Assembly: GCA_012960465.1 (NCBI GenBank)
Contig: DUBF01000181.1
Location: forward strand, 8,445 to 67,972
DNA: 59,528 nt
Reading direction: 5' to 3'
DNA from: Rhodospirillales bacterium
Lineage (GTDB): Bacteria > Pseudomonadota > Alphaproteobacteria > Rhodospirillales > UBA2165
Shown here one piece after another: positions 1 to 59,528 of the stretch. The position numbers and the translations under genes are program-made. Each line of letters opens with the position of its first letter. Within the stretch, counting starts at the first letter, position 1. A model generated the notes under the pieces. The model had not been told where the DNA came from. It worked only from the letters and a program-made list of their open reading frames with translations, and did not search any database.

Positions 1-620
1 TTTCCATTTCCAATGCCAACATGCCGCTCTAGTATGGTTACATGCGAGCCATCTTTTGCCACGACTAGATTTCGAGGATGATGGGTTGCATTTCCATCGC
101 CTTGCGATACATATAAGACTTCAATGGGTTTATCCAATTTTACATTTTCAATTAAAACAACAAGCCCATCCTCTATAAATGCCGTATTAAGCGCCAAGAC
201 CGGGAAGTCCTCAACCGAACTAATCTGACCAAGGTAAGGTTTGATCAAAGCTGCCTCGGCAGAAAGAGCCTCGGATAGGGACAATACTTTTATGCCTTCA
301 CCAAGCTGACCAATTGCGGAAAGATCTTTATCAAAGCGACCGTTAACAAACACCAGTCTATGAGTTTCAAGATCTGCCGGTAACCAGCCCAAATCCACTC
401 CATCCAAGTCCAAAGCATTGTTGTTAACATCGCCAATGCCATCGAGCACCTTAAGGCTTGTGTACTTCCATTCCTCAACATTAGGCGTTGGCAGGCCATT
501 GACAGAGAAACTCTCAAGACCATTTTTACGCAATTGGTTAAGCCATGGTTCGGAACAACTAAATTCTACTGCACTATTCTGCTCAATAAAAGTCTGACTA
601 GATTGTGATAGGTTGCTCAT
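1..620 (-). CDS. sufD: SufD, Fe-S cluster assembly scaffold subunit (partial, N-terminal part)
   Basis: The minus-strand frame opens with ATG at 620 and stays open to the window edge, so about 206 N-terminal residues are present and the C-terminal half is cut off. The protein starts MSNLSQSSQTF and carries the SufD-typical segment PTPNVEEWKYTSL near residue 45, followed by a hydrophobic repeat pattern. SufD forms the SufBC2D scaffold that assembles Fe-S clusters in the cytosol. Its start lies 2 nt after the sufC stop, so the two are translationally coupled in the suf operon. Order B-C-D and tight spacing make the call firm; the missing C-terminus cannot be judged. Confidence 0.9.
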   Translation of the reverse strand, partial: MSNLSQSSQTFIEQNSAVEFSCSEPWLNQLRKNGLESFSVNGLPTPNVEEWKYTSLKVLDGIGDVNNNALDLDGVDLGWLPADLETHRLVFVNGRFDKDLSAIGQLGEGIKVLSLSEALSAEAALIKPYLGQISSVEDFPVLALNTAFIEDGLVVLIENVKLDKPIEVLYVSQGDGNATHHPRNLVVAKDGSHVTILERHVGIGNG

Positions 621-622
621 CT

Positions 623-1381
623 CTAAGCCGCCACTTCTGCATAATTTGCATAACCATTTTTTTCTAATTCAATAGCTAGATTTTTATCGCCAGTATCCAC
701 AATTTTTCCATCAGCGAGCACATGCACGACGTCAGGAACAATATAATCGAGTAAACGCTGATAGTGCGTAATCACAAGCATACTCCGTTCTGATGATTTT
801 AATGCAGTTACGCCCTCACCTACGATACGGAGGGCGTCGACATCCAAACCACTATCAGTTTCATCCAATATGGCTAAAGTAGGTTCTAGAACCGCCATTT
901 GTAGTACTTCAGCACGCTTCTTTTCACCACCTGAGAAACCCACATTAACAGCTCGTTTCAACATATCATCGCCAATGTTTAAAATCTTTGTTTGTTGGCG
1001 AACAAACTTGAGAAAATCCATCGCATCAAATTCACTTTCGCCCCGATATTTTCGAACCGAATTTACTGATGCTTTTAGGAAATTCATCGTAGAAACACCT
1101 GGAATTTCTACCGGATATTGAAAAGCCAAGAACACACCTTCGCCGGCGCGTTGTTCAGGCTCCATATCAAGTAAATTTTTACCCTGATAAAGGACAGAAC
1201 CGCTGGTAACCTCGTAACCTTCTCGACCGGCGAGGACATAAGAGAGTGTCGATTTACCGGCTCCATTAGGGCCCATTATTGCATGGACCTCCCCCGACCC
1301 TATAGTCAAGTTAAGACCCTTGAGAATTTCAATTTCACCAACTTTGGCATGGAGATTTTTAATTTCTAACATTAATTTCAT
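623..1381 (-). CDS. sufC: SufC, Fe-S assembly ATPase
   Basis: A 252-residue ABC-type ATPase of the usual SufC length. Visible motifs are Walker A GPNGAGKST (37-45), the signature FSGGEKKR (149-156), Walker B LAILDE (169-174) followed by the SufC-like TDSGLD, and the H-loop histidine near 206. There are no membrane segments, which separates it from transporters. SufC powers the SufBC2D scaffold. It sits 15 nt after sufB and 2 nt before sufD. Two ATGs are possible (1381 and 1372); neither has a strong ribosome-binding site, and the longer form is reported here. Confidence 0.96.
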   Translation of the reverse strand: MKLMLEIKNLHAKVGEIEILKGLNLTIGSGEVHAIMGPNGAGKSTLSYVLAGREGYEVTSGSVLYQGKNLLDMEPEQRAGEGVFLAFQYPVEIPGVSTMNFLKASVNSVRKYRGESEFDAMDFLKFVRQQTKILNIGDDMLKRAVNVGFSGGEKKRAEVLQMAVLEPTLAILDETDSGLDVDALRIVGEGVTALKSSERSMLVITHYQRLLDYIVPDVVHVLADGKIVDTGDKNLAIELEKNGYANYAEVAA

Positions 1382-1396
1382 TCTTTCTAATAAACT

Positions 1397-2857
1397 TTAA
1401 CCGACACTACCTTCTAAACTAATCCCAACGAGTTTCTGAGCTTCAACGGCAAACTCCATAGGAAGCTCCTGCATTACATCACGACAGAAACCGTTAACTA
1501 TTAAAGCAACAGCATCTTCTTCTGAAATACCACGTTGACGACAATAAAATAATTGATCATCGGCAATTTTAGACGTTGTCGCCTCATGTTCAATCTTTGC
1601 TGATTTATTCCGGCTTTCGATGTAAGGTACGGTATGCGCCCCACATTCCTTACCTATTAATAACGAGTCGCATTGGGTATAATTTCTCGACCCCTCTGCC
1701 TTCGGCATCATTTTAACAAGCCCTCGATACGTGCTTTGTGATTTACCCGCTGAAATACCCTTCGCAATGATCTTAGAACTCGTATTTTTACCAAGATGGA
1801 TCATTTTAGTACCAGTATCGGCTTGTTGATAATTATTGGTAATAGCTACTGAATAAAACTCGCCGACTGAATTATCTCCTTGCAAAATACAACTTGGATA
1901 TTTCCAAGTAATAGCTGAGCCTGTTTCAACCTGCGTCCACGATACCTTGGCATTCCGACCTCGGCATGCGGCACGCTTAGTAACAAAATTATAAATACCA
2001 CCAACGCCATTTTCATCGCCTGGATACCAATTTTGCACGGTGGAATATTTTATATCGGCATCATCGAGGATAACCAACTCTACAACGGCAGCATGAAGTT
2101 GATTTTCATCACGCATAGGTGCTGTGCAGCCTTCAAGATAACTCACCTTGGACCCTGCATCAGCAATTATGAGTGTACGTTCAAATTGCCCTGTATTTGA
2201 CGCGTTAATCCGAAAATAAGTTGAGAGCTCCATTGGGCAATTGACACCCTTTGGTATATAAACAAAAGAACCATCTGTAAAAACGGCGGAATTTAGAGTG
2301 GCAAAATAATTGTCAGAATAAGGAACAACGGAACCCAGATATTGCTTCACTAAGTCTGGATATTCTTTAACAGCTTCTGAAATTGGGCAAAATATTACAC
2401 CTTCCTTTGATAAAGCCTCTTTAAAGGTTGTAGCAACGGAAACACTATCAAACACAGCATCGACTGCAACGTTTTTAACCCCAGCCAGAACCTCTTGTTC
2501 ATGGAGCGGGATCCCCAGCTTTTTGTACGTATCCAATATTTCTGGATCGATGTCTTCAAGGCTCTCTGGTCCATCATCCGCTGATTTTGGCGCGGAATAG
2601 TAGTATGCGTCTTGATAATCAATTGGCGGATAACCTACCTTAGCCCAATCTGGTTCTTTCATAGTCAACCAATGTGAATATGCCTTCAATCGCCACTCAA
2701 GCAACCAATCCGGCTCTTCCTTTTTAGCAGAAATATAACGGATAATGCCTTCGTTAAGACCCTTAGGAGCTTGATCCGTCTCAATATCGGTCACAAAGCC
2801 ATACTTGTATTTTTCAACTAATTCAACTTGATCAACTGTTTCTGTAACCGCTGCCAT
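1397..2857 (-). CDS. sufB: SufB, Fe-S cluster assembly protein
   Basis: A 486-residue SufB of normal length, without intein. The N-terminal region shows the SufB segment [15 protein letters not shown], and the C-terminal half holds the conserved core with [15 protein letters not shown] near the end. SufB is the main scaffold subunit on which clusters are built with sulfur supplied by a cysteine desulfurase. The gene lies 17 nt after the upstream desulfurase gene and 15 nt before sufC, all on the minus strand. Start is ATG at 2857. The family and context agree, so doubt is minimal. Confidence 0.96.
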
Positions 2858-2874
2858 TTATTTTACTCTGTTCT

Positions 2875-4068
2875 TTATTCTGCCGCATTTACCGACAACA
2901 CCTGCCGGTTTTTACGTATGTTTCTAATTTCCTCAATCAGCCGGTTAGCTGCGTAATTAACTTCTTCCTGAAGTGTAAATCGTCCAAGTCCAATCCTTAA
3001 GCTACTTTCCGCCAAATCGGTGGTTAGCCCGATAGCATCTAGAACATAAGATGCTTTTGCCGAAGCCGATGTACACGCAGACCCTGAAGAAACCGCTAAA
3101 TCAGGCAACGCAGCCATCAAGCTTTCTGCATCCACACCTTCAACACTGATGTTCAAATTACCAGGGATACGCTGTTTCATACCCCCATTTACGTGGACCC
3201 CAAATAAGTTGTTATTTAAGGTGGTCAATAGTTCATCTCGCATTTGCCTCAAGCGTTTTGCTTCACCCTCAACCTCTATCGCAGCCAATTCACATGTTTT
3301 ACCAAATCCTACACAAAGTGGTGCTGGCAGAGTTCCTGGTCGGATAGATTTTTCTTGTCCGCCGCCACTAAATAACGGTTTAATTTTAACTCTAGGTTTT
3401 TTGGTTAGGTACAGTGCTCCACATCCCATGGGCCCATAAACCTTGTGACCGGTTATACTCATAAGGTCTACGTTCATGGCCTTTACATCTAATGACATTT
3501 TACCCAGCGCCTGGGCAGCATCTGTATGTAAAAGAACTTCATGCTGATGGCATAATTCTCCTATTTCAGCTATTGGCTGCACAGTACCAATCTCATTTTG
3601 TACAGTCATAACCGAGACCAATAAAGTATCATCAGTAATAGCATCTTTAAGATTATCAAGATCTATTAAGCCATCAGAACCTACTTCTAAAAAGGTAACA
3701 CGCGTCCCCTCGCTTGCTAGGTCATGAGCAGAGTCTAAAATACAGGGATGCTCTGTGACACACGTAACTATATGGTTTTTTTTCTCTCGATAAAAACGAG
3801 TAGCACCTTTCAGCGCGATATTGTTAGCCTCTGTTGCACCTGATGTGAAATAAATTTCCTCTGGCGACGCGCCTATAGAATCAGCAACTTGTCCGCGTGC
3901 TAACTCGACGGCGTCAGCCGCTTCCCATCCATAATAATGACTGCCAGAATGTGGGTTACCAAAGCTCTTATTGAAATAAGGTAACATCGCCTCAACAACA
4001 CGGGGATCGGTCTGTGTAGTCGCATGATTATCTAAATAAACTGGTCTACTTAGTTTCTTATCTGACAC
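2875..4068 (-). CDS. iscS: Class I cysteine desulfurase (IscS-type)
   Basis: A 397-residue PLP enzyme that removes sulfur from L-cysteine and holds it as a persulfide. The N-terminus has VYLDNHATTQTDPRVVEAM, the PLP lysine is in SITGHKVYGP, and the active cysteine is in SSGSACTSAS, the long-loop class I form rather than the SufS class II form. It lies 2 nt downstream of another cysteine desulfurase gene and directly before sufB. The likely role is sulfur donor to SufBCD and possibly to tRNA thiolation. Which of the two desulfurases serves SufBCD cannot be told from sequence. Confidence 0.9.
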   Translation of the reverse strand: MSDKKLSRPVYLDNHATTQTDPRVVEAMLPYFNKSFGNPHSGSHYYGWEAADAVELARGQVADSIGASPEEIYFTSGATEANNIALKGATRFYREKKNHIVTCVTEHPCILDSAHDLASEGTRVTFLEVGSDGLIDLDNLKDAITDDTLLVSVMTVQNEIGTVQPIAEIGELCHQHEVLLHTDAAQALGKMSLDVKAMNVDLMSITGHKVYGPMGCGALYLTKKPRVKIKPLFSGGGQEKSIRPGTLPAPLCVGFGKTCELAAIEVEGEAKRLRQMRDELLTTLNNNLFGVHVNGGMKQRIPGNLNISVEGVDAESLMAALPDLAVSSGSACTSASAKASYVLDAIGLTTDLAESSLRIGLGRFTLQEEVNYAANRLIEEIRNIRKNRQVLSVNAAE

Positions 4069-4070
4069 TA

Positions 4071-5192
4071 TTAGGCAACTTTCATCAACTTATCGGCATT
4101 TGTACTTGAATACATTTTCTCCCACTCACTGATAAAATAATCAACATCCTGCATGGTGTTTCCGTTACCAAGACTTATCCTAATCACATTTGAAGCGACC
4201 CCATCATCAACGCCCATAGCCCTCAAGACGTGCGAAGCCTGAACCTTACCTGAGGAGCAAGCAGAACCCGCACTAATCATGATACCTTTAAGGTCAAATT
4301 TGATAACTTGCGTTTCATTACTTAGGCCAGGCATGAAAATACAACTTGTATTAGGGAGCCGATCAACATTTTCCCCAAATACAATCGCCTCCGGTGCAAT
4401 TTGTTTAATAGATGCCTCCAATGCGTCCCGTAGTTCTCTGATCTTAGTAACATGAGCCAAGTCGCCGATATTCTCTGACGCAACACCGAAACCAGCGATG
4501 CCTGGGAGATTTTCGGTGCCGGCTCGGCGACCCCGTTCCTGACCTCCACCTCGCATGAAAGGATCAAATGGTACTTCTTCATTTACAATCAAGGCACCAA
4601 CACCCTGAGGGCCGCCAATTTTATGGGCCGATAAACTAATAAAATCTACTCCAAGCGTTGACTTATCAAATTTAATCTTGCCACAAGCTTGTATCGCATC
4701 CGTATGGACCAATGCCCCATATTTTTTTGCAACTTTCGAGACTTTAGCGACAGGTTGAATAACTCCGGTTTCATTATTTGCCAACATCACAGAAACTAAA
4801 ATTTGACCATGAGTTTTATCAAGTCGCTCTTCAAGAGCATCTATATCAATCAAACCATTTCGATCCACCCTAAGCTGCTCAATATTATCTGTTGCACCTA
4901 ACACGGAACCGTGTTCAACCGAGGAAGCCATAATGTGTTTACATTTTATCCCACGAAAAACCAAATTATTAGCTTCCGTACCGCCACTTGTAAAAACAAC
5001 CTCGGACGCCCCTACGCCAGCGAGCCTTGCGATCTTGTCACGTGCCTCTTCAATCTTTTGACGTGCTAACCGACCGGAACTATGAACAGAAGAGGGATTG
5101 CCGCCGAGCGCCAAAGTATCGGAAATAATACTAGCAACGTCAGCCGTAATTGGTGTCGTCGCATTATGATCAAAGTAAACAAATTGCTTCAT
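4071..5192 (-). CDS. Second class I cysteine desulfurase (NifS/IscS-type)
   Basis: A 373-residue aminotransferase class V protein clearly related to its downstream neighbour but divergent. It starts MKQFVYFDHNATTPI, has the PLP lysine in SLSAHKIGGPQ, and the active cysteine in SAGSACSSGKVQASH. It is slightly shorter at the C-terminus than typical IscS. The gene lies 15 nt after iscR and 2 nt before the next desulfurase gene, so both are co-transcribed. All catalytic residues look intact, so it should be an active cysteine desulfurase; its specific acceptor is unknown. Tandem class I desulfurases ahead of sufB are also known from other alphaproteobacteria. Confidence 0.88.
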   Translation of the reverse strand: MKQFVYFDHNATTPITADVASIISDTLALGGNPSSVHSSGRLARQKIEEARDKIARLAGVGASEVVFTSGGTEANNLVFRGIKCKHIMASSVEHGSVLGATDNIEQLRVDRNGLIDIDALEERLDKTHGQILVSVMLANNETGVIQPVAKVSKVAKKYGALVHTDAIQACGKIKFDKSTLGVDFISLSAHKIGGPQGVGALIVNEEVPFDPFMRGGGQERGRRAGTENLPGIAGFGVASENIGDLAHVTKIRELRDALEASIKQIAPEAIVFGENVDRLPNTSCIFMPGLSNETQVIKFDLKGIMISAGSACSSGKVQASHVLRAMGVDDGVASNVIRISLGNGNTMQDVDYFISEWEKMYSSTNADKLMKVA

Positions 5193-5207
5193 TAAAATCT
5201 TTCCAAC

Positions 5208-5714
5208 TCACTCTGTAGCGCTATAACCAGTTTCCGGTACGCCGGATGCATTACAATCTGTGATAAAATTCGATGGAAATAAATGCCTCCCACTTGTACC
5301 AATAATCCTATTTTCAACAACATCCGCTAATGAGATAGAACTCAAATATAAAGAAATCTGGTTACCCAGTTCAGACCATAAATCGTGGGTGAGGCAGCGT
5401 GAATTATCAGCCGTACAACCTTTCGGTGAGCCTATTGAACAGCGAGTTGTCTGAATTGGCTCATCTACGGCGATAATGATATCGAATATTTTGATTTGAT
5501 CGGCTTCGCGCGCCAATAAATAACCGCCGCCTGGCCCGCGAACAGATTTCACTTGCGCTCCTTTACGTAATTTACCAAATAACTGCTCCAGATATGAAAC
5601 CGAAATATCTTGCCTGAGCCCAATGTCTATTAGCGCAACGGGCGTGTCCGTATTTTGACAGGCCAAATCAACCATTGCCATTACCGCATATCTACCTTTG
5701 GTACTAAGTTTCAA
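5208..5714 (-). CDS. iscR: IscR-type Rrf2 family Fe-S regulator
   Basis: A 168-residue winged-helix repressor/activator. It starts MKLSTKGRYAVMAM as IscR proteins do, with the wing segment VRGPGGGYLLAR near 58-69. Candidate [2Fe-2S] ligands are C92, C100 and C107 plus H110 (RCLTHDLW), matching the three-cysteine, one-histidine set of E. coli IscR. Some alphaproteobacterial IscRs lack this set, so the ligand spacing is informative. The start codon is TTG, 9 nt after a clear AAAGGAG ribosome-binding site. It lies 64 nt downstream of cysE and leads the suf genes; an IscR-like box is found upstream of cysE. Confidence 0.93.
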   Translation of the reverse strand: MKLSTKGRYAVMAMVDLACQNTDTPVALIDIGLRQDISVSYLEQLFGKLRKGAQVKSVRGPGGGYLLAREADQIKIFDIIIAVDEPIQTTRCSIGSPKGCTADNSRCLTHDLWSELGNQISLYLSSISLADVVENRIIGTSGRHLFPSNFITDCNASGVPETGYSATE

Positions 5715-5778
5715 AGTTTTTCTCCTTTTGACATTTTCCCATTTAGAAAATTTTCAAACTCATTTTAATTACCAGATG

Positions 5779-6492
5779 TCACTGCTTTTTTTCTTTTTCA
5801 TTCTCTATTTCAGCATTTCTGTTTGTTAATTCGGTCTCTAACTCGACCACCCGTTCTCCTAGTACATTTAGTTGATTACGTAAGCTCTCAAAGCTACGCG
5901 CGACTGGATCCGGCAGACCCTCAATTGGCGTACCATAGGCACAGAATTCATCTTCAAGCGACTTGTCCCTTCCCATTACAATTTTAGCAGGAATACCAAC
6001 CATTGTAGCACCTTGAGGTACATCTTGCAGAACAACAGCATTTGCGCCTATACGAGCACCGTTACCAACATTCAAAGGGCCTAAAACTTGAGCGCCAGAA
6101 CCAATAATGACTCCATCTCCAATTGTCGGGTGCCGTTTACCTTTTTCCAGTGAAGTTCCACCCAATGTAACCCCTTGATAAAGTGTGACATCATCTCCAA
6201 CCTTGGAAGTTTCTCCAACCACAACGCCCATACCATGATCAATAAAAAATCGTTGACCAATTTCAGCACCCGGATGAATTTCTACACCTGTTACAAAACG
6301 ACCTAAATTAGAAATCAGGCGGCCCATAAGATAAAAATTTCTTCGCCATGCAAGGTTTGCAAACCTATAAAATAGGATTGAATGATAACCGGGATAACAC
6401 AGGATAACTTCAATGCGAGAGCGAGCAGCTGGATCACGAACCATGTAAGAATCTATATCTCCAGTTAAGCGACCAAAAAAAGTATCATTCAT
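5779..6492 (-). CDS. cysE: Serine O-acetyltransferase CysE
   Basis: A 237-residue left-handed beta-helix acetyltransferase that makes O-acetyl-L-serine from serine and acetyl-CoA, the first step of cysteine synthesis. The catalytic region is visible as [13 protein letters not shown] and [16 protein letters not shown], followed by hexapeptide repeats ([13 protein letters not shown]). It lacks part of the N-terminal helical domain of the 273-residue E. coli enzyme, as many bacterial short forms do. The C-terminal 40 residues are charged and coiled-coil-like. It is the first gene of the cysE-iscR-suf block; its promoter overlaps an IscR-type box. Confidence 0.93.
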
Positions 6493-6588
6493 TGTATTAA
6501 TTTCCGTGCATTAATTCGTTTAACGTACTAAAAAGCTCTTTTGAAAGATAAAAGTGAATAAACTAGCGATTTTGTACGCTGTATACAG

Positions 6589-6617
6589 TATATAGTTTTC
6601 CTGATTATATTAGTCAA
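6589..6617 (-). promoter_or_regulatory. Sigma-70-type promoter of cysE-iscR-suf
   Basis: Read on the minus strand, the -35 box is TTGACT (6612-6617) and the -10 box TATATA (6589-6594), separated by exactly 17 nt. Transcription would start near 6582, giving a leader of about 90 nt before the cysE ATG at 6492. The assignment is from match to consensus and spacing only. Confidence 0.65.
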
Positions 6618-6621
6618 GTAT
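6597..6621. promoter_or_regulatory. IscR type-1-like operator
   Basis: A 25-bp imperfect dyad whose right half AGTCAAGTAT matches the E. coli IscR type-1 consensus right half fully, and whose left half TTTCCTGATT matches at most positions; by my count 22 of 25 positions fit the consensus (ATASYYGACT, five W-rich bases, AGTCRRSTAT). It covers the -35 box of the cysE promoter, so a bound IscR would block polymerase. That fits negative autoregulation by Fe-S-loaded IscR encoded two genes in. Confidence 0.65.
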
Positions 6622-6716
6622 TATGAGAAAATAGAATTAATAAGCCATATTATACCATAGTAAACAACTGTTAAATACACCTCTAACCCAGTTTTAATTG
6701 GCAAATTAGTAGAACC

Positions 6717-7406
6717 ATGACGGACGTAATTTTTAATGGACCTGATGGGCGCTTAGAAGGCCGCTATCATCAAAGTAAACTAGCTGACGCGCCGATTGCA
6801 ATTGTTCTTCATCCCCACCCTCTTCATGGTGGTAATATGAATAATCGCATTATATATACCATGTATAACGCCTTTGTAGACAGAGGCTTTTCAGTCTTAC
6901 GATTTAATTTTCGGGGTGTCGGACGCTCCCAAGGCGTTTTTGATGGTGGTATTGGAGAATTGAGTGATGCAGCATATGCCTTTGACTGGATGCAACAATT
7001 CAACAAAAATAGCCGTTCTTGCTGGATTGGAGGTTATTCTTTTGGTGCATTAATCTCTATGCAATTAATGATGCGGCGACCCGAAATTGAAGGTTTCATA
7101 TCTATCTCGCCACCAGCAAATACCGAGGATTTCTCTTTCCTTGCGCCCTGCCCTTCATGTGGCCTAATTTCCCACGGCGATGCTGATAATTTGATACCGA
7201 TTGAAGCTGCGTCAAAACTAGCTTCTAAACTTGGAACTCAAAAAAATATCGAAATTGAATTTACAGCTATAAAAGGTGCGGACCACTTTTATAAAAATAA
7301 GATAAATCTTTTAAATACAGAAATTTGCCGATATTTGGATGAATCACTTTCGTCCGAAAAAGAAAAAAAATCTATGAAAATAACAACAAAAAAGAAAAAG
7401 AAATAA
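6717..7406 (+). CDS. Alpha/beta hydrolase (COG2945-like)
   Basis: A 229-residue serine hydrolase fold. The N-terminus has ALVLHPHP-like HPHPLHGGNM (oxyanion region), the nucleophile serine lies in GGYSFGA, the acid in ISHGDADNLIP and the histidine in KGADHFY. No signal peptide is seen, so it is probably cytosolic. The substrate is unknown. The last 20 residues are an unusual lysine-rich tail ending in KKKKK, coded by an A-rich stretch. The gene is divergent from cysE and ends 5 bp from the convergent anmK stop. Such hydrolases are often found next to suf genes in alphaproteobacteria, so a link to Fe-S metabolism is possible but not shown. Confidence 0.8.
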   Translation: MTDVIFNGPDGRLEGRYHQSKLADAPIAIVLHPHPLHGGNMNNRIIYTMYNAFVDRGFSVLRFNFRGVGRSQGVFDGGIGELSDAAYAFDWMQQFNKNSRSCWIGGYSFGALISMQLMMRRPEIEGFISISPPANTEDFSFLAPCPSCGLISHGDADNLIPIEAASKLASKLGTQKNIEIEFTAIKGADHFYKNKINLLNTEICRYLDESLSSEKEKKSMKITTKKKKK

Positions 7407-7411
7407 ACATA

Positions 7412-8494
7412 TTATTGACGATAAATATCACCACCTGTAAGTTCTTTAGGTACGCCCGTAGTATTGGGAAAGCTTAACGGTAAATTTAAAAGGGAGCGAA
7501 CGGCTAAAAAAGCAAAGGCTTGTGCTTCCAAGGCATCACCATTCCAACCAACCTCTTCAACTGGTATCACTCTAGTCCCAAGACATTTTGATAGCTCACC
7601 CATCATATATGAATTGTGACGGCCACCACCAGTTATCAACCACCGTTGCACAGGCTGAGGAAAATATTCTAAAGATCGGACTATAGTTTCAGTTGTAAAA
7701 GCGACTAGTGTTGCAGCCGCATCTTCGACTAACAAATTCTCAACATTCAAAAAATCAAATTCATTCCGATCAAGGGACTTTGGAGGCATTTTACTAAAGT
7801 ACGGATCATTCAACAAATTAGCTAAAACTTCTTCATTAACTCGCCCCTGCCGAGCAATTTCACCATCTTTATCAAAAGATGCACCTACCTTTTGTTTTAT
7901 AAAATCATCGATCAGTGCGTTACCTGGTCCAGTATCGAACGCGAGCAAGCACTCATCGCTAATAAAACTTACGTTTGCTACACCGCCAATATTAACAATC
8001 ACAGTGGGATCCGAGAACTTCCTAGCTAACGCCTGATGATAGATAGGGGCAAGGGGGGCCCCCTGGCCACCAGCGGCAATATCAGCACTTCTAAAGTTAT
8101 TAACAACCGAAGTGCCAAGCAGTTTTGCCAATAATGCACCATCACCAATTTGTAATGTGAAACCTTTTTTCGCATCATGATGAATTGTCTGGCCGTGGAA
8201 ACCAACAATATCAATTTCTGATCTTATATAGCCATGTTTATAAAATAAATCCTCAACGAGTGCCGCATGCAAACATGTAAGATCTTTTTGTAGCAGGTGC
8301 GATACATCTCTTTTACCGAGTTCCCTCCTTAAACGATTTCTGAATTCTTGGCTATACGGCTTTGATACGAAAGGTCCAAAATAATCAACAGATTGACCAT
8401 CAGTTTTTATAATAGCAGCATCAATTCCGTCTAAAGAAGTTCCACTCATCAACCCAAGAGCTGTATATATTTTTTGCTTAATCATAAATTCCAC
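7412..8494 (-). CDS. anmK: Anhydro-N-acetylmuramic acid kinase
   Basis: A 360-residue sugar kinase of the ASKHA fold that converts anhydroMurNAc from cell-wall turnover to MurNAc-6-phosphate. The N-terminal phosphate loop is LGLMSGTSLDGIDAA, the mid-region has GFHGQTIHH and VNIGGVANVSF, then AFDTGPGNALID, and a C-terminal ITGGGRHN. All are AnmK hallmarks and the length is normal. Start is GTG at 8494 or ATG at 8485. It is divergent from tyrS, a pairing seen in other alphaproteobacteria. Confidence 0.94.
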   Translation of the reverse strand: MEFMIKQKIYTALGLMSGTSLDGIDAAIIKTDGQSVDYFGPFVSKPYSQEFRNRLRRELGKRDVSHLLQKDLTCLHAALVEDLFYKHGYIRSEIDIVGFHGQTIHHDAKKGFTLQIGDGALLAKLLGTSVVNNFRSADIAAGGQGAPLAPIYHQALARKFSDPTVIVNIGGVANVSFISDECLLAFDTGPGNALIDDFIKQKVGASFDKDGEIARQGRVNEEVLANLLNDPYFSKMPPKSLDRNEFDFLNVENLLVEDAAATLVAFTTETIVRSLEYFPQPVQRWLITGGGRHNSYMMGELSKCLGTRVIPVEEVGWNGDALEAQAFAFLAVRSLLNLPLSFPNTTGVPKELTGGDIYRQ

Positions 8495-8653
8495 AAATTT
8501 AAACTATTTTCTTGAGCACAAAAAAATTACATATAGCAAATAATTGTAGCGCAAGCATGATTATGCTAAATGACCCAAGTAAAATAATTGGCTAAAGATA
8601 GCCTTAACCTTAACTAGTATTTCATATTTTGCAGTGAGAGTACCAAATAAATC

Positions 8654-9910
8654 ATGGTTAGTTATAAATCAGAATTTTTAAACACAATTACGAAACGCGG
8701 TTTTCTTCATCAATGTACAGACCTTGGCTCGCTAGACGAACGCGCTTCATCAGAAATTATTCCCGCATACATTGGCTTCGACTGCACTGCCCCAAGTCTC
8801 CACGTAGGTTCGCTACTCCCTGTAATGTTACTCAGATGGCTTCAGAAAACTGGCCATAAGCCTATCGTACTTATGGGCGGCGGCACCACAAAGGTCGGCG
8901 ATCCGTCTGGCAAAGATGAAAGCCGCCAGCTTTTAACAGAAGAAAAAATTAATGCTAATATGGAAGGTATTAAATGTATATTTTCGAAATACCTCAATTT
9001 TGGTAATGGTTCAACCGATGCCGTAATGATCAATAACGCCGCCTGGCTTGATAAGTTAAATTATATAGATTTTCTCAGAACCTACGGACCTCATTTTACT
9101 ATCAATAAAATGTTGACGTTTGATAGTGTAAAACTACGACTTGAACGGGAACAACCCTTAACCTTTTTAGAATTTAATTACATGATCCTCCAGGCATACG
9201 ACTTTCTTGAGCTTTCAAGACGTAATGATTGCCTTATGCAAATGGGGGGTTCCGATCAATGGGGAAACATCATTAATGGTGTGGAGCTTGGTAGACGCGT
9301 AGATAACACACAGCTATTTGGGCTCACAATACCGCTGATGACAATGGCTTCAGGAGCCAAAATGGGAAAATCAGCTGCGGGGGCGATCTGGCTCGATGCA
9401 GAGCAATTATCCGTGTATGATTTCTGGCAATACTGGCGCAATACAGAAGATGCCGATGTAGGACGATTTATGCGCCTTTTCACAGAATTGCCGCTTGATG
9501 AAATTAAAAAATTAGAGGCTCTTAAAAACGAAGAAATAAACGAGGCAAAAAAGATTCTTGCTGATGAAATAACAAAGCTTTGTCACGGCGAAGCGGCAGC
9601 TAAAACAGCGTCAGCAACGGCTCTACAAACTTTTGAAGGCACAGGTCTCAGTGCCAATCTTCCTACACTTGAAGTATCAAAAAACGATCTGGAAGCTGGC
9701 TTTACAGCGTTTGACCTATTCCGCCAAGCTGGTTTAGCAAAGTCAAATGGCGAAGCGCGAAGACTTATTAAAGGTAATGGTGCGCGACTTAATGACATTA
9801 TAATCACTGACGAGACCCTATTAATTTCATCAAAAGATAAAAATAATGAAAACGTTATAAAACTATCTGCAGGAAAGAAACGCCATATATTGATACGGGA
9901 TATTGACTAA
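8654..9910 (+). CDS. tyrS: Tyrosyl-tRNA synthetase
   Basis: A 418-residue class Ic aminoacyl-tRNA synthetase that charges tRNA-Tyr. The HIGH-type motif is HVGS (50-53) and the KMSKS-type loop is KMGKS (about 236-240). The tyrosine pocket segment [12 protein letters not shown] and GGSDQWGNI are present. The C-terminal 80 residues form an S4-like RNA-binding domain ([18 protein letters not shown]). Length is normal. The TAA stop overlaps the TAG stop of the convergent AsmA-like gene by 4 bp. Confidence 0.96.
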
Positions 9911-12900
9911 TTTTTAGTAATTTCTTTAGTGGATCCATCAAATATACTAAATAATTTCCTCAGAAAACTCGGTGCTAGCACTGAAAGTGGGTTGGTCGAT
10001 ATGTCGGGCTCCTTAAGGTTGCCGGTCATTGTATAATTCGCAGCAAACACACCTCCATGTTTTTCACCGCCCGATAATAGCGTTCCGATAATTGGGATGC
10101 GGGTCAAAGCCGTATTAAAAAAATAGGCCGGCACTATAGTACCTTTAACGTCTAGGGTTTCTCCGCTAGAATCAATATTTCCTGTCGCCGTCATACCCAA
10201 AGATACACCTGACACGGATGCATCCTTTATGGTTATAACATCATCTTTGCTTTCAAACGGGGCAACTAGCCTTCTAAATCCTATACCTACACCACCTATA
10301 AGTTCGTCCACAATACCAGTAATTGACGCCAGGCTAAGCAAATTAGCTAATATCGGAGCTTTAATTATACGAAAGTCATCAATCCGGACATGGCCGGAAA
10401 ATTTACTCTCTGGCAACATACCATCGTATTTACCCCGAAGCATTAATTTTCCACCAATCAAGTTATCATAGTAGTCAAAAATCTTAAGTATTGATCCCGC
10501 ATTGTTTGCTTCTATATTTAGGCTTCTTCTGCCATTTTTTGACTCCAGTTTAATATCGAGAGCCTTATTTAGACCTCGGCCAGCTTTGAGGAAGGCATTA
10601 TCCCATACCCAACCGTCAAACGAAATTATACCGTTAACGTCCGTAAGATTTCTATTTGGATAAAGTTGTATCGATTCTAGATTAAGAGAAAATTTGAGAG
10701 GCACGCCTCTTACTTTTTCTGTAGCCACATCTTCACTGGTCATCCACTCTATTAAATCTAACTGCTTACCTGACACATGAACATTCCATCCGTCATTCTT
10801 TGGATCACTATGTGGAGCTATAATAGCCTTAACATCTGTCTGGCCAAACTCTAAACGACCTATCACCACTTGATTGAGTTTGCCCGATTTCTTGAACGAG
10901 GCGTTCGCATCTACTTTAAGGCCACCACCTGAATAAGCAACCTTGGGAATAGATATAAATTTACCATTTGCAAACGCGGCGATAACCGAAGCAACTGCAG
11001 CTACTTTTTCCGGTTTATACCATCCCATTCTCGGAAAAGTTATTAGGGCGTCTTTAAGATCGAGTTCAGCTTCGAGCTCTCCTAAGCCGTCATTATTAAC
11101 CATCACTTTAACATCAACGCCCATCACCCCATTAATATAGGTTTTATTAAAAGGCGGAAAATTAAATTTAAGCTTTTCACGCCAAAATCGATCATCAATA
11201 ACCGACTTAAGCGAATATTTACGCCGATAGCGGCCCAGTTGAGTGAAATCTTCATGCCACTCTATTTCAGTTTTAACTCCTGAAAGTTGCCCAGCCCCCT
11301 TGATCGTCATACCCTTATTATCCGCGTTAAAAATAAGATTTGCTTTCGTCAGGTCCAAGTCGAGAGCGATTTTTGAAATTTCAACATTCTTTAAAACAGC
11401 TTGAGTAAACACCTTTACTTTATCCGATGTTATATCTCTTTCTAGTAAAAAATTAAGATTTACTTTGGAACTAAAACTTCCATTAATAAGGGTTGGAGTA
11501 AAATCAACTGATTTTAGAAATTCAAAGGGCTTACTATCAGAAAATTTAACAACCGATACCAATGACCCATCTATTTCAAGTTGTATATCTACATATTGAT
11601 CGTCTTTATCAAGATCAGTAAAAGTTATCCGACCGTTACGAATCAACAAATCACCTAACTTACCATGCTTGATTTCTATATCAACACGTTTACGGTCAAA
11701 CTTAATTCTTCCCTTTCCATCAGTTGCCTTTGGCATCGGGGGAAAATAATCAACAGTCATATTTTGGTAATCCATTACACCTAAAATTGTCGTGACCTCA
11801 AGTCCGTTTTTCTTACTGTAACGTCCCGTCATATTCGCTTTAGCTGAGGAAATGATTCCATCAGCTAAATTCTCAGTCATCCATTTTCTAGCAAAAACTG
11901 CCTGCCCCTTAGGCCAAACCGTCGACATCTGATGAATAGAAAAGCCACGAGCTTCCCCATCTAACTCGAACGAAATTTTATCATCAAATCTCTGGACCGT
12001 TGCTGAAGCAGTCAAGGTTAATTCTTTAGTTAAAAGATTTATTTCTTGAATCGTAAGCCGGTTAAAATCAAAATCATAATTACCTACCAAAGATATTTTC
12101 CGGGCTGCCAGCTTATGATTAAATGGGCGCGGTAATGTTAAGGCTCCATCCTTATCTAAATTTAATGTCAGATCCTCAATCTGAAGCCGTCCCATTGTCT
12201 TATCATATTCACCAAGGAATTTTATTTCCTTCACTATGACACTAGCACGAACCGATTCTACGAATGCGATTTTTCCCTTACCACTTGATAGATTAAATTT
12301 AAATTTTTCGATTTCTCCACCCCTTAAAACAACGAGGTCTACGGTTCCACTTAGAGGTAAATCAAAGTTTTTTAAAGCTTCAAGTTTTGGAGAAATTGGT
12401 GCAAAAACAACCGGATTGAGATCAGAAAACCCTACGGTGATCCTAGCTTCCTTTTTATCAAGATTATAATCACCGCTCAAATTAATGGCCGCTGTTTTTC
12501 TAACCAGCACATTGGTAGATTTTAAAGCTAGCTCTGCAGAGACGTAAACATTGTATTCTTTTCTAATAAGGGTAACAGTAGTTTTAGGAGCTTTCCATTC
12601 CACATCAAGCTGGCGATCATCAATAGTAACATCTGCATTAATAATATCTACACGGCGCAAATAACCTAAAGGTTGGCTGGTATCTGCCGGAGAGAATAAT
12701 TCTCCGATAATTCTGCCAAGTAAATCTTGATTTGAGGATCCTCCAAGATTGCTATCACCCATATACTGAGCTAGCTCTAATTCTAACCTACCAACTTCCG
12801 TTCGAACGATATTGAGGTTAGGGCCAAAGATTGTTATGTTTCTGGGCGCTATTTGCCCCTGTAGCAATGCCGCACCACTTAAAGTAATTGCGAGCTCGGG

Positions 12901-13182
12901 AACTTCAGCAATTACTTTACCATCAACTGCTATAGCTTTAATACCTTGCAATTTAATTCCAAGGTTCTGTTCTCTTCCAACCCAAGTTAAAACCGTATTT
13001 TCCAGTTTGATTTCAAAACTATTGTTACTAACTTGGAATGCAGCCTCAAAATATGGAGTAAGAAAAGAGAGCGATATTGGGCCGGCAGTAAGACGCCAAA
13101 ATAGAACGCCAAATAATACAGCAAATCCTAACGCTACGACACTAACTAGCTGAACAAAACTGCGGAATATCCGCTTGAACAA
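9907..13182 (-). CDS. Large AsmA/YhdP-like envelope protein (DUF3971 type)
   Basis: A 1091-residue protein with one N-terminal membrane segment ([18 protein letters not shown], about 12-29) followed by a long beta-rich periplasmic part with repeating amphipathic strands, and a C-terminal AsmA-like module ([31 protein letters not shown] split over about 1005-1035). This architecture matches YhdP/TamB-like bridges, which are linked to phospholipid transfer between inner and outer membranes. It starts at TTG (13182) behind a GGGGATGAG stretch. It lies downstream of prfB on the same strand, but a terminator-like hairpin separates them. Confidence 0.8.
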
Positions 13183-13292
13183 TTACTCATCCCCATTTAT
13201 TTGCTAAATACTACTTTCTGAAACAATATTCGCTAAAATACAATCACCACTTCTGCTCGCCGTAGGATAACTCACATCCATTACGATCTAAA

Positions 13293-13327
13293 TAAAAACT
13301 TCATGTATCCTTTTACAGGTTATGAAG
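13293..13327 (-). terminator. Probable Rho-independent terminator after prfB
   Basis: On the minus strand, 12 nt after the prfB stop, the arms CTTCAT and ATGAAG (13322-13327 with 13299-13304) pair, with an inner CCT/AGG pairing, and are followed by a U5 run (13294-13298 on the plus strand is A5). Stem strength is modest. Confidence 0.5.
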
Positions 13328-13339
13328 GTTAATTTGAGA

Positions 13340-14444
13340 CTAACAAACTTCGATACGTGAAGCGAGCGCTGCCACCATAAACATATCGAGATCACCATCA
13401 AGAACCCCTTGTGTATTTGAAGTCTCCACCTCGGTTCGTAAATCTTTTATCATTTGGTATGGTTGCAAGACATATGAGCGGATTTGATGACCCCAGCCAA
13501 TATCCGTTTTAGCGTCACGTTCCGCTTGTGCAGCATCTTCGCGTTTTTGCAACTCTACCTCGTATAAACGAGCGCGCAACATATCATATGCTGCCGCACG
13601 GTTACGGTGCTGTGATCTATCATTTTGGCACTGAACAACTATACCTGTAGGTATGTGGGTAATCCTGATGGCTGAATCTGTTTTATTTATATGCTGTCCG
13701 CCGGCACCAGATGCTCGATAGGTATCAATACGCAAATCTTTCTCTTCAAACTCAACTATAATATTTTCATCAATCACAGGATAAACCCAAACAGAAGCAA
13801 AACTTGTGTGACGACGAGAACTGGAATCAAACGGTGATATCCGTACTAGCCGATGCACGCCGCTCTCAGTTTTGAGCCAACCATAAGCATCGGTTCCATT
13901 TACACGTATAGTTACCGATTTAATGCCTGCCTCTTCGCCAGAACTTTCTTCAAGCCACTCAAGCTTATAGCCATGTTTATCTGCCCAACGACTATACATT
14001 CTTAGCATCATACCCGCCCAGTCCTGCGCCTCAGTACCACCTGCACCAGGATGAATCTCAATATAGCAATCATTACTATCTGCTTCACCTGAGAGTAGCG
14101 CCTGGACACGTGCTCTTTCAACCTTTTCACCTAACTCATGAATAGCGCGTTCAGCTTCATGGATAATGTCAACATCTTCTTCAGACACACCAAGTTCGAG
14201 AAGTTCTACATTATCTCTTAAATCGTTAGTAATTTCATCGACCGCTTCCACAGCATCCCCAAGTTTTGTGTGCTCTCGCATGAAGCCTTGTGCTTTTACT
14301 GGGGCATCCCAGAATGTTGGGTCTTCGATCAAAGAATTTAGCTCATCAATACGCCTAATAGCATTATCATAGTCAAAGTCGCCTCCTTAGCAGCTTTAAT
14401 GACTGCCCAATCTCATTCACTTGATTTTCGATTTCTATACGCAT
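13340..14444 (-). CDS. prfB: Peptide chain release factor 2, with programmed +1 frameshift
   Basis: RF2 releases peptides at UGA and UAA. The recognition tripeptide SPF is in [10 protein letters not shown] and the catalytic GGQ is in [10 protein letters not shown]. The long open frame begins at a TTG at 14332, but the true start is an ATG at 14444: a 23-codon zero frame ([15 protein letters not shown] then LKLLRRRL) reaches an in-frame TGA at 14373-14375 inside CTTTGAC. A +1 slip continues as [14 protein letters not shown] into the main frame, giving 367 residues, the usual RF2 length. The gene is the next after mrcA on the minus strand. Confidence 0.96.
14372..14387 (-). promoter_or_regulatory. 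prfB programmed +1 frameshift site
   Basis: On the minus strand an internal Shine-Dalgarno AGGAGG (14382-14387) lies 3 nt before CTT TGA C (14372-14378). This is the arrangement of the E. coli RF2 autoregulatory site (AGGGGG, 3 nt, CUU UGA C). Low RF2 would favour slippage and RF2 production. Confidence 0.95.
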
Positions 14445-14466
14445 TGAAAATTACTCTCTAGAAAAC

Positions 14467-14494
14467 ATGAAACAGCTATTCCTAGCTGTTTCAT
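14467..14494. terminator. 12-bp hairpin between mrcA and prfB
   Basis: A perfect inverted repeat, arms ATGAAACAGCTA and TAGCTGTTTCAT, with loop TTCC. On the minus strand it stands 82 nt after the mrcA stop and 22 nt before the prfB ATG; only a short GTTTTC follows, so termination may be partial. It could also act as an RNA-stability or attenuation element for prfB. Confidence 0.5.
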
Positions 14495-14576
14495 TAAATA
14501 TCCACAAGGCCTGAGCTTAAAAATAAGCCAACTAATATAAAAAAAATTGGGCCAGAATATAAAAAAACATATTAGC

Positions 14577-16994
14577 TTAATAGAGACCACCTATACCAAC
14601 TGATGGCGCTGATTTTGGTGTATCCTCAGATCCATCGAGAACCTGAGTTTGACCCTTTGGTATCGTTCCTGGTTTAAAGGCTTCCAGTATAATTCGCCTG
14701 TCTCCCGGTCGCGCTAATCTTCCGGTTCCAGCATCCACACGAACTAGTCGTATACCTGGTGGAATACGGAAGGGAGTTGAGGGTTTATCAAATAATGCAT
14801 GTCCCATAAATTCTTTAAAAATTGGTGCCGAGACACTTGCACCTTGTTCTCGTTTGCCAAGCGACCGCGGGGCATCAAAACCCACAAAAACACCGACAGC
14901 TAAATCAGGTGAGAAACCAATAAACCAAGTATCTAAAGCCTTGTTAGTGGTACCAGTTTTCCCGGCTAAAGGCTTGCCTAAAGTTCTCACGCGGCGTCCT
15001 GTGCCTCGCTGAACGACCCCCTCTAACATTGAAACCATTTGATAGGCACTTGCTGGATCAGCTACTTGCTCTCGATGATCCGGTATAACAGGTACCGGCT
15101 GCTGCTGCCAAACGGCTGACTGACATTTACCACAATCTCTGAGATCATGTTTAAATACTGTTTTCCCATGACGGTCTTGAATACGGTCTATTAATGTGGG
15201 CTTAATAAGCTTACCGCCATTTACTAACATCGCATAAGCAGCAGTTAATTTTAGTAACGTCGTTTCGCCCGCCCCTAACGACATTGATAATTGATTTGGC
15301 AATTTGTCAACTATACCCAATTTTTGCGCATAATTCGCAATTGTTTCTATACCAATGGTTTGGGCCAGTCGCACAGTCATCAGGTTCCGCGACTTTTCTA
15401 TACCAAGGCGCATGGTACTCGGACCATAAAATTTTTTTGTATAGTTAGCAGGTCGCCATTTAGGCTGACCTGGCCCTTGATCTATTACAAAAGGTGCATC
15501 TAGTATAAGCGTAGATGGCGTGAACCCTTTATCTAACGCAGCTAAATATACAAAAGGCTTGAATGCGGAACCCGGTTGGCGTTGAGCTTGAATAACACGA
15601 TTAAACTGACTGCGTTTGTATGAAAACCCACCAGACATGGCTAAAATACGGCCAGTATGGGGATCCAAGGCAACAACAGCACCCTCAATATCCGGAATTT
15701 GTCGTAAATGATATATTCCACTCGGATAAGCAGACCCATTCTTTGCAAAAAGCGCTGGTTCAACTGGAATGACATCTCCCACGCGCAAAACATCCTCAGT
15801 GGTTTTCACAGCAGAACCCATTAGCTGACCTTTCATCCAAGCCCGGGCCCATTTCATTTCAGCTAAGGGGATTAATCCAATACTACCATCATCAATAACA
15901 ATTTCTGCCCGTGCGGGAAAGATTTTGCTGACAACCGCCAATCGCCATGCGCCTAACGCTTTAGGGGGAGGCACTTTTGACAACGCACTGAGCCAATCTC
16001 CCGATCGATCAATATTAGCAATCGGTCCACGCCAACCATGCCGTCGGTCATATGATAACAACCCATTTCGCAAAGATTTATCAGCAATACGTTGATATTG
16101 GGGATCAAGTGTTGTCCGAACGACCAATCCATCGCGTAAAAGAACATTCTTACCGTAAAGTTTCACCAACTGCCGCCGAACTTCTTCTGCAAAATATTCT
16201 GCTGTCACAACTTCTGTTTTTTGACGTTTACGGGTAATCAGCGGCGTTGCAGTGGCTCTCTCCGCCTCCTCTGCTGTTATTTTTCCATTTTTTTGCATAC
16301 GCCTAATTACCCAATCACGACGATCCCGGGCTGCTTTTGGGTAATTAAACGGATTATAATTATTAGGGGCCTTGGGTAATGCCGCTAAAAACGCGGCCTC
16401 AGCTAGGGTTAGTTTATTTAAAGATTTATTGAAATAATTGAGGGCGGCCGCCGCTACGCCATAAGACCCAAAACCCAAGTAGATTTGATTTAAATAAAGT
16501 TCAAGAATGCGGTTTTTTTCAAGAGCATGCTCTATTCTAATTGCCAGAATAGCTTCTTTTAATTTGCGTTCAATTGTAACATCAGCATTTAATTTAAAAT
16601 TTTTAGCTACCTGTTGGGTTATTGTCGAAGCGCCAACGAGCCTCCGGCCTGAAAGAATATTCTTAAAATTAGAAACAACCGCGCGAGCAATACCCTTGAA
16701 ATCAAAGCCATAATGATAAAAGAAATTTTTATCCTCAGCCGATAAAAATGCTTGAACGACACGACGTGGCATTGCATCTTGCGGAACAAAAATACGTTTT
16801 TGTTCCGCATGCTCGGCTAATAAACGCCCATCTCCTGCATGCACACGGGTCATTACCGGCGGTTCGTAATCTGCCAATTCATCGATCTCAGGTAATCCAC
16901 GACCAAATTCGTAAAAAACATACAATACACCGCCAACACCAGCGAGAATGGTGAATAGAATTATACTTAAAATAATGGTTAGTTTCCGAAGCAT
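14577..16994 (-). CDS. mrcA: Penicillin-binding protein 1A
   Basis: An 805-residue bifunctional peptidoglycan synthase. One N-terminal membrane helix (about 5-28) anchors it in the inner membrane. The GT51 glycosyltransferase motifs are EDKNFFYHYGFD (catalytic Glu), GASTITQQVAKN, RKLKEAILA and LELYLNQIYLG. The transpeptidase motifs are GSAFKPF (SxxK), SRN (SxN) and GKTGTTNK (KTG). An inserted OB-like domain lies between the two. Length is normal for PBP1a. It is downstream of amiC on the same strand with a 109-nt gap. Confidence 0.95.
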   Translation of the reverse strand: MLRKLTIILSIILFTILAGVGGVLYVFYEFGRGLPEIDELADYEPPVMTRVHAGDGRLLAEHAEQKRIFVPQDAMPRRVVQAFLSAEDKNFFYHYGFDFKGIARAVVSNFKNILSGRRLVGASTITQQVAKNFKLNADVTIERKLKEAILAIRIEHALEKNRILELYLNQIYLGFGSYGVAAAALNYFNKSLNKLTLAEAAFLAALPKAPNNYNPFNYPKAARDRRDWVIRRMQKNGKITAEEAERATATPLITRKRQKTEVVTAEYFAEEVRRQLVKLYGKNVLLRDGLVVRTTLDPQYQRIADKSLRNGLLSYDRRHGWRGPIANIDRSGDWLSALSKVPPPKALGAWRLAVVSKIFPARAEIVIDDGSIGLIPLAEMKWARAWMKGQLMGSAVKTTEDVLRVGDVIPVEPALFAKNGSAYPSGIYHLRQIPDIEGAVVALDPHTGRILAMSGGFSYKRSQFNRVIQAQRQPGSAFKPFVYLAALDKGFTPSTLILDAPFVIDQGPGQPKWRPANYTKKFYGPSTMRLGIEKSRNLMTVRLAQTIGIETIANYAQKLGIVDKLPNQLSMSLGAGETTLLKLTAAYAMLVNGGKLIKPTLIDRIQDRHGKTVFKHDLRDCGKCQSAVWQQQPVPVIPDHREQVADPASAYQMVSMLEGVVQRGTGRRVRTLGKPLAGKTGTTNKALDTWFIGFSPDLAVGVFVGFDAPRSLGKREQGASVSAPIFKEFMGHALFDKPSTPFRIPPGIRLVRVDAGTGRLARPGDRRIILEAFKPGTIPKGQTQVLDGSEDTPKSAPSVGIGGLY

Positions 16995-17103
16995 CTATAA
17001 AAGAGCCTACTTTCCAAACACAGTTGTCGGATCTACCAACCTAATATGGCCAGTTTATGGCAAATCGCAAGACACATGCTATGGGTTATCAACACTAATA
17101 GGA

Positions 17104-18393
17104 TTAATTGCGCGAAAAATAATCGTCAACAGCCTTTCCAATAGAACGAGCTAGATGGGCCCTATAACTCGGATTAAGCAGCGCTTTTTCATCAACTCGG
17201 TTAGATAAAAACCCCATTTCAATTAAAATTGATGGGACATCCGGCGACTTGAGGACAGCAAATCCTGCAAACCGATGAGCATTAGAGAGTATCTTGGTTA
17301 CTTTTCGAATGTGTCTCACTAGTCCAACTGCAAATTTAGAGGACTCATTCATGGTATTACGCTGACGTAAATCAATAAGTATATCGCTTACGACAGGAGA
17401 TTCTGTAGACAGATCTACACCGGCAATCACATCAGCTTTATTCTCTTTTCGAGCCAAATCAGCCGCTTCTTTATCGGAAGCTTTTTCAGAGAGCGTATAG
17501 ACTGACAATCCCCTAATCCGCTGGTTTTTTATTGCGTCGGCATGAAGTGATATAAACAAGTTAGCACCACGAACCTTTGCGATAGAAATACGTTTCCTAA
17601 GCCTTATGAATTTATCATTTCTGCGAGTGAGAAAAACTTTATACCTCCCTAGGGTTTTTAAGTGAGATCCAATTACCTTCGCCGCTGCCAGGGTAATATG
17701 CTTTTCAAAGACGCGCCCACTCGTTGAACCTGGATCAATTCCACCGTGCCCAGGATCAATGACGATAACAGGTTTAGTTGCGCCGACGGTCGCACGGTTT
17801 TTAGGAATCTCATCATTCGTTCGCTTTTTTAGGATGGGCGCAGCAGCAGGTAACTGATTATTTAAATTTATTACACGTCCAAGCCTTATTTTATTGACTA
17901 CTTTTTTTGATTTTTTTGATTTTGATTTTCTTATTGAAGTTAAAAATAGCTTACGCGTAGTTTTTACCAGATCAACGACCAGTCTGTAATTCTTATCAGC
18001 GGCAGGAGTTATTATAAAAGCAGACTTAATTCTTGTTGGTTTTTTCATATCAAGTACTATACGCGAAAGTCCTGGACGAAAATAACCATAGCGGAAATTA
18101 CTTATTAGACTTCTTTTCCCAACAAGATTACGCTGAATAACATCAACAGGTAAACGCCAGACCATCTGTGGGAGGTCAATAACAATTCGATAAGGATCAG
18201 ATAGGGCAAAAATCCGAAACTCTATGTTATCGGATACGTCTATTACAAACCGTGTCTTTTCAGAATGTGTGCCAACCCTAATATTTGTTGCAACAGGCTC
18301 CGTCGCTTTCACAGACACAGTTGGTAATAAAAGCAAGCTGCATATAGAAATTAGTATGACGGTTAAAAGTCTAAATTTCGTTCCAAGAGACAA
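17104..18393 (-). CDS. amiC: N-acetylmuramoyl-L-alanine amidase with AMIN domain (AmiC type)
   Basis: A 429-residue periplasmic amidase that cuts the stem peptide from MurNAc during cell separation. Order: signal peptide (about 8-30, hydrophobic LLTVILISICSLLLLPTV), AMIN targeting domain (about 37-145), a basic linker, then an Amidase_3 domain from about 208 with zinc ligands in IDPGHGGIDPG (His), FEKHITL (Glu) and SLHADA (His) and the catalytic Glu in SILIEMGFLSN. Start is TTG at 18393 with AGGTA 8 nt upstream. It is divergent from rne. Confidence 0.93.
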   Translation of the reverse strand: MSLGTKFRLLTVILISICSLLLLPTVSVKATEPVATNIRVGTHSEKTRFVIDVSDNIEFRIFALSDPYRIVIDLPQMVWRLPVDVIQRNLVGKRSLISNFRYGYFRPGLSRIVLDMKKPTRIKSAFIITPAADKNYRLVVDLVKTTRKLFLTSIRKSKSKKSKKVVNKIRLGRVINLNNQLPAAAPILKKRTNDEIPKNRATVGATKPVIVIDPGHGGIDPGSTSGRVFEKHITLAAAKVIGSHLKTLGRYKVFLTRRNDKFIRLRKRISIAKVRGANLFISLHADAIKNQRIRGLSVYTLSEKASDKEAADLARKENKADVIAGVDLSTESPVVSDILIDLRQRNTMNESSKFAVGLVRHIRKVTKILSNAHRFAGFAVLKSPDVPSILIEMGFLSNRVDEKALLNPSYRAHLARSIGKAVDDYFSRN

Positions 18394-18519
18394 AATAATA
18401 CCTAGAATATAACGGGTTATATAGAATAATACTCAACACCATACTCTCATAGCGGTTTTCATAGATTTAATACAAACTATTTCAGATATGCTAGTATGAA
18501 ATAGTTTATTATGACCCAA

Positions 18520-18559
18520 CGACAATCACATTTATAAAATATTTTAAATATGATTGTCG
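18520..18559. repeat. 40-nt imperfect dyad upstream of rne
   Basis: Outer arms CGACAATCA (18520-18528) and TGATTGTCG (18551-18559) are a perfect 9-bp inverted repeat, and the AT-rich centre pairs at most further positions. The right arm contains the proposed rne -35 box, so it could be an operator or a terminator-like element between divergent promoters. Confidence 0.5.
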
Positions 18560-18582
18560 AACCAAGTTAGTACCGTTATGAT
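18554..18582 (+). promoter_or_regulatory. Candidate rne promoter
   Basis: -35 TTGTCG (18554-18559) and -10 TATGAT (18577-18582) with a 17-nt spacer. Transcription would start near 18589, giving a leader of about 304 nt before the rne ATG, comparable to the long leader of E. coli rne. Confidence 0.45.
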
Positions 18583-18892
18583 ATGGTTTAAGTTAGAGTA
18601 TTTAAAGACTATTCAAGTTATTGACGTAGCACCGATCGAATAGGGTATTTAGCTCAGGTCACAAACGTCAATTGATTTTAATCATTTAATATAAATAAAT
18701 TGGAATTTTCCATGCTTGTGAGAGCGGCCCGTACAAACAAAATTAGTTTATCGCAGTTTTCTAAATTATTGAGAACAAAAGCTGCAATTTTTGCTGTGTT
18801 CGATGGCCCCGCAAGCTTTACCCAAAAAACTATACAAAACGTTCAGGTTAAAGTTGATCAAGTCGTTGCGTATATTCGGAGCTTAGAACTTA

Positions 18893-21268
18893 ATGACTAC
18901 CAAAAGAATGTTAATCGATGCCGCTCACCCGGAGGAAATTCGGGTCGCGGTGATGAACGGAAATACATTAGAAGAACTTGATGTAGAATCTCTAACACGA
19001 CTGCAGCTAAAGGGGAATGTCTATCTTGCAAAGGTCACCAGAGTTGAGCCTTCCCTTCAAGCAGCATTTGTAGATTATGGTGGAAACCGACATGGTTTCC
19101 TAGCATTTAGCGAAATCCATCCCGATTATTATCAAATTCCTATCGCTGACCGTGATGAGCTTTTAGCGGAGGAAAGTGCGGTATCTGAAAGTGATGAATT
19201 AGATGATGACATTGAAGATGCCGATAATTTTGAGCAAAATAACAACGGCAAAGGCGTTGAAACTATAGGCGGTGACGATATTGATGAAGTGAGTGTCCAC
19301 CGCAATTTTTTCCCAGCAAAGCGTTACAAGATCCAAGAAGTAATCAAACGTCGTCAAATTCTGCTCATACAGGTCGCTAAAGAAGAGCGGGGTAATAAAG
19401 GTGCGGCATTAACAACTTATATTTCATTGGCGGGCCGCTACTGCGTGCTCATGCCAAATACTGGTAAAGGCGGCGGTATATCGCGAAAAATTTCTAATGG
19501 GAGTGATCGTAAGCGTCTTAAAAAAATTATTTCTGAATTTAATTTTCCACAAGGGATGGCTGTAATTGTAAGAACTGCTGGTGCTGATCGCAGTAAAGCT
19601 GAAATTAAACGTGATTATGAATATCTAATTAAACTATGGTCCAGAATCCGTGACTTTACTTTAAAATCGACCGCTCCAGCCTTAATCCATGAAGAGGGCA
19701 GCATTATCAAACGCGCTGTACGCGACCACTACAGCGGAGATATTGAAGAAGTCATTGTCGAAGGTGAAGATGGCTATCGCCAGGCAAAAGATCTCATGAA
19801 AATGCTAGTGCCAAGCCATGCAAAAAAAGTGCAGCCTTATAAAAATTTAGTCACCTCCCTCTTTAATAAATATCAAATCGAAAACCAACTAGATACGATG
19901 AATAGCCGTCAAGTACAGCTAAAATCGGGCGGCTATATCGTAATTGATATAACTGAGGCTTTAGTCGCAGTGGATGTCAATTCAGGACGCGCAACACGGG
20001 GACGTAACATCGAGGAAACAGCGGTTAAAACCAATATTGAGGCTGCGGCAGAAGTTGCCCGGCAAGTGCGTTTAAGGGATTTAGCCGGTCTTGTCGTTAT
20101 CGACTTTATAGATATGGAAAACCACCGCAATCAAATTGTCGTTGAACGCAAACTCAAAGAATCAATGCGCAATGACCGTGCTCGAATTCAAATCGGACGT
20201 ATTTCTCCATTCGGCCTACTTGAATTATCACGCCAACGTTTACGCCCAAGTATTACAGAAACAATGACAGAGGTTTGCCCACATTGTGGAGGATCAGGCA
20301 ATCGACGTTCTATCGAATCAACGGCGTTGCATGTATTGCGTGGAATAGAAGAAGAGGGTGTTCGTCAACGGGTAAAAAAGATGGAGGTCTTCGTTCACTC
20401 ACAAGTAGCGCTTTATGTTCTCAATCAGAAACGAGAGGCAATCGCTGACTTTGAACAAAGATTTGATGTCAAAGTTATTATTCTTGAGGATGATAATCTA
20501 ATCCCACCAGACTTTAGTATAAATCGTAATATTACCGATAAATCCCTGCAGGCAGGCTCTAAATTTCGGAACAAATCTAAGCCCTCCGACAATCGATCAA
20601 ATCGCCCTAAACCAAACGAAAATAATGGCATTTCTGGGGAGCAAAAAAACGCAAAGCGTCGTCAAAAACCTCGAAAGAAAACTGATACTGACGAGGCTCA
20701 GGTCACGGAGGCAAAAACAGAAATAGCCGAGACTAAAACTGGAACTGAAGCTGGTAGAACAGAAAAAGCAGTACGCCGTCGAAGAGGCCGCAGGGGCGGC
20801 CGCCGCCGAAATAATGCCCAGGACGAGTCAATAAACGAAACACAAATCACTGCCAAAACTGCCGAAGAGGTTAAAAATGACCCTGAAACGCCTCTGGGCT
20901 CAGATTTACCTCAGATAAAAGAAATACCGACTTCAGCCTCAACCGCAGATAAACCCGACAGCAATGAACAACCTAAAGATAAACCAAAACGCCGTCGTGT
21001 CCGGCGAAAAAAGGTAAGTTCAAAGGACAAAAAGAAATCGGAAGATACTGTAACCAACTCAGAAAAAAATAATTCAAAAGATGAAGTTGTTTCTGACCCA
21101 GAAGCTAAAACTAAGAACAATCAAAATACTGGATCAGTTAAACCAACAAAAACGAAAATTAAGACTGAGAACGTCTATAATCCAAAGGTAACAATCGTGG
21201 GAGAATCAGAAACTAACAAGCCGAGCGATGGACGAGGGGGCTGGTGGAATAAAATTACTGGGGGCTAG
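18893..21268 (+). CDS. rne: Ribonuclease E
   Basis: A 791-residue endoribonuclease central to mRNA decay and rRNA processing. The N-terminus MLIDAAHPEEIRVAV and the S1 domain segment GNVYLAKVTRVEPSLQAAFV are typical of alphaproteobacterial RNase E. Catalytic Asp residues lie in VAVDVNSG (about 361) and VVIDFIDM (about 404), and the zinc link is CPHCGGSG (about 462-465). Residues after about 550 are disordered, with basic RRRRGRRGGRRR-like patches and acidic stretches, the degradosome scaffold and RNA-binding part. An acidic insertion in the S1 domain region (about 90-125) is also typical. A GGAG lies 11 nt before the ATG. Confidence 0.94.
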   Translation: MTTKRMLIDAAHPEEIRVAVMNGNTLEELDVESLTRLQLKGNVYLAKVTRVEPSLQAAFVDYGGNRHGFLAFSEIHPDYYQIPIADRDELLAEESAVSESDELDDDIEDADNFEQNNNGKGVETIGGDDIDEVSVHRNFFPAKRYKIQEVIKRRQILLIQVAKEERGNKGAALTTYISLAGRYCVLMPNTGKGGGISRKISNGSDRKRLKKIISEFNFPQGMAVIVRTAGADRSKAEIKRDYEYLIKLWSRIRDFTLKSTAPALIHEEGSIIKRAVRDHYSGDIEEVIVEGEDGYRQAKDLMKMLVPSHAKKVQPYKNLVTSLFNKYQIENQLDTMNSRQVQLKSGGYIVIDITEALVAVDVNSGRATRGRNIEETAVKTNIEAAAEVARQVRLRDLAGLVVIDFIDMENHRNQIVVERKLKESMRNDRARIQIGRISPFGLLELSRQRLRPSITETMTEVCPHCGGSGNRRSIESTALHVLRGIEEEGVRQRVKKMEVFVHSQVALYVLNQKREAIADFEQRFDVKVIILEDDNLIPPDFSINRNITDKSLQAGSKFRNKSKPSDNRSNRPKPNENNGISGEQKNAKRRQKPRKKTDTDEAQVTEAKTEIAETKTGTEAGRTEKAVRRRRGRRGGRRRNNAQDESINETQITAKTAEEVKNDPETPLGSDLPQIKEIPTSASTADKPDSNEQPKDKPKRRRVRRKKVSSKDKKKSEDTVTNSEKNNSKDEVVSDPEAKTKNNQNTGSVKPTKTKIKTENVYNPKVTIVGESETNKPSDGRGGWWNKITGG

Positions 21269-22419
21269 GGGTTAAAAAATAATTCTCGTAGCCTGCTCGA
21301 AGCTTCAACCATAACAGCTGTTTCACCAGCATAAGAGAATCGCACAAAATTTTTACCATACTGGGTATCAAAGTCGATCCCGGGGGTGATTGCTACGCCA
21401 GCTTCTTCTAATATTCTTGCACAAAAGGTCTCACTATTACTGGTAAGTGACGAAACATCAGCATAAAGATAAAATGCACCATCTGATGGTGCTAGTTTCT
21501 CGAACCCAGCTTTTGGCAATTCTGTTAATAAAATACTGCGATTTCGCGCATAGCGTTCTACATTCGAATCCAACTCGTCAAAGCAATCAAAGGCTGATAC
21601 TGCTGCCAGTTGCGACAACGTTGGTGGTGAAATAAATAAATTTTGCGCTAAGCACTCTATTGTTCTAATTAAATTATCTGGTACAACCATCCAACCTAAT
21701 CGCCAACCTGTCATCGAAAAATATTTAGAGAAACTATTAACGATAACAGCATCTTCACTGTAATGCAGAGCCGAACTTGCTTTACGCTGAAAAGTAATCC
21801 CGTGATAAATCTCATCAGAGATTAAACGAACTTTCTGGGCGCTACACCAACTGCAGATTTCACTCAGCGACGCAACAGATAACATGCTACCTGTTGGATT
21901 AGAGGGGCTAGCGATGATTAGTCCGTCGAGAGAAACGTCTAAATTGCTTAAAATCTCCACGCTTGGTTGAAAAGCTGTATCCTCGTTAACCGATACTTCA
22001 ATTACTTCAACACCTACCGTCCGTAAAATATTCTTATACGCCGGATAACCGGGACTAGTAATACCTACTTTATCTCCAGGCTCAAATACAGCTAAGAAAC
22101 CAAGTATAAATGCACCCGAAGAGCCTGTGGTAACAATAATTCGTTCGCTCGGGATCCTAAGATTATAGTAAGCTTTATAATGATCTGATAAACGCTGTCT
22201 TAATAACGGAATCCCAAGGGCATCTGTGTAGCCTAATAACTCTTCATCCAAACCCAATTTTGCGGCTTCAATGACAGATTTAGGTGCTGGCGTGCTAGGC
22301 TGACCAACTTCTAAATGCAGAACATCTTTACCAGATGCCTCGCGCGCGTTCGCCGACCGCATTACATCCATGACAATGAAAGGCGATATATCACTCCGGC
22401 TGGCAATTTTTAAAACCAT
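21265..22419 (-). CDS. Class I aminotransferase (aspartate aminotransferase family)
   Basis: A 384-residue fold-type I PLP aminotransferase. The substrate and cofactor region has TGSSGAFILGF, the cofactor Asn and Asp regions are ASPSNPTGS and LISDEIYHG, the PLP lysine is in NSFSKYFSMTGWRLGW, and an arginine near the C-terminus is in FVRFSYAG. The specific amino acid cannot be told; such genes are often annotated as aspartate, aromatic or alanine aminotransferases. Its stop shares a CTAG with the rne stop, and it starts 2 nt after the ggt stop, so it is cotranscribed with ggt. Confidence 0.85.
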   Translation of the reverse strand: MVLKIASRSDISPFIVMDVMRSANAREASGKDVLHLEVGQPSTPAPKSVIEAAKLGLDEELLGYTDALGIPLLRQRLSDHYKAYYNLRIPSERIIVTTGSSGAFILGFLAVFEPGDKVGITSPGYPAYKNILRTVGVEVIEVSVNEDTAFQPSVEILSNLDVSLDGLIIASPSNPTGSMLSVASLSEICSWCSAQKVRLISDEIYHGITFQRKASSALHYSEDAVIVNSFSKYFSMTGWRLGWMVVPDNLIRTIECLAQNLFISPPTLSQLAAVSAFDCFDELDSNVERYARNRSILLTELPKAGFEKLAPSDGAFYLYADVSSLTSNSETFCARILEEAGVAITPGIDFDTQYGKNFVRFSYAGETAVMVEASSRLRELFFNP

Positions 22420-22421
22420 TA

Positions 22422-24053
22422 TTATTCGCTCGCGTTAGTTGCCAACCCATCACCACGTGGATCAGATTTTATTGAGCAAGTTTCCGGACTTCTAGGCAAA
22501 CCGCCTGAACAATAGACAGCATTAACAAAACCAAGAACTGGTGTTGCCGCTACATTATGTCCACGTTGTATGAGAAAAGACTTTGTTTTTTGAGCCAAAT
22601 GTGGTTCGTAAAAAGTAATATCTGGCATAGCACTATGATGGACGCGTGGTGCAGAAATTGCTTGGCTAAGTTTCTTATCACCTATCATTGCGCGAGCGAT
22701 CACGTTAATCAAAGCCGTCGGAGCAGATATACCACCAGATGCTGCACCCACAAAAAATAGGTTATTCGTATGTTTGTTACGGACAATAATGGGGCTTAAT
22801 GCAGCCGGCCCTTTAGCATGGTCGCTAGGCGCTGCAGCAAGCATGATACCAGTGCCTTTGGCCATTCGACCTGTGCCGAAGTTATTATTCATTGTTAATG
22901 AGCAAGCCACAGCTGAGCCATCACGATCAACAACAACAAAGCTTGTAGTAGGAGAATTTTCAGATCCCTTTTTCGGGCTTAGTTTAAACTCATTTAACGA
23001 TAAGTGGTGATTTGCTCGATAGTTACTTATTAATTTTCCCAAGTGTGCATTAGAAATCAGTTCCTTGGGAAAATTAGCAACTGAAAAATCATCTCTCAAC
23101 CGACGCTCACGGTCAGCAAATGAACGAAGAGCCGTTTCGGCTAAAATATGGTATTTTCCACCCTCCGACGCGTCGTCAAACAAATCATTCATTTCCAACA
23201 TACCAAACATTTGAGCCAAAAGCAGGCCGCCAGAAGCTGGCGGTAGCATAAAATTAATTTCATGAAAACCAAATTCTCTAGAAAGCACTTCTTTCCATTT
23301 TGGTTTAAATGCAATTAGATCATTCAGAGATAGAGATCCACCAACTGCCTGGACACCTTTAATAAATCGACGAGAAAATTTTCCCCTATAAAATTCAGCA
23401 GGGCCCCTTCTGCGTATGTTAGAAAGAACCCCCGCCAAATTAATTTGACGTATAAAGGTACCTTCAGAAATTAAATCTCCATCCGCCTTCAAAAATACTC
23501 CACGACTTTCAGGATCAGCAATAAGGGCAGCGGCGACTGGTTCCAAATCATTAATTAAAGTGCGCGACACCTGAGTGCCAAGGCGCGCTAATTTTTCTCC
23601 AATAACTACTAAACTTTCCCATTGAAAACGACCAAATCGATTATGAAGTGCAAAAATACCAAGCGGATTACCTGGGACAGCGCTAGGCCGTGACGCACTT
23701 GCCGGAATACTAGCAGGTACTCTGCTTAGAAAATCTAAAGCCATAATTTTCTTTGTCTTGTGGTCGAACACCATGCAAACACCGCCACCACCAAGACTGG
23801 CTCTGGAGGGTAACGTGACAGCTAGTGTAAAATAAACCGCGGTAGCAGCATCTGCCGCACTACCACCTGCCGATAAAATTTTCTGACCCTCTAACGCGGC
23901 TCTCGGTTCATCAGCAGCAACACCGCCTATAAATCCTTTAATGTATCCCTCCTTGCCGAGTTCAAGAGGTGCGCTAGGGAGACATCCCATCAAAAAAAAA
24001 TTGAGGCAAATTATTGTCCCAAAATATCGTAAATTTCTATCTAGCTTGATCAT
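22422..24053 (-). CDS. ggt: Gamma-glutamyltransferase, lipoprotein type
   Basis: A 543-residue Ntn hydrolase precursor that cleaves gamma-glutamyl bonds such as in glutathione. The N-terminus has a lipoprotein signal with lipobox FLMGC (Cys about 24), so the protein should be anchored in the periplasm. The nucleophile Thr after autocleavage lies in NSPTTSFVVVDRDGS (about 370), and the oxyanion segment is GAASGGISAP. Length fits the family. The gene is divergent from an M48 protease with under 50 bp between the starts, and leads into the aminotransferase gene 2 nt downstream. Confidence 0.9.
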   Translation of the reverse strand: MIKLDRNLRYFGTIICLNFFLMGCLPSAPLELGKEGYIKGFIGGVAADEPRAALEGQKILSAGGSAADAATAVYFTLAVTLPSRASLGGGGVCMVFDHKTKKIMALDFLSRVPASIPASASRPSAVPGNPLGIFALHNRFGRFQWESLVVIGEKLARLGTQVSRTLINDLEPVAAALIADPESRGVFLKADGDLISEGTFIRQINLAGVLSNIRRRGPAEFYRGKFSRRFIKGVQAVGGSLSLNDLIAFKPKWKEVLSREFGFHEINFMLPPASGGLLLAQMFGMLEMNDLFDDASEGGKYHILAETALRSFADRERRLRDDFSVANFPKELISNAHLGKLISNYRANHHLSLNEFKLSPKKGSENSPTTSFVVVDRDGSAVACSLTMNNNFGTGRMAKGTGIMLAAAPSDHAKGPAALSPIIVRNKHTNNLFFVGAASGGISAPTALINVIARAMIGDKKLSQAISAPRVHHSAMPDITFYEPHLAQKTKSFLIQRGHNVAATPVLGFVNAVYCSGGLPRSPETCSIKSDPRGDGLATNASE

Positions 24054-24101
24054 TTAATCACCTGTGATTTGACGAGACCCCGCGTACAAACTAATTTGTA
24101 C

Positions 24102-25514
24102 ATGTCAACGAACAGGACTAATTCTACTATTCTAGAATTTACCGGAATTGAAAACTTGAAATATCGCATTTGTTTATACACTATTTTTATAATTACTTTT
24201 ATTATGGCCGGCCCCACTTTATTACCGTCACCACTGGAAGCAAAGAGGATTTCCATGATTCGGGATGCCGAGATTGAAAATACTATCCGAAACTATACAA
24301 AACCACTCCTTCTAGCCGCTGGCCTTGACCCTTTATCCATACGCATCCATATCGTTAAAGACAACACATTGAATGCTTTCGTTGCAGGAGGCCAGCAAAT
24401 ATTTATTAATAGCGGCCTTATATTAAGAAGCAAAAACGCCAACCAATTAATTGGTGTTTTAGCTCACGAAATTGGCCACATTTCAGGTGGCCATCTTATT
24501 AAAGGTGCAAAAGCAAGAAAAAATATTTCAGCAACTTCATTATTAAGCGTTCTACTAGGCGGAGCCGCTATAATTGCCGGACGCCCAGATGCCGCAGCCG
24601 CAGCCATTCAATTTGGCGCCAATGTAGGTATCAAGAATTATTTAAGTTTCAATAGAACTCAAGAATCAGCCGCCGATCAATCTGCGTTCAGGTTCTTGGA
24701 ACTAACACAACAATCGGCAACTGGACTGTTAGAATTCATGAAAGTATTAGAAGATCAGGAATTATTGAGTACCCGGAACCAAGACCCATACGTGAGGACA
24801 CATCCTTTAAATCGAAATCGAATAGAGTCAATACGTCAACATCTAAAGAAGTCCCGTTTTACTGGCAAACTATCATCAACAATAGACAGTACTTCTCATG
24901 CGCGTATCAAAGCAAAATTAGTTGGCTTTACACAAACATATTCACAAACATTGCGCGAATACCCCGAAAACAAAGAGTCTTTGCCGAGTATTTATGCACG
25001 ATCAATTGCTTATTACCGTATACCTAATGTTCAAAAGGCCATTAAGTTAATCGATAAGTTAATCTCTAAAATGCCCAACGACCCGTATTTTCATGAATTG
25101 AAAGGGCAAATTTATTTTGAGAATGGTAAAATTTCTCTTGCCTTAACTTCCTATCAAATGGCTACCGACCTAATACCGGATTCGGCTTTGTTACGAGCGC
25201 AGTTAGGTCGCGCACAAATTGCAAAGAACGAGCCAGATTTTCTCACAAAGGCGGTCAGTAATCTTTTATATTCTGTAGATAAAGATCCAAATCGCCCTAA
25301 CGTATGGCGCCAACTTGGGATAGCTTATGGCCGATTAGGTAAAAAAGGTGAGAGTTCACAAGCCCTCGCGGAGGAAGCTATTTTGTTAGGACGCAACAAA
25401 GAAGCAATTCACATTGCCGAACGAGCAAAAAAACAATCAAAAATTGGCACGACAAATTGGTTGCGTGCAGAGGATATCATAACAGCAGCTCGCGAAAATC
25501 TGAAAACAAAATAA
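24102..25514 (+). CDS. M48 family metalloprotease with TPR repeats (BepA/YfgC-like)
   Basis: A 470-residue periplasmic metalloprotease counted from ATG 24102; an upstream TTG at 24069 is less likely. Residues about 23-50 form a hydrophobic signal segment ending LPSPLEAKR. The zinc motif is HEIGH (about 122-126) in LAHEIGHISGGH, with the third ligand Glu in ESAADQSAF. The C-terminal 200 residues contain TPR-like helices (AKLVGF to the end). BepA-like proteins act in outer-membrane protein assembly and quality control. It is divergent from ggt. Confidence 0.87.
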   Translation: MSTNRTNSTILEFTGIENLKYRICLYTIFIITFIMAGPTLLPSPLEAKRISMIRDAEIENTIRNYTKPLLLAAGLDPLSIRIHIVKDNTLNAFVAGGQQIFINSGLILRSKNANQLIGVLAHEIGHISGGHLIKGAKARKNISATSLLSVLLGGAAIIAGRPDAAAAAIQFGANVGIKNYLSFNRTQESAADQSAFRFLELTQQSATGLLEFMKVLEDQELLSTRNQDPYVRTHPLNRNRIESIRQHLKKSRFTGKLSSTIDSTSHARIKAKLVGFTQTYSQTLREYPENKESLPSIYARSIAYYRIPNVQKAIKLIDKLISKMPNDPYFHELKGQIYFENGKISLALTSYQMATDLIPDSALLRAQLGRAQIAKNEPDFLTKAVSNLLYSVDKDPNRPNVWRQLGIAYGRLGKKGESSQALAEEAILLGRNKEAIHIAERAKKQSKIGTTNWLRAEDIITAARENLKTK

Positions 25515-25778
25515 CACAAAAGTAATTCGACGAACTAAGTATATAAAATTATTTCCAATTTAGTTATTATAACACATTATAAATACGAGACTATTAAGGG
25601 CCTTAAATCAAAACCTATTTAAAAAAAACCTTATCTAAACGATGGCGTAGCTTTTTCTATCGCTGTACTCTCCTATCGCAGGGATATAAAATAAATAATC
25701 TAGAATAAATCTGCGTGCAATGCCCCCACTCTTTCTTGTAAAAAATAATATTGCAATCAGAAACCCAAGGTAACTTTA

Positions 25779-26579
25779 ATGAAAATTCCGTTTTATAATC
25801 TAGCAATCTTTTTTTTATCGGTAACGCTTTTAGCCTCAATAAACTTGCCAAAAATTGCCCACACCCAAATAATTAATAACGAACTAAATAGTTCCTCGCT
25901 AAACGTTCAGCAGCGTAAAGAGGTAAAAGATATTATCAGAAAATATCTACAAAAATATCCAGATGTTATTATAGAATCCATCCAAAAGATGCGGAAGCAA
26001 CAAGAACATCAAGCCAAAGAGCGCAGTCTAAAAAACTTAATTATTTATAAAGAACTCATTTTAAATGATCCAACTTCGCCCATTGCTGGTAATCCAGAAG
26101 GTGATGTTACCGTAGTTGAATTTTTCGATTATAGTTGCGGTTACTGTAAGAGAATCTTTCCACACCTTAAAAGATTAATAAACGAGGATAAGAATATTCG
26201 TTTTGTTTTCAAAGAGCTGCCAATATTGTCACCTCAATCAGAACTTGCCGCCCGTGCGGCCTTAGCTGCCTGGCGCCAAGATAAAACGAAGTATATAGGG
26301 ATTCACAGTGAATTTATGAAGTTGAAAGGTCGGTTTTCTGAAGTACGCATTTTACGTATCGCAAAAAATAAAGGCCTTAATTTAGCTCAGCTCAAGAAAG
26401 ATATGGGTTCATTAGCCTTGGATAAGGCCATAGCGGGAAACCGTCAACTAGCACAAAAAATGAATATCACAGGAACTCCAGGGTTTATTATAGGAAATAA
26501 TATTATCCCCGGAGCCGTTGAACTTGAAACACTTAAAAAACTTATCGCGAAGGTTCGCAAAGCTAATGTTGCGGACTGA
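25779..26579 (+). CDS. DsbA-family thiol:disulfide oxidoreductase
   Basis: A 266-residue secreted thioredoxin-fold protein. The N-terminal signal is hydrophobic (about 8-24, [15 protein letters not shown]). A coiled-coil stretch rich in Lys/Gln (about 45-90) precedes the thioredoxin domain with active site CGYC (about 121-124) in [10 protein letters not shown] and the cis-proline in [12 protein letters not shown]. The CGYC motif with a helical N-terminal extension is typical of ScsC/BdbD/Com1-like DsbA relatives. It would form or isomerise disulfides in the periplasm. The preceding 264 nt hold only AT-rich sequence; AAGGTAAC precedes the ATG. Confidence 0.88.
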
Positions 26580-26617
26580 ATGGAATATTAAATATAACCC
26601 ACGTTAGGTATAAAAGA

Positions 26618-27742
26618 TTGAAAATACTATCAATTTTCGGAACGCGCCCAGAAGCGATAAAAATGGCTCCGGTCATCAAAGCACTTGAAGCTGAAAAAAC
26701 CATTGAGTCGAAAGTTTGTGTTACGGCTCAGCATAGAGAAATGCTCGATCAAGTTCTAAACCTATTTTCCATCCAGCCAACCTATGACCTAAATATTATG
26801 ACTAGCAATCAAGAATTAACGGATGTTACCACTGCCGTTCTGCAAGGCTTAGATCGAATTTTAAAAGAATGTCAACCCGATAGAATATTAGTCCACGGGG
26901 ACACAACGACAAGTTTTACTGCTGCACTTTCTGGTTTTTATCAGAAAATACCAGTTGGTCATGTTGAAGCTGGCCTTCGCACGGGTAACATTTATGCGCC
27001 TTGGCCAGAAGAAATGAACCGTCGACTAACTGATACAATCTGTGATCTACATTTTGCCCCTACACAATCTTCTAAACAAAATCTCATTAAGTCTGGAGCT
27101 AAGAAATCTAATATTTTTGTGACTGGCAACACAGTAATTGATGCGTTATTAAGCATTTGCGAGCGATTAGAAACTGAACCTCATATTCTAGAACAGGCTC
27201 GAAAAAATTCACCACCATTAGATAACACCAAGAAGTTAATTCTTGTGACAGGACACCGCAGAGAAAATTTTGGAGGCGGGTTTGAACAAATTTGTATGGC
27301 CTTGGCAAAACTCGCAACTAGAGAAGATGTCCAAATTATATATCCAGTACACCTAAATCCAAATGTTCAAGAGCCTGTTAATCGAATTTTAAACCATAAT
27401 AGAAATATTCAACTCATAACACCGCTTGAATACCTGCCTTTTGTTTACCTGATGAAAAAAGCTCACTTTATAATTACTGATTCCGGTGGTATTCAAGAAG
27501 AAGCCCCTTCGCTTGGTAAACCAGTTTTGGTAATGCGTGAATTGACTGAACGACCAGAGGCAGTTGATGCGGGAACCGTTAAACTTGTTGGCACTAACCA
27601 AAGTAAAATAGTAGAAGAGGCGACGCATTTACTCGACGATAAAAAATTCTACGCCACCAAGTCCCAAACGCATAATCCATATGGGACTGGCAATGCAAGT
27701 AAGATAATTGTTACGGAGCTTCTTCGTGCACTCAAAAACTAA
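26618..27742 (+). CDS. wecB: UDP-N-acetylglucosamine 2-epimerase
   Basis: A 374-residue non-hydrolysing epimerase that makes UDP-ManNAc. It starts [18 protein letters not shown] and contains [27 protein letters not shown] and TDSGGIQEE, all hallmarks of the family. The start codon is TTG, as no ATG precedes the conserved N-terminus. It begins 39 nt after the DsbA-like gene and overlaps the start of wecC, so they form one transcription unit for nucleotide-sugar synthesis. Confidence 0.94.
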
Positions 27743-29036
27743 GATTAACATTAAAAAAGTTTGTGTTATCGGACTAGGCTATGTGGGATTACCCACCGCG
27801 GCTATCATTGCAAACCAAGGTATTACAGTTTGTGGCGTCGACGTTAATAAAAGAACTGTTGAAACTATCAACAAAGGAAAAATCCATATTGTTGAACCAG
27901 ATCTAGATATTATGGTTCAAAGTACGGTTGCCGCAGGAAATCTTTATGCGACCACTTCAATAGAGCCTGCAGATGCATTCATTATTGCCGTTCCTACACC
28001 TTTTAAAGGAAAAAATGAGCCTGATCTCAAATACTTGGAACAAGCTGTTCAAGCATTAGCCCCCAACTTAAACCAAGGCAATCTTATAATCCTAGAATCG
28101 ACATCTCCGGTTGGGACAACAAAAAAAATTGCCCGCTGGCTATCAGATGCGAGACCCGACCTAAAATTTCCCATATTTGGGAAAGATTTAAAGTCCGAAA
28201 AGCACAATATTTACATTGCACATTCTCCCGAACGGGTTTTGCCGGGGCGAATTTTAGTCGAATTAATTAACAATGATCGCGTCATTGGTGGACTTTCGCA
28301 GGCTTGTAGCGAGCAAACCAAAGATCTCTATTCCCTTTTTATTAAAGGCAAATGCCATTTAACAGATGCTGATACGGCAGAATTAGTCAAACTTGCAGAG
28401 AATGCTTATCGCGATACCAATATTGCTTTTGCTAACGAAATGTCGCTAGTTTGCAATAAACTGAATATTGATATTTGGGACATGATAGATCTTGCCAACC
28501 TTCATCCACGAGTAAACATATTAAAACCAGGACCAGGCGTTGGGGGCCATTGTATTGCTGTAGACCCGTGGTTCATAGTACATTCCGCACCGGAACAAAC
28601 TCCGCTGATCCAAACAACTCGCCAAGTTAATAATAGCAAGCCAGATTGGGTGGTTAAACAAGCCCTTACAGTGACAAAACCCTCATCTACGATTGCTTGC
28701 TTAGGTTTAAGTTATAAATCAGACATTGATGATTTGAGAGAGAGCCCTGCAATAAGAATTGTTAAAGAATTAGCTGCCAGACACCTTGGTCCGATTATTG
28801 TAGTTGAACCAAATATCCTCGAACTGCCGTCTGATTTACGAGACCTAGAGAATATAAAATATGGTCTCTACGAACAAGCCATCCAGCAATCTGAAACTGT
28901 AATTGTTTTAACGGACCACAAAGAATTTAAAAACGCCGATCAGTCAAGATTGGTAAATAAAGAAGTGATAGATACACGTGGCATATGGCGTAGCAGTAAA
29001 GAACCAATTATAACTGGGATCCTAAATAATGGCTGA
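27726..29036 (+). CDS. wecC: UDP-N-acetyl-D-mannosamine dehydrogenase
   Basis: A nucleotide-sugar dehydrogenase that oxidises UDP-ManNAc to UDP-ManNAcA with two NAD+. The Rossmann motif is [12 protein letters not shown], the active cysteine is in [15 protein letters not shown], and the C-terminal segment is [15 protein letters not shown]. The start chosen is GTG 27726, 7 nt after GGAG at 27715-27718; a longer frame begins at TTG 27708. The result is 436 residues. It overlaps wecB by 17 nt and gmd by 8 nt. UDP-Glc and UDP-GalNAc dehydrogenases are relatives, but the adjacent wecB favours ManNAc. Confidence 0.92.
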
Positions 29037-30087
29037 GAAAACAGCACTAATAACTGGTATAACAGGTCAAGATGGCGCCTATCTTGCTGAATTTCTATTA
29101 AGAAAAGGCTATGAAGTCCACGGCATAAAACGCCGATCATCTTCATTTAACACCGGCCGTGTTAACCATCTTTATACCGACCCACATATTGAAAATAAGA
29201 AATTTTCAATGCATTTTGGCGATATAACTGATGCTACTAATTTAATCCGCTCAATACAAAAAACCCAACCAGATGAAATATATAATTTAGCTGCCCAAAG
29301 CCATGTTCAGGTAAGTTTTGAAATGGCTGAATATACTGCAAACGCAGATGCCTTAGGCCCGTTGCGTATTCTTGAAGCTATTCAAATATTAGGCTTAGAA
29401 AAAACCACACGGTTTTATCAAGCATCAACATCAGAACTCTTCGGAAAAGTTTCCGAAATACCACAAACTGAGAATACACCTTTTCACCCCCAAAGTCCTT
29501 ATGCAATCGCCAAGCTTTATGGTTATTGGATTACGGTAAACTATCGAGAGGCATATGGCATACACGCTTCCAATGGTATTTTATTCAACCATGAGAGCCC
29601 CATCCGGGGTGAAACATTTGTCACCCGTAAAGTCACGAGGGCCGTGGCTGCTATTGAGCTTGGAATAGAAGAAAAAATGTTTTTAGGAAACATAGATGCG
29701 GTGCGTGACTGGGGCCACGCTAAGGATTTTGTTGATGGTATGTGGCGCATGTTACAACAAGATCAACCCGGCGATTATATCCTTGCAACTGGGGAACAAC
29801 ATTCTGTTCGCGAATTTGTAGAGTTATCATTTTCCGTAATTGGGGTAAAAATTTCTTGGAACGGTAATGGGATAGAAGAACAAGGGATAGATGAGAAAAC
29901 TGGTAAAGTCCTAGTCGAGATTGACCCTCGTTATTTCAGACCGACTGAAACAGATTTGTTATTAGGTGATCCAACTAAAGCTCACAAAATACTTGGCTGG
30001 CAACACACAACATCATTTAACCAATTAGTTCACGAAATGGTGAAAAGTGATCTCGAATTATTGAAAGCTAAAATTGATGGCCAATGA
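29029..30087 (+). CDS. gmd: GDP-mannose 4,6-dehydratase
   Basis: A 352-residue short-chain dehydrogenase-like enzyme that converts GDP-mannose to GDP-4-keto-6-deoxymannose. The cofactor motif is [14 protein letters not shown], followed by the Gmd-specific [11 protein letters not shown]; catalytic residues are in STSELFGKV and [10 protein letters not shown], and [14 protein letters not shown] binds the nucleotide. An Ile replaces the first of the usual two Arg in SPRRGETF, a minor change. It overlaps wecC and fcl, so it belongs to the same operon. Confidence 0.95.
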
Positions 30088-31057
30088 GGTGTCCTATAAA
30101 CTAGAAGGATTATTATCTAAACCTTTTGAGCTAAAAGGAAAAACTGTTTGGGTTGCTGGAGCTACCGGCATGGTGGGAAGCGCCACGACTAGAAGATTAG
30201 AACCTGAATATTGTAAAATCTTGACACCTAATCGCAGCGAACTTGATCTCCTTAACCAAAAGGATGTCAACAATTGGACCTCGCTTAACAGGCCTGATGT
30301 TGTCATAGTCGCAGCAGCAACGGTTGGAGGTATTCTGGCTAATTCAACGCGCCCTGCAGAATTTATATATAACAATCTGATAATTGAGAGCAACATTATA
30401 CACGCATCATACGTGAACGAAGTAGAAAAACTTTTGTTTCTCGGCTCCGCATGCATCTATCCTCGAGAGGCATCTCAACCAATGACTGAGGAAGCTCTTT
30501 TAACAGGGACCCTGGAGACGACTAATGAAAGCTACGCAATTGCTAAAATTGCTGGCATTAAAATGTGTGAGGCCTACCGAAAACAATATGGATGCGATTA
30601 CATATCAGCTCAACCCAATAATCTGTATGGTCCTGGCGATAATTTTGATCTCAAAAGTAGTCATGTTATACCTGCCCTGATACATAGAACGCATTTGGCT
30701 AAAATAAAACACGATAGTTCTTTAACCGTCTGGGGTACTGGTACAGTCAAAAGAGAATTTCTGCACGTGGATGACTGTGCCGATGCATTAATACATTTAC
30801 TTAAATATTATAGTGGCATTAGTCATATTAATATTGGGACTGGTGAAGAAATTACAATTAAAAAACTCGCTCAAAATATATCCGATATAATTGGTTTTAC
30901 CGGTGAATTAAGGTTCGATTCAAATATGCCTGACGGCTCTCCCCGCAAACTGCTAGATAATAAGAAGATGAAAGCTTTAAACTGGAATTCTAGTATAGAA
31001 CTGAAAGATGGGTTACACTCACTATACCAATGGTTCCAGAAAAATATCTCAAACTAA
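30077..31057 (+). CDS. fcl: GDP-L-fucose synthase
   Basis: A 326-residue bifunctional epimerase-reductase producing GDP-L-fucose from the Gmd product. The cofactor motif is GATGMVGSA, catalytic Ser and Cys are in LGSACIYP, Tyr and Lys in YAIAKIAG and the His in SSHVIPAL, so all known catalytic residues of E. coli Fcl are kept. The N-terminus is about 20 residues longer than usual. ATG 30077 is chosen, overlapping gmd by 11 nt. No glycosyltransferase follows; the next 146 nt hold no terminator that I can see, and the following gene is convergent. Confidence 0.92.
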
Positions 31058-31203
31058 AACTAGTTAAATGAAATCACTTAAATTCTACATTCCTACTAAA
31101 TATAAAAGAATTTCAGCAAGAGGAAGACACGTCAAAACCGATAAAAATTAAGTATGAAATGACTTCTCATCTAGCAATCAAAACTTCTGATAAAGGTAAA
31201 ACG

Positions 31204-32745
31204 CTAAGACGCCAAGAACTTCTTTACGGCAGCTTTATCTATTTTTCCAATATTTGTTTTTGGCACCGCTTTTAAAAGAGAAATTCTTCGAGGTACTTTG
31301 TAACTAGCCAAATGTTCCTTACAAAAAGCGATAAGATCTTCTGACGTAGTTTTCGATCCTTTACGTAACTTCACACAAGCACAAATTACTTCACCACGGT
31401 ATTCATCTGAAATACCGACAGATGCTGCATCAGAAACATCTATATGCAGATAGAGCACCTCATCGATTTCACGTGGGTAGACGTTATAACCACTGACAAT
31501 TACCATGTCCTTCTTTCGGTCTCGAATATATAAATTACCCGAGGCATCAAGTTCACCAATATCACCGGTATAAAGCCAACCATCTCGTAATGTTTCAGCC
31601 GTTTCGGTCGGTCGGTTTCGATAACCTGACATGACTTGCGGTCCTAGCACTCGAATTTCCCCTTGAGAGCCAGTCCCCAACACTTTTGTCTCAGTCTCCA
31701 CATCGACTATCTCTACCAATGTATTGATTAATGGCTTACCAACAGAACCCGCTATCAAGGCCGAACCTTCCGATACAGCCGAGACTACCGGACCTGCTTC
31801 TGATTGACCGTAGCCCTCCAAAATAGGACACCCTGTTAACCTCTCCCAACGTCGCAAGATCTCTTCTGGTAGGGGCGCTGAACCTGAATACGCAATCCTC
31901 AGTGATGAAAAGTCTGTACTATCAAATTTTTCGTAACCCATTAATCCAATGAAAATAGTCGGACCAACCGGCAATATAGTAATTTGCTCCTGACTAATCA
32001 TATTTAAAACTAATTCGGGACGATATCGGCTTAAGATATTAAGTTGGCCTTTGCAATAAACTGCTAGATGTAACGCCATCGAGGATGCATAAACATGAAA
32101 AAGAGGCATCGCACAAAGAACCCGTTCCATACCTTCCCGGGTTGGCCATCTAGCCTCACGTTGACTGATATTAGTCGATAATTGTCTATGCGTAATATTC
32201 ACGCCCTTCGGCAATCCGGTCGTGCCACCAGTATACTGAAGCGTTGCAAAATCATCTGGCTCTGGCATTTTGGGCAAATTAATTTTTACATCATCCTGCC
32301 ACGCATTAAAGCGCTCACCCGACTTTCCACCAACTTTTATATAATGAGTAATATTTAACCTTCCTAGCAGTGGCTGAACAACTGTCTCTATCTCCTCATC
32401 ATAAATAACAGCAATTGGCTCTGCATCGCTTAATATATGGCTTAACTCATGCGATGTATAAATTGGATTAATGGGTACAACTTGACCACCAGAAGCATGA
32501 GCGGCAAACAAGCCAACCGCCATCTCCATAGAATTACTACACATCAAGGCAATCCGTTCACCCGCCAAAGATTGATCCGAAGAAAAGGCCTGTAACTTTC
32601 TTGCTACCCCAGCGACGCATCGTAAATATTGTGTGTAGGTAAGCTGACGATCCTCATAAATAAGTGCGGGTTTATCGCCAAAAATTTCGGCGGCCTCACA
32701 TAACATATGAACTACTGTGGAATAAACTTTCGGGCGATCATCCAT
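31204..32745 (-). CDS. AMP-dependent acyl/aryl-CoA ligase
   Basis: A 513-residue ANL-superfamily ligase that activates a carboxylic acid to its CoA ester through an acyl-AMP. Motifs are YTGGTTGLPKGV (P-loop), EGYGQSEAGP, YTGDIGELDASGNLYIRDR and the C-terminal lysine region IGKIDKAAVK. The substrate may be a fatty or aromatic acid; sequence alone does not decide. It lies 15 nt after the IorB-like gene in the same operon, which suggests arylacetate or aryl-acid activation next to aryl-pyruvate oxidation. Confidence 0.85.
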   Translation of the reverse strand: MDDRPKVYSTVVHMLCEAAEIFGDKPALIYEDRQLTYTQYLRCVAGVARKLQAFSSDQSLAGERIALMCSNSMEMAVGLFAAHASGGQVVPINPIYTSHELSHILSDAEPIAVIYDEEIETVVQPLLGRLNITHYIKVGGKSGERFNAWQDDVKINLPKMPEPDDFATLQYTGGTTGLPKGVNITHRQLSTNISQREARWPTREGMERVLCAMPLFHVYASSMALHLAVYCKGQLNILSRYRPELVLNMISQEQITILPVGPTIFIGLMGYEKFDSTDFSSLRIAYSGSAPLPEEILRRWERLTGCPILEGYGQSEAGPVVSAVSEGSALIAGSVGKPLINTLVEIVDVETETKVLGTGSQGEIRVLGPQVMSGYRNRPTETAETLRDGWLYTGDIGELDASGNLYIRDRKKDMVIVSGYNVYPREIDEVLYLHIDVSDAASVGISDEYRGEVICACVKLRKGSKTTSEDLIAFCKEHLASYKVPRRISLLKAVPKTNIGKIDKAAVKKFLAS

Positions 32746-32760
32746 AACTAATTTTAACTA

Positions 32761-34254
32761 TTACTCGACAATAATTTCTTCTGGATAATTAGATACAAAA
32801 ATCTTATCTAAATCAGATCCATCTGGATCTTTATTCGCTGCATTACGTGCAAGACGTAGCTTATCAGCTGCATCATTTGGGATACTGCCAGCCTCTAAAA
32901 TAGGTCTAACGTATTTATCAATAATATATAAAAAATTGCGCATACCGCGACGATGGGTGCTTCCATATCCTTTAATCAAACGAGCCAGATCAGCAACTTC
33001 AGCCGCAAATTTATTATGGAGTAACGACGCAGAGACGACCATACCCAACCAATCATCAATATTGGCCTGCTCGACTTTCCATCGGTAAGATTTTGGCCGC
33101 CACCATTTTAGCTTAGCTAAAAACCAGAGTTTTAAAAAACCAAAAACCGAAGTCGTTTGGACAGCCATACCAAAACCAAAATTCTCGATCTTGTCATGCT
33201 TTTCTCCCCAGGCCATCAATCTATTGCCGATGCTGGTCGGCAATATATCGCTAATCTCAGCTATACCAGGTTTAAAAAAATCAGTGACCGTGAGTAGATC
33301 ATCTGGCGAAGCTTTTGACTCATCTCTTATACGATCAAACCGATCAGCCCGTATTTTGGATTGAGCAACACGAATTATATCCTCATAAGACATGCGAAGT
33401 GCAAGTTGTCTCGCAACAATGTTTAACAGTTCATCATCACTATCTTTAAATTGTCCCAAACGAGATAAATAAGTTTCGGCATAAGCTTTATTTTGGTAAT
33501 CAGTAAGTCGATTTATGGCATGCTGTAAAATAGGTTGGACGGATTCAGGGAATCCTCTTTTCGAAAGACTTTGCGGCAACATTTTAAAATTAACTGCATC
33601 TTTTTGAATTTGATGCGTTCCTTTCGCAATCGCATAGCCTTTTTCAAGCCCGGCAATATTAGAATCAACTGCTTTGCCCTCTTCTTTGATAGCCTCAATG
33701 AAATCTTCAAGTTCAACCCCAATTAAGTCGGTTGCTGCAACAGCACCCAACATAACTGCGTTTACGATCGCTCCGGATTCTCTTGCTGCTTGATTAGCAT
33801 CAAATAAGACAGATTTATGTGCTGACTTATCCAAGATTATGCGTAGCCGTTCATTATCAAGCCGACCATCCGTCATAGCCATCTTTTCTGGCATCAAGTA
33901 AACGCGGGAAGTTGAAGCAATTAAGTGAGTTCTATCTGGTGTTATTAAACCATTGCCTGCAGCCCTCGCAGCCTCTGCGGCTTCAGTCGCAATCAATAAA
34001 TCAACTTCACCAGCTGTTGGAATTAACGCGAAGATTGGTTTTGGGGAAACTGGTGTCAAAATCTGGGGTAACATTTCTATATAATAGGTTGTCGCGCCGG
34101 TTCGTTGAGCTACTCCAGGTACTGAAGTCGCCTGTATCGGATACCCCTTAGCCCAAGCCGCTTTGACAATCCAGTTCATAAGAACGCCGCCACCTTCGCC
34201 GCCCATGGCACAGATTAGAATTTTTACTAACTTGGCTTCGCTCTGTGTATTCAT
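32761..34254 (-). CDS. Indolepyruvate oxidoreductase subunit B family protein (IorB-like)
   Basis: A 497-residue protein. The N-terminal 200 residues match the gamma/beta domain of 2-oxoacid:ferredoxin oxidoreductases (CAMGGEGGGVLMNWIV, then SVPGVAQRTGATTYYIEM). The C-terminal 290 residues are the helical extension found in the fused bacterial form (DUF6537-like). It would pair with the TPP subunit encoded upstream to decarboxylate aryl-pyruvates to aryl-acetyl-CoA. Its ATG overlaps the upstream stop (ATGA at 34251-34254), so the two are translationally coupled. Confidence 0.83.
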   Translation of the reverse strand: MNTQSEAKLVKILICAMGGEGGGVLMNWIVKAAWAKGYPIQATSVPGVAQRTGATTYYIEMLPQILTPVSPKPIFALIPTAGEVDLLIATEAAEAARAAGNGLITPDRTHLIASTSRVYLMPEKMAMTDGRLDNERLRIILDKSAHKSVLFDANQAARESGAIVNAVMLGAVAATDLIGVELEDFIEAIKEEGKAVDSNIAGLEKGYAIAKGTHQIQKDAVNFKMLPQSLSKRGFPESVQPILQHAINRLTDYQNKAYAETYLSRLGQFKDSDDELLNIVARQLALRMSYEDIIRVAQSKIRADRFDRIRDESKASPDDLLTVTDFFKPGIAEISDILPTSIGNRLMAWGEKHDKIENFGFGMAVQTTSVFGFLKLWFLAKLKWWRPKSYRWKVEQANIDDWLGMVVSASLLHNKFAAEVADLARLIKGYGSTHRRGMRNFLYIIDKYVRPILEAGSIPNDAADKLRLARNAANKDPDGSDLDKIFVSNYPEEIIVE

Positions 34255-36389
34255 TGAGGTCGCACTGAACCAGATAACCAGCCAATCACACCGTTTCGAA
34301 TACCAGCTATCAACTTATTAAATGGGTTGGGATTTTGGATCCTCTCAGCTTGATAAAAAGATGGACAAAGCTGTGCGGCATGTGCAATCTCACCACAAAG
34401 ACCACAACCAACACAACTTTCAATAACTGTTGTAACAGGCTCATCCCTGAGAGGATCAGGATTATCTTTGAGGCTCAAAGAAGGACATCCAGAGAGACGG
34501 ATACACGAATGGTCACCCGTACAAATTTCATCATCCACTCCAAAACGTGGAGTGATCACCTTTAAATCTTGTTTTAGTTTTTCTAAATTCTCGCCCTTTA
34601 AGCGGCGCTGGCGGGCTAGCATGCATTCACCATCAGCAATAATAACCTTCAGACCCTTTTGCTCCGTTGTCATAGCTTCGCGGAGGGTTTCTAACATCCG
34701 GCTAACACCATAAGTCCGCACGGTTCGCAACCAAGTGACGCCGAGAGCCTTCAAAGTGCTCTCTATTTCACTGGTCTGAGTTATTGAGTTGGATGCCTCA
34801 ATTGACGAAGGAATATTCTGTTGCCCAGTTGCAGAGGAATAACCATTTTGCATAATAACCAACACACCATCGCCCTCATTAAATAAGTTTGATAATACGC
34901 CTGTTTGAAGACCGTTATGCCAGAAACCACCATCACCCATAATACTGATAGTTCGTTTATTAAGTATTGGCCCTACAGCCTGCGCGCTGGCTAAACCCAA
35001 ACCATAACCTAAAATAGAGTTTCCCATACTAAACGGTGCATATGTCGCGAAGGCATGACAACCAATATCTGCTGCGATGTGTATATCTCCAATTTCCTCC
35101 TTTAACATTTTGATCGCTGTGAATACTGGACGCTCCGGACAACCTGTACAAAATCCAGGTGGTCGCGGTGGCAGCTTTACATTCATAACCTCTTGGCCAA
35201 ATTCCAAATCGTTAAAAAGTTTTGCTGCTTTATTTCGTAATGTATCAGGATCAATGGCCAAATGCTCCATCTCGCCCAGAAAATCTACCAAACCCCGTGT
35301 AACCGCTTCGGCATTATATTCTCCACCCGTCGGGAAAACATCTTTGCCAAAAATTTTAGTCTGGATATCTGCTTTACGTAAGAAGGTATTAATTTGATGC
35401 TCAATAAATTCAGGCCGACCTTCTTCCATAACTAAAATAGCATCCTTACCTGCACAGAAATCTGTTATCTGACCCGGTACCAACGGATGAGTTACATTTA
35501 ATACCATTAGGGGTATATCAGAGTTGCCGAATTGATCGCCAAGCCCTAGAGCACCCAAACGATTTACTAACGTATTAAATAGTCCGCCTTGTAAGATGAT
35601 ACCTAAATTATTAAAGCGTCCATCGAAGAATTCATTTAGACCTCGGTCAACAATAAACTTTTCAGCAGCGGGAAGACGTTCTTCAACTTTTTTCTTTTCC
35701 TGTGAAAATGTTGCAGGTGGATGAGCTAACCTGTCATAGTCAAATACCGCAGGGCTATCAGCTTTATCGATCGTATTGACTTTAGATCTTTTATTATTCT
35801 TGGTTGTGAACTCTCCTTGCATGTGACATGCCCTGATACGAAGACCTAAAATTACGGGTGTATTTGTTGCTTCAGATAACTGAAAACCATTTTCAACCAT
35901 TTCAACCATGCTGTTTAGATTAGGACGAGGATCTAGTAGCCACATAGAAGATTTCATAGCAAATGCATGAGTGCGCTCCTGGATTATACTAGCACCATCC
36001 CCAGTATCTTCACCTGAAACAATCATCGCTCCGCCTTTGACACCAGGGCTAGCTAGATTAGAAAGTGCATCAGAAGCAACATTCGTTCCGACAACAGACT
36101 TCCAAGTCACAGCACCTCTAATAGGGTAATTAATCGACGCGCCGAGCATAGCAGCGGCTGAAGCTTCACTAGAATTAGCTTCCACATGCACCCCAAGCTC
36201 TCCCATCAACTCTTTGGCTTGAACCAAAACATCTAATAAATTGGAGACTGGTGCACCTTGATAACCTCCAACATAACCAACTCCTGCCTGCAATAGAGCC
36301 TTGGTGACAGCAAGTATCCCTTCACCCTGGAACTTTCCATTGTCACCCTGGCGAAGTTGTTCAATTTCTTTATGAAATGATCGCTCCAT
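34251..36389 (-). CDS. Indolepyruvate:ferredoxin oxidoreductase alpha subunit (IorA-like)
   Basis: A TPP-dependent 2-oxoacid oxidoreductase subunit of about 712 residues. The N-terminal pyrimidine-binding domain has GVGYVGGYQGAPVS, the TPP motif is GDGGFWHNGLQ followed later by QNGYSSATGQQN, and the C-terminal part has CTGDHSCIRLSGCP and CVGCGLCGEIAHAAQLCP, the Fe-S binding region. ATG 36389 is favoured because GGAGG stands 5 nt before it; a longer ATG start at 36401 contains that site. The product would need ferredoxin as electron acceptor. It follows the HpaB-like gene with an 82-nt gap. Confidence 0.87.
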   Translation of the reverse strand: MERSFHKEIEQLRQGDNGKFQGEGILAVTKALLQAGVGYVGGYQGAPVSNLLDVLVQAKELMGELGVHVEANSSEASAAAMLGASINYPIRGAVTWKSVVGTNVASDALSNLASPGVKGGAMIVSGEDTGDGASIIQERTHAFAMKSSMWLLDPRPNLNSMVEMVENGFQLSEATNTPVILGLRIRACHMQGEFTTKNNKRSKVNTIDKADSPAVFDYDRLAHPPATFSQEKKKVEERLPAAEKFIVDRGLNEFFDGRFNNLGIILQGGLFNTLVNRLGALGLGDQFGNSDIPLMVLNVTHPLVPGQITDFCAGKDAILVMEEGRPEFIEHQINTFLRKADIQTKIFGKDVFPTGGEYNAEAVTRGLVDFLGEMEHLAIDPDTLRNKAAKLFNDLEFGQEVMNVKLPPRPPGFCTGCPERPVFTAIKMLKEEIGDIHIAADIGCHAFATYAPFSMGNSILGYGLGLASAQAVGPILNKRTISIMGDGGFWHNGLQTGVLSNLFNEGDGVLVIMQNGYSSATGQQNIPSSIEASNSITQTSEIESTLKALGVTWLRTVRTYGVSRMLETLREAMTTEQKGLKVIIADGECMLARQRRLKGENLEKLKQDLKVITPRFGVDDEICTGDHSCIRLSGCPSLSLKDNPDPLRDEPVTTVIESCVGCGLCGEIAHAAQLCPSFYQAERIQNPNPFNKLIAGIRNGVIGWLSGSVRPQ

Positions 36390-36483
36390 ATCCACCTCCA
36401 TATTTTAATAACCATACAACGATACAAAGATGAAGGTAAAATGGAAAGGCTTTAAGACAGTGTATGATTAGATAAAATTTAGG

Positions 36484-37944
36484 TCAATTAGGGTCTGGCA
36501 CATCATAATTCGACATAAAGTCATCAACAATTCCGTCAAAGTAATCCCAATCGGCTTCTCGGTGTGAATGATTACGAATAATAAAAGACGCTCCAGCATA
36601 AAATTTTTCATACTGTTGCTGTCGCCCAGCAAATTCGGAACCAACAAAATCCCAGGCTAATCGAAATAATTTCATCCGATCAAGGGCTCCCATCTGCGGT
36701 GTTTGAAAATATTTTTCAAAATCACTACGTAGCTTCTCATCATGCATAACATGCACATTTCCCGGCATTTGAAATACACCGCCACCGCAAAACGTTCGTA
36801 ATTCATCAATAAGCGCCGAATGATTGTCAGTACACCAATCCAGCGTTGCATACATCATTCGCCGATTAAATGTCATATAGTCCTCTGGCCAATCTTCCGC
36901 TGCCTCAATTTGACCGTGTATCATAGCGGAAATAGCAGCCTCCTGTGCCGCCATCCGTCCAATAGACTCTCTCACAGCGGGTATTTGATCCGCGCCTGTC
37001 GACTTTGTTATTTTAGAACAAAGCCCTAAAATTAGCTGCAACTTAGCCCAAAATCTAACATTAGATTGATGGTTGCCATAACAGTGGCCCGGCGTTTTTA
37101 TATAAATCTCACGAGCTAAAATAGCATCATCCATGACAAACACCTTCTCCCAAGGCACCTTCACTTTATCGCAGATAACCAAAACGTCAGTCTCGTCATA
37201 TTTCCAGGTCAAGGGACTGTCAAATTCGTTTTCAGCATTTAATGCAATTGGTTGGCGCATCCAAAGGGATAGCCCCTCTGCATTACACGGTACAGCGCAT
37301 GTTATCGCTTCTTTAACTTGGTTCGGAGCTAGCGGTAAAAGATTGCCAACCCAAATTTCATTGCAAAATATCGCACTCGTAGCCAACATTTTCATGCCTG
37401 ATATAACTACTCCATCATCGTCTTCTCTAACGACGCGGAGCGTGGGTACCGGAAGATTCTGCTTTTCATAAAATTCAGGATTACGCGCAGCTTGCGGCGG
37501 CAATACAGCATAGGTTGCAAATATATCATTTTGCCGCATGTGCTGATAATAGGCCAAAAGATTATCACCAAATTTATAGGTTTCTGAATCGAAAACTGAG
37601 GGCCTTGTCGACATCCCCGTAACAAAACTGGCTACATGGTCAGGTGAACGTCCAAATAAACCGGAAGATACATCTGCAATTTTTTTATGGGCTGCAGAAC
37701 GCTTACGTAAATCATCACGGTTTTTTGCTTTGAGAAACCACATAGAATAACGTTCACCATCTTCCTCAAAAGACAGAATATCTCTGAATTCTGGATCATG
37801 CTTAATATCGTATAGGGAGGCTACAGTTTTGGCTGCATTACAAAATGCAGGATGGGTTGTTATGTTTTTAACTTTTTCATTGCCTATATAAACAGTACGA
37901 CCGTCGTTAAGGCTTTCTAGATGTTCGTTTCCTGTTTTTAACAA
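36484..37944 (-). CDS. HpaB-like flavin-dependent hydroxylase (4-hydroxyphenylacetate 3-hydroxylase family)
   Basis: A 486-residue acyl-CoA dehydrogenase-fold oxygenase. Segments such as FVTGMSTRPSVF, VVREDDDGVVISGMKMLATSA, WKYDETDVLVICDKVKVPWEKVF and CGGGVFQMPG follow the HpaB family layout. Members use FADH2 from a separate reductase to hydroxylate phenols; the related 4-hydroxybutyryl-CoA dehydratases carry Fe-S cysteines, which I do not see here. No flavin reductase gene is in the window. The start is TTG 37944, 7 nt after AAAGGAG (37952-37958). It lies 21 nt after the marR stop. Confidence 0.83.
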   Translation of the reverse strand: MLKTGNEHLESLNDGRTVYIGNEKVKNITTHPAFCNAAKTVASLYDIKHDPEFRDILSFEEDGERYSMWFLKAKNRDDLRKRSAAHKKIADVSSGLFGRSPDHVASFVTGMSTRPSVFDSETYKFGDNLLAYYQHMRQNDIFATYAVLPPQAARNPEFYEKQNLPVPTLRVVREDDDGVVISGMKMLATSAIFCNEIWVGNLLPLAPNQVKEAITCAVPCNAEGLSLWMRQPIALNAENEFDSPLTWKYDETDVLVICDKVKVPWEKVFVMDDAILAREIYIKTPGHCYGNHQSNVRFWAKLQLILGLCSKITKSTGADQIPAVRESIGRMAAQEAAISAMIHGQIEAAEDWPEDYMTFNRRMMYATLDWCTDNHSALIDELRTFCGGGVFQMPGNVHVMHDEKLRSDFEKYFQTPQMGALDRMKLFRLAWDFVGSEFAGRQQQYEKFYAGASFIIRNHSHREADWDYFDGIVDDFMSNYDVPDPN

Positions 37945-37965
37945 ATCCCTGCTCCTTTATGGGCA

Positions 37966-38520
37966 TTAGGCGGCGTGACTTTGCATATTTTGTTCTGCCT
38001 TTATTTTTTCCGCAACGGAAATAGCTTGCGAAGTCGTCCCGACCATTTTTTTTATTAAAATCTGAAAGTTCTCAAAGTCTTGTTTGCTATAACCTGCAAA
38101 AATTGTGTTATTAATTTCCTGACGAGAAAGCACAACTGAGGATAGTACTCCTCGTCCCTTGGCGCTCAAGGACAACAGAACACTGCGCCGGTCCTCCGGA
38201 TTAGGTTTCTTTTCAATCAATCCTTGTTTAAATAACTTACCCGTTTCCATAGTGATATGTGTGCTTCCGGCCTGAAGAGTTTTAGCAACATCACCAACAG
38301 TAACAGGACCCTTAGACGCTTTTTCCGAAATGACCGCCAAGATATGGTACTGAATACCGTTAACACCAATCAAATCACCTATTTGATCTCGTAATTTTTC
38401 CATATGCAAAGACGAGATCAATAACCCATAAATAAAACTCCTAAAATCGGTATCCGAACCGTCAACGAGAAATTCTGGTCTCGTTATAGTCAAGTCTGCA
38501 TTTTTATTACCTGAACTCAT
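37966..38520 (-). CDS. MarR-family transcriptional regulator
   Basis: A 184-residue winged-helix regulator. The DNA-binding part includes GPVTVGDVAKTLQAGSTHIT and the wing GLIEKKPNPEDRRSVLLSLSAKG, a clear MarR signature (about 90-140). It probably senses a phenolic ligand and controls the neighbouring oxygenase, IorAB and ligase genes; the first part is family knowledge, the target is inferred from position. An AT-rich dyad lies 35 bp upstream of its ATG. Confidence 0.9.
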   Translation of the reverse strand: MSSGNKNADLTITRPEFLVDGSDTDFRSFIYGLLISSLHMEKLRDQIGDLIGVNGIQYHILAVISEKASKGPVTVGDVAKTLQAGSTHITMETGKLFKQGLIEKKPNPEDRRSVLLSLSAKGRGVLSSVVLSRQEINNTIFAGYSKQDFENFQILIKKMVGTTSQAISVAEKIKAEQNMQSHAA

Positions 38521-38554
38521 TTTATATTAGTATCCGAACAATTATTTAATAATT

Positions 38555-38575
38555 TTATATAAATATTTTATATAA
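38555..38575. promoter_or_regulatory. Candidate MarR operator
   Basis: A perfect inverted repeat, arms TTATATAAA and TTTATATAA around TAT, just upstream of marR. It can also be read as two TTTTATATAA copies 13 bp apart; the same 10-mer occurs once upstream of the cupin-Rieske genes at 41202. High AT content lowers the weight of this evidence. Confidence 0.4.
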
Positions 38576-38660
38576 TAACGCGCAAGCAAGACAAATAGCA
38601 ATACGTTTTATATCTTGCTAAAATATTTATCAATTGGACAGTAATATTGTAATTAACGTT

Positions 38661-39047
38661 TTAAGTATCAGGTTCGTAGAAATAATGTAGCTCAAACATA
38701 ACGCAACCACCTTCGGATTTAAATGGTCCGTGAAAAACCCCTGGAGGACGACAGGCATAGGTTGGGGCATGAAAATGTTCGCCGCCTTCGCCATTTTCAT
38801 CATTTCCCACGATCATATCCCCCTCAAAAAGGTGAACCTCCTCCCAATGTTCATGGACAAAAGGAGCTGTAGTATATACGCCAGGTTTAATGCGAAGAAA
38901 ACGAGAACGGCTACCTGTTTTACCCTCTTCATCTAGATCTGTTGTAAGAACCTTTTGTTCCATACCTTCAGGATAACCAGGTGGAACCTCCCAACCTTCT
39001 TCCATATCCAGCGGCATAAACTCCAAATGCGGTTTACCTTTTCCCAT
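38661..39047 (-). CDS. Small cupin protein
   Basis: A 128-residue single-domain cupin. The metal-binding region is visible as FVHEHWEEVHLFEGD (His, His, Glu-type ligands) and the second motif as PPGVFHGPF (His). There is no signal peptide. Function is unknown; small cupins in catabolic operons can be dioxygenases, isomerases or sensors. It follows the DUF2848 gene by 14 nt, so the two are coupled. A 140-nt gap separates it from marR. Confidence 0.72.
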   Translation of the reverse strand: MGKGKPHLEFMPLDMEEGWEVPPGYPEGMEQKVLTTDLDEEGKTGSRSRFLRIKPGVYTTAPFVHEHWEEVHLFEGDMIVGNDENGEGGEHFHAPTYACRPPGVFHGPFKSEGGCVMFELHYFYEPDT

Positions 39048-39061
39048 TAAATAACTCCTAC

Positions 39062-39748
39062 TTATTCCTCTGGTGGCAGGCTTATTGCCTGATACGAATA
39101 GCTAATGTTACGATCCAATTTTGGATCAATCAAGGATGCCTGAAAAGTATCCGCGGAACGTACCCCGCCAGAAACGGCCAAGGTACCGCAAAACATCAAT
39201 GTTCCGGGTGAAAGTTGCTCCCCATCTGTATAAAGTGAAATTAGCTCCTCGGGATCACGCATGGTTGTCACTGGACCTTCTTGATAATTTTCTTCATCAC
39301 CATCAACAATGATTGTCGACTTAAGAATCAGCTGGTCCCAATGATCAACAACGTCGTCATAACGCCACAACGCTCTCGCAATCGGCTTTGCGCACATTTG
39401 CTTCGAGACGGTAACATCGGTAGCCTCGATGATCCGGTCCGTATGATCGGAGCCCAATCCAACCCAATATCCATCTTCTAATGATAAAATAAAGAACTCT
39501 ATCTCACCACTTGAGTCTGTACCAATAACCTGAAATTCCTCTTCCATTGTTAGTTGATCAACCGAACACCGATAAAAGGTTGGCGTTTTGGTCGGGCGTG
39601 AAACGCCAAGCTCCTCAAGTTCAGAAATATGCGCTTCCATCGCATCAACATTTCGGCTCGTCCAACCCGCAATAACGAGATTATTTACGTTAACTATTCT
39701 AGACGTAGTTTCATCTGTCAAAAATTCAAGTTGCTTTTTCACGGTCAT
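39062..39748 (-). CDS. DUF2848 family protein
   Basis: A 228-residue protein matching the DUF2848 pattern I recall: VIAGWTSRNVDAMEAHI, FYRCSVDQLT, EIEFFILSLEDG, GLGSDHTDR, SKQMCAKPIA and MFCGTLAVSGG in order. The family resembles fumarylacetoacetate hydrolase-fold proteins, and its reaction is not known to me. ATG 39748 is chosen; a TTG at 39763 would add 5 residues. It is first in its minus-strand group and divergent from the LLM monooxygenase, with 280 nt between. Confidence 0.72.
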   Translation of the reverse strand: MTVKKQLEFLTDETTSRIVNVNNLVIAGWTSRNVDAMEAHISELEELGVSRPTKTPTFYRCSVDQLTMEEEFQVIGTDSSGEIEFFILSLEDGYWVGLGSDHTDRIIEATDVTVSKQMCAKPIARALWRYDDVVDHWDQLILKSTIIVDGDEENYQEGPVTTMRDPEELISLYTDGEQLSPGTLMFCGTLAVSGGVRSADTFQASLIDPKLDRNISYSYQAISLPPEE

Positions 39749-40028
39749 GTAAGTCAAATCCAACCATCTAAATAGTATTTGCGCTTTTTGATTATATCAA
39801 TGCTATTAGGCAATGACACACCAAAATGAATAGTCAAATCTTAAATTTTCATATGATTTAGAGGTAAGACCGTATTTTGTTATCAATACTCAATCTACTA
39901 TTAATGCGGCGCAATCTTTCCCAAAGAACAAACCGACCAGATGCCCTAGCATGGCTACATAAAGAACTTGTAAGTAAGTAATCTTTTATCTACCCATAAT
40001 TCTCTCACTAATAGTCGGGATTGATATA

Positions 40029-41111
40029 ATGGACCTAGCTTATTTTACGATGCCCCTGCATCCTGATAACCGCCCTTTAGTTGAGACCCTAAGAGAAGAT
40101 CGTGAGGCTTTCATATTAGCGGAGAAACTAGGGTTCACAGAAGCCTACATGGGTGAACATGTGACTGATACTTTCGAGCCAATTCCAAATTCAATGATAT
40201 TTTTGGCTTCCATCGCTTATGAAACAAAAAATATTAAACTAGGCACAGGCACTGTTAATCTAGGTCATCACCATCCAGCTGCCACAGCAGCTGAGGTGGC
40301 AATGCTTGATCATATGCTTGAGGGTCGATTTCTTTTTGGCGTCAGCCCTGGAAATCTACCCTCGGACGCCGAAGCCTTTGGCACATTAGAGGCCAACCGC
40401 AACGAAATGTTCGTTGAAGCCTTAGAACAAATCATTAGCATCTGGACAACTGACCCGCCTTATCGTTTAACCGGCAAATACTGGAATATAACAACCGAAA
40501 AAACATACCTTCCAGAATTGGGGCAGGGTATTATAGGAACACCGTACCAGAAACCACACCCACCAATAATAGGCACGGTTGTTGCTCCCTACTCGAAGGG
40601 TATTATTGGTCTAGGCGAACGTGGCTGGCACGCTATCTCGGCCAATTTTCTGTTGCCAAAGTGGGTCGCCACTCACTGGCCACTTTTTGTTGAGGGATGC
40701 AAAAAGGCTGATCGAACAGTCACTACTAAAGACTGGCGGGTGGCAAAAAGTATTTTTGTTGCTGATAATGACAAAATTGCAGAGGAATACGGCAAAGGTC
40801 CCAAATCACCTTACCGCTTCTACTTTGATCAATTAGGTGGCAAATTGAGGCTATACAACAAACTCGACCTATTCAAAACCGATCCAAATCAGCCAGATGG
40901 GGAAATTACCACCGACTATATGCTTGATAAGCTTGTTATCTCCGGCAGTGTGAACAGTGTTGTCGAACAGTTATTAGAATTTCGTGAAGAAATTGGCGAC
41001 TTTGGAACGCTAATCTACAATGGCCCTGACTGGGTTGATGCTGAACTTGCAAAACGCTCAATGGAATTGATGGCAACAAAAGTCATTCCCCGCATTAACG
41101 AAGCCATCTAA
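40029..41111 (+). CDS. LLM-class flavin-dependent oxidoreductase (luciferase-like)
   Basis: A 360-residue TIM-barrel flavoprotein of the bacterial luciferase family. The N-terminal strand and helix (AFILAEKLGFTEAYMGEHV), the segment IKLGTGTVNLGHHHPA, and SPGNLPSDAEAFG are typical of alkane/long-chain or aromatic monooxygenases of this class. It would use reduced FMN (or F420 in some lineages) and oxygen. No flavin reductase is adjacent. It heads the plus-strand catabolic group; a 191-nt AT-rich gap follows. Confidence 0.82.
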   Translation: MDLAYFTMPLHPDNRPLVETLREDREAFILAEKLGFTEAYMGEHVTDTFEPIPNSMIFLASIAYETKNIKLGTGTVNLGHHHPAATAAEVAMLDHMLEGRFLFGVSPGNLPSDAEAFGTLEANRNEMFVEALEQIISIWTTDPPYRLTGKYWNITTEKTYLPELGQGIIGTPYQKPHPPIIGTVVAPYSKGIIGLGERGWHAISANFLLPKWVATHWPLFVEGCKKADRTVTTKDWRVAKSIFVADNDKIAEEYGKGPKSPYRFYFDQLGGKLRLYNKLDLFKTDPNQPDGEITTDYMLDKLVISGSVNSVVEQLLEFREEIGDFGTLIYNGPDWVDAELAKRSMELMATKVIPRINEAI

Positions 41112-41185
41112 ATAAATCATTAGTACCTAAAATATAGTGAGTGCCAGAGCGTTTTATTAGAAAAAAATATTTTTATCCTTGCTAA

Positions 41186-41221
41186 AAAACAAATTTTTTT
41201 ATTTTATATAAAACAAATTTT
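41186..41221 (+). promoter_or_regulatory. Direct repeat upstream of the cupin-Rieske genes
   Basis: AAAACAAATTTT occurs twice (41186-41197 and 41210-41221) and brackets the palindrome TTTTATATAAAA (41202-41213). It is 82-117 nt before the ATG at 41303, so it could be an operator or promoter region. The surrounding sequence is very AT-rich. Confidence 0.35.
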
Positions 41222-41302
41222 ATAAATAATATGTATTTTTTCAATAGTTGAATAAAACAATTTAAAATTACTAGGTGGCTTCTTAGTTAAAGGGAATTTT
41301 AT

Positions 41303-41875
41303 ATGACATATAAATTTGAATTATTTTGCGCAGATTGTCGAAACGCCTACGATCAAAATACTGGTGAAGCTGCCCTCGAAATTATTCGACAAAATTTGGA
41401 AAAATTAATAAAAGAAAACCCCGAATTTATAGAGAAGAGCTGTGGTGCTAACGCTGAATATGGCGTTAATGAACTTTATACTGATCCTCAAAATGGCTTC
41501 ATTGTCTACGCCCATAATATCAAGGTCGGACGGAAATCGCCACCACATGATCACGGCGCATCGTGGGCGGTTTATGGCCAAGCAAAAAAATTTACAGACA
41601 TGACTGAATATCGCCGCCTCGATGATAAAACCAAGGCTGGCCACGCTAAAATTGAAGAAACAAAAAAATATAGATTAGATTTTGGCATGGCGGGAAAGTT
41701 CGGGCCACACGATATTCATCAAATTTATTTCGAAGATGAGGCGCGCTTCATACGAGTGACCGGGGCAGATCTATTTAAAGAAGATACCCTAACCTATAAC
41801 CCAGAGAATAATAGCGTCAATATAATTGGAACTGGTTCAGCAGCCGACAATGATCGTGCAGCAGCAAACTCCTAA
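41303..41875 (+). CDS. Cupin-fold protein (cysteine-dioxygenase-like)
   Basis: A 190-residue protein with the metal motif PPHDHGASWAVYG (about 76-88) and a later His in GPHDIHQIYF, the arrangement of cysteine-dioxygenase-like and COG5553-type cupins. The first 60 residues are helical and charged. The substrate is unknown. An AAAGGGA site precedes the ATG. It lies 28 nt before the Rieske oxygenase gene, so it may act on the same compound. Confidence 0.7.
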   Translation: MTYKFELFCADCRNAYDQNTGEAALEIIRQNLEKLIKENPEFIEKSCGANAEYGVNELYTDPQNGFIVYAHNIKVGRKSPPHDHGASWAVYGQAKKFTDMTEYRRLDDKTKAGHAKIEETKKYRLDFGMAGKFGPHDIHQIYFEDEARFIRVTGADLFKEDTLTYNPENNSVNIIGTGSAADNDRAAANS

Positions 41876-41903
41876 ACATCTTTGAGGATTAGAGAACACC
41901 GTA

Positions 41904-42974
41904 ATGGCATCTAAGAGTAAAATAACAAACAATATTGCTGATCGTGATACCCCGCTAATTAAAAATTCTTGGTATGTGTTAGACTGGAGCAAAGACGTTG
42001 GTCCAGAGTTGAGGAACCGCATGGTTATCAACCAAGACCTTGTGTATTTCCGAACTAAAGAAGGCACAGTTTCGGTCCTACAAAACAGGTGCGCCCATCG
42101 CTGCTTTCCCCTCCATCGCAGTACATTGCATGAAAATGACACAATTCAATGCGGCTATCACGGATTAACCTATAATACCGAAGGAGAATGTGTACAAATT
42201 CCTTCGGCCTTAGACCTAAACCCCTCCTTTATTTCAATACATAAATATCCTGTTGTTGAAAAATCTCCAATGGTCTGGGTGTGGCCTGGTGATCCAGAAA
42301 AAGCAGATCCAAAATTAATTCCAGACTATGACTGGATAAATGAAGATGACTGGGGATATGGGACGGGATTTTACCATGTCAAAGGAAACTATTTGGCAAT
42401 CCACGAAAACCTTCTGGATCTGACACATTTTCAATACCTTCATGGCGCAGTCCTGGGAACACAAAAACAACTGGAAGCGAAAGTTGAAGTAACTGTAAAA
42501 GATAACAAGGTGACCACTTATCGTGTAAATGAAGGCGAACCCGTTCCCGATCTCCATAAAGAAGCTACAGGACTAAAAGATATTCCAATCACTCGTCATG
42601 GAACAGCATCTTTCGTTACGCCCGGGTTCCATGAAGGTTACAGTCTCTTTGAAGATAAACAGGGAAGTAACAATGGGCGGACAGAGTACAAACCTCATAT
42701 TCTGCATTTTATCACACCTGAAACTCAGTATACATCGCTCTATTGGTGGGTGTTTGGACGCAATTTCTCAGCACCAGATAAAAAACTAGACCAGTGGTAT
42801 TCTGACGTCACCAGAAAGGTTTTTGAGGAAGATAAAGACGCAATTGAATGGATTGAATTCCAATGGGCTAACGACGACCGACCGGATTTTATGGAAAATC
42901 ATGTACCATCGGATAAAGGTGCTGTAAAAATGCGCCAAATTGTCCATGAACTTGCTATACAACAATCTAATTAA
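41904..42974 (+). CDS. Rieske non-heme iron oxygenase, vanillate demethylase type
   Basis: A 356-residue oxygenase component. The Rieske [2Fe-2S] ligands are C63-x-H65 and C83-x2-H86 (CAHRC and CGYHG). The mononuclear iron ligands are in LDLTHFQYLHG (H175, H180) with Asp 172 nearby. Size and order match VanA/phthalate-type monooxygenases that demethylate or hydroxylate aromatics. No ferredoxin reductase (VanB) gene is in the window, so electrons must come from elsewhere. It follows the cupin gene and is convergent with the EamA gene. Confidence 0.88.
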   Translation: MASKSKITNNIADRDTPLIKNSWYVLDWSKDVGPELRNRMVINQDLVYFRTKEGTVSVLQNRCAHRCFPLHRSTLHENDTIQCGYHGLTYNTEGECVQIPSALDLNPSFISIHKYPVVEKSPMVWVWPGDPEKADPKLIPDYDWINEDDWGYGTGFYHVKGNYLAIHENLLDLTHFQYLHGAVLGTQKQLEAKVEVTVKDNKVTTYRVNEGEPVPDLHKEATGLKDIPITRHGTASFVTPGFHEGYSLFEDKQGSNNGRTEYKPHILHFITPETQYTSLYWWVFGRNFSAPDKKLDQWYSDVTRKVFEEDKDAIEWIEFQWANDDRPDFMENHVPSDKGAVKMRQIVHELAIQQSN

Positions 42975-43045
42975 AATTACTCCAGCCTGGATTCACTCCC
43001 ATAATAGGTAATTCTATAACTTTGGTTTAACTGTGTTTTTTTGCG

Positions 43046-43927
43046 TTATATTTTATTTTCTAAATAAACTTCGCGGTACCAGATATAAATTCCGCTGAGG
43101 ACAATTAGGCCAGATCCCAATATAATCTCAATTGTTAATGGATCACCTAAATAAATAACGCTAACAACGGATGCTACAATTAGTTGAGAATACAAAAAGG
43201 GTGATAAAAATGATGCTGTCGCATATCGGAGCCCTTTGATAATAGCCAGGTGCCCGGCAGCGCCAAGCCCTCCCTGCAAACACATCAATATTAACTCATG
43301 AGTTTCGGGTTGCCTCCAAAAAAATGGTACAATTAAAATTAAAATAATTACGCCGACCAAAGTAGAGTAGAAGAGTGTGGTGTACGGATCATCAACATTA
43401 TTAAGCTGGCGTGTTTGAATTAGAAATATTGCTAGCAAAAAAGCTGTAATCATAGGAAGTAGGATTGCCCACCTAAAACCAGAGCCAGGCTGAATAATAA
43501 TTAATACGCCACAAAAAGCAGCTAATACAGCAAGGTACCTTCTAATTCCAATTTTTTCACCCAAAAAAAGACTAGACAATATTGTAACCAAAACGGGAGA
43601 AAAAAACTGAACTGCCGCAGCATCCGCTAATGGCAAATATTTTAATGACGTATACATCGCTAGCGTCGCGCCAAATAATAAAAATGAGCGCTGCAGTTGT
43701 ACTTTAGGTCGATTACTTTTGAAGATATTTCTTGGTTGGCGGAGTAAAAGATAAACCATAACAATCAAAGCATGAAAAAAATAACGGCTCCAAAGCACTT
43801 GGATTACTTCGAAAGAACTTGTCAAATTCTTACTAATAGCATCCATAATAGCCAACAAACTGCCACCTATAATGGTAAGAAAAATAGCTAAAATTATTTG
43901 TTTTTGACTAGCGGTACTTTCTCTCAC
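43046..43927 (-). CDS. EamA/DMT-family transporter
   Basis: A 293-residue membrane protein with about ten hydrophobic helices in two EamA repeats; the first has GSLLAIMDAISKN and the second GLGAAGHLAIIKGLRYATAS. The family exports or imports small metabolites. GTG 43927 is the start, 5 nt after the VOC stop, so it is the last gene of the DUF3500-to-VOC operon and probably moves its substrate or an intermediate. Confidence 0.85.
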   Translation of the reverse strand: MRESTASQKQIILAIFLTIIGGSLLAIMDAISKNLTSSFEVIQVLWSRYFFHALIVMVYLLLRQPRNIFKSNRPKVQLQRSFLLFGATLAMYTSLKYLPLADAAAVQFFSPVLVTILSSLFLGEKIGIRRYLAVLAAFCGVLIIIQPGSGFRWAILLPMITAFLLAIFLIQTRQLNNVDDPYTTLFYSTLVGVIILILIVPFFWRQPETHELILMCLQGGLGAAGHLAIIKGLRYATASFLSPFLYSQLIVASVVSVIYLGDPLTIEIILGSGLIVLSGIYIWYREVYLENKI

Positions 43928-43932
43928 GTTTA

Positions 43933-44541
43933 CTAACGATTTTTTTTAAGTGAAGGGTCAGCCAGCTTAGTATCTTGACCCGGAGGAGCATTAACGATCG
44001 CATCTTCCAGCGAAAATTCCTCAACCCACTCCTCTGGAGGACGAGCCATATCTTCGGGGCCAACCTGATCTAAACCCCAAAATATTTCCAACCAATGGCC
44101 ATCAGGATCAAGAAATTCGACGGCAACTTGCACCCCCGCTCGCCTTCGCCCTTCAAATAAAATTTTGATATTATGTTTATTGAGATGTTCACGTGCTTTT
44201 AAAACCTCATCAAGACTATCAACCTCGAATGCCATATGATGCAGTTCAATATTTTTTGCGGGTCCTTCTGCACCTCCGACGAGGGCAACACCATGATGAT
44301 CGTTATTACAGCGCATAAAAACCATCTTTCCATCAATCATGCTATCAGGATATACATCAGAAACACGAAATCCCAATACGTCGGTATAAAATTTTACCGA
44401 TTTCTCAATATTTTGACAGCGCAGAACGACATGCCCAATCTTGGTTATATTAAATGGCAAATCTTCTGGCGTTGTTTTATTTTTTAACGCCTGCATTTCA
44501 GGACTTTGGATGCCGTCTACGTCAATCACACCTCTTGGCAT
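43933..44541 (-). CDS. VOC-family protein, probable extradiol-type dioxygenase
   Basis: A 202-residue protein counted from ATG 44541; the open frame extends further upstream but overlaps the previous gene more. The single VOC module holds a 2-His-1-Glu set: GHVVLRC (His 37), HHMAFEV (His 101/102) and DGHWLEIFW (Glu 152), as in type I extradiol dioxygenases and glyoxalase relatives. The N-terminal 30 and C-terminal 45 residues lie outside the module. In this operon it is the candidate ring-cleavage enzyme, but glyoxalase-type chemistry is not excluded. It overlaps the upstream tautomerase gene by 20 nt. Confidence 0.72.
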   Translation of the reverse strand: MPRGVIDVDGIQSPEMQALKNKTTPEDLPFNITKIGHVVLRCQNIEKSVKFYTDVLGFRVSDVYPDSMIDGKMVFMRCNNDHHGVALVGGAEGPAKNIELHHMAFEVDSLDEVLKAREHLNKHNIKILFEGRRRAGVQVAVEFLDPDGHWLEIFWGLDQVGPEDMARPPEEWVEEFSLEDAIVNAPPGQDTKLADPSLKKNR

Positions 44542-45622
44542 GCTCAAACTCCTCTTCTGTAACAAATACCTCGCCTTCAAAAAGCTTACGAGCTGTTCTC
44601 AAAAAACCAGAACGCTTAATATTTATGTCACGACCGTTGATTTCTAGTTCAATATCGACATCCATGCCACCGCTTGGATGTTCTATCAACATACGATCAT
44701 TTTTATTACTAGGATTATTCGCAATCTCAGCAGCCGGTGTACCAGGTATAAGGCAGGCTGTTGCAACGGTGATTGCCGCAAAAACACCGATAGTTGAGTG
44801 GCATCGATGGGGTATAAAGGATCGCGTAGAAATTATACCGCCATTTTTTGGCTCAGATACCAGCGTCATTTTTGGAATAGTTTTTTCAGTAACATCACCC
44901 AAATTCATCAGATGACCTGCTTCTATCCGTATATTTTCTATGCTTGATTTAAGCTTTTTATTCGATTCTAGTTGGGAAACTGACTCTGTACCATCAATGT
45001 TAAAATCAGTTGCTCGCATCACAACGATTGGCATTCCATTATCGATACAAGTCAACTCAATTCCATCAATAACGTCAATAATATTTCCGCTTGGTAGCAA
45101 CGAACCACACACTGATCCTGCTGTATTTAAAAATTTAAGCCGAACCGCTGCTGCTTTCCCAAGCACCCCATCAATTTCCGCTTCACCCTCATAAGTAACT
45201 TTCCCCCCGGGAGTAAGTATCGTTGCAATCGCATTATCACCGCTATTGACCATGTGAATAACAACGTCGGTAGTAGGGTCGTTGGCCAATACCAAACCTT
45301 TCTCAATTGCAAATTGACCAACACCCGCTAAAATATTTCCGCAATTTTGGCTATAGCTAACAACAGGCTGATCAACAACTACTTGAGCAAATAGATAGTC
45401 AATATCAACACCTGGATGATCTGACTGACTAACAATTGCTACCTTGCTAGTGAGCGGGTTGGCACCGCCAAGACCATCAATTTGTCGCTCATCAGGAGAT
45501 CCCATAACTTGGAGCAAAAACCGGTCACGCGCAGTATCATTTTCAGGTAAATCAGATTTTAAAAAGTATACCCCTTTTGAGGTTCCACCTCTCATCATTG
45601 TACATGGGATAGAGTTCAGCAT
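44522..45622 (-). CDS. PrpF/GalD-type tautomerase (4-oxalomesaconate tautomerase-like)
   Basis: A 366-residue PrpF-family isomerase. It starts MLNSIPCTMMRGGTSKG, the family hallmark, and keeps the catalytic cysteine segment YSQNCGNILAGVGQFA and the phosphate-type loop region SVCGSLLPSG. Family members isomerise 2-methylaconitate (PrpF) or the 4-oxalomesaconate keto/enol forms (GalD). The LigI-like neighbour favours the OMA role. ATG 45622 is supported by GAGGAG at 45626-45631, which lies in the end of the upstream gene. Confidence 0.85.
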   Translation of the reverse strand: MLNSIPCTMMRGGTSKGVYFLKSDLPENDTARDRFLLQVMGSPDERQIDGLGGANPLTSKVAIVSQSDHPGVDIDYLFAQVVVDQPVVSYSQNCGNILAGVGQFAIEKGLVLANDPTTDVVIHMVNSGDNAIATILTPGGKVTYEGEAEIDGVLGKAAAVRLKFLNTAGSVCGSLLPSGNIIDVIDGIELTCIDNGMPIVVMRATDFNIDGTESVSQLESNKKLKSSIENIRIEAGHLMNLGDVTEKTIPKMTLVSEPKNGGIISTRSFIPHRCHSTIGVFAAITVATACLIPGTPAAEIANNPSNKNDRMLIEHPSGGMDVDIELEINGRDINIKRSGFLRTARKLFEGEVFVTEEEFEHAKRCD

Positions 45623-45623
45623 A

Positions 45624-46523
45624 TTACTCCTCAAATCCGTAAAGCCGGGCGGGATTATCGACGAGAATTTTTTGCCTTAATATTTTATCGGGAGCAAACA
45701 AGGCTAATAAATCAATAAGATCGCCATCATTTGGCATATCGCCGCTTATATTAGGATGGGGAAAGTCAGTACCCCAAATAGCGCGATCCGGCGCGACCTC
45801 TAACAATTTTTGCGCAAAAGGAACTCCATCGTGAAATGGTTTACCATTCGCTGAAATACGCTCCAAACCACAAACCTTAACCCAAAAGTTCTCATCTTTC
45901 ATAAATTCTAGTAAAATCTGAAAAGGAATTTGCCCAATGCCATCTTCTGCCTTTGGGCGTCCCATGTGATCAATGACGATTTTTATATTAAGCCGCTTTA
46001 ATAAGTCTTTATACTCCAGTAAATCCGCAGCATCGAAATGCAAAACTAAATGCCATCCAAGTCCCCGAACGATATCTACTGTCCGCCTTAGGAAATTTAG
46101 ATCTGGAGCACCGCCTAAGTGTTTAACAAAATTAAATCGAACACCCCTTACGCCACCATCGTGGAGCCTTTGTAAATCCTGCTCACTTGTATTCTCATCA
46201 ATATGACAAACACCGCGATATTTACCACCGCTATGAGCAATAGCGTCAAGCATCGCCGCGTTATCCGGACCGTGGCAACTTGCTTGAACAATGACGGCGC
46301 GCTCAATACCAAGAAAATCATGGAGTTTTCTTAATGTCTGACGCGAGGCATCAGGCGGAGTATAAGACCTTTGTGGATGATACGGAAACAAGTCGCCTGG
46401 TCCGAATACGTGGCAATGTGCGTCACAGGCACCAGGCGGTAATTCAAAGTCTGGCTTTCTAGGATTTAGATCGGGTGGCTGACAGGATTTATAGGGCCCT
46501 ACGGTGGTATTCAAACTAGCCAT
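45624..46523 (-). CDS. Amidohydrolase, 2-pyrone-4,6-dicarboxylate hydrolase (LigI)-like
   Basis: A 299-residue amidohydrolase_2 TIM barrel. The metal and catalytic segments are GACDAHCHVFGP, VIVQASCHGPDN, GVRGVRFNFV, VIDHMGRPKAEDG and WGTDFPHPN, which follow LigI closely. LigI opens the pyrone PDC to 4-oxalomesaconate in protocatechuate and syringate degradation. The downstream gene encodes the matching tautomerase type. It starts at ATG 46523, 5 nt after the dienelactone hydrolase stop. Confidence 0.83.
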   Translation of the reverse strand: MASLNTTVGPYKSCQPPDLNPRKPDFELPPGACDAHCHVFGPGDLFPYHPQRSYTPPDASRQTLRKLHDFLGIERAVIVQASCHGPDNAAMLDAIAHSGGKYRGVCHIDENTSEQDLQRLHDGGVRGVRFNFVKHLGGAPDLNFLRRTVDIVRGLGWHLVLHFDAADLLEYKDLLKRLNIKIVIDHMGRPKAEDGIGQIPFQILLEFMKDENFWVKVCGLERISANGKPFHDGVPFAQKLLEVAPDRAIWGTDFPHPNISGDMPNDGDLIDLLALFAPDKILRQKILVDNPARLYGFEE

Positions 46524-46528
46524 TACTA

Positions 46529-47197
46529 TTATGCCGAATGAACTCGATCTAGAAATTTAAGCGTCCGCGAACGCGCCTCAAGAGCTGCTTTCTCTACATA
46601 GAAATCTGGTCTCGCGTCATTCGCAAATGCATGGCCCGCTTCATAAATATATGATTCAGCATTCGGGATATTTTCTTTTACACCGTCAATAATTTCTGGA
46701 GGTGAGTGTGGGTCGGTTACACCATAATGAAATAAAGTTGCACAATTAGCACCATTAGCCGCATTATCAGAAAGCATCGTTCCGTAATACGCAACCGAAC
46801 CTTTCAGATTAAGCAAACCAGCCATCCGGGCTGCCGCACCACCTCCCCAGCAAAAGCCGATAAGCGAAACCCCACCCCGATTTTCGACAGTCCTAACGGT
46901 AGCCATAATATCCTTTAACACACTATCGGGCTCTAATTTCTTGCCCATTGTCTGGGCTGTGTCTAAATCAGTAAATTCCAGAACCATCTCAGGCTTAATT
47001 CGATCATACATTGCTGGTAATATTGTATCATATCCCTGTTCGGCCCAAAATCGTGTTACATTTTTAAGTTGCTCCGTCATACCAAATATTTCTTGTAAAA
47101 TAACAAGACCACCCTTGACACTACCTTCTGGTGTAGCGTTAAAAGCATCAAAATTGTGGCCGTCTTCTGCTATGATTTTAATCATTCTTTCTAACAT
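46529..47197 (-). CDS. Dienelactone hydrolase family protein
   Basis: A 222-residue alpha/beta hydrolase with a cysteine nucleophile in GFCWGGGAAARMAG, acid near VTDPHSPPE and histidine in EAGHAFAND, the DLH triad. It hydrolyses lactones or esters in aromatic catabolism or related roles. AGGAAGG stands 6 nt before the ATG at 47197. It sits between the DUF3500 gene and the LigI-like gene in the same operon, giving two lactonase candidates side by side. Confidence 0.87.
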   Translation of the reverse strand: MLERMIKIIAEDGHNFDAFNATPEGSVKGGLVILQEIFGMTEQLKNVTRFWAEQGYDTILPAMYDRIKPEMVLEFTDLDTAQTMGKKLEPDSVLKDIMATVRTVENRGGVSLIGFCWGGGAAARMAGLLNLKGSVAYYGTMLSDNAANGANCATLFHYGVTDPHSPPEIIDGVKENIPNAESYIYEAGHAFANDARPDFYVEKAALEARSRTLKFLDRVHSA

Positions 47198-47304
47198 TTC
47201 TTACCTTCCTAAATTCTTGCAGACAAAATCTTATTAATAATACGATGAATTTATTGATTTGACGACCACGACTCAAATTAAAGTAATAGATCACTCCTTA
47301 GTTA

Positions 47305-48558
47305 TTATATTTTATTATAATGATGCTCCTTATGATGCGGCGAACTGTCATAGTGTTGGCGAATAAGATCAACACCATAGTCATTTCCATTAGGTGTTCT
47401 AACTAACGTATGCACATGAAAGTCCCGAGGTTCAGCGTTATCTAAAAACACACCGGCATGGTGATCAAACTCAATCAAAGTAACTGGACTTTGAATACGA
47501 TAATAAAATGGTTGGTTATCTGCCTGACCGCCAATCCAACAAAAATGCATGTCCTTAAAATGATCTTCAACATCTTCCATTTTAGCTTCAAAAGGACCCG
47601 TGGGTAAGGCACCTAAATACTCTGCAATCAAACCAAGTAATTTATTGCGTTGAGGCCTAGTAAAGTCAACACCGCTTAATCCTTCGTATGGTACAATCCT
47701 ATTATCACAATATGCACCACCTAAATGCAATCCATCATGCCGAACCCGCCGGCCTTCAGGCAAATCACCACCAACCATCGAATGCGCAACAAGAGCTTGA
47801 GCCTTTTGTTTTTTTGAAAAGGATCGCATGAGCTCAAGCCCACACCGCTCTTCATCATCAAAAATACTAAGACCCTTATGAGGGCCTTCATCCGCATTAC
47901 AAGGTTCCCCTCCCATGAAAGTTGGCGTTATTGTCATTTGATCCGCTAAAATTAAACAATTGAGACAAAGGTGATGACCAAACATTTGCCAGCCCCACGG
48001 CTCCGTGGTTGAAGGCGTGCCAAATAAATTAAAAATATAAGTGAATTCACCAAAAATATTGGGGCCGCCAACCAAATCACCCAAAAAACCATTAAGACGC
48101 ATAACATTGCGAGTTTTCTGATAGCCTTTTTGGCTTAAACAAACACGCATAACTTCCAATATGGCATCGCGGACTGGCTTTGATACTTCGGCCAGGCGTA
48201 AACCATAATCTTCCAGGTAAATTTCTGTATTCTGCCAGTTTCGCCATTGCTTTGAAAAAATTTTAAAACTAGACACTCTGAGTTGATCTTCAGTTAATAA
48301 TCCAATGAGGTGGTTAGCTGCAATGATAGCTTGCTCTGTTGGCACTGACTCGGAACGCAAGTTAAAAAGACCCTGAATAACTTCACCATCTACTGTCATG
48401 CCTTTGTAGGGAACAGCATACATCTTCTGCCACCCATCTAATATTTCTTTGATAATCGGGCTATTTAAAACTTTATTAGCATGTTCGCGCGCCGTCCCTC
48501 CTTGGACCTTAGAATTCTCTGGTAAAGGAACAAATTTTCGATAATCTGAACGACCCAT
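47305..48558 (-). CDS. DUF3500 family protein
   Basis: A 417-residue protein with the DUF3500 pattern: FGTPSTTEPWGWQMFGHHL (about 177-195), a segment TPTFMGGEPC, and a histidine-rich C-terminus (FDHHAGVFLDN, FHVHTLVRTPNGNDYG, HHKEHH). No signal peptide is obvious. The function of this family is unknown to me. Its position as first gene of the VOC/PrpF/LigI/DLH operon implies a role in the same pathway. Many conserved His and Trp residues suggest a metal-dependent enzyme; that is inference. Confidence 0.75.
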   Translation of the reverse strand: MGRSDYRKFVPLPENSKVQGGTAREHANKVLNSPIIKEILDGWQKMYAVPYKGMTVDGEVIQGLFNLRSESVPTEQAIIAANHLIGLLTEDQLRVSSFKIFSKQWRNWQNTEIYLEDYGLRLAEVSKPVRDAILEVMRVCLSQKGYQKTRNVMRLNGFLGDLVGGPNIFGEFTYIFNLFGTPSTTEPWGWQMFGHHLCLNCLILADQMTITPTFMGGEPCNADEGPHKGLSIFDDEERCGLELMRSFSKKQKAQALVAHSMVGGDLPEGRRVRHDGLHLGGAYCDNRIVPYEGLSGVDFTRPQRNKLLGLIAEYLGALPTGPFEAKMEDVEDHFKDMHFCWIGGQADNQPFYYRIQSPVTLIEFDHHAGVFLDNAEPRDFHVHTLVRTPNGNDYGVDLIRQHYDSSPHHKEHHYNKI

Positions 48559-49379
48559 AGACTAAATTCACCTTAGAAAAAGCGCTTTTACTAATACAAA
48601 ATTCTTTATTCAGAATCCAGCTTGATCAACTAACAGCATCACCACATAGAAATTTACTAATGTTATAATAACCGCAATACCTACTAAACCTTAGATACCT
48701 AACTAAGTTCTGCTAAATAACCGAGCCGCCCTGCCCTCGGTCCCAAAACATCAACGAGTTCCAGGAACAAATCTACTCCTTAAATTTCAGCTCACAGAGC
48801 GTCTAAAAATAACCTAATGTTCATAGGATTAAAATCTCTAATATGTTTTAGTCAAATCATCCGCGTTTGTCCTAAATCCGTCTTCAGAACCGAGTAAACG
48901 CCGCAGTTCTTTCAAACTTTCTTGCCAGAGCAAAGTTTCCATATAAAATATCAAGGGCTGGTCCTGAACAGTCAACTCAAAAACCGTGTCATCATAAGAT
49001 GCGTAATTGTGTACACCCCACCCAGGGGTGACAACACTAAGTCATCAGCTTTCCATTCATAGTGTTTTTTTCAACGACAGAACATCCGCTACCCTCAAAA
49101 TAATAATTGATTGTGGAAGAAGTATGGCGATGTAGACCGTCGACAACTTGCAAATACATCATCGTATCCCTAACAAGAAATGCCGCAGTATCATTTGATT
49201 TAGGCTCATCTAATAATTTGTTCTTGATAGACGCCCTTTTTTTTGTGCTATCTTCTTATGGATTATACTCAATTTAAAACTGTCCGGAAAAGTTATTATT
49301 TAAAATATAAAATAATATTACATGATGTTTCTTGAGGAATCTATTACCCTTTGGGATAATTAAAGGAAAATATCAAAAT
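48559..49379. other. Gene-poor stretch with a decayed cupin gene
   Basis: 820 nt between the DUF3500 gene and the class II aldolase gene. 48838-49240 holds the remnant listed separately. The rest is AT-rich, with a 6-bp stem ACCGAG/CTCGGT near 48720-48745 lacking a T run, and no other recognisable gene. Confidence 0.6.
48838..49240 (-). pseudogene. Remnant of a cupin dioxygenase (gentisate 1,2-dioxygenase-like), C-terminal part
   Basis: Translation of the minus strand in three pieces gives a continuous cupin C-terminus. Piece one (about 49236 to 49045) reads KLLDEPKSNDTAAFLVRD, then LQVVDGLHRHTSSTINYYF and EGSGCSVVEKN, then hits a TAG at 49037-49039. After one frameshift near 49040-49065 it reads WKADDLVLSP, and after a second near 49022-49027 it continues PGWGVHNYASYDDTVFELTV and ends ETLLWQESLKEL...TKTY at TAG 48838. 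The HRH metal motif and W-x-x-D and P-x-W-x-x-H segments match gentisate/hydroxynaphthoate dioxygenases. The N-terminal two-thirds is missing. Confidence 0.72.
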
Positions 49380-50087
49380 ATGGATGATAAAATTAAGGCG
49401 CTTCTCGACGAACTTGTTATTGCTAACCATGTACTGGCGAATGAGAAAGTTGTCGACTCATTTGGTCATATTAGTGTCCGTAATCCAGAAAATTCGGAAC
49501 ATTATTTTTTATCTTGTTCAAGAAGCCCCGAAATCGTTTGCTGTGAAGACATTATGGAATTTGATCTCGAAGGTAATAGTGTCGATGGTTCAACCTTGAG
49601 GCCATATGGAGAGCGTTTTATTCATGGTGCCATCTTGGAATCTCGACCAGAAATACAATCTGTTGTACACAATCACTCCCTATCAGTAATTCCATTTGGA
49701 GTTACTAATACTCCTCTTAAACCTATAATTCATACGGGAGCTGCTATCGGTCGGGATATTCCAATTTGGGATATCTATGATAATTTTGGAGATACTGATT
49801 TGCTTGTGAGAAACATGGAACAAGGCCGAGACTTGGCTTCAACCCTGGGTGGCGCAAGTGTCGTTTTAATGCGGGGCCATGGTTGTTCAGTTGTAGGATC
49901 TTCGATTAAAGAAGCCACATTGACAGCCGTTTACCTTCAAATCTCTGCCACAGTTCAACTCCAGTCGATACCGCTTGGCAATGTGCGTTATCTTACACCC
50001 GGAGAAACTGAGGAATGTACTAATATGTTTTACAGTGACCTTTCTGTTGATAGAGCTTGGGAAAATTTAACCGCACGTGTGAAATAA
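49380..50087 (+). CDS. Class II aldolase/adducin family protein
   Basis: A 235-residue protein. Zinc-binding histidines lie in VVHNHSLS (H97, H99) and MRGHGCSVVG (about 165), with the acidic region GERFIHGAILESRPEIQ before them, as in fuculose-phosphate aldolase and related decarboxylases. The substrate is unknown; in catabolic loci such proteins act as aldolases or decarboxylases on 2-oxo acids. ATG 49380 with AAAGGA upstream is preferred over a TTG at 49332. It starts the plus-strand group with the MFS, deaminase and enolase-superfamily genes. Confidence 0.85.
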   Translation: MDDKIKALLDELVIANHVLANEKVVDSFGHISVRNPENSEHYFLSCSRSPEIVCCEDIMEFDLEGNSVDGSTLRPYGERFIHGAILESRPEIQSVVHNHSLSVIPFGVTNTPLKPIIHTGAAIGRDIPIWDIYDNFGDTDLLVRNMEQGRDLASTLGGASVVLMRGHGCSVVGSSIKEATLTAVYLQISATVQLQSIPLGNVRYLTPGETEECTNMFYSDLSVDRAWENLTARVK

Positions 50088-50286
50088 TTATCACAATAAA
50101 TTTTAATAGACATCATCTATCAAAATCTAACACCAACCAATTTAAAGGTAGAAATTTCGTCGTTAATAGCGCAATTGCCTGATTGTTGCCGAGGAGCCTA
50201 ATCCACTAAAGGAGAAATTAGTTATATCCAATAATCTTAAAAATATTGAATCAGCAAAAAAAGAACATCTACTCAAATCTAAAAAT

Positions 50287-51432
50287 ATGCAGCTCATCAT
50301 AATCGTCACTATGGTGACCATGATGGGAGGTTCAGTTATCTCTCCAGCCTTACCCGTTATTCAACAAGCTTTTATAATTGAAACTTCAAAAATTGGGCTA
50401 TTAATGACAGCTTTTAGTCTGCCCGGAATAATCTCAATTCCAATTGCAGGAATTATGACAGATCGCTTTGGTAGACAAAAGGTCATCGTACCAATGCTAT
50501 TACTTTATAGTATTGCAGGTAGCCTATGTTTCTTTGCTCCTAATTTTGAGGTTCTATTATTACTCCGTTTTCTATCCGGTCTCGGTGCCGGTGCCTTAGC
50601 AACTTTAAGTCTAATCCTAATCGGTGATCTATTTAATGATAAAGAACAAAAGGAAGCTCTAGGATATCGAACATCTTTCGGTTATTTTTCTAACGGGATT
50701 TTGCCAATATTTGGTGGTTTTTTAGCAGTTATTAGCTGGAACTACCCCTTTTTACTATTCTTATTAGGCATACCTATCAGCCTAATGGCCATGGCAGTTC
50801 TCGTTAATGAAAAAATAGATAATCAGTCAACAATCAAGGAATACTTAATCGAAGTTGGGCGGGGCCTATCGAATGTCCGAACGGCAAGCCTTCTAACTAT
50901 TGCACCAACGCTGATGATGATTAATCAAGGTATCCTAGCGACATTTTTACCAATTTATATTGGTTCAAAATTTGGGGTTTCAGCTGCTATTATTGGTTTA
51001 ATTATCTCCACACGCGTAATTGCCGGTTCATTAATTGCGTTTTTTGTGGGAAAACTTACTGAAATAGTGAAAGAAGAGTGGTTACTGATTTCATCAATGA
51101 TCGTATTGGCAATAACGATCATCTTTATTCCATTCGTAACATCTGTTTGGTTTATGATTGGTCCAGTCATGGTTATGGGTTTTGCACTTGGGGTCAGCTT
51201 CCCCGCATTTCAAAGTCTACTTATATCAGAAGCACCAAAAGAACTAAGAGCAGGAGTAATGTCAGCGAACGGCGTTACTAATCGCATGGGTCAAGCTGCA
51301 GGACCAATTATAGCAGGAGCTCTATACGCAACAGGGGGATTTAAAGCTGTATTTTTTGGAGCCTCATTATTTTTATTAGCAATGATTATTTTTCTCACAA
51401 TTAATTTTCGCAACCATATTTCTACTAGATAA
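50287..51432 (+). CDS. MFS transporter
   Basis: A 381-residue membrane protein with about twelve helices. The loop motif DRFGRQKVIVP (after helix 2) and RFLSGLGAGALATLS (helix 4) are major-facilitator signatures. The first helix starts at the ATG, which is unusually close; a good AAAGGAG lies at 50208-50214, about 70 nt upstream, and the same frame is open from there, but only non-ATG codons (ATA, GTT) are available. An N-terminal extension of about 20 polar residues is thus possible. It probably carries the substrate of the neighbouring enzymes. Confidence 0.87.
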   Translation: MQLIIIVTMVTMMGGSVISPALPVIQQAFIIETSKIGLLMTAFSLPGIISIPIAGIMTDRFGRQKVIVPMLLLYSIAGSLCFFAPNFEVLLLLRFLSGLGAGALATLSLILIGDLFNDKEQKEALGYRTSFGYFSNGILPIFGGFLAVISWNYPFLLFLLGIPISLMAMAVLVNEKIDNQSTIKEYLIEVGRGLSNVRTASLLTIAPTLMMINQGILATFLPIYIGSKFGVSAAIIGLIISTRVIAGSLIAFFVGKLTEIVKEEWLLISSMIVLAITIIFIPFVTSVWFMIGPVMVMGFALGVSFPAFQSLLISEAPKELRAGVMSANGVTNRMGQAAGPIIAGALYATGGFKAVFFGASLFLLAMIIFLTINFRNHISTR

Positions 51433-51489
51433 ACTAGAGATAACTAACGTAACCTTGCTAAATCATAGTTGCACAGTTAATTTTGATTT

Positions 51490-52089
51490 ATGCATGTCTC
51501 CCAAAAAAATCTTTGCTCTCGAGCGCTTGACGTGATCGAGAACAACATTCTCCCACTAACAGCGGATGGCGTTGTAAAGGGAAATAAAATTTTCGGGGCC
51601 GCTATTATAAAAAAATCAGACCTTTCTCTGGTAATAGCTGGAACTAACGCAGAAACTCAAAATCCCCTTTTCCATGGAGAAATTTCAACCTTAAATGCTT
51701 TTTTCAACCTACCTAATATCGATCGCCCACCTCCAAAAGACTGTATCTTTATTTCCACACATGAACCCTGTTCGCTGTGCCTTTCCGCAATTACCTGGAC
51801 AAATTTTGATAATTTTTATTATTTCTTTGGCTATCAAAATACCCGGGATGACTTTAATATCCCACATGATTTAAATATTCTGCAGGAAGTATTTAATGTA
51901 GAGAATGGTCAATATTGTAGAAAAAATAAATTTTGGGAGTCTAAAAACATTAATACTATGATCGATGAGGAATTTGCTTCCAACCGTGGTGACCTAATTC
52001 ATCAAGCGAGTCGAATTAAAAAATGTTACGCTGAACTCTCAAGGACCTATCAGAACTTAAAGGAAAAGTCGGGGATCCCTCTAAATTAA
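51490..52089 (+). CDS. Cytidine/deoxycytidylate deaminase-fold protein
   Basis: A 199-residue zinc enzyme. The deaminase motifs are FHGEIST (H62, catalytic E64) and HEPCSLCLSA (C94, C97). The family includes guanine deaminase, tRNA adenosine deaminase and other aminohydrolases, but the C-terminal 90 residues, with FGYQNTRDDFNIPHDL, do not match the common types. The gene lies between a transporter and an enolase-superfamily gene, so a catabolic amine or imine substrate is plausible. It is 57 nt after the MFS gene. The ribosome-binding site is weak. Confidence 0.8.
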   Translation: MHVSQKNLCSRALDVIENNILPLTADGVVKGNKIFGAAIIKKSDLSLVIAGTNAETQNPLFHGEISTLNAFFNLPNIDRPPPKDCIFISTHEPCSLCLSAITWTNFDNFYYFFGYQNTRDDFNIPHDLNILQEVFNVENGQYCRKNKFWESKNINTMIDEEFASNRGDLIHQASRIKKCYAELSRTYQNLKEKSGIPLN

Positions 52090-52152
52090 TTAATCATAGG
52101 TAGATTACATAAGCGATAGTCTAAAACCCCAAATTTACAGGAAACTTGCTAA

Positions 52153-53340
52153 ATGCAAAAAACCATTCTGATCGAATCAATAGAAACAATCTCCTGTGAT
52201 GCTGGATGGAGGAATTATTATTTCATCAAATTAAAAACAGATAGCGGCATTGTCGGATGGAGTGAATATGATGAGAGCTTTGGTCCTCTCGGCGTAACAC
52301 AAAATATCAATAATATTGCTGCAAGCCTTATCGGCAAACCGGCTTTGAGTCATGAATTAATTTATACCACTTTATATAGTTCTAAACGAGCTATGTTCGC
52401 TGGCGTTGCAGCGCAGGCCATTGGGGCTATAGAAAACGCTTTATTGGATGCAAAAGCTAAAATACTAGATATACCCTGTTATGACCTGTTTGGAGGCAAA
52501 CTACGCGATAGAATTAGAGTTTATTGGTCACATTGTGGGCCCTGGCGAATGCCGCCACGCGCAAAATTTTATAATAGCGATGAAGTAAAAACTCTTGAAG
52601 ATGTCAGAGCTTTGGGTGCAGAGGCAAAAGACAAAGGTTATACAGCTCTTAAGACGTATCCATTCCGGGATGATGGTAACGGCGGGATGCTTATGTGGAG
52701 CCCCGGATTTGGTAATCCCTACCAACCAGACTTGAATATTGATAGGAATTTCTTAAGAAATTTACGGGAATACTTGGAAGCATTCAGGGATGGTGCAGGA
52801 CCGGATATGGACATCTTACTAGATTTAAATTTCAATGCCCGCACAGAAGGAGTTCTAAAAATCATCCAAGAATTAAGTAACTTCGATCTATTTTGGCTCG
52901 AGGTGGATCATAATAATCCAAAATCATTAGCCTACATTCGAAATAAAAGTCCCTTCCCAATCGCCTCATGTGAAACATTGTTGTCTGGACAACAGTACCA
53001 ACCTTACCTTCAAGCTCAGTCTATGGATATTGCTATCATTGACGCTGTTTGGAATGGGGTCTGGCAATCCTTGAAAATAGCAGCTGTCGCAAACACATAT
53101 GATATTAATATTGCCCCACATAATTTTTATGGTCATTTAGCGACCATGATGAACGCACATTTTGCAGCTGCAATTCCAAATTTTTGTATCTTGGAAACTG
53201 ATATCGATCGACTGCCGTGGGACGAAGAATTGTTTCCAAACCTCCCAGTGATTGAAGATAGTCATTTAATTTTGCCAAACATACCAGGCTGGGGTTGTGA
53301 TCCAGATGAAGATGTGTTGCGCTCTCGACCAGCAAACTAA
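52153..53340 (+). CDS. Enolase-superfamily dehydratase/isomerase (mandelate racemase type)
   Basis: A 395-residue protein with capping domain and TIM barrel. The catalytic lysine lies in ALKTYPF (K167), metal ligands in LLDLNFN (D224), FWLEVDH (E250) and SCETLLS (E274), and a histidine in APHNFYGHLA (about 325). This set fits mandelate racemase-subgroup sugar-acid dehydratases. The exact acid is unknown. It follows the deaminase gene by 63 nt in the same direction and is convergent with pyrE. Confidence 0.87.
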   Translation: MQKTILIESIETISCDAGWRNYYFIKLKTDSGIVGWSEYDESFGPLGVTQNINNIAASLIGKPALSHELIYTTLYSSKRAMFAGVAAQAIGAIENALLDAKAKILDIPCYDLFGGKLRDRIRVYWSHCGPWRMPPRAKFYNSDEVKTLEDVRALGAEAKDKGYTALKTYPFRDDGNGGMLMWSPGFGNPYQPDLNIDRNFLRNLREYLEAFRDGAGPDMDILLDLNFNARTEGVLKIIQELSNFDLFWLEVDHNNPKSLAYIRNKSPFPIASCETLLSGQQYQPYLQAQSMDIAIIDAVWNGVWQSLKIAAVANTYDINIAPHNFYGHLATMMNAHFAAAIPNFCILETDIDRLPWDEELFPNLPVIEDSHLILPNIPGWGCDPDEDVLRSRPAN

Positions 53341-53428
53341 CGTGATTAATCTACTTTAAAATTACGTTTGTTTCGGAAGACGTCCCCATGCAACTAACAA
53401 ACCTTCTCTAAAAGATCAGAGGTGACGT

Positions 53429-54124
53429 TTATTCGGAGAGTGAAGATGCGCCACCATGGGCCGCTGACCACTCCATCGGTTGGTTCAAAAACTTCTCGAC
53501 CTCATCAATCGACCCTGTATCAAAGTAATTAAATTCCTTTGCAACTTTCAACACATCCCACCACGTCGCGAGTGAATGCATTTCCAGGCCAATTTGATCT
53601 AAAGCGTCTCGCGTATGTGGAAAAATATCATAGTAAAAAACAACAAATGTGTGGTCAACTGTAGCACCGGCCTCACGTAAAGCTTCACAAAACTTAATTT
53701 TACTATTGCCATCAGTTGTCAGGTCTTCAACTAGTAAAATACGCGCGCCATCATCAAAATCGCCTTCAATCTGCGCATTCCTGCCAAAGCCTTTAGCTTT
53801 TTTCCGCACATATTGCATCGGCAACATAAGTCGGTCAGAAATCCATGCCGCAAACGGAATGCCCGCGGTTTCACCACCACAAACCGAGTCAATTGATTCA
53901 AAACCGATATTTCTTGCTATAACAGAAACCGCAAAATCCATCAGTGATTGACGAACTCTTGGATAAGAAATGAGTTTGCGGCAATCGATATATACAGGAC
54001 TAGCCCAACCAGATGTAAATTTAAAGGGCTCATCCGAACTAAATCGAACCGCCTCAACTTCAACGAGCATTTTTGCTGTTAATTCTGCAATTACCTCTTT
54101 GTCAGGAAAAGTCGTCGGAAACAT
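53429..54124 (-). CDS. pyrE: Orotate phosphoribosyltransferase
   Basis: A 231-residue type I phosphoribosyltransferase for UMP synthesis. The PRPP-binding motif is [14 protein letters not shown], and earlier segments [16 protein letters not shown] and [14 protein letters not shown] are typical of PyrE. GAGGA precedes the ATG at 54124. The C-terminal 40 residues are longer than in the E. coli enzyme, a common alphaproteobacterial form. A 7-bp dyad lies 48-71 nt upstream. Confidence 0.94.
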
Positions 54125-54171
54125 TGTATTTTAATCCTCTAATTGTTTAACTACTTTAGACGCTCCCAGCA

Positions 54172-54195
54172 TGATCAACTTTCAATGATTGATCA
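54172..54195. promoter_or_regulatory. Dyad upstream of pyrE
   Basis: Perfect 7-bp arms TGATCAA (54172-54178) and TTGATCA (54189-54195) around a 10-nt centre, 48-71 nt before the pyrE start. It has no T run after it on the minus strand, so an operator or leader hairpin is more likely than a terminator. The rest of the 227-nt gap between lldD and pyrE shows nothing recognisable. Confidence 0.4.
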
Positions 54196-54351
54196 AATTA
54201 CAATTTTAGCTGGATTGAATACCCTTATCACGTCCTACCGCCCGCACCAACCATATCAGATATGCGTCGATCATTACTTTTATTCATTAGCAACATAGCA
54301 TATAGACCCGATCAGTAATGGAAATATAATCATATAATACCCTATATTTTC

Positions 54352-55494
54352 TTATCTAAAACGCAGATTCTCAGGCGAAAGATCGTGAATTGAATTACAT
54401 CCCATTAAGCACATATCGCGCTCTATTTCCATTCGCATCAACTCTAAAGCACGTTCCACACCTGCTTGTCCCGCAACCGCAAGTGGATATAAATAAAAAC
54501 GTCCGCCGCCGACTGCCTTAGCTCCTAATGACAGGGCTTTGAGTACGTGGCTTCCCCTCTGAATACCGCTATCCATAATGACATCTATTTTATCACCGAC
54601 TGCATTAACTATTTCATCCAACTGATCAAACGGACTACGGGATCCATCAAGTTGCCTTCCTCCATGATTAGAAATAACAATTCCCGTGCAGCCGATATCA
54701 ACTGCCTTTCTGGCATCTTCAACGCTCATAATACCTTTTAAACAAAATTCGCCATCCCAGGTAGAAACCATTTTTTCTACATCGTTCCAGTCTAACGAGG
54801 GATCTAACATTTCTGTAATATACCGGCTTATAGATACAGCCCCATCATCCATATCAATATATTTATCAAGCTGTGGAAGACTGAATTTTTCGTGTGTAAC
54901 GTAATTAAAGGCCCACATTGGCTTTAGCACAAATTGCAATATCCCGGCGGGGGAAAGACTAAATGGAATGCTAAATCCACTTCGAAGATCACGCTCACGA
55001 TTGCCACCTGTAATCGTGTCCACGGTCAACATCATCACTTCAACACCAGCTTTTTTTGCGTCGGACATCATCGCATTATTTAATCCACGATCTTTATGAA
55101 AGTAAAATTGATAGACTTGCGGGTTACTATGTTTGCGCACTTCTTGAAGACTAACAGTTCCCAAGGAAGATACCCCAAACATAGTCCCAAACTTTTCAGC
55201 AGCAGATGCAACCGCGCGTTCGCCCTCATGGTGAAATAATCTTTGTAGCGCTGTCGGAGAACAATATATTGGCATTTCTAATTTCTGTCCCATAACAGTG
55301 ACAGACATATCAATATCTTTTACTCCCCTTAAAACATTTGGCACCAGATCACACGCGTCGAAACTTATAGTATTTCGACGATGAGATTTTTCATCATCGG
55401 CTGCACCATCGATATAATTATAAATAGGCGCAGGCAACCGCCGCCGCGCTAATGTTCTAAAGTCATGAAAATTGTAACAATCTTTTAATTTCAT
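54352..55494 (-). CDS. lldD: FMN-dependent alpha-hydroxy-acid oxidase/dehydrogenase (LldD-like)
   Basis: A 380-residue TIM-barrel flavoenzyme oxidising L-lactate or another 2-hydroxy acid. The catalytic His and substrate Arg are in SNHGGRQLDGSRSP, the FMN phosphate site includes VIMDSGIQRGSH and KAVGGGRFYLYPLA, and the N-terminal YNFHDFRTLARRRLP and YIDGAADDE match LldD. Length is normal. It is convergent with nothing nearby and sits alone, 227 nt before pyrE. Substrate is L-lactate by family, but mandelate or glycolate cannot be ruled out. Confidence 0.88.
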   Translation of the reverse strand: MKLKDCYNFHDFRTLARRRLPAPIYNYIDGAADDEKSHRRNTISFDACDLVPNVLRGVKDIDMSVTVMGQKLEMPIYCSPTALQRLFHHEGERAVASAAEKFGTMFGVSSLGTVSLQEVRKHSNPQVYQFYFHKDRGLNNAMMSDAKKAGVEVMMLTVDTITGGNRERDLRSGFSIPFSLSPAGILQFVLKPMWAFNYVTHEKFSLPQLDKYIDMDDGAVSISRYITEMLDPSLDWNDVEKMVSTWDGEFCLKGIMSVEDARKAVDIGCTGIVISNHGGRQLDGSRSPFDQLDEIVNAVGDKIDVIMDSGIQRGSHVLKALSLGAKAVGGGRFYLYPLAVAGQAGVERALELMRMEIERDMCLMGCNSIHDLSPENLRFR

Positions 55495-55654
55495 TATTTA
55501 TTTATAACCTTGTATCGTTAGAAATAAACAGAAATCGTCATATACTTGAGCAATTTAAATTTTGTTGAGAATTTGACCTAGAGATTCAGTAATTCATATA
55601 TATGTGAATAAATAACGTAAACTAAGATAAAATAAGTTTCTACCGTCAATAGGC

Positions 55655-56935
55655 TCATTTTTCCACGAGTGTTTTAGATTTTTTTTCTTTTGCAATATCC
55701 TCGTTTTCAAGCATCGTTTTCAATCGATTACCTGCCTTGTGGCCCCACAACCATAACAGCAAAGTAAGAACTGCGCCGATTGCAAGAGTAACCGAAAGAC
55801 CCAGAAATTCTGCAATCCATCCCATTAATGCAGCCCCAATGGCTGGCAGCCCCCAGGCAAGGACCGCAGTTATGCTAATGACCCTGCCGCGAACCTTTGG
55901 GTCTACTGTATTTTGAATTAGGGTCTGCGATGTTATGGAGCCGGCGACGATTGTCATACCAACAATGGCGATAAGAGCCGAGCCGAGCCATATATTATCC
56001 GACATGACAAATAGCAGCATTGCCAGCGCTGAGATCAGAAGCGACCAAGTAAACACTTTGGTCAAGCCCTCTGTCTTACCACGACGGGCAAGCCAAATTC
56101 CACCGACCATTGCACCTAATCCGGTTGCTGAGAGAAGGATGGATAGACCCTCTGCACCCATATCAAATATCTGGTCAGATATTCCCGGTACAAGATCAAT
56201 ATAGGGTCGCATTAGAATTGCCGTCACCGACAAGAGAAAAAGAAGAAAGAAGATACCACTATTGGTATAGGCGTATCGAAACCCTTCTATGAGTTCCAAA
56301 ATCAACTTAGTTTTACCATCTGTGGTGTGATCCCGCTTGTCCGCCTGTTGGAAAAATAGTGCAACATAGAAGATAGAAAACATGCCAGCTGAAATAGCAA
56401 TAATTACAGGGATGCTTACAAACTGAATAAGTCCGCCGAATAAGGCGGGCCCGAGAAACCGTGCAAAATTATAGGTTGCCGAATTTAAGGCTATGGCAGC
56501 GGAAAGATCAGTCTTCGGTACGAGGTGGTGAACAAAGGACATACGGGCAGGGATGGTCATGGCCTCAGAGGCCCCGACAACAACCGAAAGAATAATAATA
56601 AAGTAAATATTGAGTAAGCCCAACAGCGCCAGTATCGCTGTAATAATACCACCTGCGACTACCAAGACCTGGCTCATTTTCATTATCCGCAAATGACCTA
56701 TACGGTCGGCCCAAGCCCCGGCGATTATCGTCATAAATACCATAGGAAATGTGTCCGCAAAGGCAACAATGCCGAGCCATGCCGGTGAGCCTGTCATCTC
56801 CCAAGTGAGCCATCCAAGCGAGACCTTAAACAACCAACGGCCAGTCGTATTAGTACCGTTACTCCACCACAATAGACAGTAGCCCGGATGAGATAAGGCT
56901 CGACCAATACCGCCATAAAGAGAATTTACTGCCAA
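55655..56935 (-). CDS. MFS transporter (EntS/MFS_3-like)
   Basis: A 426-residue protein with about twelve hydrophobic helices. The early segment GWLTWEMTGSPAWLGIVAFADTFP (split over about 42-65) and the loop AGAWADRIGHLR are typical of the EntS-like MFS subfamily that exports siderophores or drugs. TTG 56935 is the start in the chosen frame. The last 25 residues are charged. The base composition is visibly more GC-rich than the flanks, as judged by eye. Confidence 0.83.
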   Translation of the reverse strand: MAVNSLYGGIGRALSHPGYCLLWWSNGTNTTGRWLFKVSLGWLTWEMTGSPAWLGIVAFADTFPMVFMTIIAGAWADRIGHLRIMKMSQVLVVAGGIITAILALLGLLNIYFIIILSVVVGASEAMTIPARMSFVHHLVPKTDLSAAIALNSATYNFARFLGPALFGGLIQFVSIPVIIAISAGMFSIFYVALFFQQADKRDHTTDGKTKLILELIEGFRYAYTNSGIFFLLFLLSVTAILMRPYIDLVPGISDQIFDMGAEGLSILLSATGLGAMVGGIWLARRGKTEGLTKVFTWSLLISALAMLLFVMSDNIWLGSALIAIVGMTIVAGSITSQTLIQNTVDPKVRGRVISITAVLAWGLPAIGAALMGWIAEFLGLSVTLAIGAVLTLLLWLWGHKAGNRLKTMLENEDIAKEKKSKTLVEK

Positions 56936-57056
56936 CTGGATTTTTCCGATAGTTGATTCATATCGTTTCCGCGACCGTGATATAGTTAACTTTTAACCAG
57001 CCAAAGTCCATTAACAGTTACGCAGTAAATGAAAATTAAGCAAGATTATTGTAAGT

Positions 57057-57074
57057 TCTCAATATAAATTGAGA
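57057..57074. terminator. Hairpin after the glycosyltransferase-like gene
   Basis: TCTCAAT and ATTGAGA arms around ATAA, 28 nt after the stop at 57102 on the minus strand. No T run follows, so termination is uncertain. Confidence 0.3.
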
Positions 57075-57101
57075 TTTATGCTTGGGATTATTGAGGATAA
57101 G

Positions 57102-58259
57102 TTAATCTTTAATATCCCCAATCCAACGTCGATTAATATTTTGACGCTGCGGTGAGGCGTAAAGGGCGCAAGGACCAAAAAATGACTTAACAGCAATCAA
57201 ATTTTTTACATCAGTTAAATCTAAATCATTTCCAATCAATATTAGCTTATCATACACTTGCTGAAGAAATCGCGACATTTGATTTCGCTTAGCTTCACCC
57301 TCAACGCTTATACCTGATGTATGTATAATTCCAATTCTCCGGGCTAAATCAAAATGAATTTGATTAGCCTCAGATATTAGAAAATGTGCCAATAAATCAG
57401 CTGTGAGTTCATTTCGCTCCAACTGACCATAGCCATCTCCTCTGGTAATTGCACATAACAAAAGGTCATCCGAATCTACTGCCTTGGCATAAGAACCCTC
57501 TCCTACAACCCTTTGAGCAAACTCATAATCTACTGAACTCTCGAACCTGGTTGTATGGTTATCAAAACAAACCAATAGAGGGTGCGGAAATATACCAGTA
57601 TGAACAAAGCTGCTATCCTCGCTCAGCAAAAATAAAAAGGGCGGATAACTGCTAACCAAACCATCATCACAAAAATGATCGAGTGTAATTTGATGAGTGT
57701 GGCGCAAACCAATCTGTGCCAACTCACGGCCTGAAGGCCCTCCTCCTAAAGTTGTATAATAGGGGTCTAATTCATCAGCGGCACTTTCCTGCCTAATTTC
57801 TACATAATCCGCATAAACCGCTTTTTGTCCATTATCTATCTGCCTCATCGCCCAATCAAGACCACCATCCGATAACGCAAAGTCGGCTGTCCAAAATAAA
57901 AATACAACCTCACCCTCGCCTAACTGCTCCATCCCATGCATATAACATCGAGACTGAAGCTCATGAGTATTAATTCCACCGCTAGGACTTTCCACTTCGT
58001 AATCTAAAGGGTTGCCATCAAACAATGTCTCAGACATGGGGAAAAAATTAAATTCCTTCCCATCCGAAGACGTAGTGACCTCACTTGAACGCAAATATTC
58101 CAAGGTGGTTGCATCTGAATAAATATAAAACGTCATATGGTGCCCACCGACAAGAACACGCCGGCAATTGCCATGTGACAATAATGAAGGCAAGGACCAT
58201 CTTAAAAATACATCTGCAAAGGCGCTTCCCCAGATACTCGCCAGTACACGCAACTCCAA
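57102..58259 (-). CDS. Conserved hypothetical, possible glycosyltransferase-like protein
   Basis: A 385-residue protein that I do not firmly recognise. It starts MELRVLASIWGSAFADVFLRW, followed by LPSLLSHGN, a layout I associate with uncharacterised glycosyltransferase-like proteins of polysaccharide loci in Rhodospirillales. There is no signal peptide or membrane helix. A DXD-like element is not certain (WTADFALSDGG near 121-131 is one option). The start is TTG 58259, 9 nt after CGGAG. A 125-nt gap separates it from the upstream glycosyltransferase-like gene on the same strand. Confidence 0.6.
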   Translation of the reverse strand: MELRVLASIWGSAFADVFLRWSLPSLLSHGNCRRVLVGGHHMTFYIYSDATTLEYLRSSEVTTSSDGKEFNFFPMSETLFDGNPLDYEVESPSGGINTHELQSRCYMHGMEQLGEGEVVFLFWTADFALSDGGLDWAMRQIDNGQKAVYADYVEIRQESAADELDPYYTTLGGGPSGRELAQIGLRHTHQITLDHFCDDGLVSSYPPFLFLLSEDSSFVHTGIFPHPLLVCFDNHTTRFESSVDYEFAQRVVGEGSYAKAVDSDDLLLCAITRGDGYGQLERNELTADLLAHFLISEANQIHFDLARRIGIIHTSGISVEGEAKRNQMSRFLQQVYDKLILIGNDLDLTDVKNLIAVKSFFGPCALYASPQRQNINRRWIGDIKD

Positions 58260-58384
58260 TATTTGTCACTCCGTTTTGTTCTCGATGGGCTTTCCATCAT
58301 TAGTCAGTATTGTTACCAGAAGAAATATTTGTTCTGATCCTTTGTTTCTCAAAAATTATGCCGCGATTGCTTAATTAGAGGCAT

Positions 58385-59383
58385 TTAAATTTTATGAGGA
58401 AATTTATTAGTAAAGATTTTCTGCTTATTCCATAACATCTGCTGTATTTTCATTTCTTGAATCTTAGGCATCATTGTTTTTAAGTGGCGCTCACCCTGGC
58501 GTAATGCTGTCAGGTAAGTTTCATCTTTACTTTTAGTCTCCTGAGAAAGAATTAATTGTGTAGATTCCAGTTCCTTTCTCGATTGTCCGGCTTTGGCGGC
58601 CTCTTCAAATTCTTCAATTTTCTCATACATATTTGCAATAGCATATTCCCTAGCTACAGTATTATCACTGGTTAATCTGTCTATGATACCAATTGCAGTT
58701 TCAACTCGTTCAGCTAATAGAGCGTTAAAAAAATGGTCCCAAAAAGGAAGATCCCATAGTCGATGTGTTTTTCCTTTTTCCCCATCCATAGGCCATACAT
58801 TTACTGGAATAGCATACTTTCGGTCAACCATCTCAGCAATCTGCTGAAGCCAAGTATCGCCAAACCAATATGGAAAGTAAGGCACAACAAAATGTCCAAC
58901 CTGATTAATCCATTCAGCAGTTTCAACCATGAAATTAATGCCGCCTTTAGGCATTAGGGGGTCAGATAAATACCCAACGGCAATACGATCACTCGGTATA
59001 TTGAAGAATGTTTCACGAACAAAAATATCCCAATTATCAGTATTAACCACATAATCATCACAAAAAACCATATAGATGCCCGCGTTTGAACTAATATTCC
59101 AGAGCTCAGTAAATGCTGCACCATGCGTAATAGGCCGAGAACTTACATGCCAATTAATTTGAATGCCAATACTTTTATCCCATTCCGAAGCAATGAAATC
59201 CAGCGTTCGGATGTCATCATCATCCACGTAGACCCAGAGCTCAATTTTATCCTTATTACCTGCGAGTTTATCGAGGGACCGGATCGCATGCACCACCTTT
59301 TCAGGCCGACCTCTAGTTAGCATAAGAATGTTGATCAGTTCAGCATCATCAACTAGTTTTGCCTTAAAATTTATCATTTGCAC
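58385..59383 (-). CDS. Glycosyltransferase-like protein (GT-A fold)
   Basis: A 332-residue protein. The N-terminal half reads as a GT-A nucleotide-sugar fold: ILMLTRGRPEKVVHAIRSLD, then the acidic motif WVYVDDDD (DXD-like, about 50-57), then IYMVFCDDYVVNTDNW. The C-terminal third is a charged coiled-coil-like segment (YEKIEEFEEAAKAGQS onward). There is no membrane helix. Start is GTG 59383 or ATG 59377. With the downstream gene it may decorate a surface glycan; the wec/gmd/fcl genes 27 kb away could supply sugars, which is speculative. Confidence 0.62.
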   Translation of the reverse strand: MQMINFKAKLVDDAELINILMLTRGRPEKVVHAIRSLDKLAGNKDKIELWVYVDDDDIRTLDFIASEWDKSIGIQINWHVSSRPITHGAAFTELWNISSNAGIYMVFCDDYVVNTDNWDIFVRETFFNIPSDRIAVGYLSDPLMPKGGINFMVETAEWINQVGHFVVPYFPYWFGDTWLQQIAEMVDRKYAIPVNVWPMDGEKGKTHRLWDLPFWDHFFNALLAERVETAIGIIDRLTSDNTVAREYAIANMYEKIEEFEEAAKAGQSRKELESTQLILSQETKSKDETYLTALRQGERHLKTMMPKIQEMKIQQMLWNKQKIFTNKFPHKI

Positions 59384-59528
59384 GCTTAGGTATTTGAAAA
59401 TTTAAGTAGCATTTTGTATATTGATTAATAAGGAATTATTTTTAACCACCTGATCCTCGTGTTGCATAGAGAAGCATTCCACGACAAGTGTGCGATTAAC
59501 TAAGATACGCACCAAAGAGGTCAATTTT

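Follow-up and report, generated by a model that had tools for sequence, protein, structure and literature searches.

A candidate IscR type-1 operator ahead of cysE in a Rhodospirillales cysE-iscR-suf gene cluster

Genes and control elements of the locus

The DNA analysed here, referred to below as the window, is a stretch of 59,528 bases from a Rhodospirillales bacterium. It carries a run of genes on the minus strand, beginning with cysE and continuing into suf genes, and a hydrolase gene that faces away from them. The features that matter to the argument are as follows.

6717 to 7406, plus strand: divergent alpha/beta hydrolase, an open reading frame named from its sequence, with weak NCBIfam hits
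6652 to 6676, minus strand: place of a second operator (offset -55), degenerate, ATTTAACAGTTGTTTACTATGGTAT, matrix score -12.6
6597 to 6621, minus strand: IscR type-1-like operator (box 1), ATACTTGACTAATATAATCAGGAAA, 22 of 25 positions as in the consensus, conserved in related hydrolase-cysE gaps
6612 to 6617, minus strand: -35 element TTGACT, in the left half of box 1, read from the sequence
6589 to 6594, minus strand: -10 element TATATA, 17 bp from the -35 and two bases past the right end of box 1, read from the sequence
5779 to 6492, minus strand: cysE, serine O-acetyltransferase, first gene of the operon (TIGR01172, 244 bits, above the cut-off of 210.65)
5208 to 5714, minus strand: iscR, Rrf2-family regulator (best hit TIGR02010, 178.3 bits, cut-off of 207.55 missed)
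4071 to 5192, minus strand: cysteine desulfurase 1, NifS/IscS-like (best hit TIGR03402 NifS, 348.8 bits, below cut-off)
2875 to 4068, minus strand: cysteine desulfurase 2, IscS-like (best hit NF010611 IscS subfamily, 528.2 bits, just below the cut-off of 548)
1397 to 2857, minus strand: sufB, open reading frame named from sequence and gene order
623 to 1381, minus strand: sufC, open reading frame named from sequence and gene order
1 to 620, minus strand: sufD, first part, open reading frame named from gene order

Past the edge of the window, open reading frames of the contig continue the run in the same direction with sufS, sufU, a sufT-like gene, a sufA-like gene and a ferredoxin gene. Both sufS and sufU pass their NCBIfam cut-offs and the A-type carrier (sufA-like) passes a subfamily cut-off, while the SUF-associated (sufT-like) protein (143.2 against a cut-off of 143.4) and the isc ferredoxin (81 against 132.1) both fall below theirs. 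Desulfurase-like genes in the operon therefore number three, the two NifS/IscS-like ones and sufS; the tandem pair at 2875-5192 are unlike each other, and the first scores below all of the curated cut-offs compared. On the other side of the control region, tblastn showed that the hydrolase adjoins cysE or iscR in relatives, and it is the hydrolase-cysE gap that contains the operators described below.

The TIGR01172 model matched only once in the genome from which the window comes, at the cysE of the operon. Across 41 genomes a match was present in 37, with two matches only in G013 and G025, and those of G013 are pieces at contig ends that look like one split gene. With this single match, the operon cysE is the sole recognised serine acetyltransferase of its genome, recognition here extending to the TIGR01172 family, such that an enzyme of another family would escape.

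For the iscR product, TIGR02010 remained the top NCBIfam model even though its equivalog cut-off was not reached, and the Rrf2 superfamily cut-off was passed comfortably (128 against 73.3). The cluster ligands C92, C100, C107 and H110 (alignment numbering) were invariant in the nine proteins aligned, as were S40, Y41, E43, Q44 and R59, which are listed as DNA-contact residues in PMC11475020. From the ligands, the contact residues and the gene order we read the protein as IscR-like, and because it keeps the three cysteines, the histidine and the contact residues, a model in which the holo form acts as a repressor is reasonable.

Box 1 and its conservation ahead of cysE

The minus-strand letters at 6621-6597, ATACTTGACTAATATAATCAGGAAA, agree at 22 of 25 positions with ATASYYGACTRWWWYAGTCRRSTAT, the IscR type-1 consensus in the form quoted in PMC6599224. 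The original prediction had described a minus-strand TTGACT-17-TATATA promoter overlapped by a 25-bp dyad with this degree of match, and both the coordinates and the match were confirmed; the dyad proper occupies 6597-6621, the interval given earlier (6589-6621) also taking in the -10. When up to three mismatches to the consensus were allowed, box 1 was the only match in the 59,528 bases and there was none in 100 dinucleotide shuffles; the top score in 20 more shuffles of the window was 20 of 25. Similarly, a matrix derived from 57 other (named) loci ranked box 1 top in the window at 16.1 bits, with 6.7 bits for box 1 on the opposite strand and 6.2 bits for the best other site. An internal 19 of 25 match at 4058-4082 was set aside as being at chance level, since, box 1 aside, the window has three matches of this kind and the mean in 20 shuffles was 2.05. 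A search of the window with Rfam at gathering scores matched no RNA element.

By itself, the promoter motif is not above chance, as the promoter scanner listed 3 in the window where 4.7 were expected; TTGACT-17-TATATA is absent from that list because the scanner demands a T at the last position of the -10. The case for a cysE promoter here, with a nominal start site that we infer to lie near 6582, rests on conservation.

Conservation was assessed in loci from 60 relatives (plus added stretches) together with 80 loci of named records. Many were from metagenome-assembled Rhodospirillales or Rhodospirillaceae, and named Azospirillum, Magnetospirillum, Thalassospira and others were included. After removal of duplicates, 110 of 119 loci had the order hydrolase, cysE, iscR with a gap of at most 450 bp and were kept; the other nine (L011, L039, L051, L061, L100, L102, L118, L127 and L129) lacked a neighbour, ran into a contig end or had a gap above 450 bp. 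The best consensus match in the hydrolase-cysE gap ranged from 16 to 24 of 25 and was at least 18 in 98 of the 110 loci, compared with 3.1% of shuffled gaps (30 shuffles per gap); in the remaining 12 loci it was just 16 or 17. The check that the original prediction had proposed, conservation of the box in orthologous regions, was therefore passed. Two marks of an IscR type-1 site are found in box 1: a consensus match beyond chance and, as read from sequence, an apparent overlap with an Fe-S gene promoter that is conserved in orthologous regions.

The 64-nt gap upstream of iscR (5715-5778) was also as originally described. A site for IscR in this gap was rejected, as the 120 bp before iscR never exceeded 17 of 25 on the sense strand in the 110 loci. 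Over cysE together with the cysE-iscR gap, again on the sense strand, none of the 110 loci reached 18 of 25 and the maximum was 17.

The main box of each locus was chosen with a bonus for TTGA (order and class sets) and for a good -10 (order set), and so the counts of chosen main boxes with TTGA in the -35 position (108 of 110), of TATATT or TATATA as -10 (63 of 110 loci) and of a 17-bp spacer (97 of 110) are all inflated; the comparison at 18 of 25 is free of this bonus. The 108 chosen boxes gave the consensus ATACTTGACCA..TTAGTCGG.CAT. Promoter spacers need no fixed bases, and in these boxes, picked by their fit to the E. coli consensus, from which the base frequencies derive, bases 18-21 (TCGG) were 80 to 99% conserved despite lying inside the spacer, with T18 at 98% and G21 at 99%.

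Searches of whole genomes pointed to the same place. In the window's own genome the best match of the box model (R1) was the cysE promoter region (E 0.037), and of the 19 family genomes in which the model hit anything, 18 had their best match at the promoter region of the cysE operon, although the model was built partly from the promoters that it then finds, and we infer the 18th genome (G013) from a split contig. Five of the 24 family genomes searched gave no match to the box model at E 0.5 or better. A scan of the own genome with the pattern relaxed to the letters of the window gave no other site with fewer than three mismatches, the zero-mismatch hit being so by construction as the pattern was fitted to the window. 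A wider regulon was considered and rejected for this genome; its next hit (E 0.135), inside a parB-like reading frame, probably reflects chance. Elsewhere, two congeners (G005 and G006; L237 and L241, near 1501-1522) have IscR-like boxes between uvrB-like and aspartate aminotransferase-like genes at weak E values (0.395 and 0.307), and two species of genus g11 (L238 and L240, near 1501-1519; E 0.471 and 0.266) share a near-identical box-like palindrome that may be a second IscR target.

A second, phased box upstream and its distribution

Upstream DNA was searched for a further box using a symmetric matrix derived solely from box 1 sequences, with a threshold of 6 bits, in 108 loci (the two of the 110 without TTGA were left out). 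A second box above 6 bits was found in 43 loci and was absent at that level in 65. Its offsets from box 1 were -55 (9 loci), -56 (19), -57 (6), -66 (4), -67 (3), -77 (1) and -80 (1), so that 42 of the 43 lie at 55-57, 66-67 or 77 bp, positions one helical turn apart. The step size, close to 10.5 bp, means that the relative helix face of the two boxes is mostly preserved. Shuffled upstream DNA gave a mean of 0.88 second boxes and at most 4 in 100 trials, and control matrices performed no better: 1 box when reversed, 1 when complemented and at most 5 in 100 column permutations, all to be set against 43. Collapsing similar loci to 83 clusters left 35 clusters with a second box, 34 of them at phased positions. 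When the distance of the second box to box 1 was compared with its distance to the -10, few loci had a spacer other than 17 bp.

At the place where box 1 has TTGA, 25 of the 43 second boxes have CCGA and only 4 have TTGA, with the dyad kept, and most therefore look like operators without a -35. In the window, the second-box place has only its right half recognisable by eye, while the congeners L004, L006, L007 and L009 each have a box above 6 bits at offset -55; the window copy has decayed. In some lineages the second box was instead downstream of box 1, by 25 to 30 bp (+28 in L179, L185 and L081, +30 in L012-L014), and in L163 and L165 it was at +69.

The analysis was extended to the class with 67 loci taken from 125 alphaproteobacterial genomes with hits. 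L166 (a repeat of L049) had been left out before blasting, L205 and L209 were dropped because the stretch lacked a hydrolase, and removal of L143, L147, L150, L154 and L157 as repeats of the first set took the number from 65 to 60. Among these 60 loci with a hydrolase, 39 were cysE-first and 21 iscR-first, and a box above 8 bits lay ahead of the first gene in 55 (34/39 cysE-first and 21/21 iscR-first); the five loci with no box above 8 bits (L162, L180, L196, L206 and L208) were all cysE-first. Where cysE was present the box preceded it, and where cysE was absent the box directly preceded iscR. Second boxes were present in 18 of 55 class loci counted without repeats, at -56 (9), -57 (2), -66 (1), -67 (2), -68 (1), -70 (1) and -77 (2). 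The shuffle control, in which the repeats were still included, gave a mean of 0.51 against 21. One locus of note is L210, in which the IscR-like protein lacks the cluster cysteines (compare Rhodobacter) and a box 1 of 16 bits is still found ahead of iscR.

Regulatory interpretation and alternative readings

The explanation that best accommodates these results, and which we regard as very probably correct, is that box 1 is the autoregulatory IscR operator of one large operon, cysE-iscR-desulfurase-desulfurase-sufBCD-sufS-sufU-sufT-sufA-fdx, through which Fe-S status would gate cysteine synthesis and Fe-S assembly together. With [2Fe-2S] plentiful, holo-IscR on box 1 would keep RNA polymerase off the -35 and the spacer, shutting the promoter; when clusters become short, through low iron or oxidants, apo-IscR would leave the type-1 box and the entire operon would be derepressed. 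As the sole recognised serine acetyltransferase is encoded by the first gene, Fe-S status would in this way set the supply of cysteine sulfur along with the machinery that uses it. Joint repression of cysE, the desulfurases and suf, as originally proposed, is supported by the conservation, the gene order and the IscR residues; what needs amending is the extent, as there are three desulfurase-like genes instead of two and the run goes on to sufU, the sufT-like and sufA-like genes and ferredoxin. The original proposal also did not include the phased second box of 43 of the 108 related loci.

The sequence could have been conserved merely as a promoter, with the dyad arising incidentally from TTGAC and A+T-rich DNA. 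The left half of box 1 does contain the -35, and the promoter motif on its own occurs no more often than chance would predict, but this reading leaves unexplained the conservation of TCGG within the spacer, the upstream boxes that keep the dyad with CCGA in 25 of 43 cases and TTGA in only 4, and the collapse from 43 boxes to 1, 1 and at most 5 with reversed, complemented and column-permuted matrices, and we consider it highly improbable. It is also improbable, if somewhat less so, that the boxes are bound by another Rrf2-type or iron regulator, whether RirA-like, NsrR-like or a paralogue. The own genome does encode two more weak Rrf2 relatives (L002 and L003; 34% and 26% identity), and in Caulobacter an element between -110 and -49 raises expression in low iron even without IscR (PMC11475020). 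Against this, the motif is the IscR type-1 consensus, the adjacent gene encodes an IscR with all of the ligands, and the RirA and NsrR models give just 37 and 28 bits on that protein.

What the upstream box does is a separate matter. In a good share of the relatives the additional operator sits roughly 5.3, 6.3 or 7.3 turns of the helix farther upstream, probably letting two bound IscR dimers cooperate on one face of the DNA, and the box most likely aids box 1 in this manner. In the gap it is the box on the hydrolase side, and the neighbouring hydrolase of Rhodobacter has a promoter of its own there (P5, PMC6956336), so the box might instead serve the divergent hydrolase. This we think unlikely, because 42 loci revealed no shared hydrolase -10 or -35 at a fixed distance from the box, and the distance from box to hydrolase start varies from 9 to 68 bp while that from box to box stays at 55-57, 66-67 or 77; a role as a plain hydrolase promoter was rejected, there being no fixed -10. 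Class-I CRP sites have a characteristic spacing, and the centres of the second boxes, at about -82 to -86, -93 to -95 and -106/-107 from the nominal start (taken from nominal -10 elements), fall near it. The box could accordingly be a class-I activator site, the bound regulator touching the alpha subunit of polymerase. Activation is a live rival, if a rather unlikely one, since upstream positive elements occur both in Caulobacter (-110 to -49; PMC11475020) and in Rhodobacter, where antisense promoter regions raise sense transcription (PMC6956336). Yet the Caulobacter effect persists without IscR, and this type of box needs the cluster, so that one and the same state of IscR would be required both to activate and to repress.

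A broader reading, to which we give slightly less than even weight, is that in many Alphaproteobacteria two IscR type-1 operators govern Fe-S assembly, and often also the entry of cysteine through a sole serine acetyltransferase. In contrast to the abutting sites of Pseudomonas, the distal operator would be kept about 5.3, 6.3 or 7.3 turns away so that IscR acts by looping or as a dual regulator that depends on the helix face, and the lineage of the window would have lost this operator.

Repression of isc-suf by IscR is established in both Caulobacter and Rhodobacter. In Caulobacter crescentus (PMC11475020) isc-suf likewise forms a single operon repressed by holo-IscR when iron is present, with an IscR peak over the -35 and C3H ligands; it differs in that iscR is the first gene, the site at the -35 is said to resemble the type II motif weakly, and the word cysE is absent from the main text. 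The portion of PMC11475020 drawn on here reports no phased pair of type-1 sites. Rhodobacter sphaeroides (PMC4618611, PMC6956336) also has an IscR that represses its own isc-suf promoter with iron, and a divergent hydrolase upstream, but its IscR has a single cysteine and its iscR-first operon carries a 19-bp palindrome, the Iron-Rhodo-box. In Pseudomonas aeruginosa, where the cluster is needed for type-1 binding (PMC6599224), two type-1 sites overlap the promoter of the Fe-S operon (PMC6599224) and cysE lies just upstream of isc (PMC13256707). The abutting sites A and B (25 bp) of that species sit at the iscR promoter, a position that leaves cysE outside the IscR-controlled transcript, whereas in the window the box is ahead of cysE, and relatives with an upstream second box mostly have it 55-57 bp away. 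Searches of the open-licence literature listed no paper that places cysE under IscR in Alphaproteobacteria or describes phased paired IscR sites, and these two aspects look new. If the interpretation is right, the committed step of cysteine synthesis is also under the Fe-S sensor, and sulfur supply and sulfur use share one feedback loop in a large bacterial group; the phased second operator would be a simple system for testing IscR action at a distance, with the Pseudomonas-type layout, in which the box is between cysE and iscR, as a natural comparison.

Outside the class, 20 loci, one or two per family, were drawn from 114 genomes with hits, and 10 of them had a cysE match upstream of iscR. 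The Pseudomonas-like position, with the best box between cysE and iscR, was seen in five (L242, L244, L245, L251 and L252) and a position ahead of cysE in the other five (L243, L246, L249, L253 and L259), so that the cysE-first layout extends beyond the class. Boxes 25 bp apart, again as in Pseudomonas, occurred in L247, L252, L254 and L257, and weakly in L251; L254 has three IscR boxes, at 85, 110 and 135 bp before iscR, in exact steps of 25 bp.
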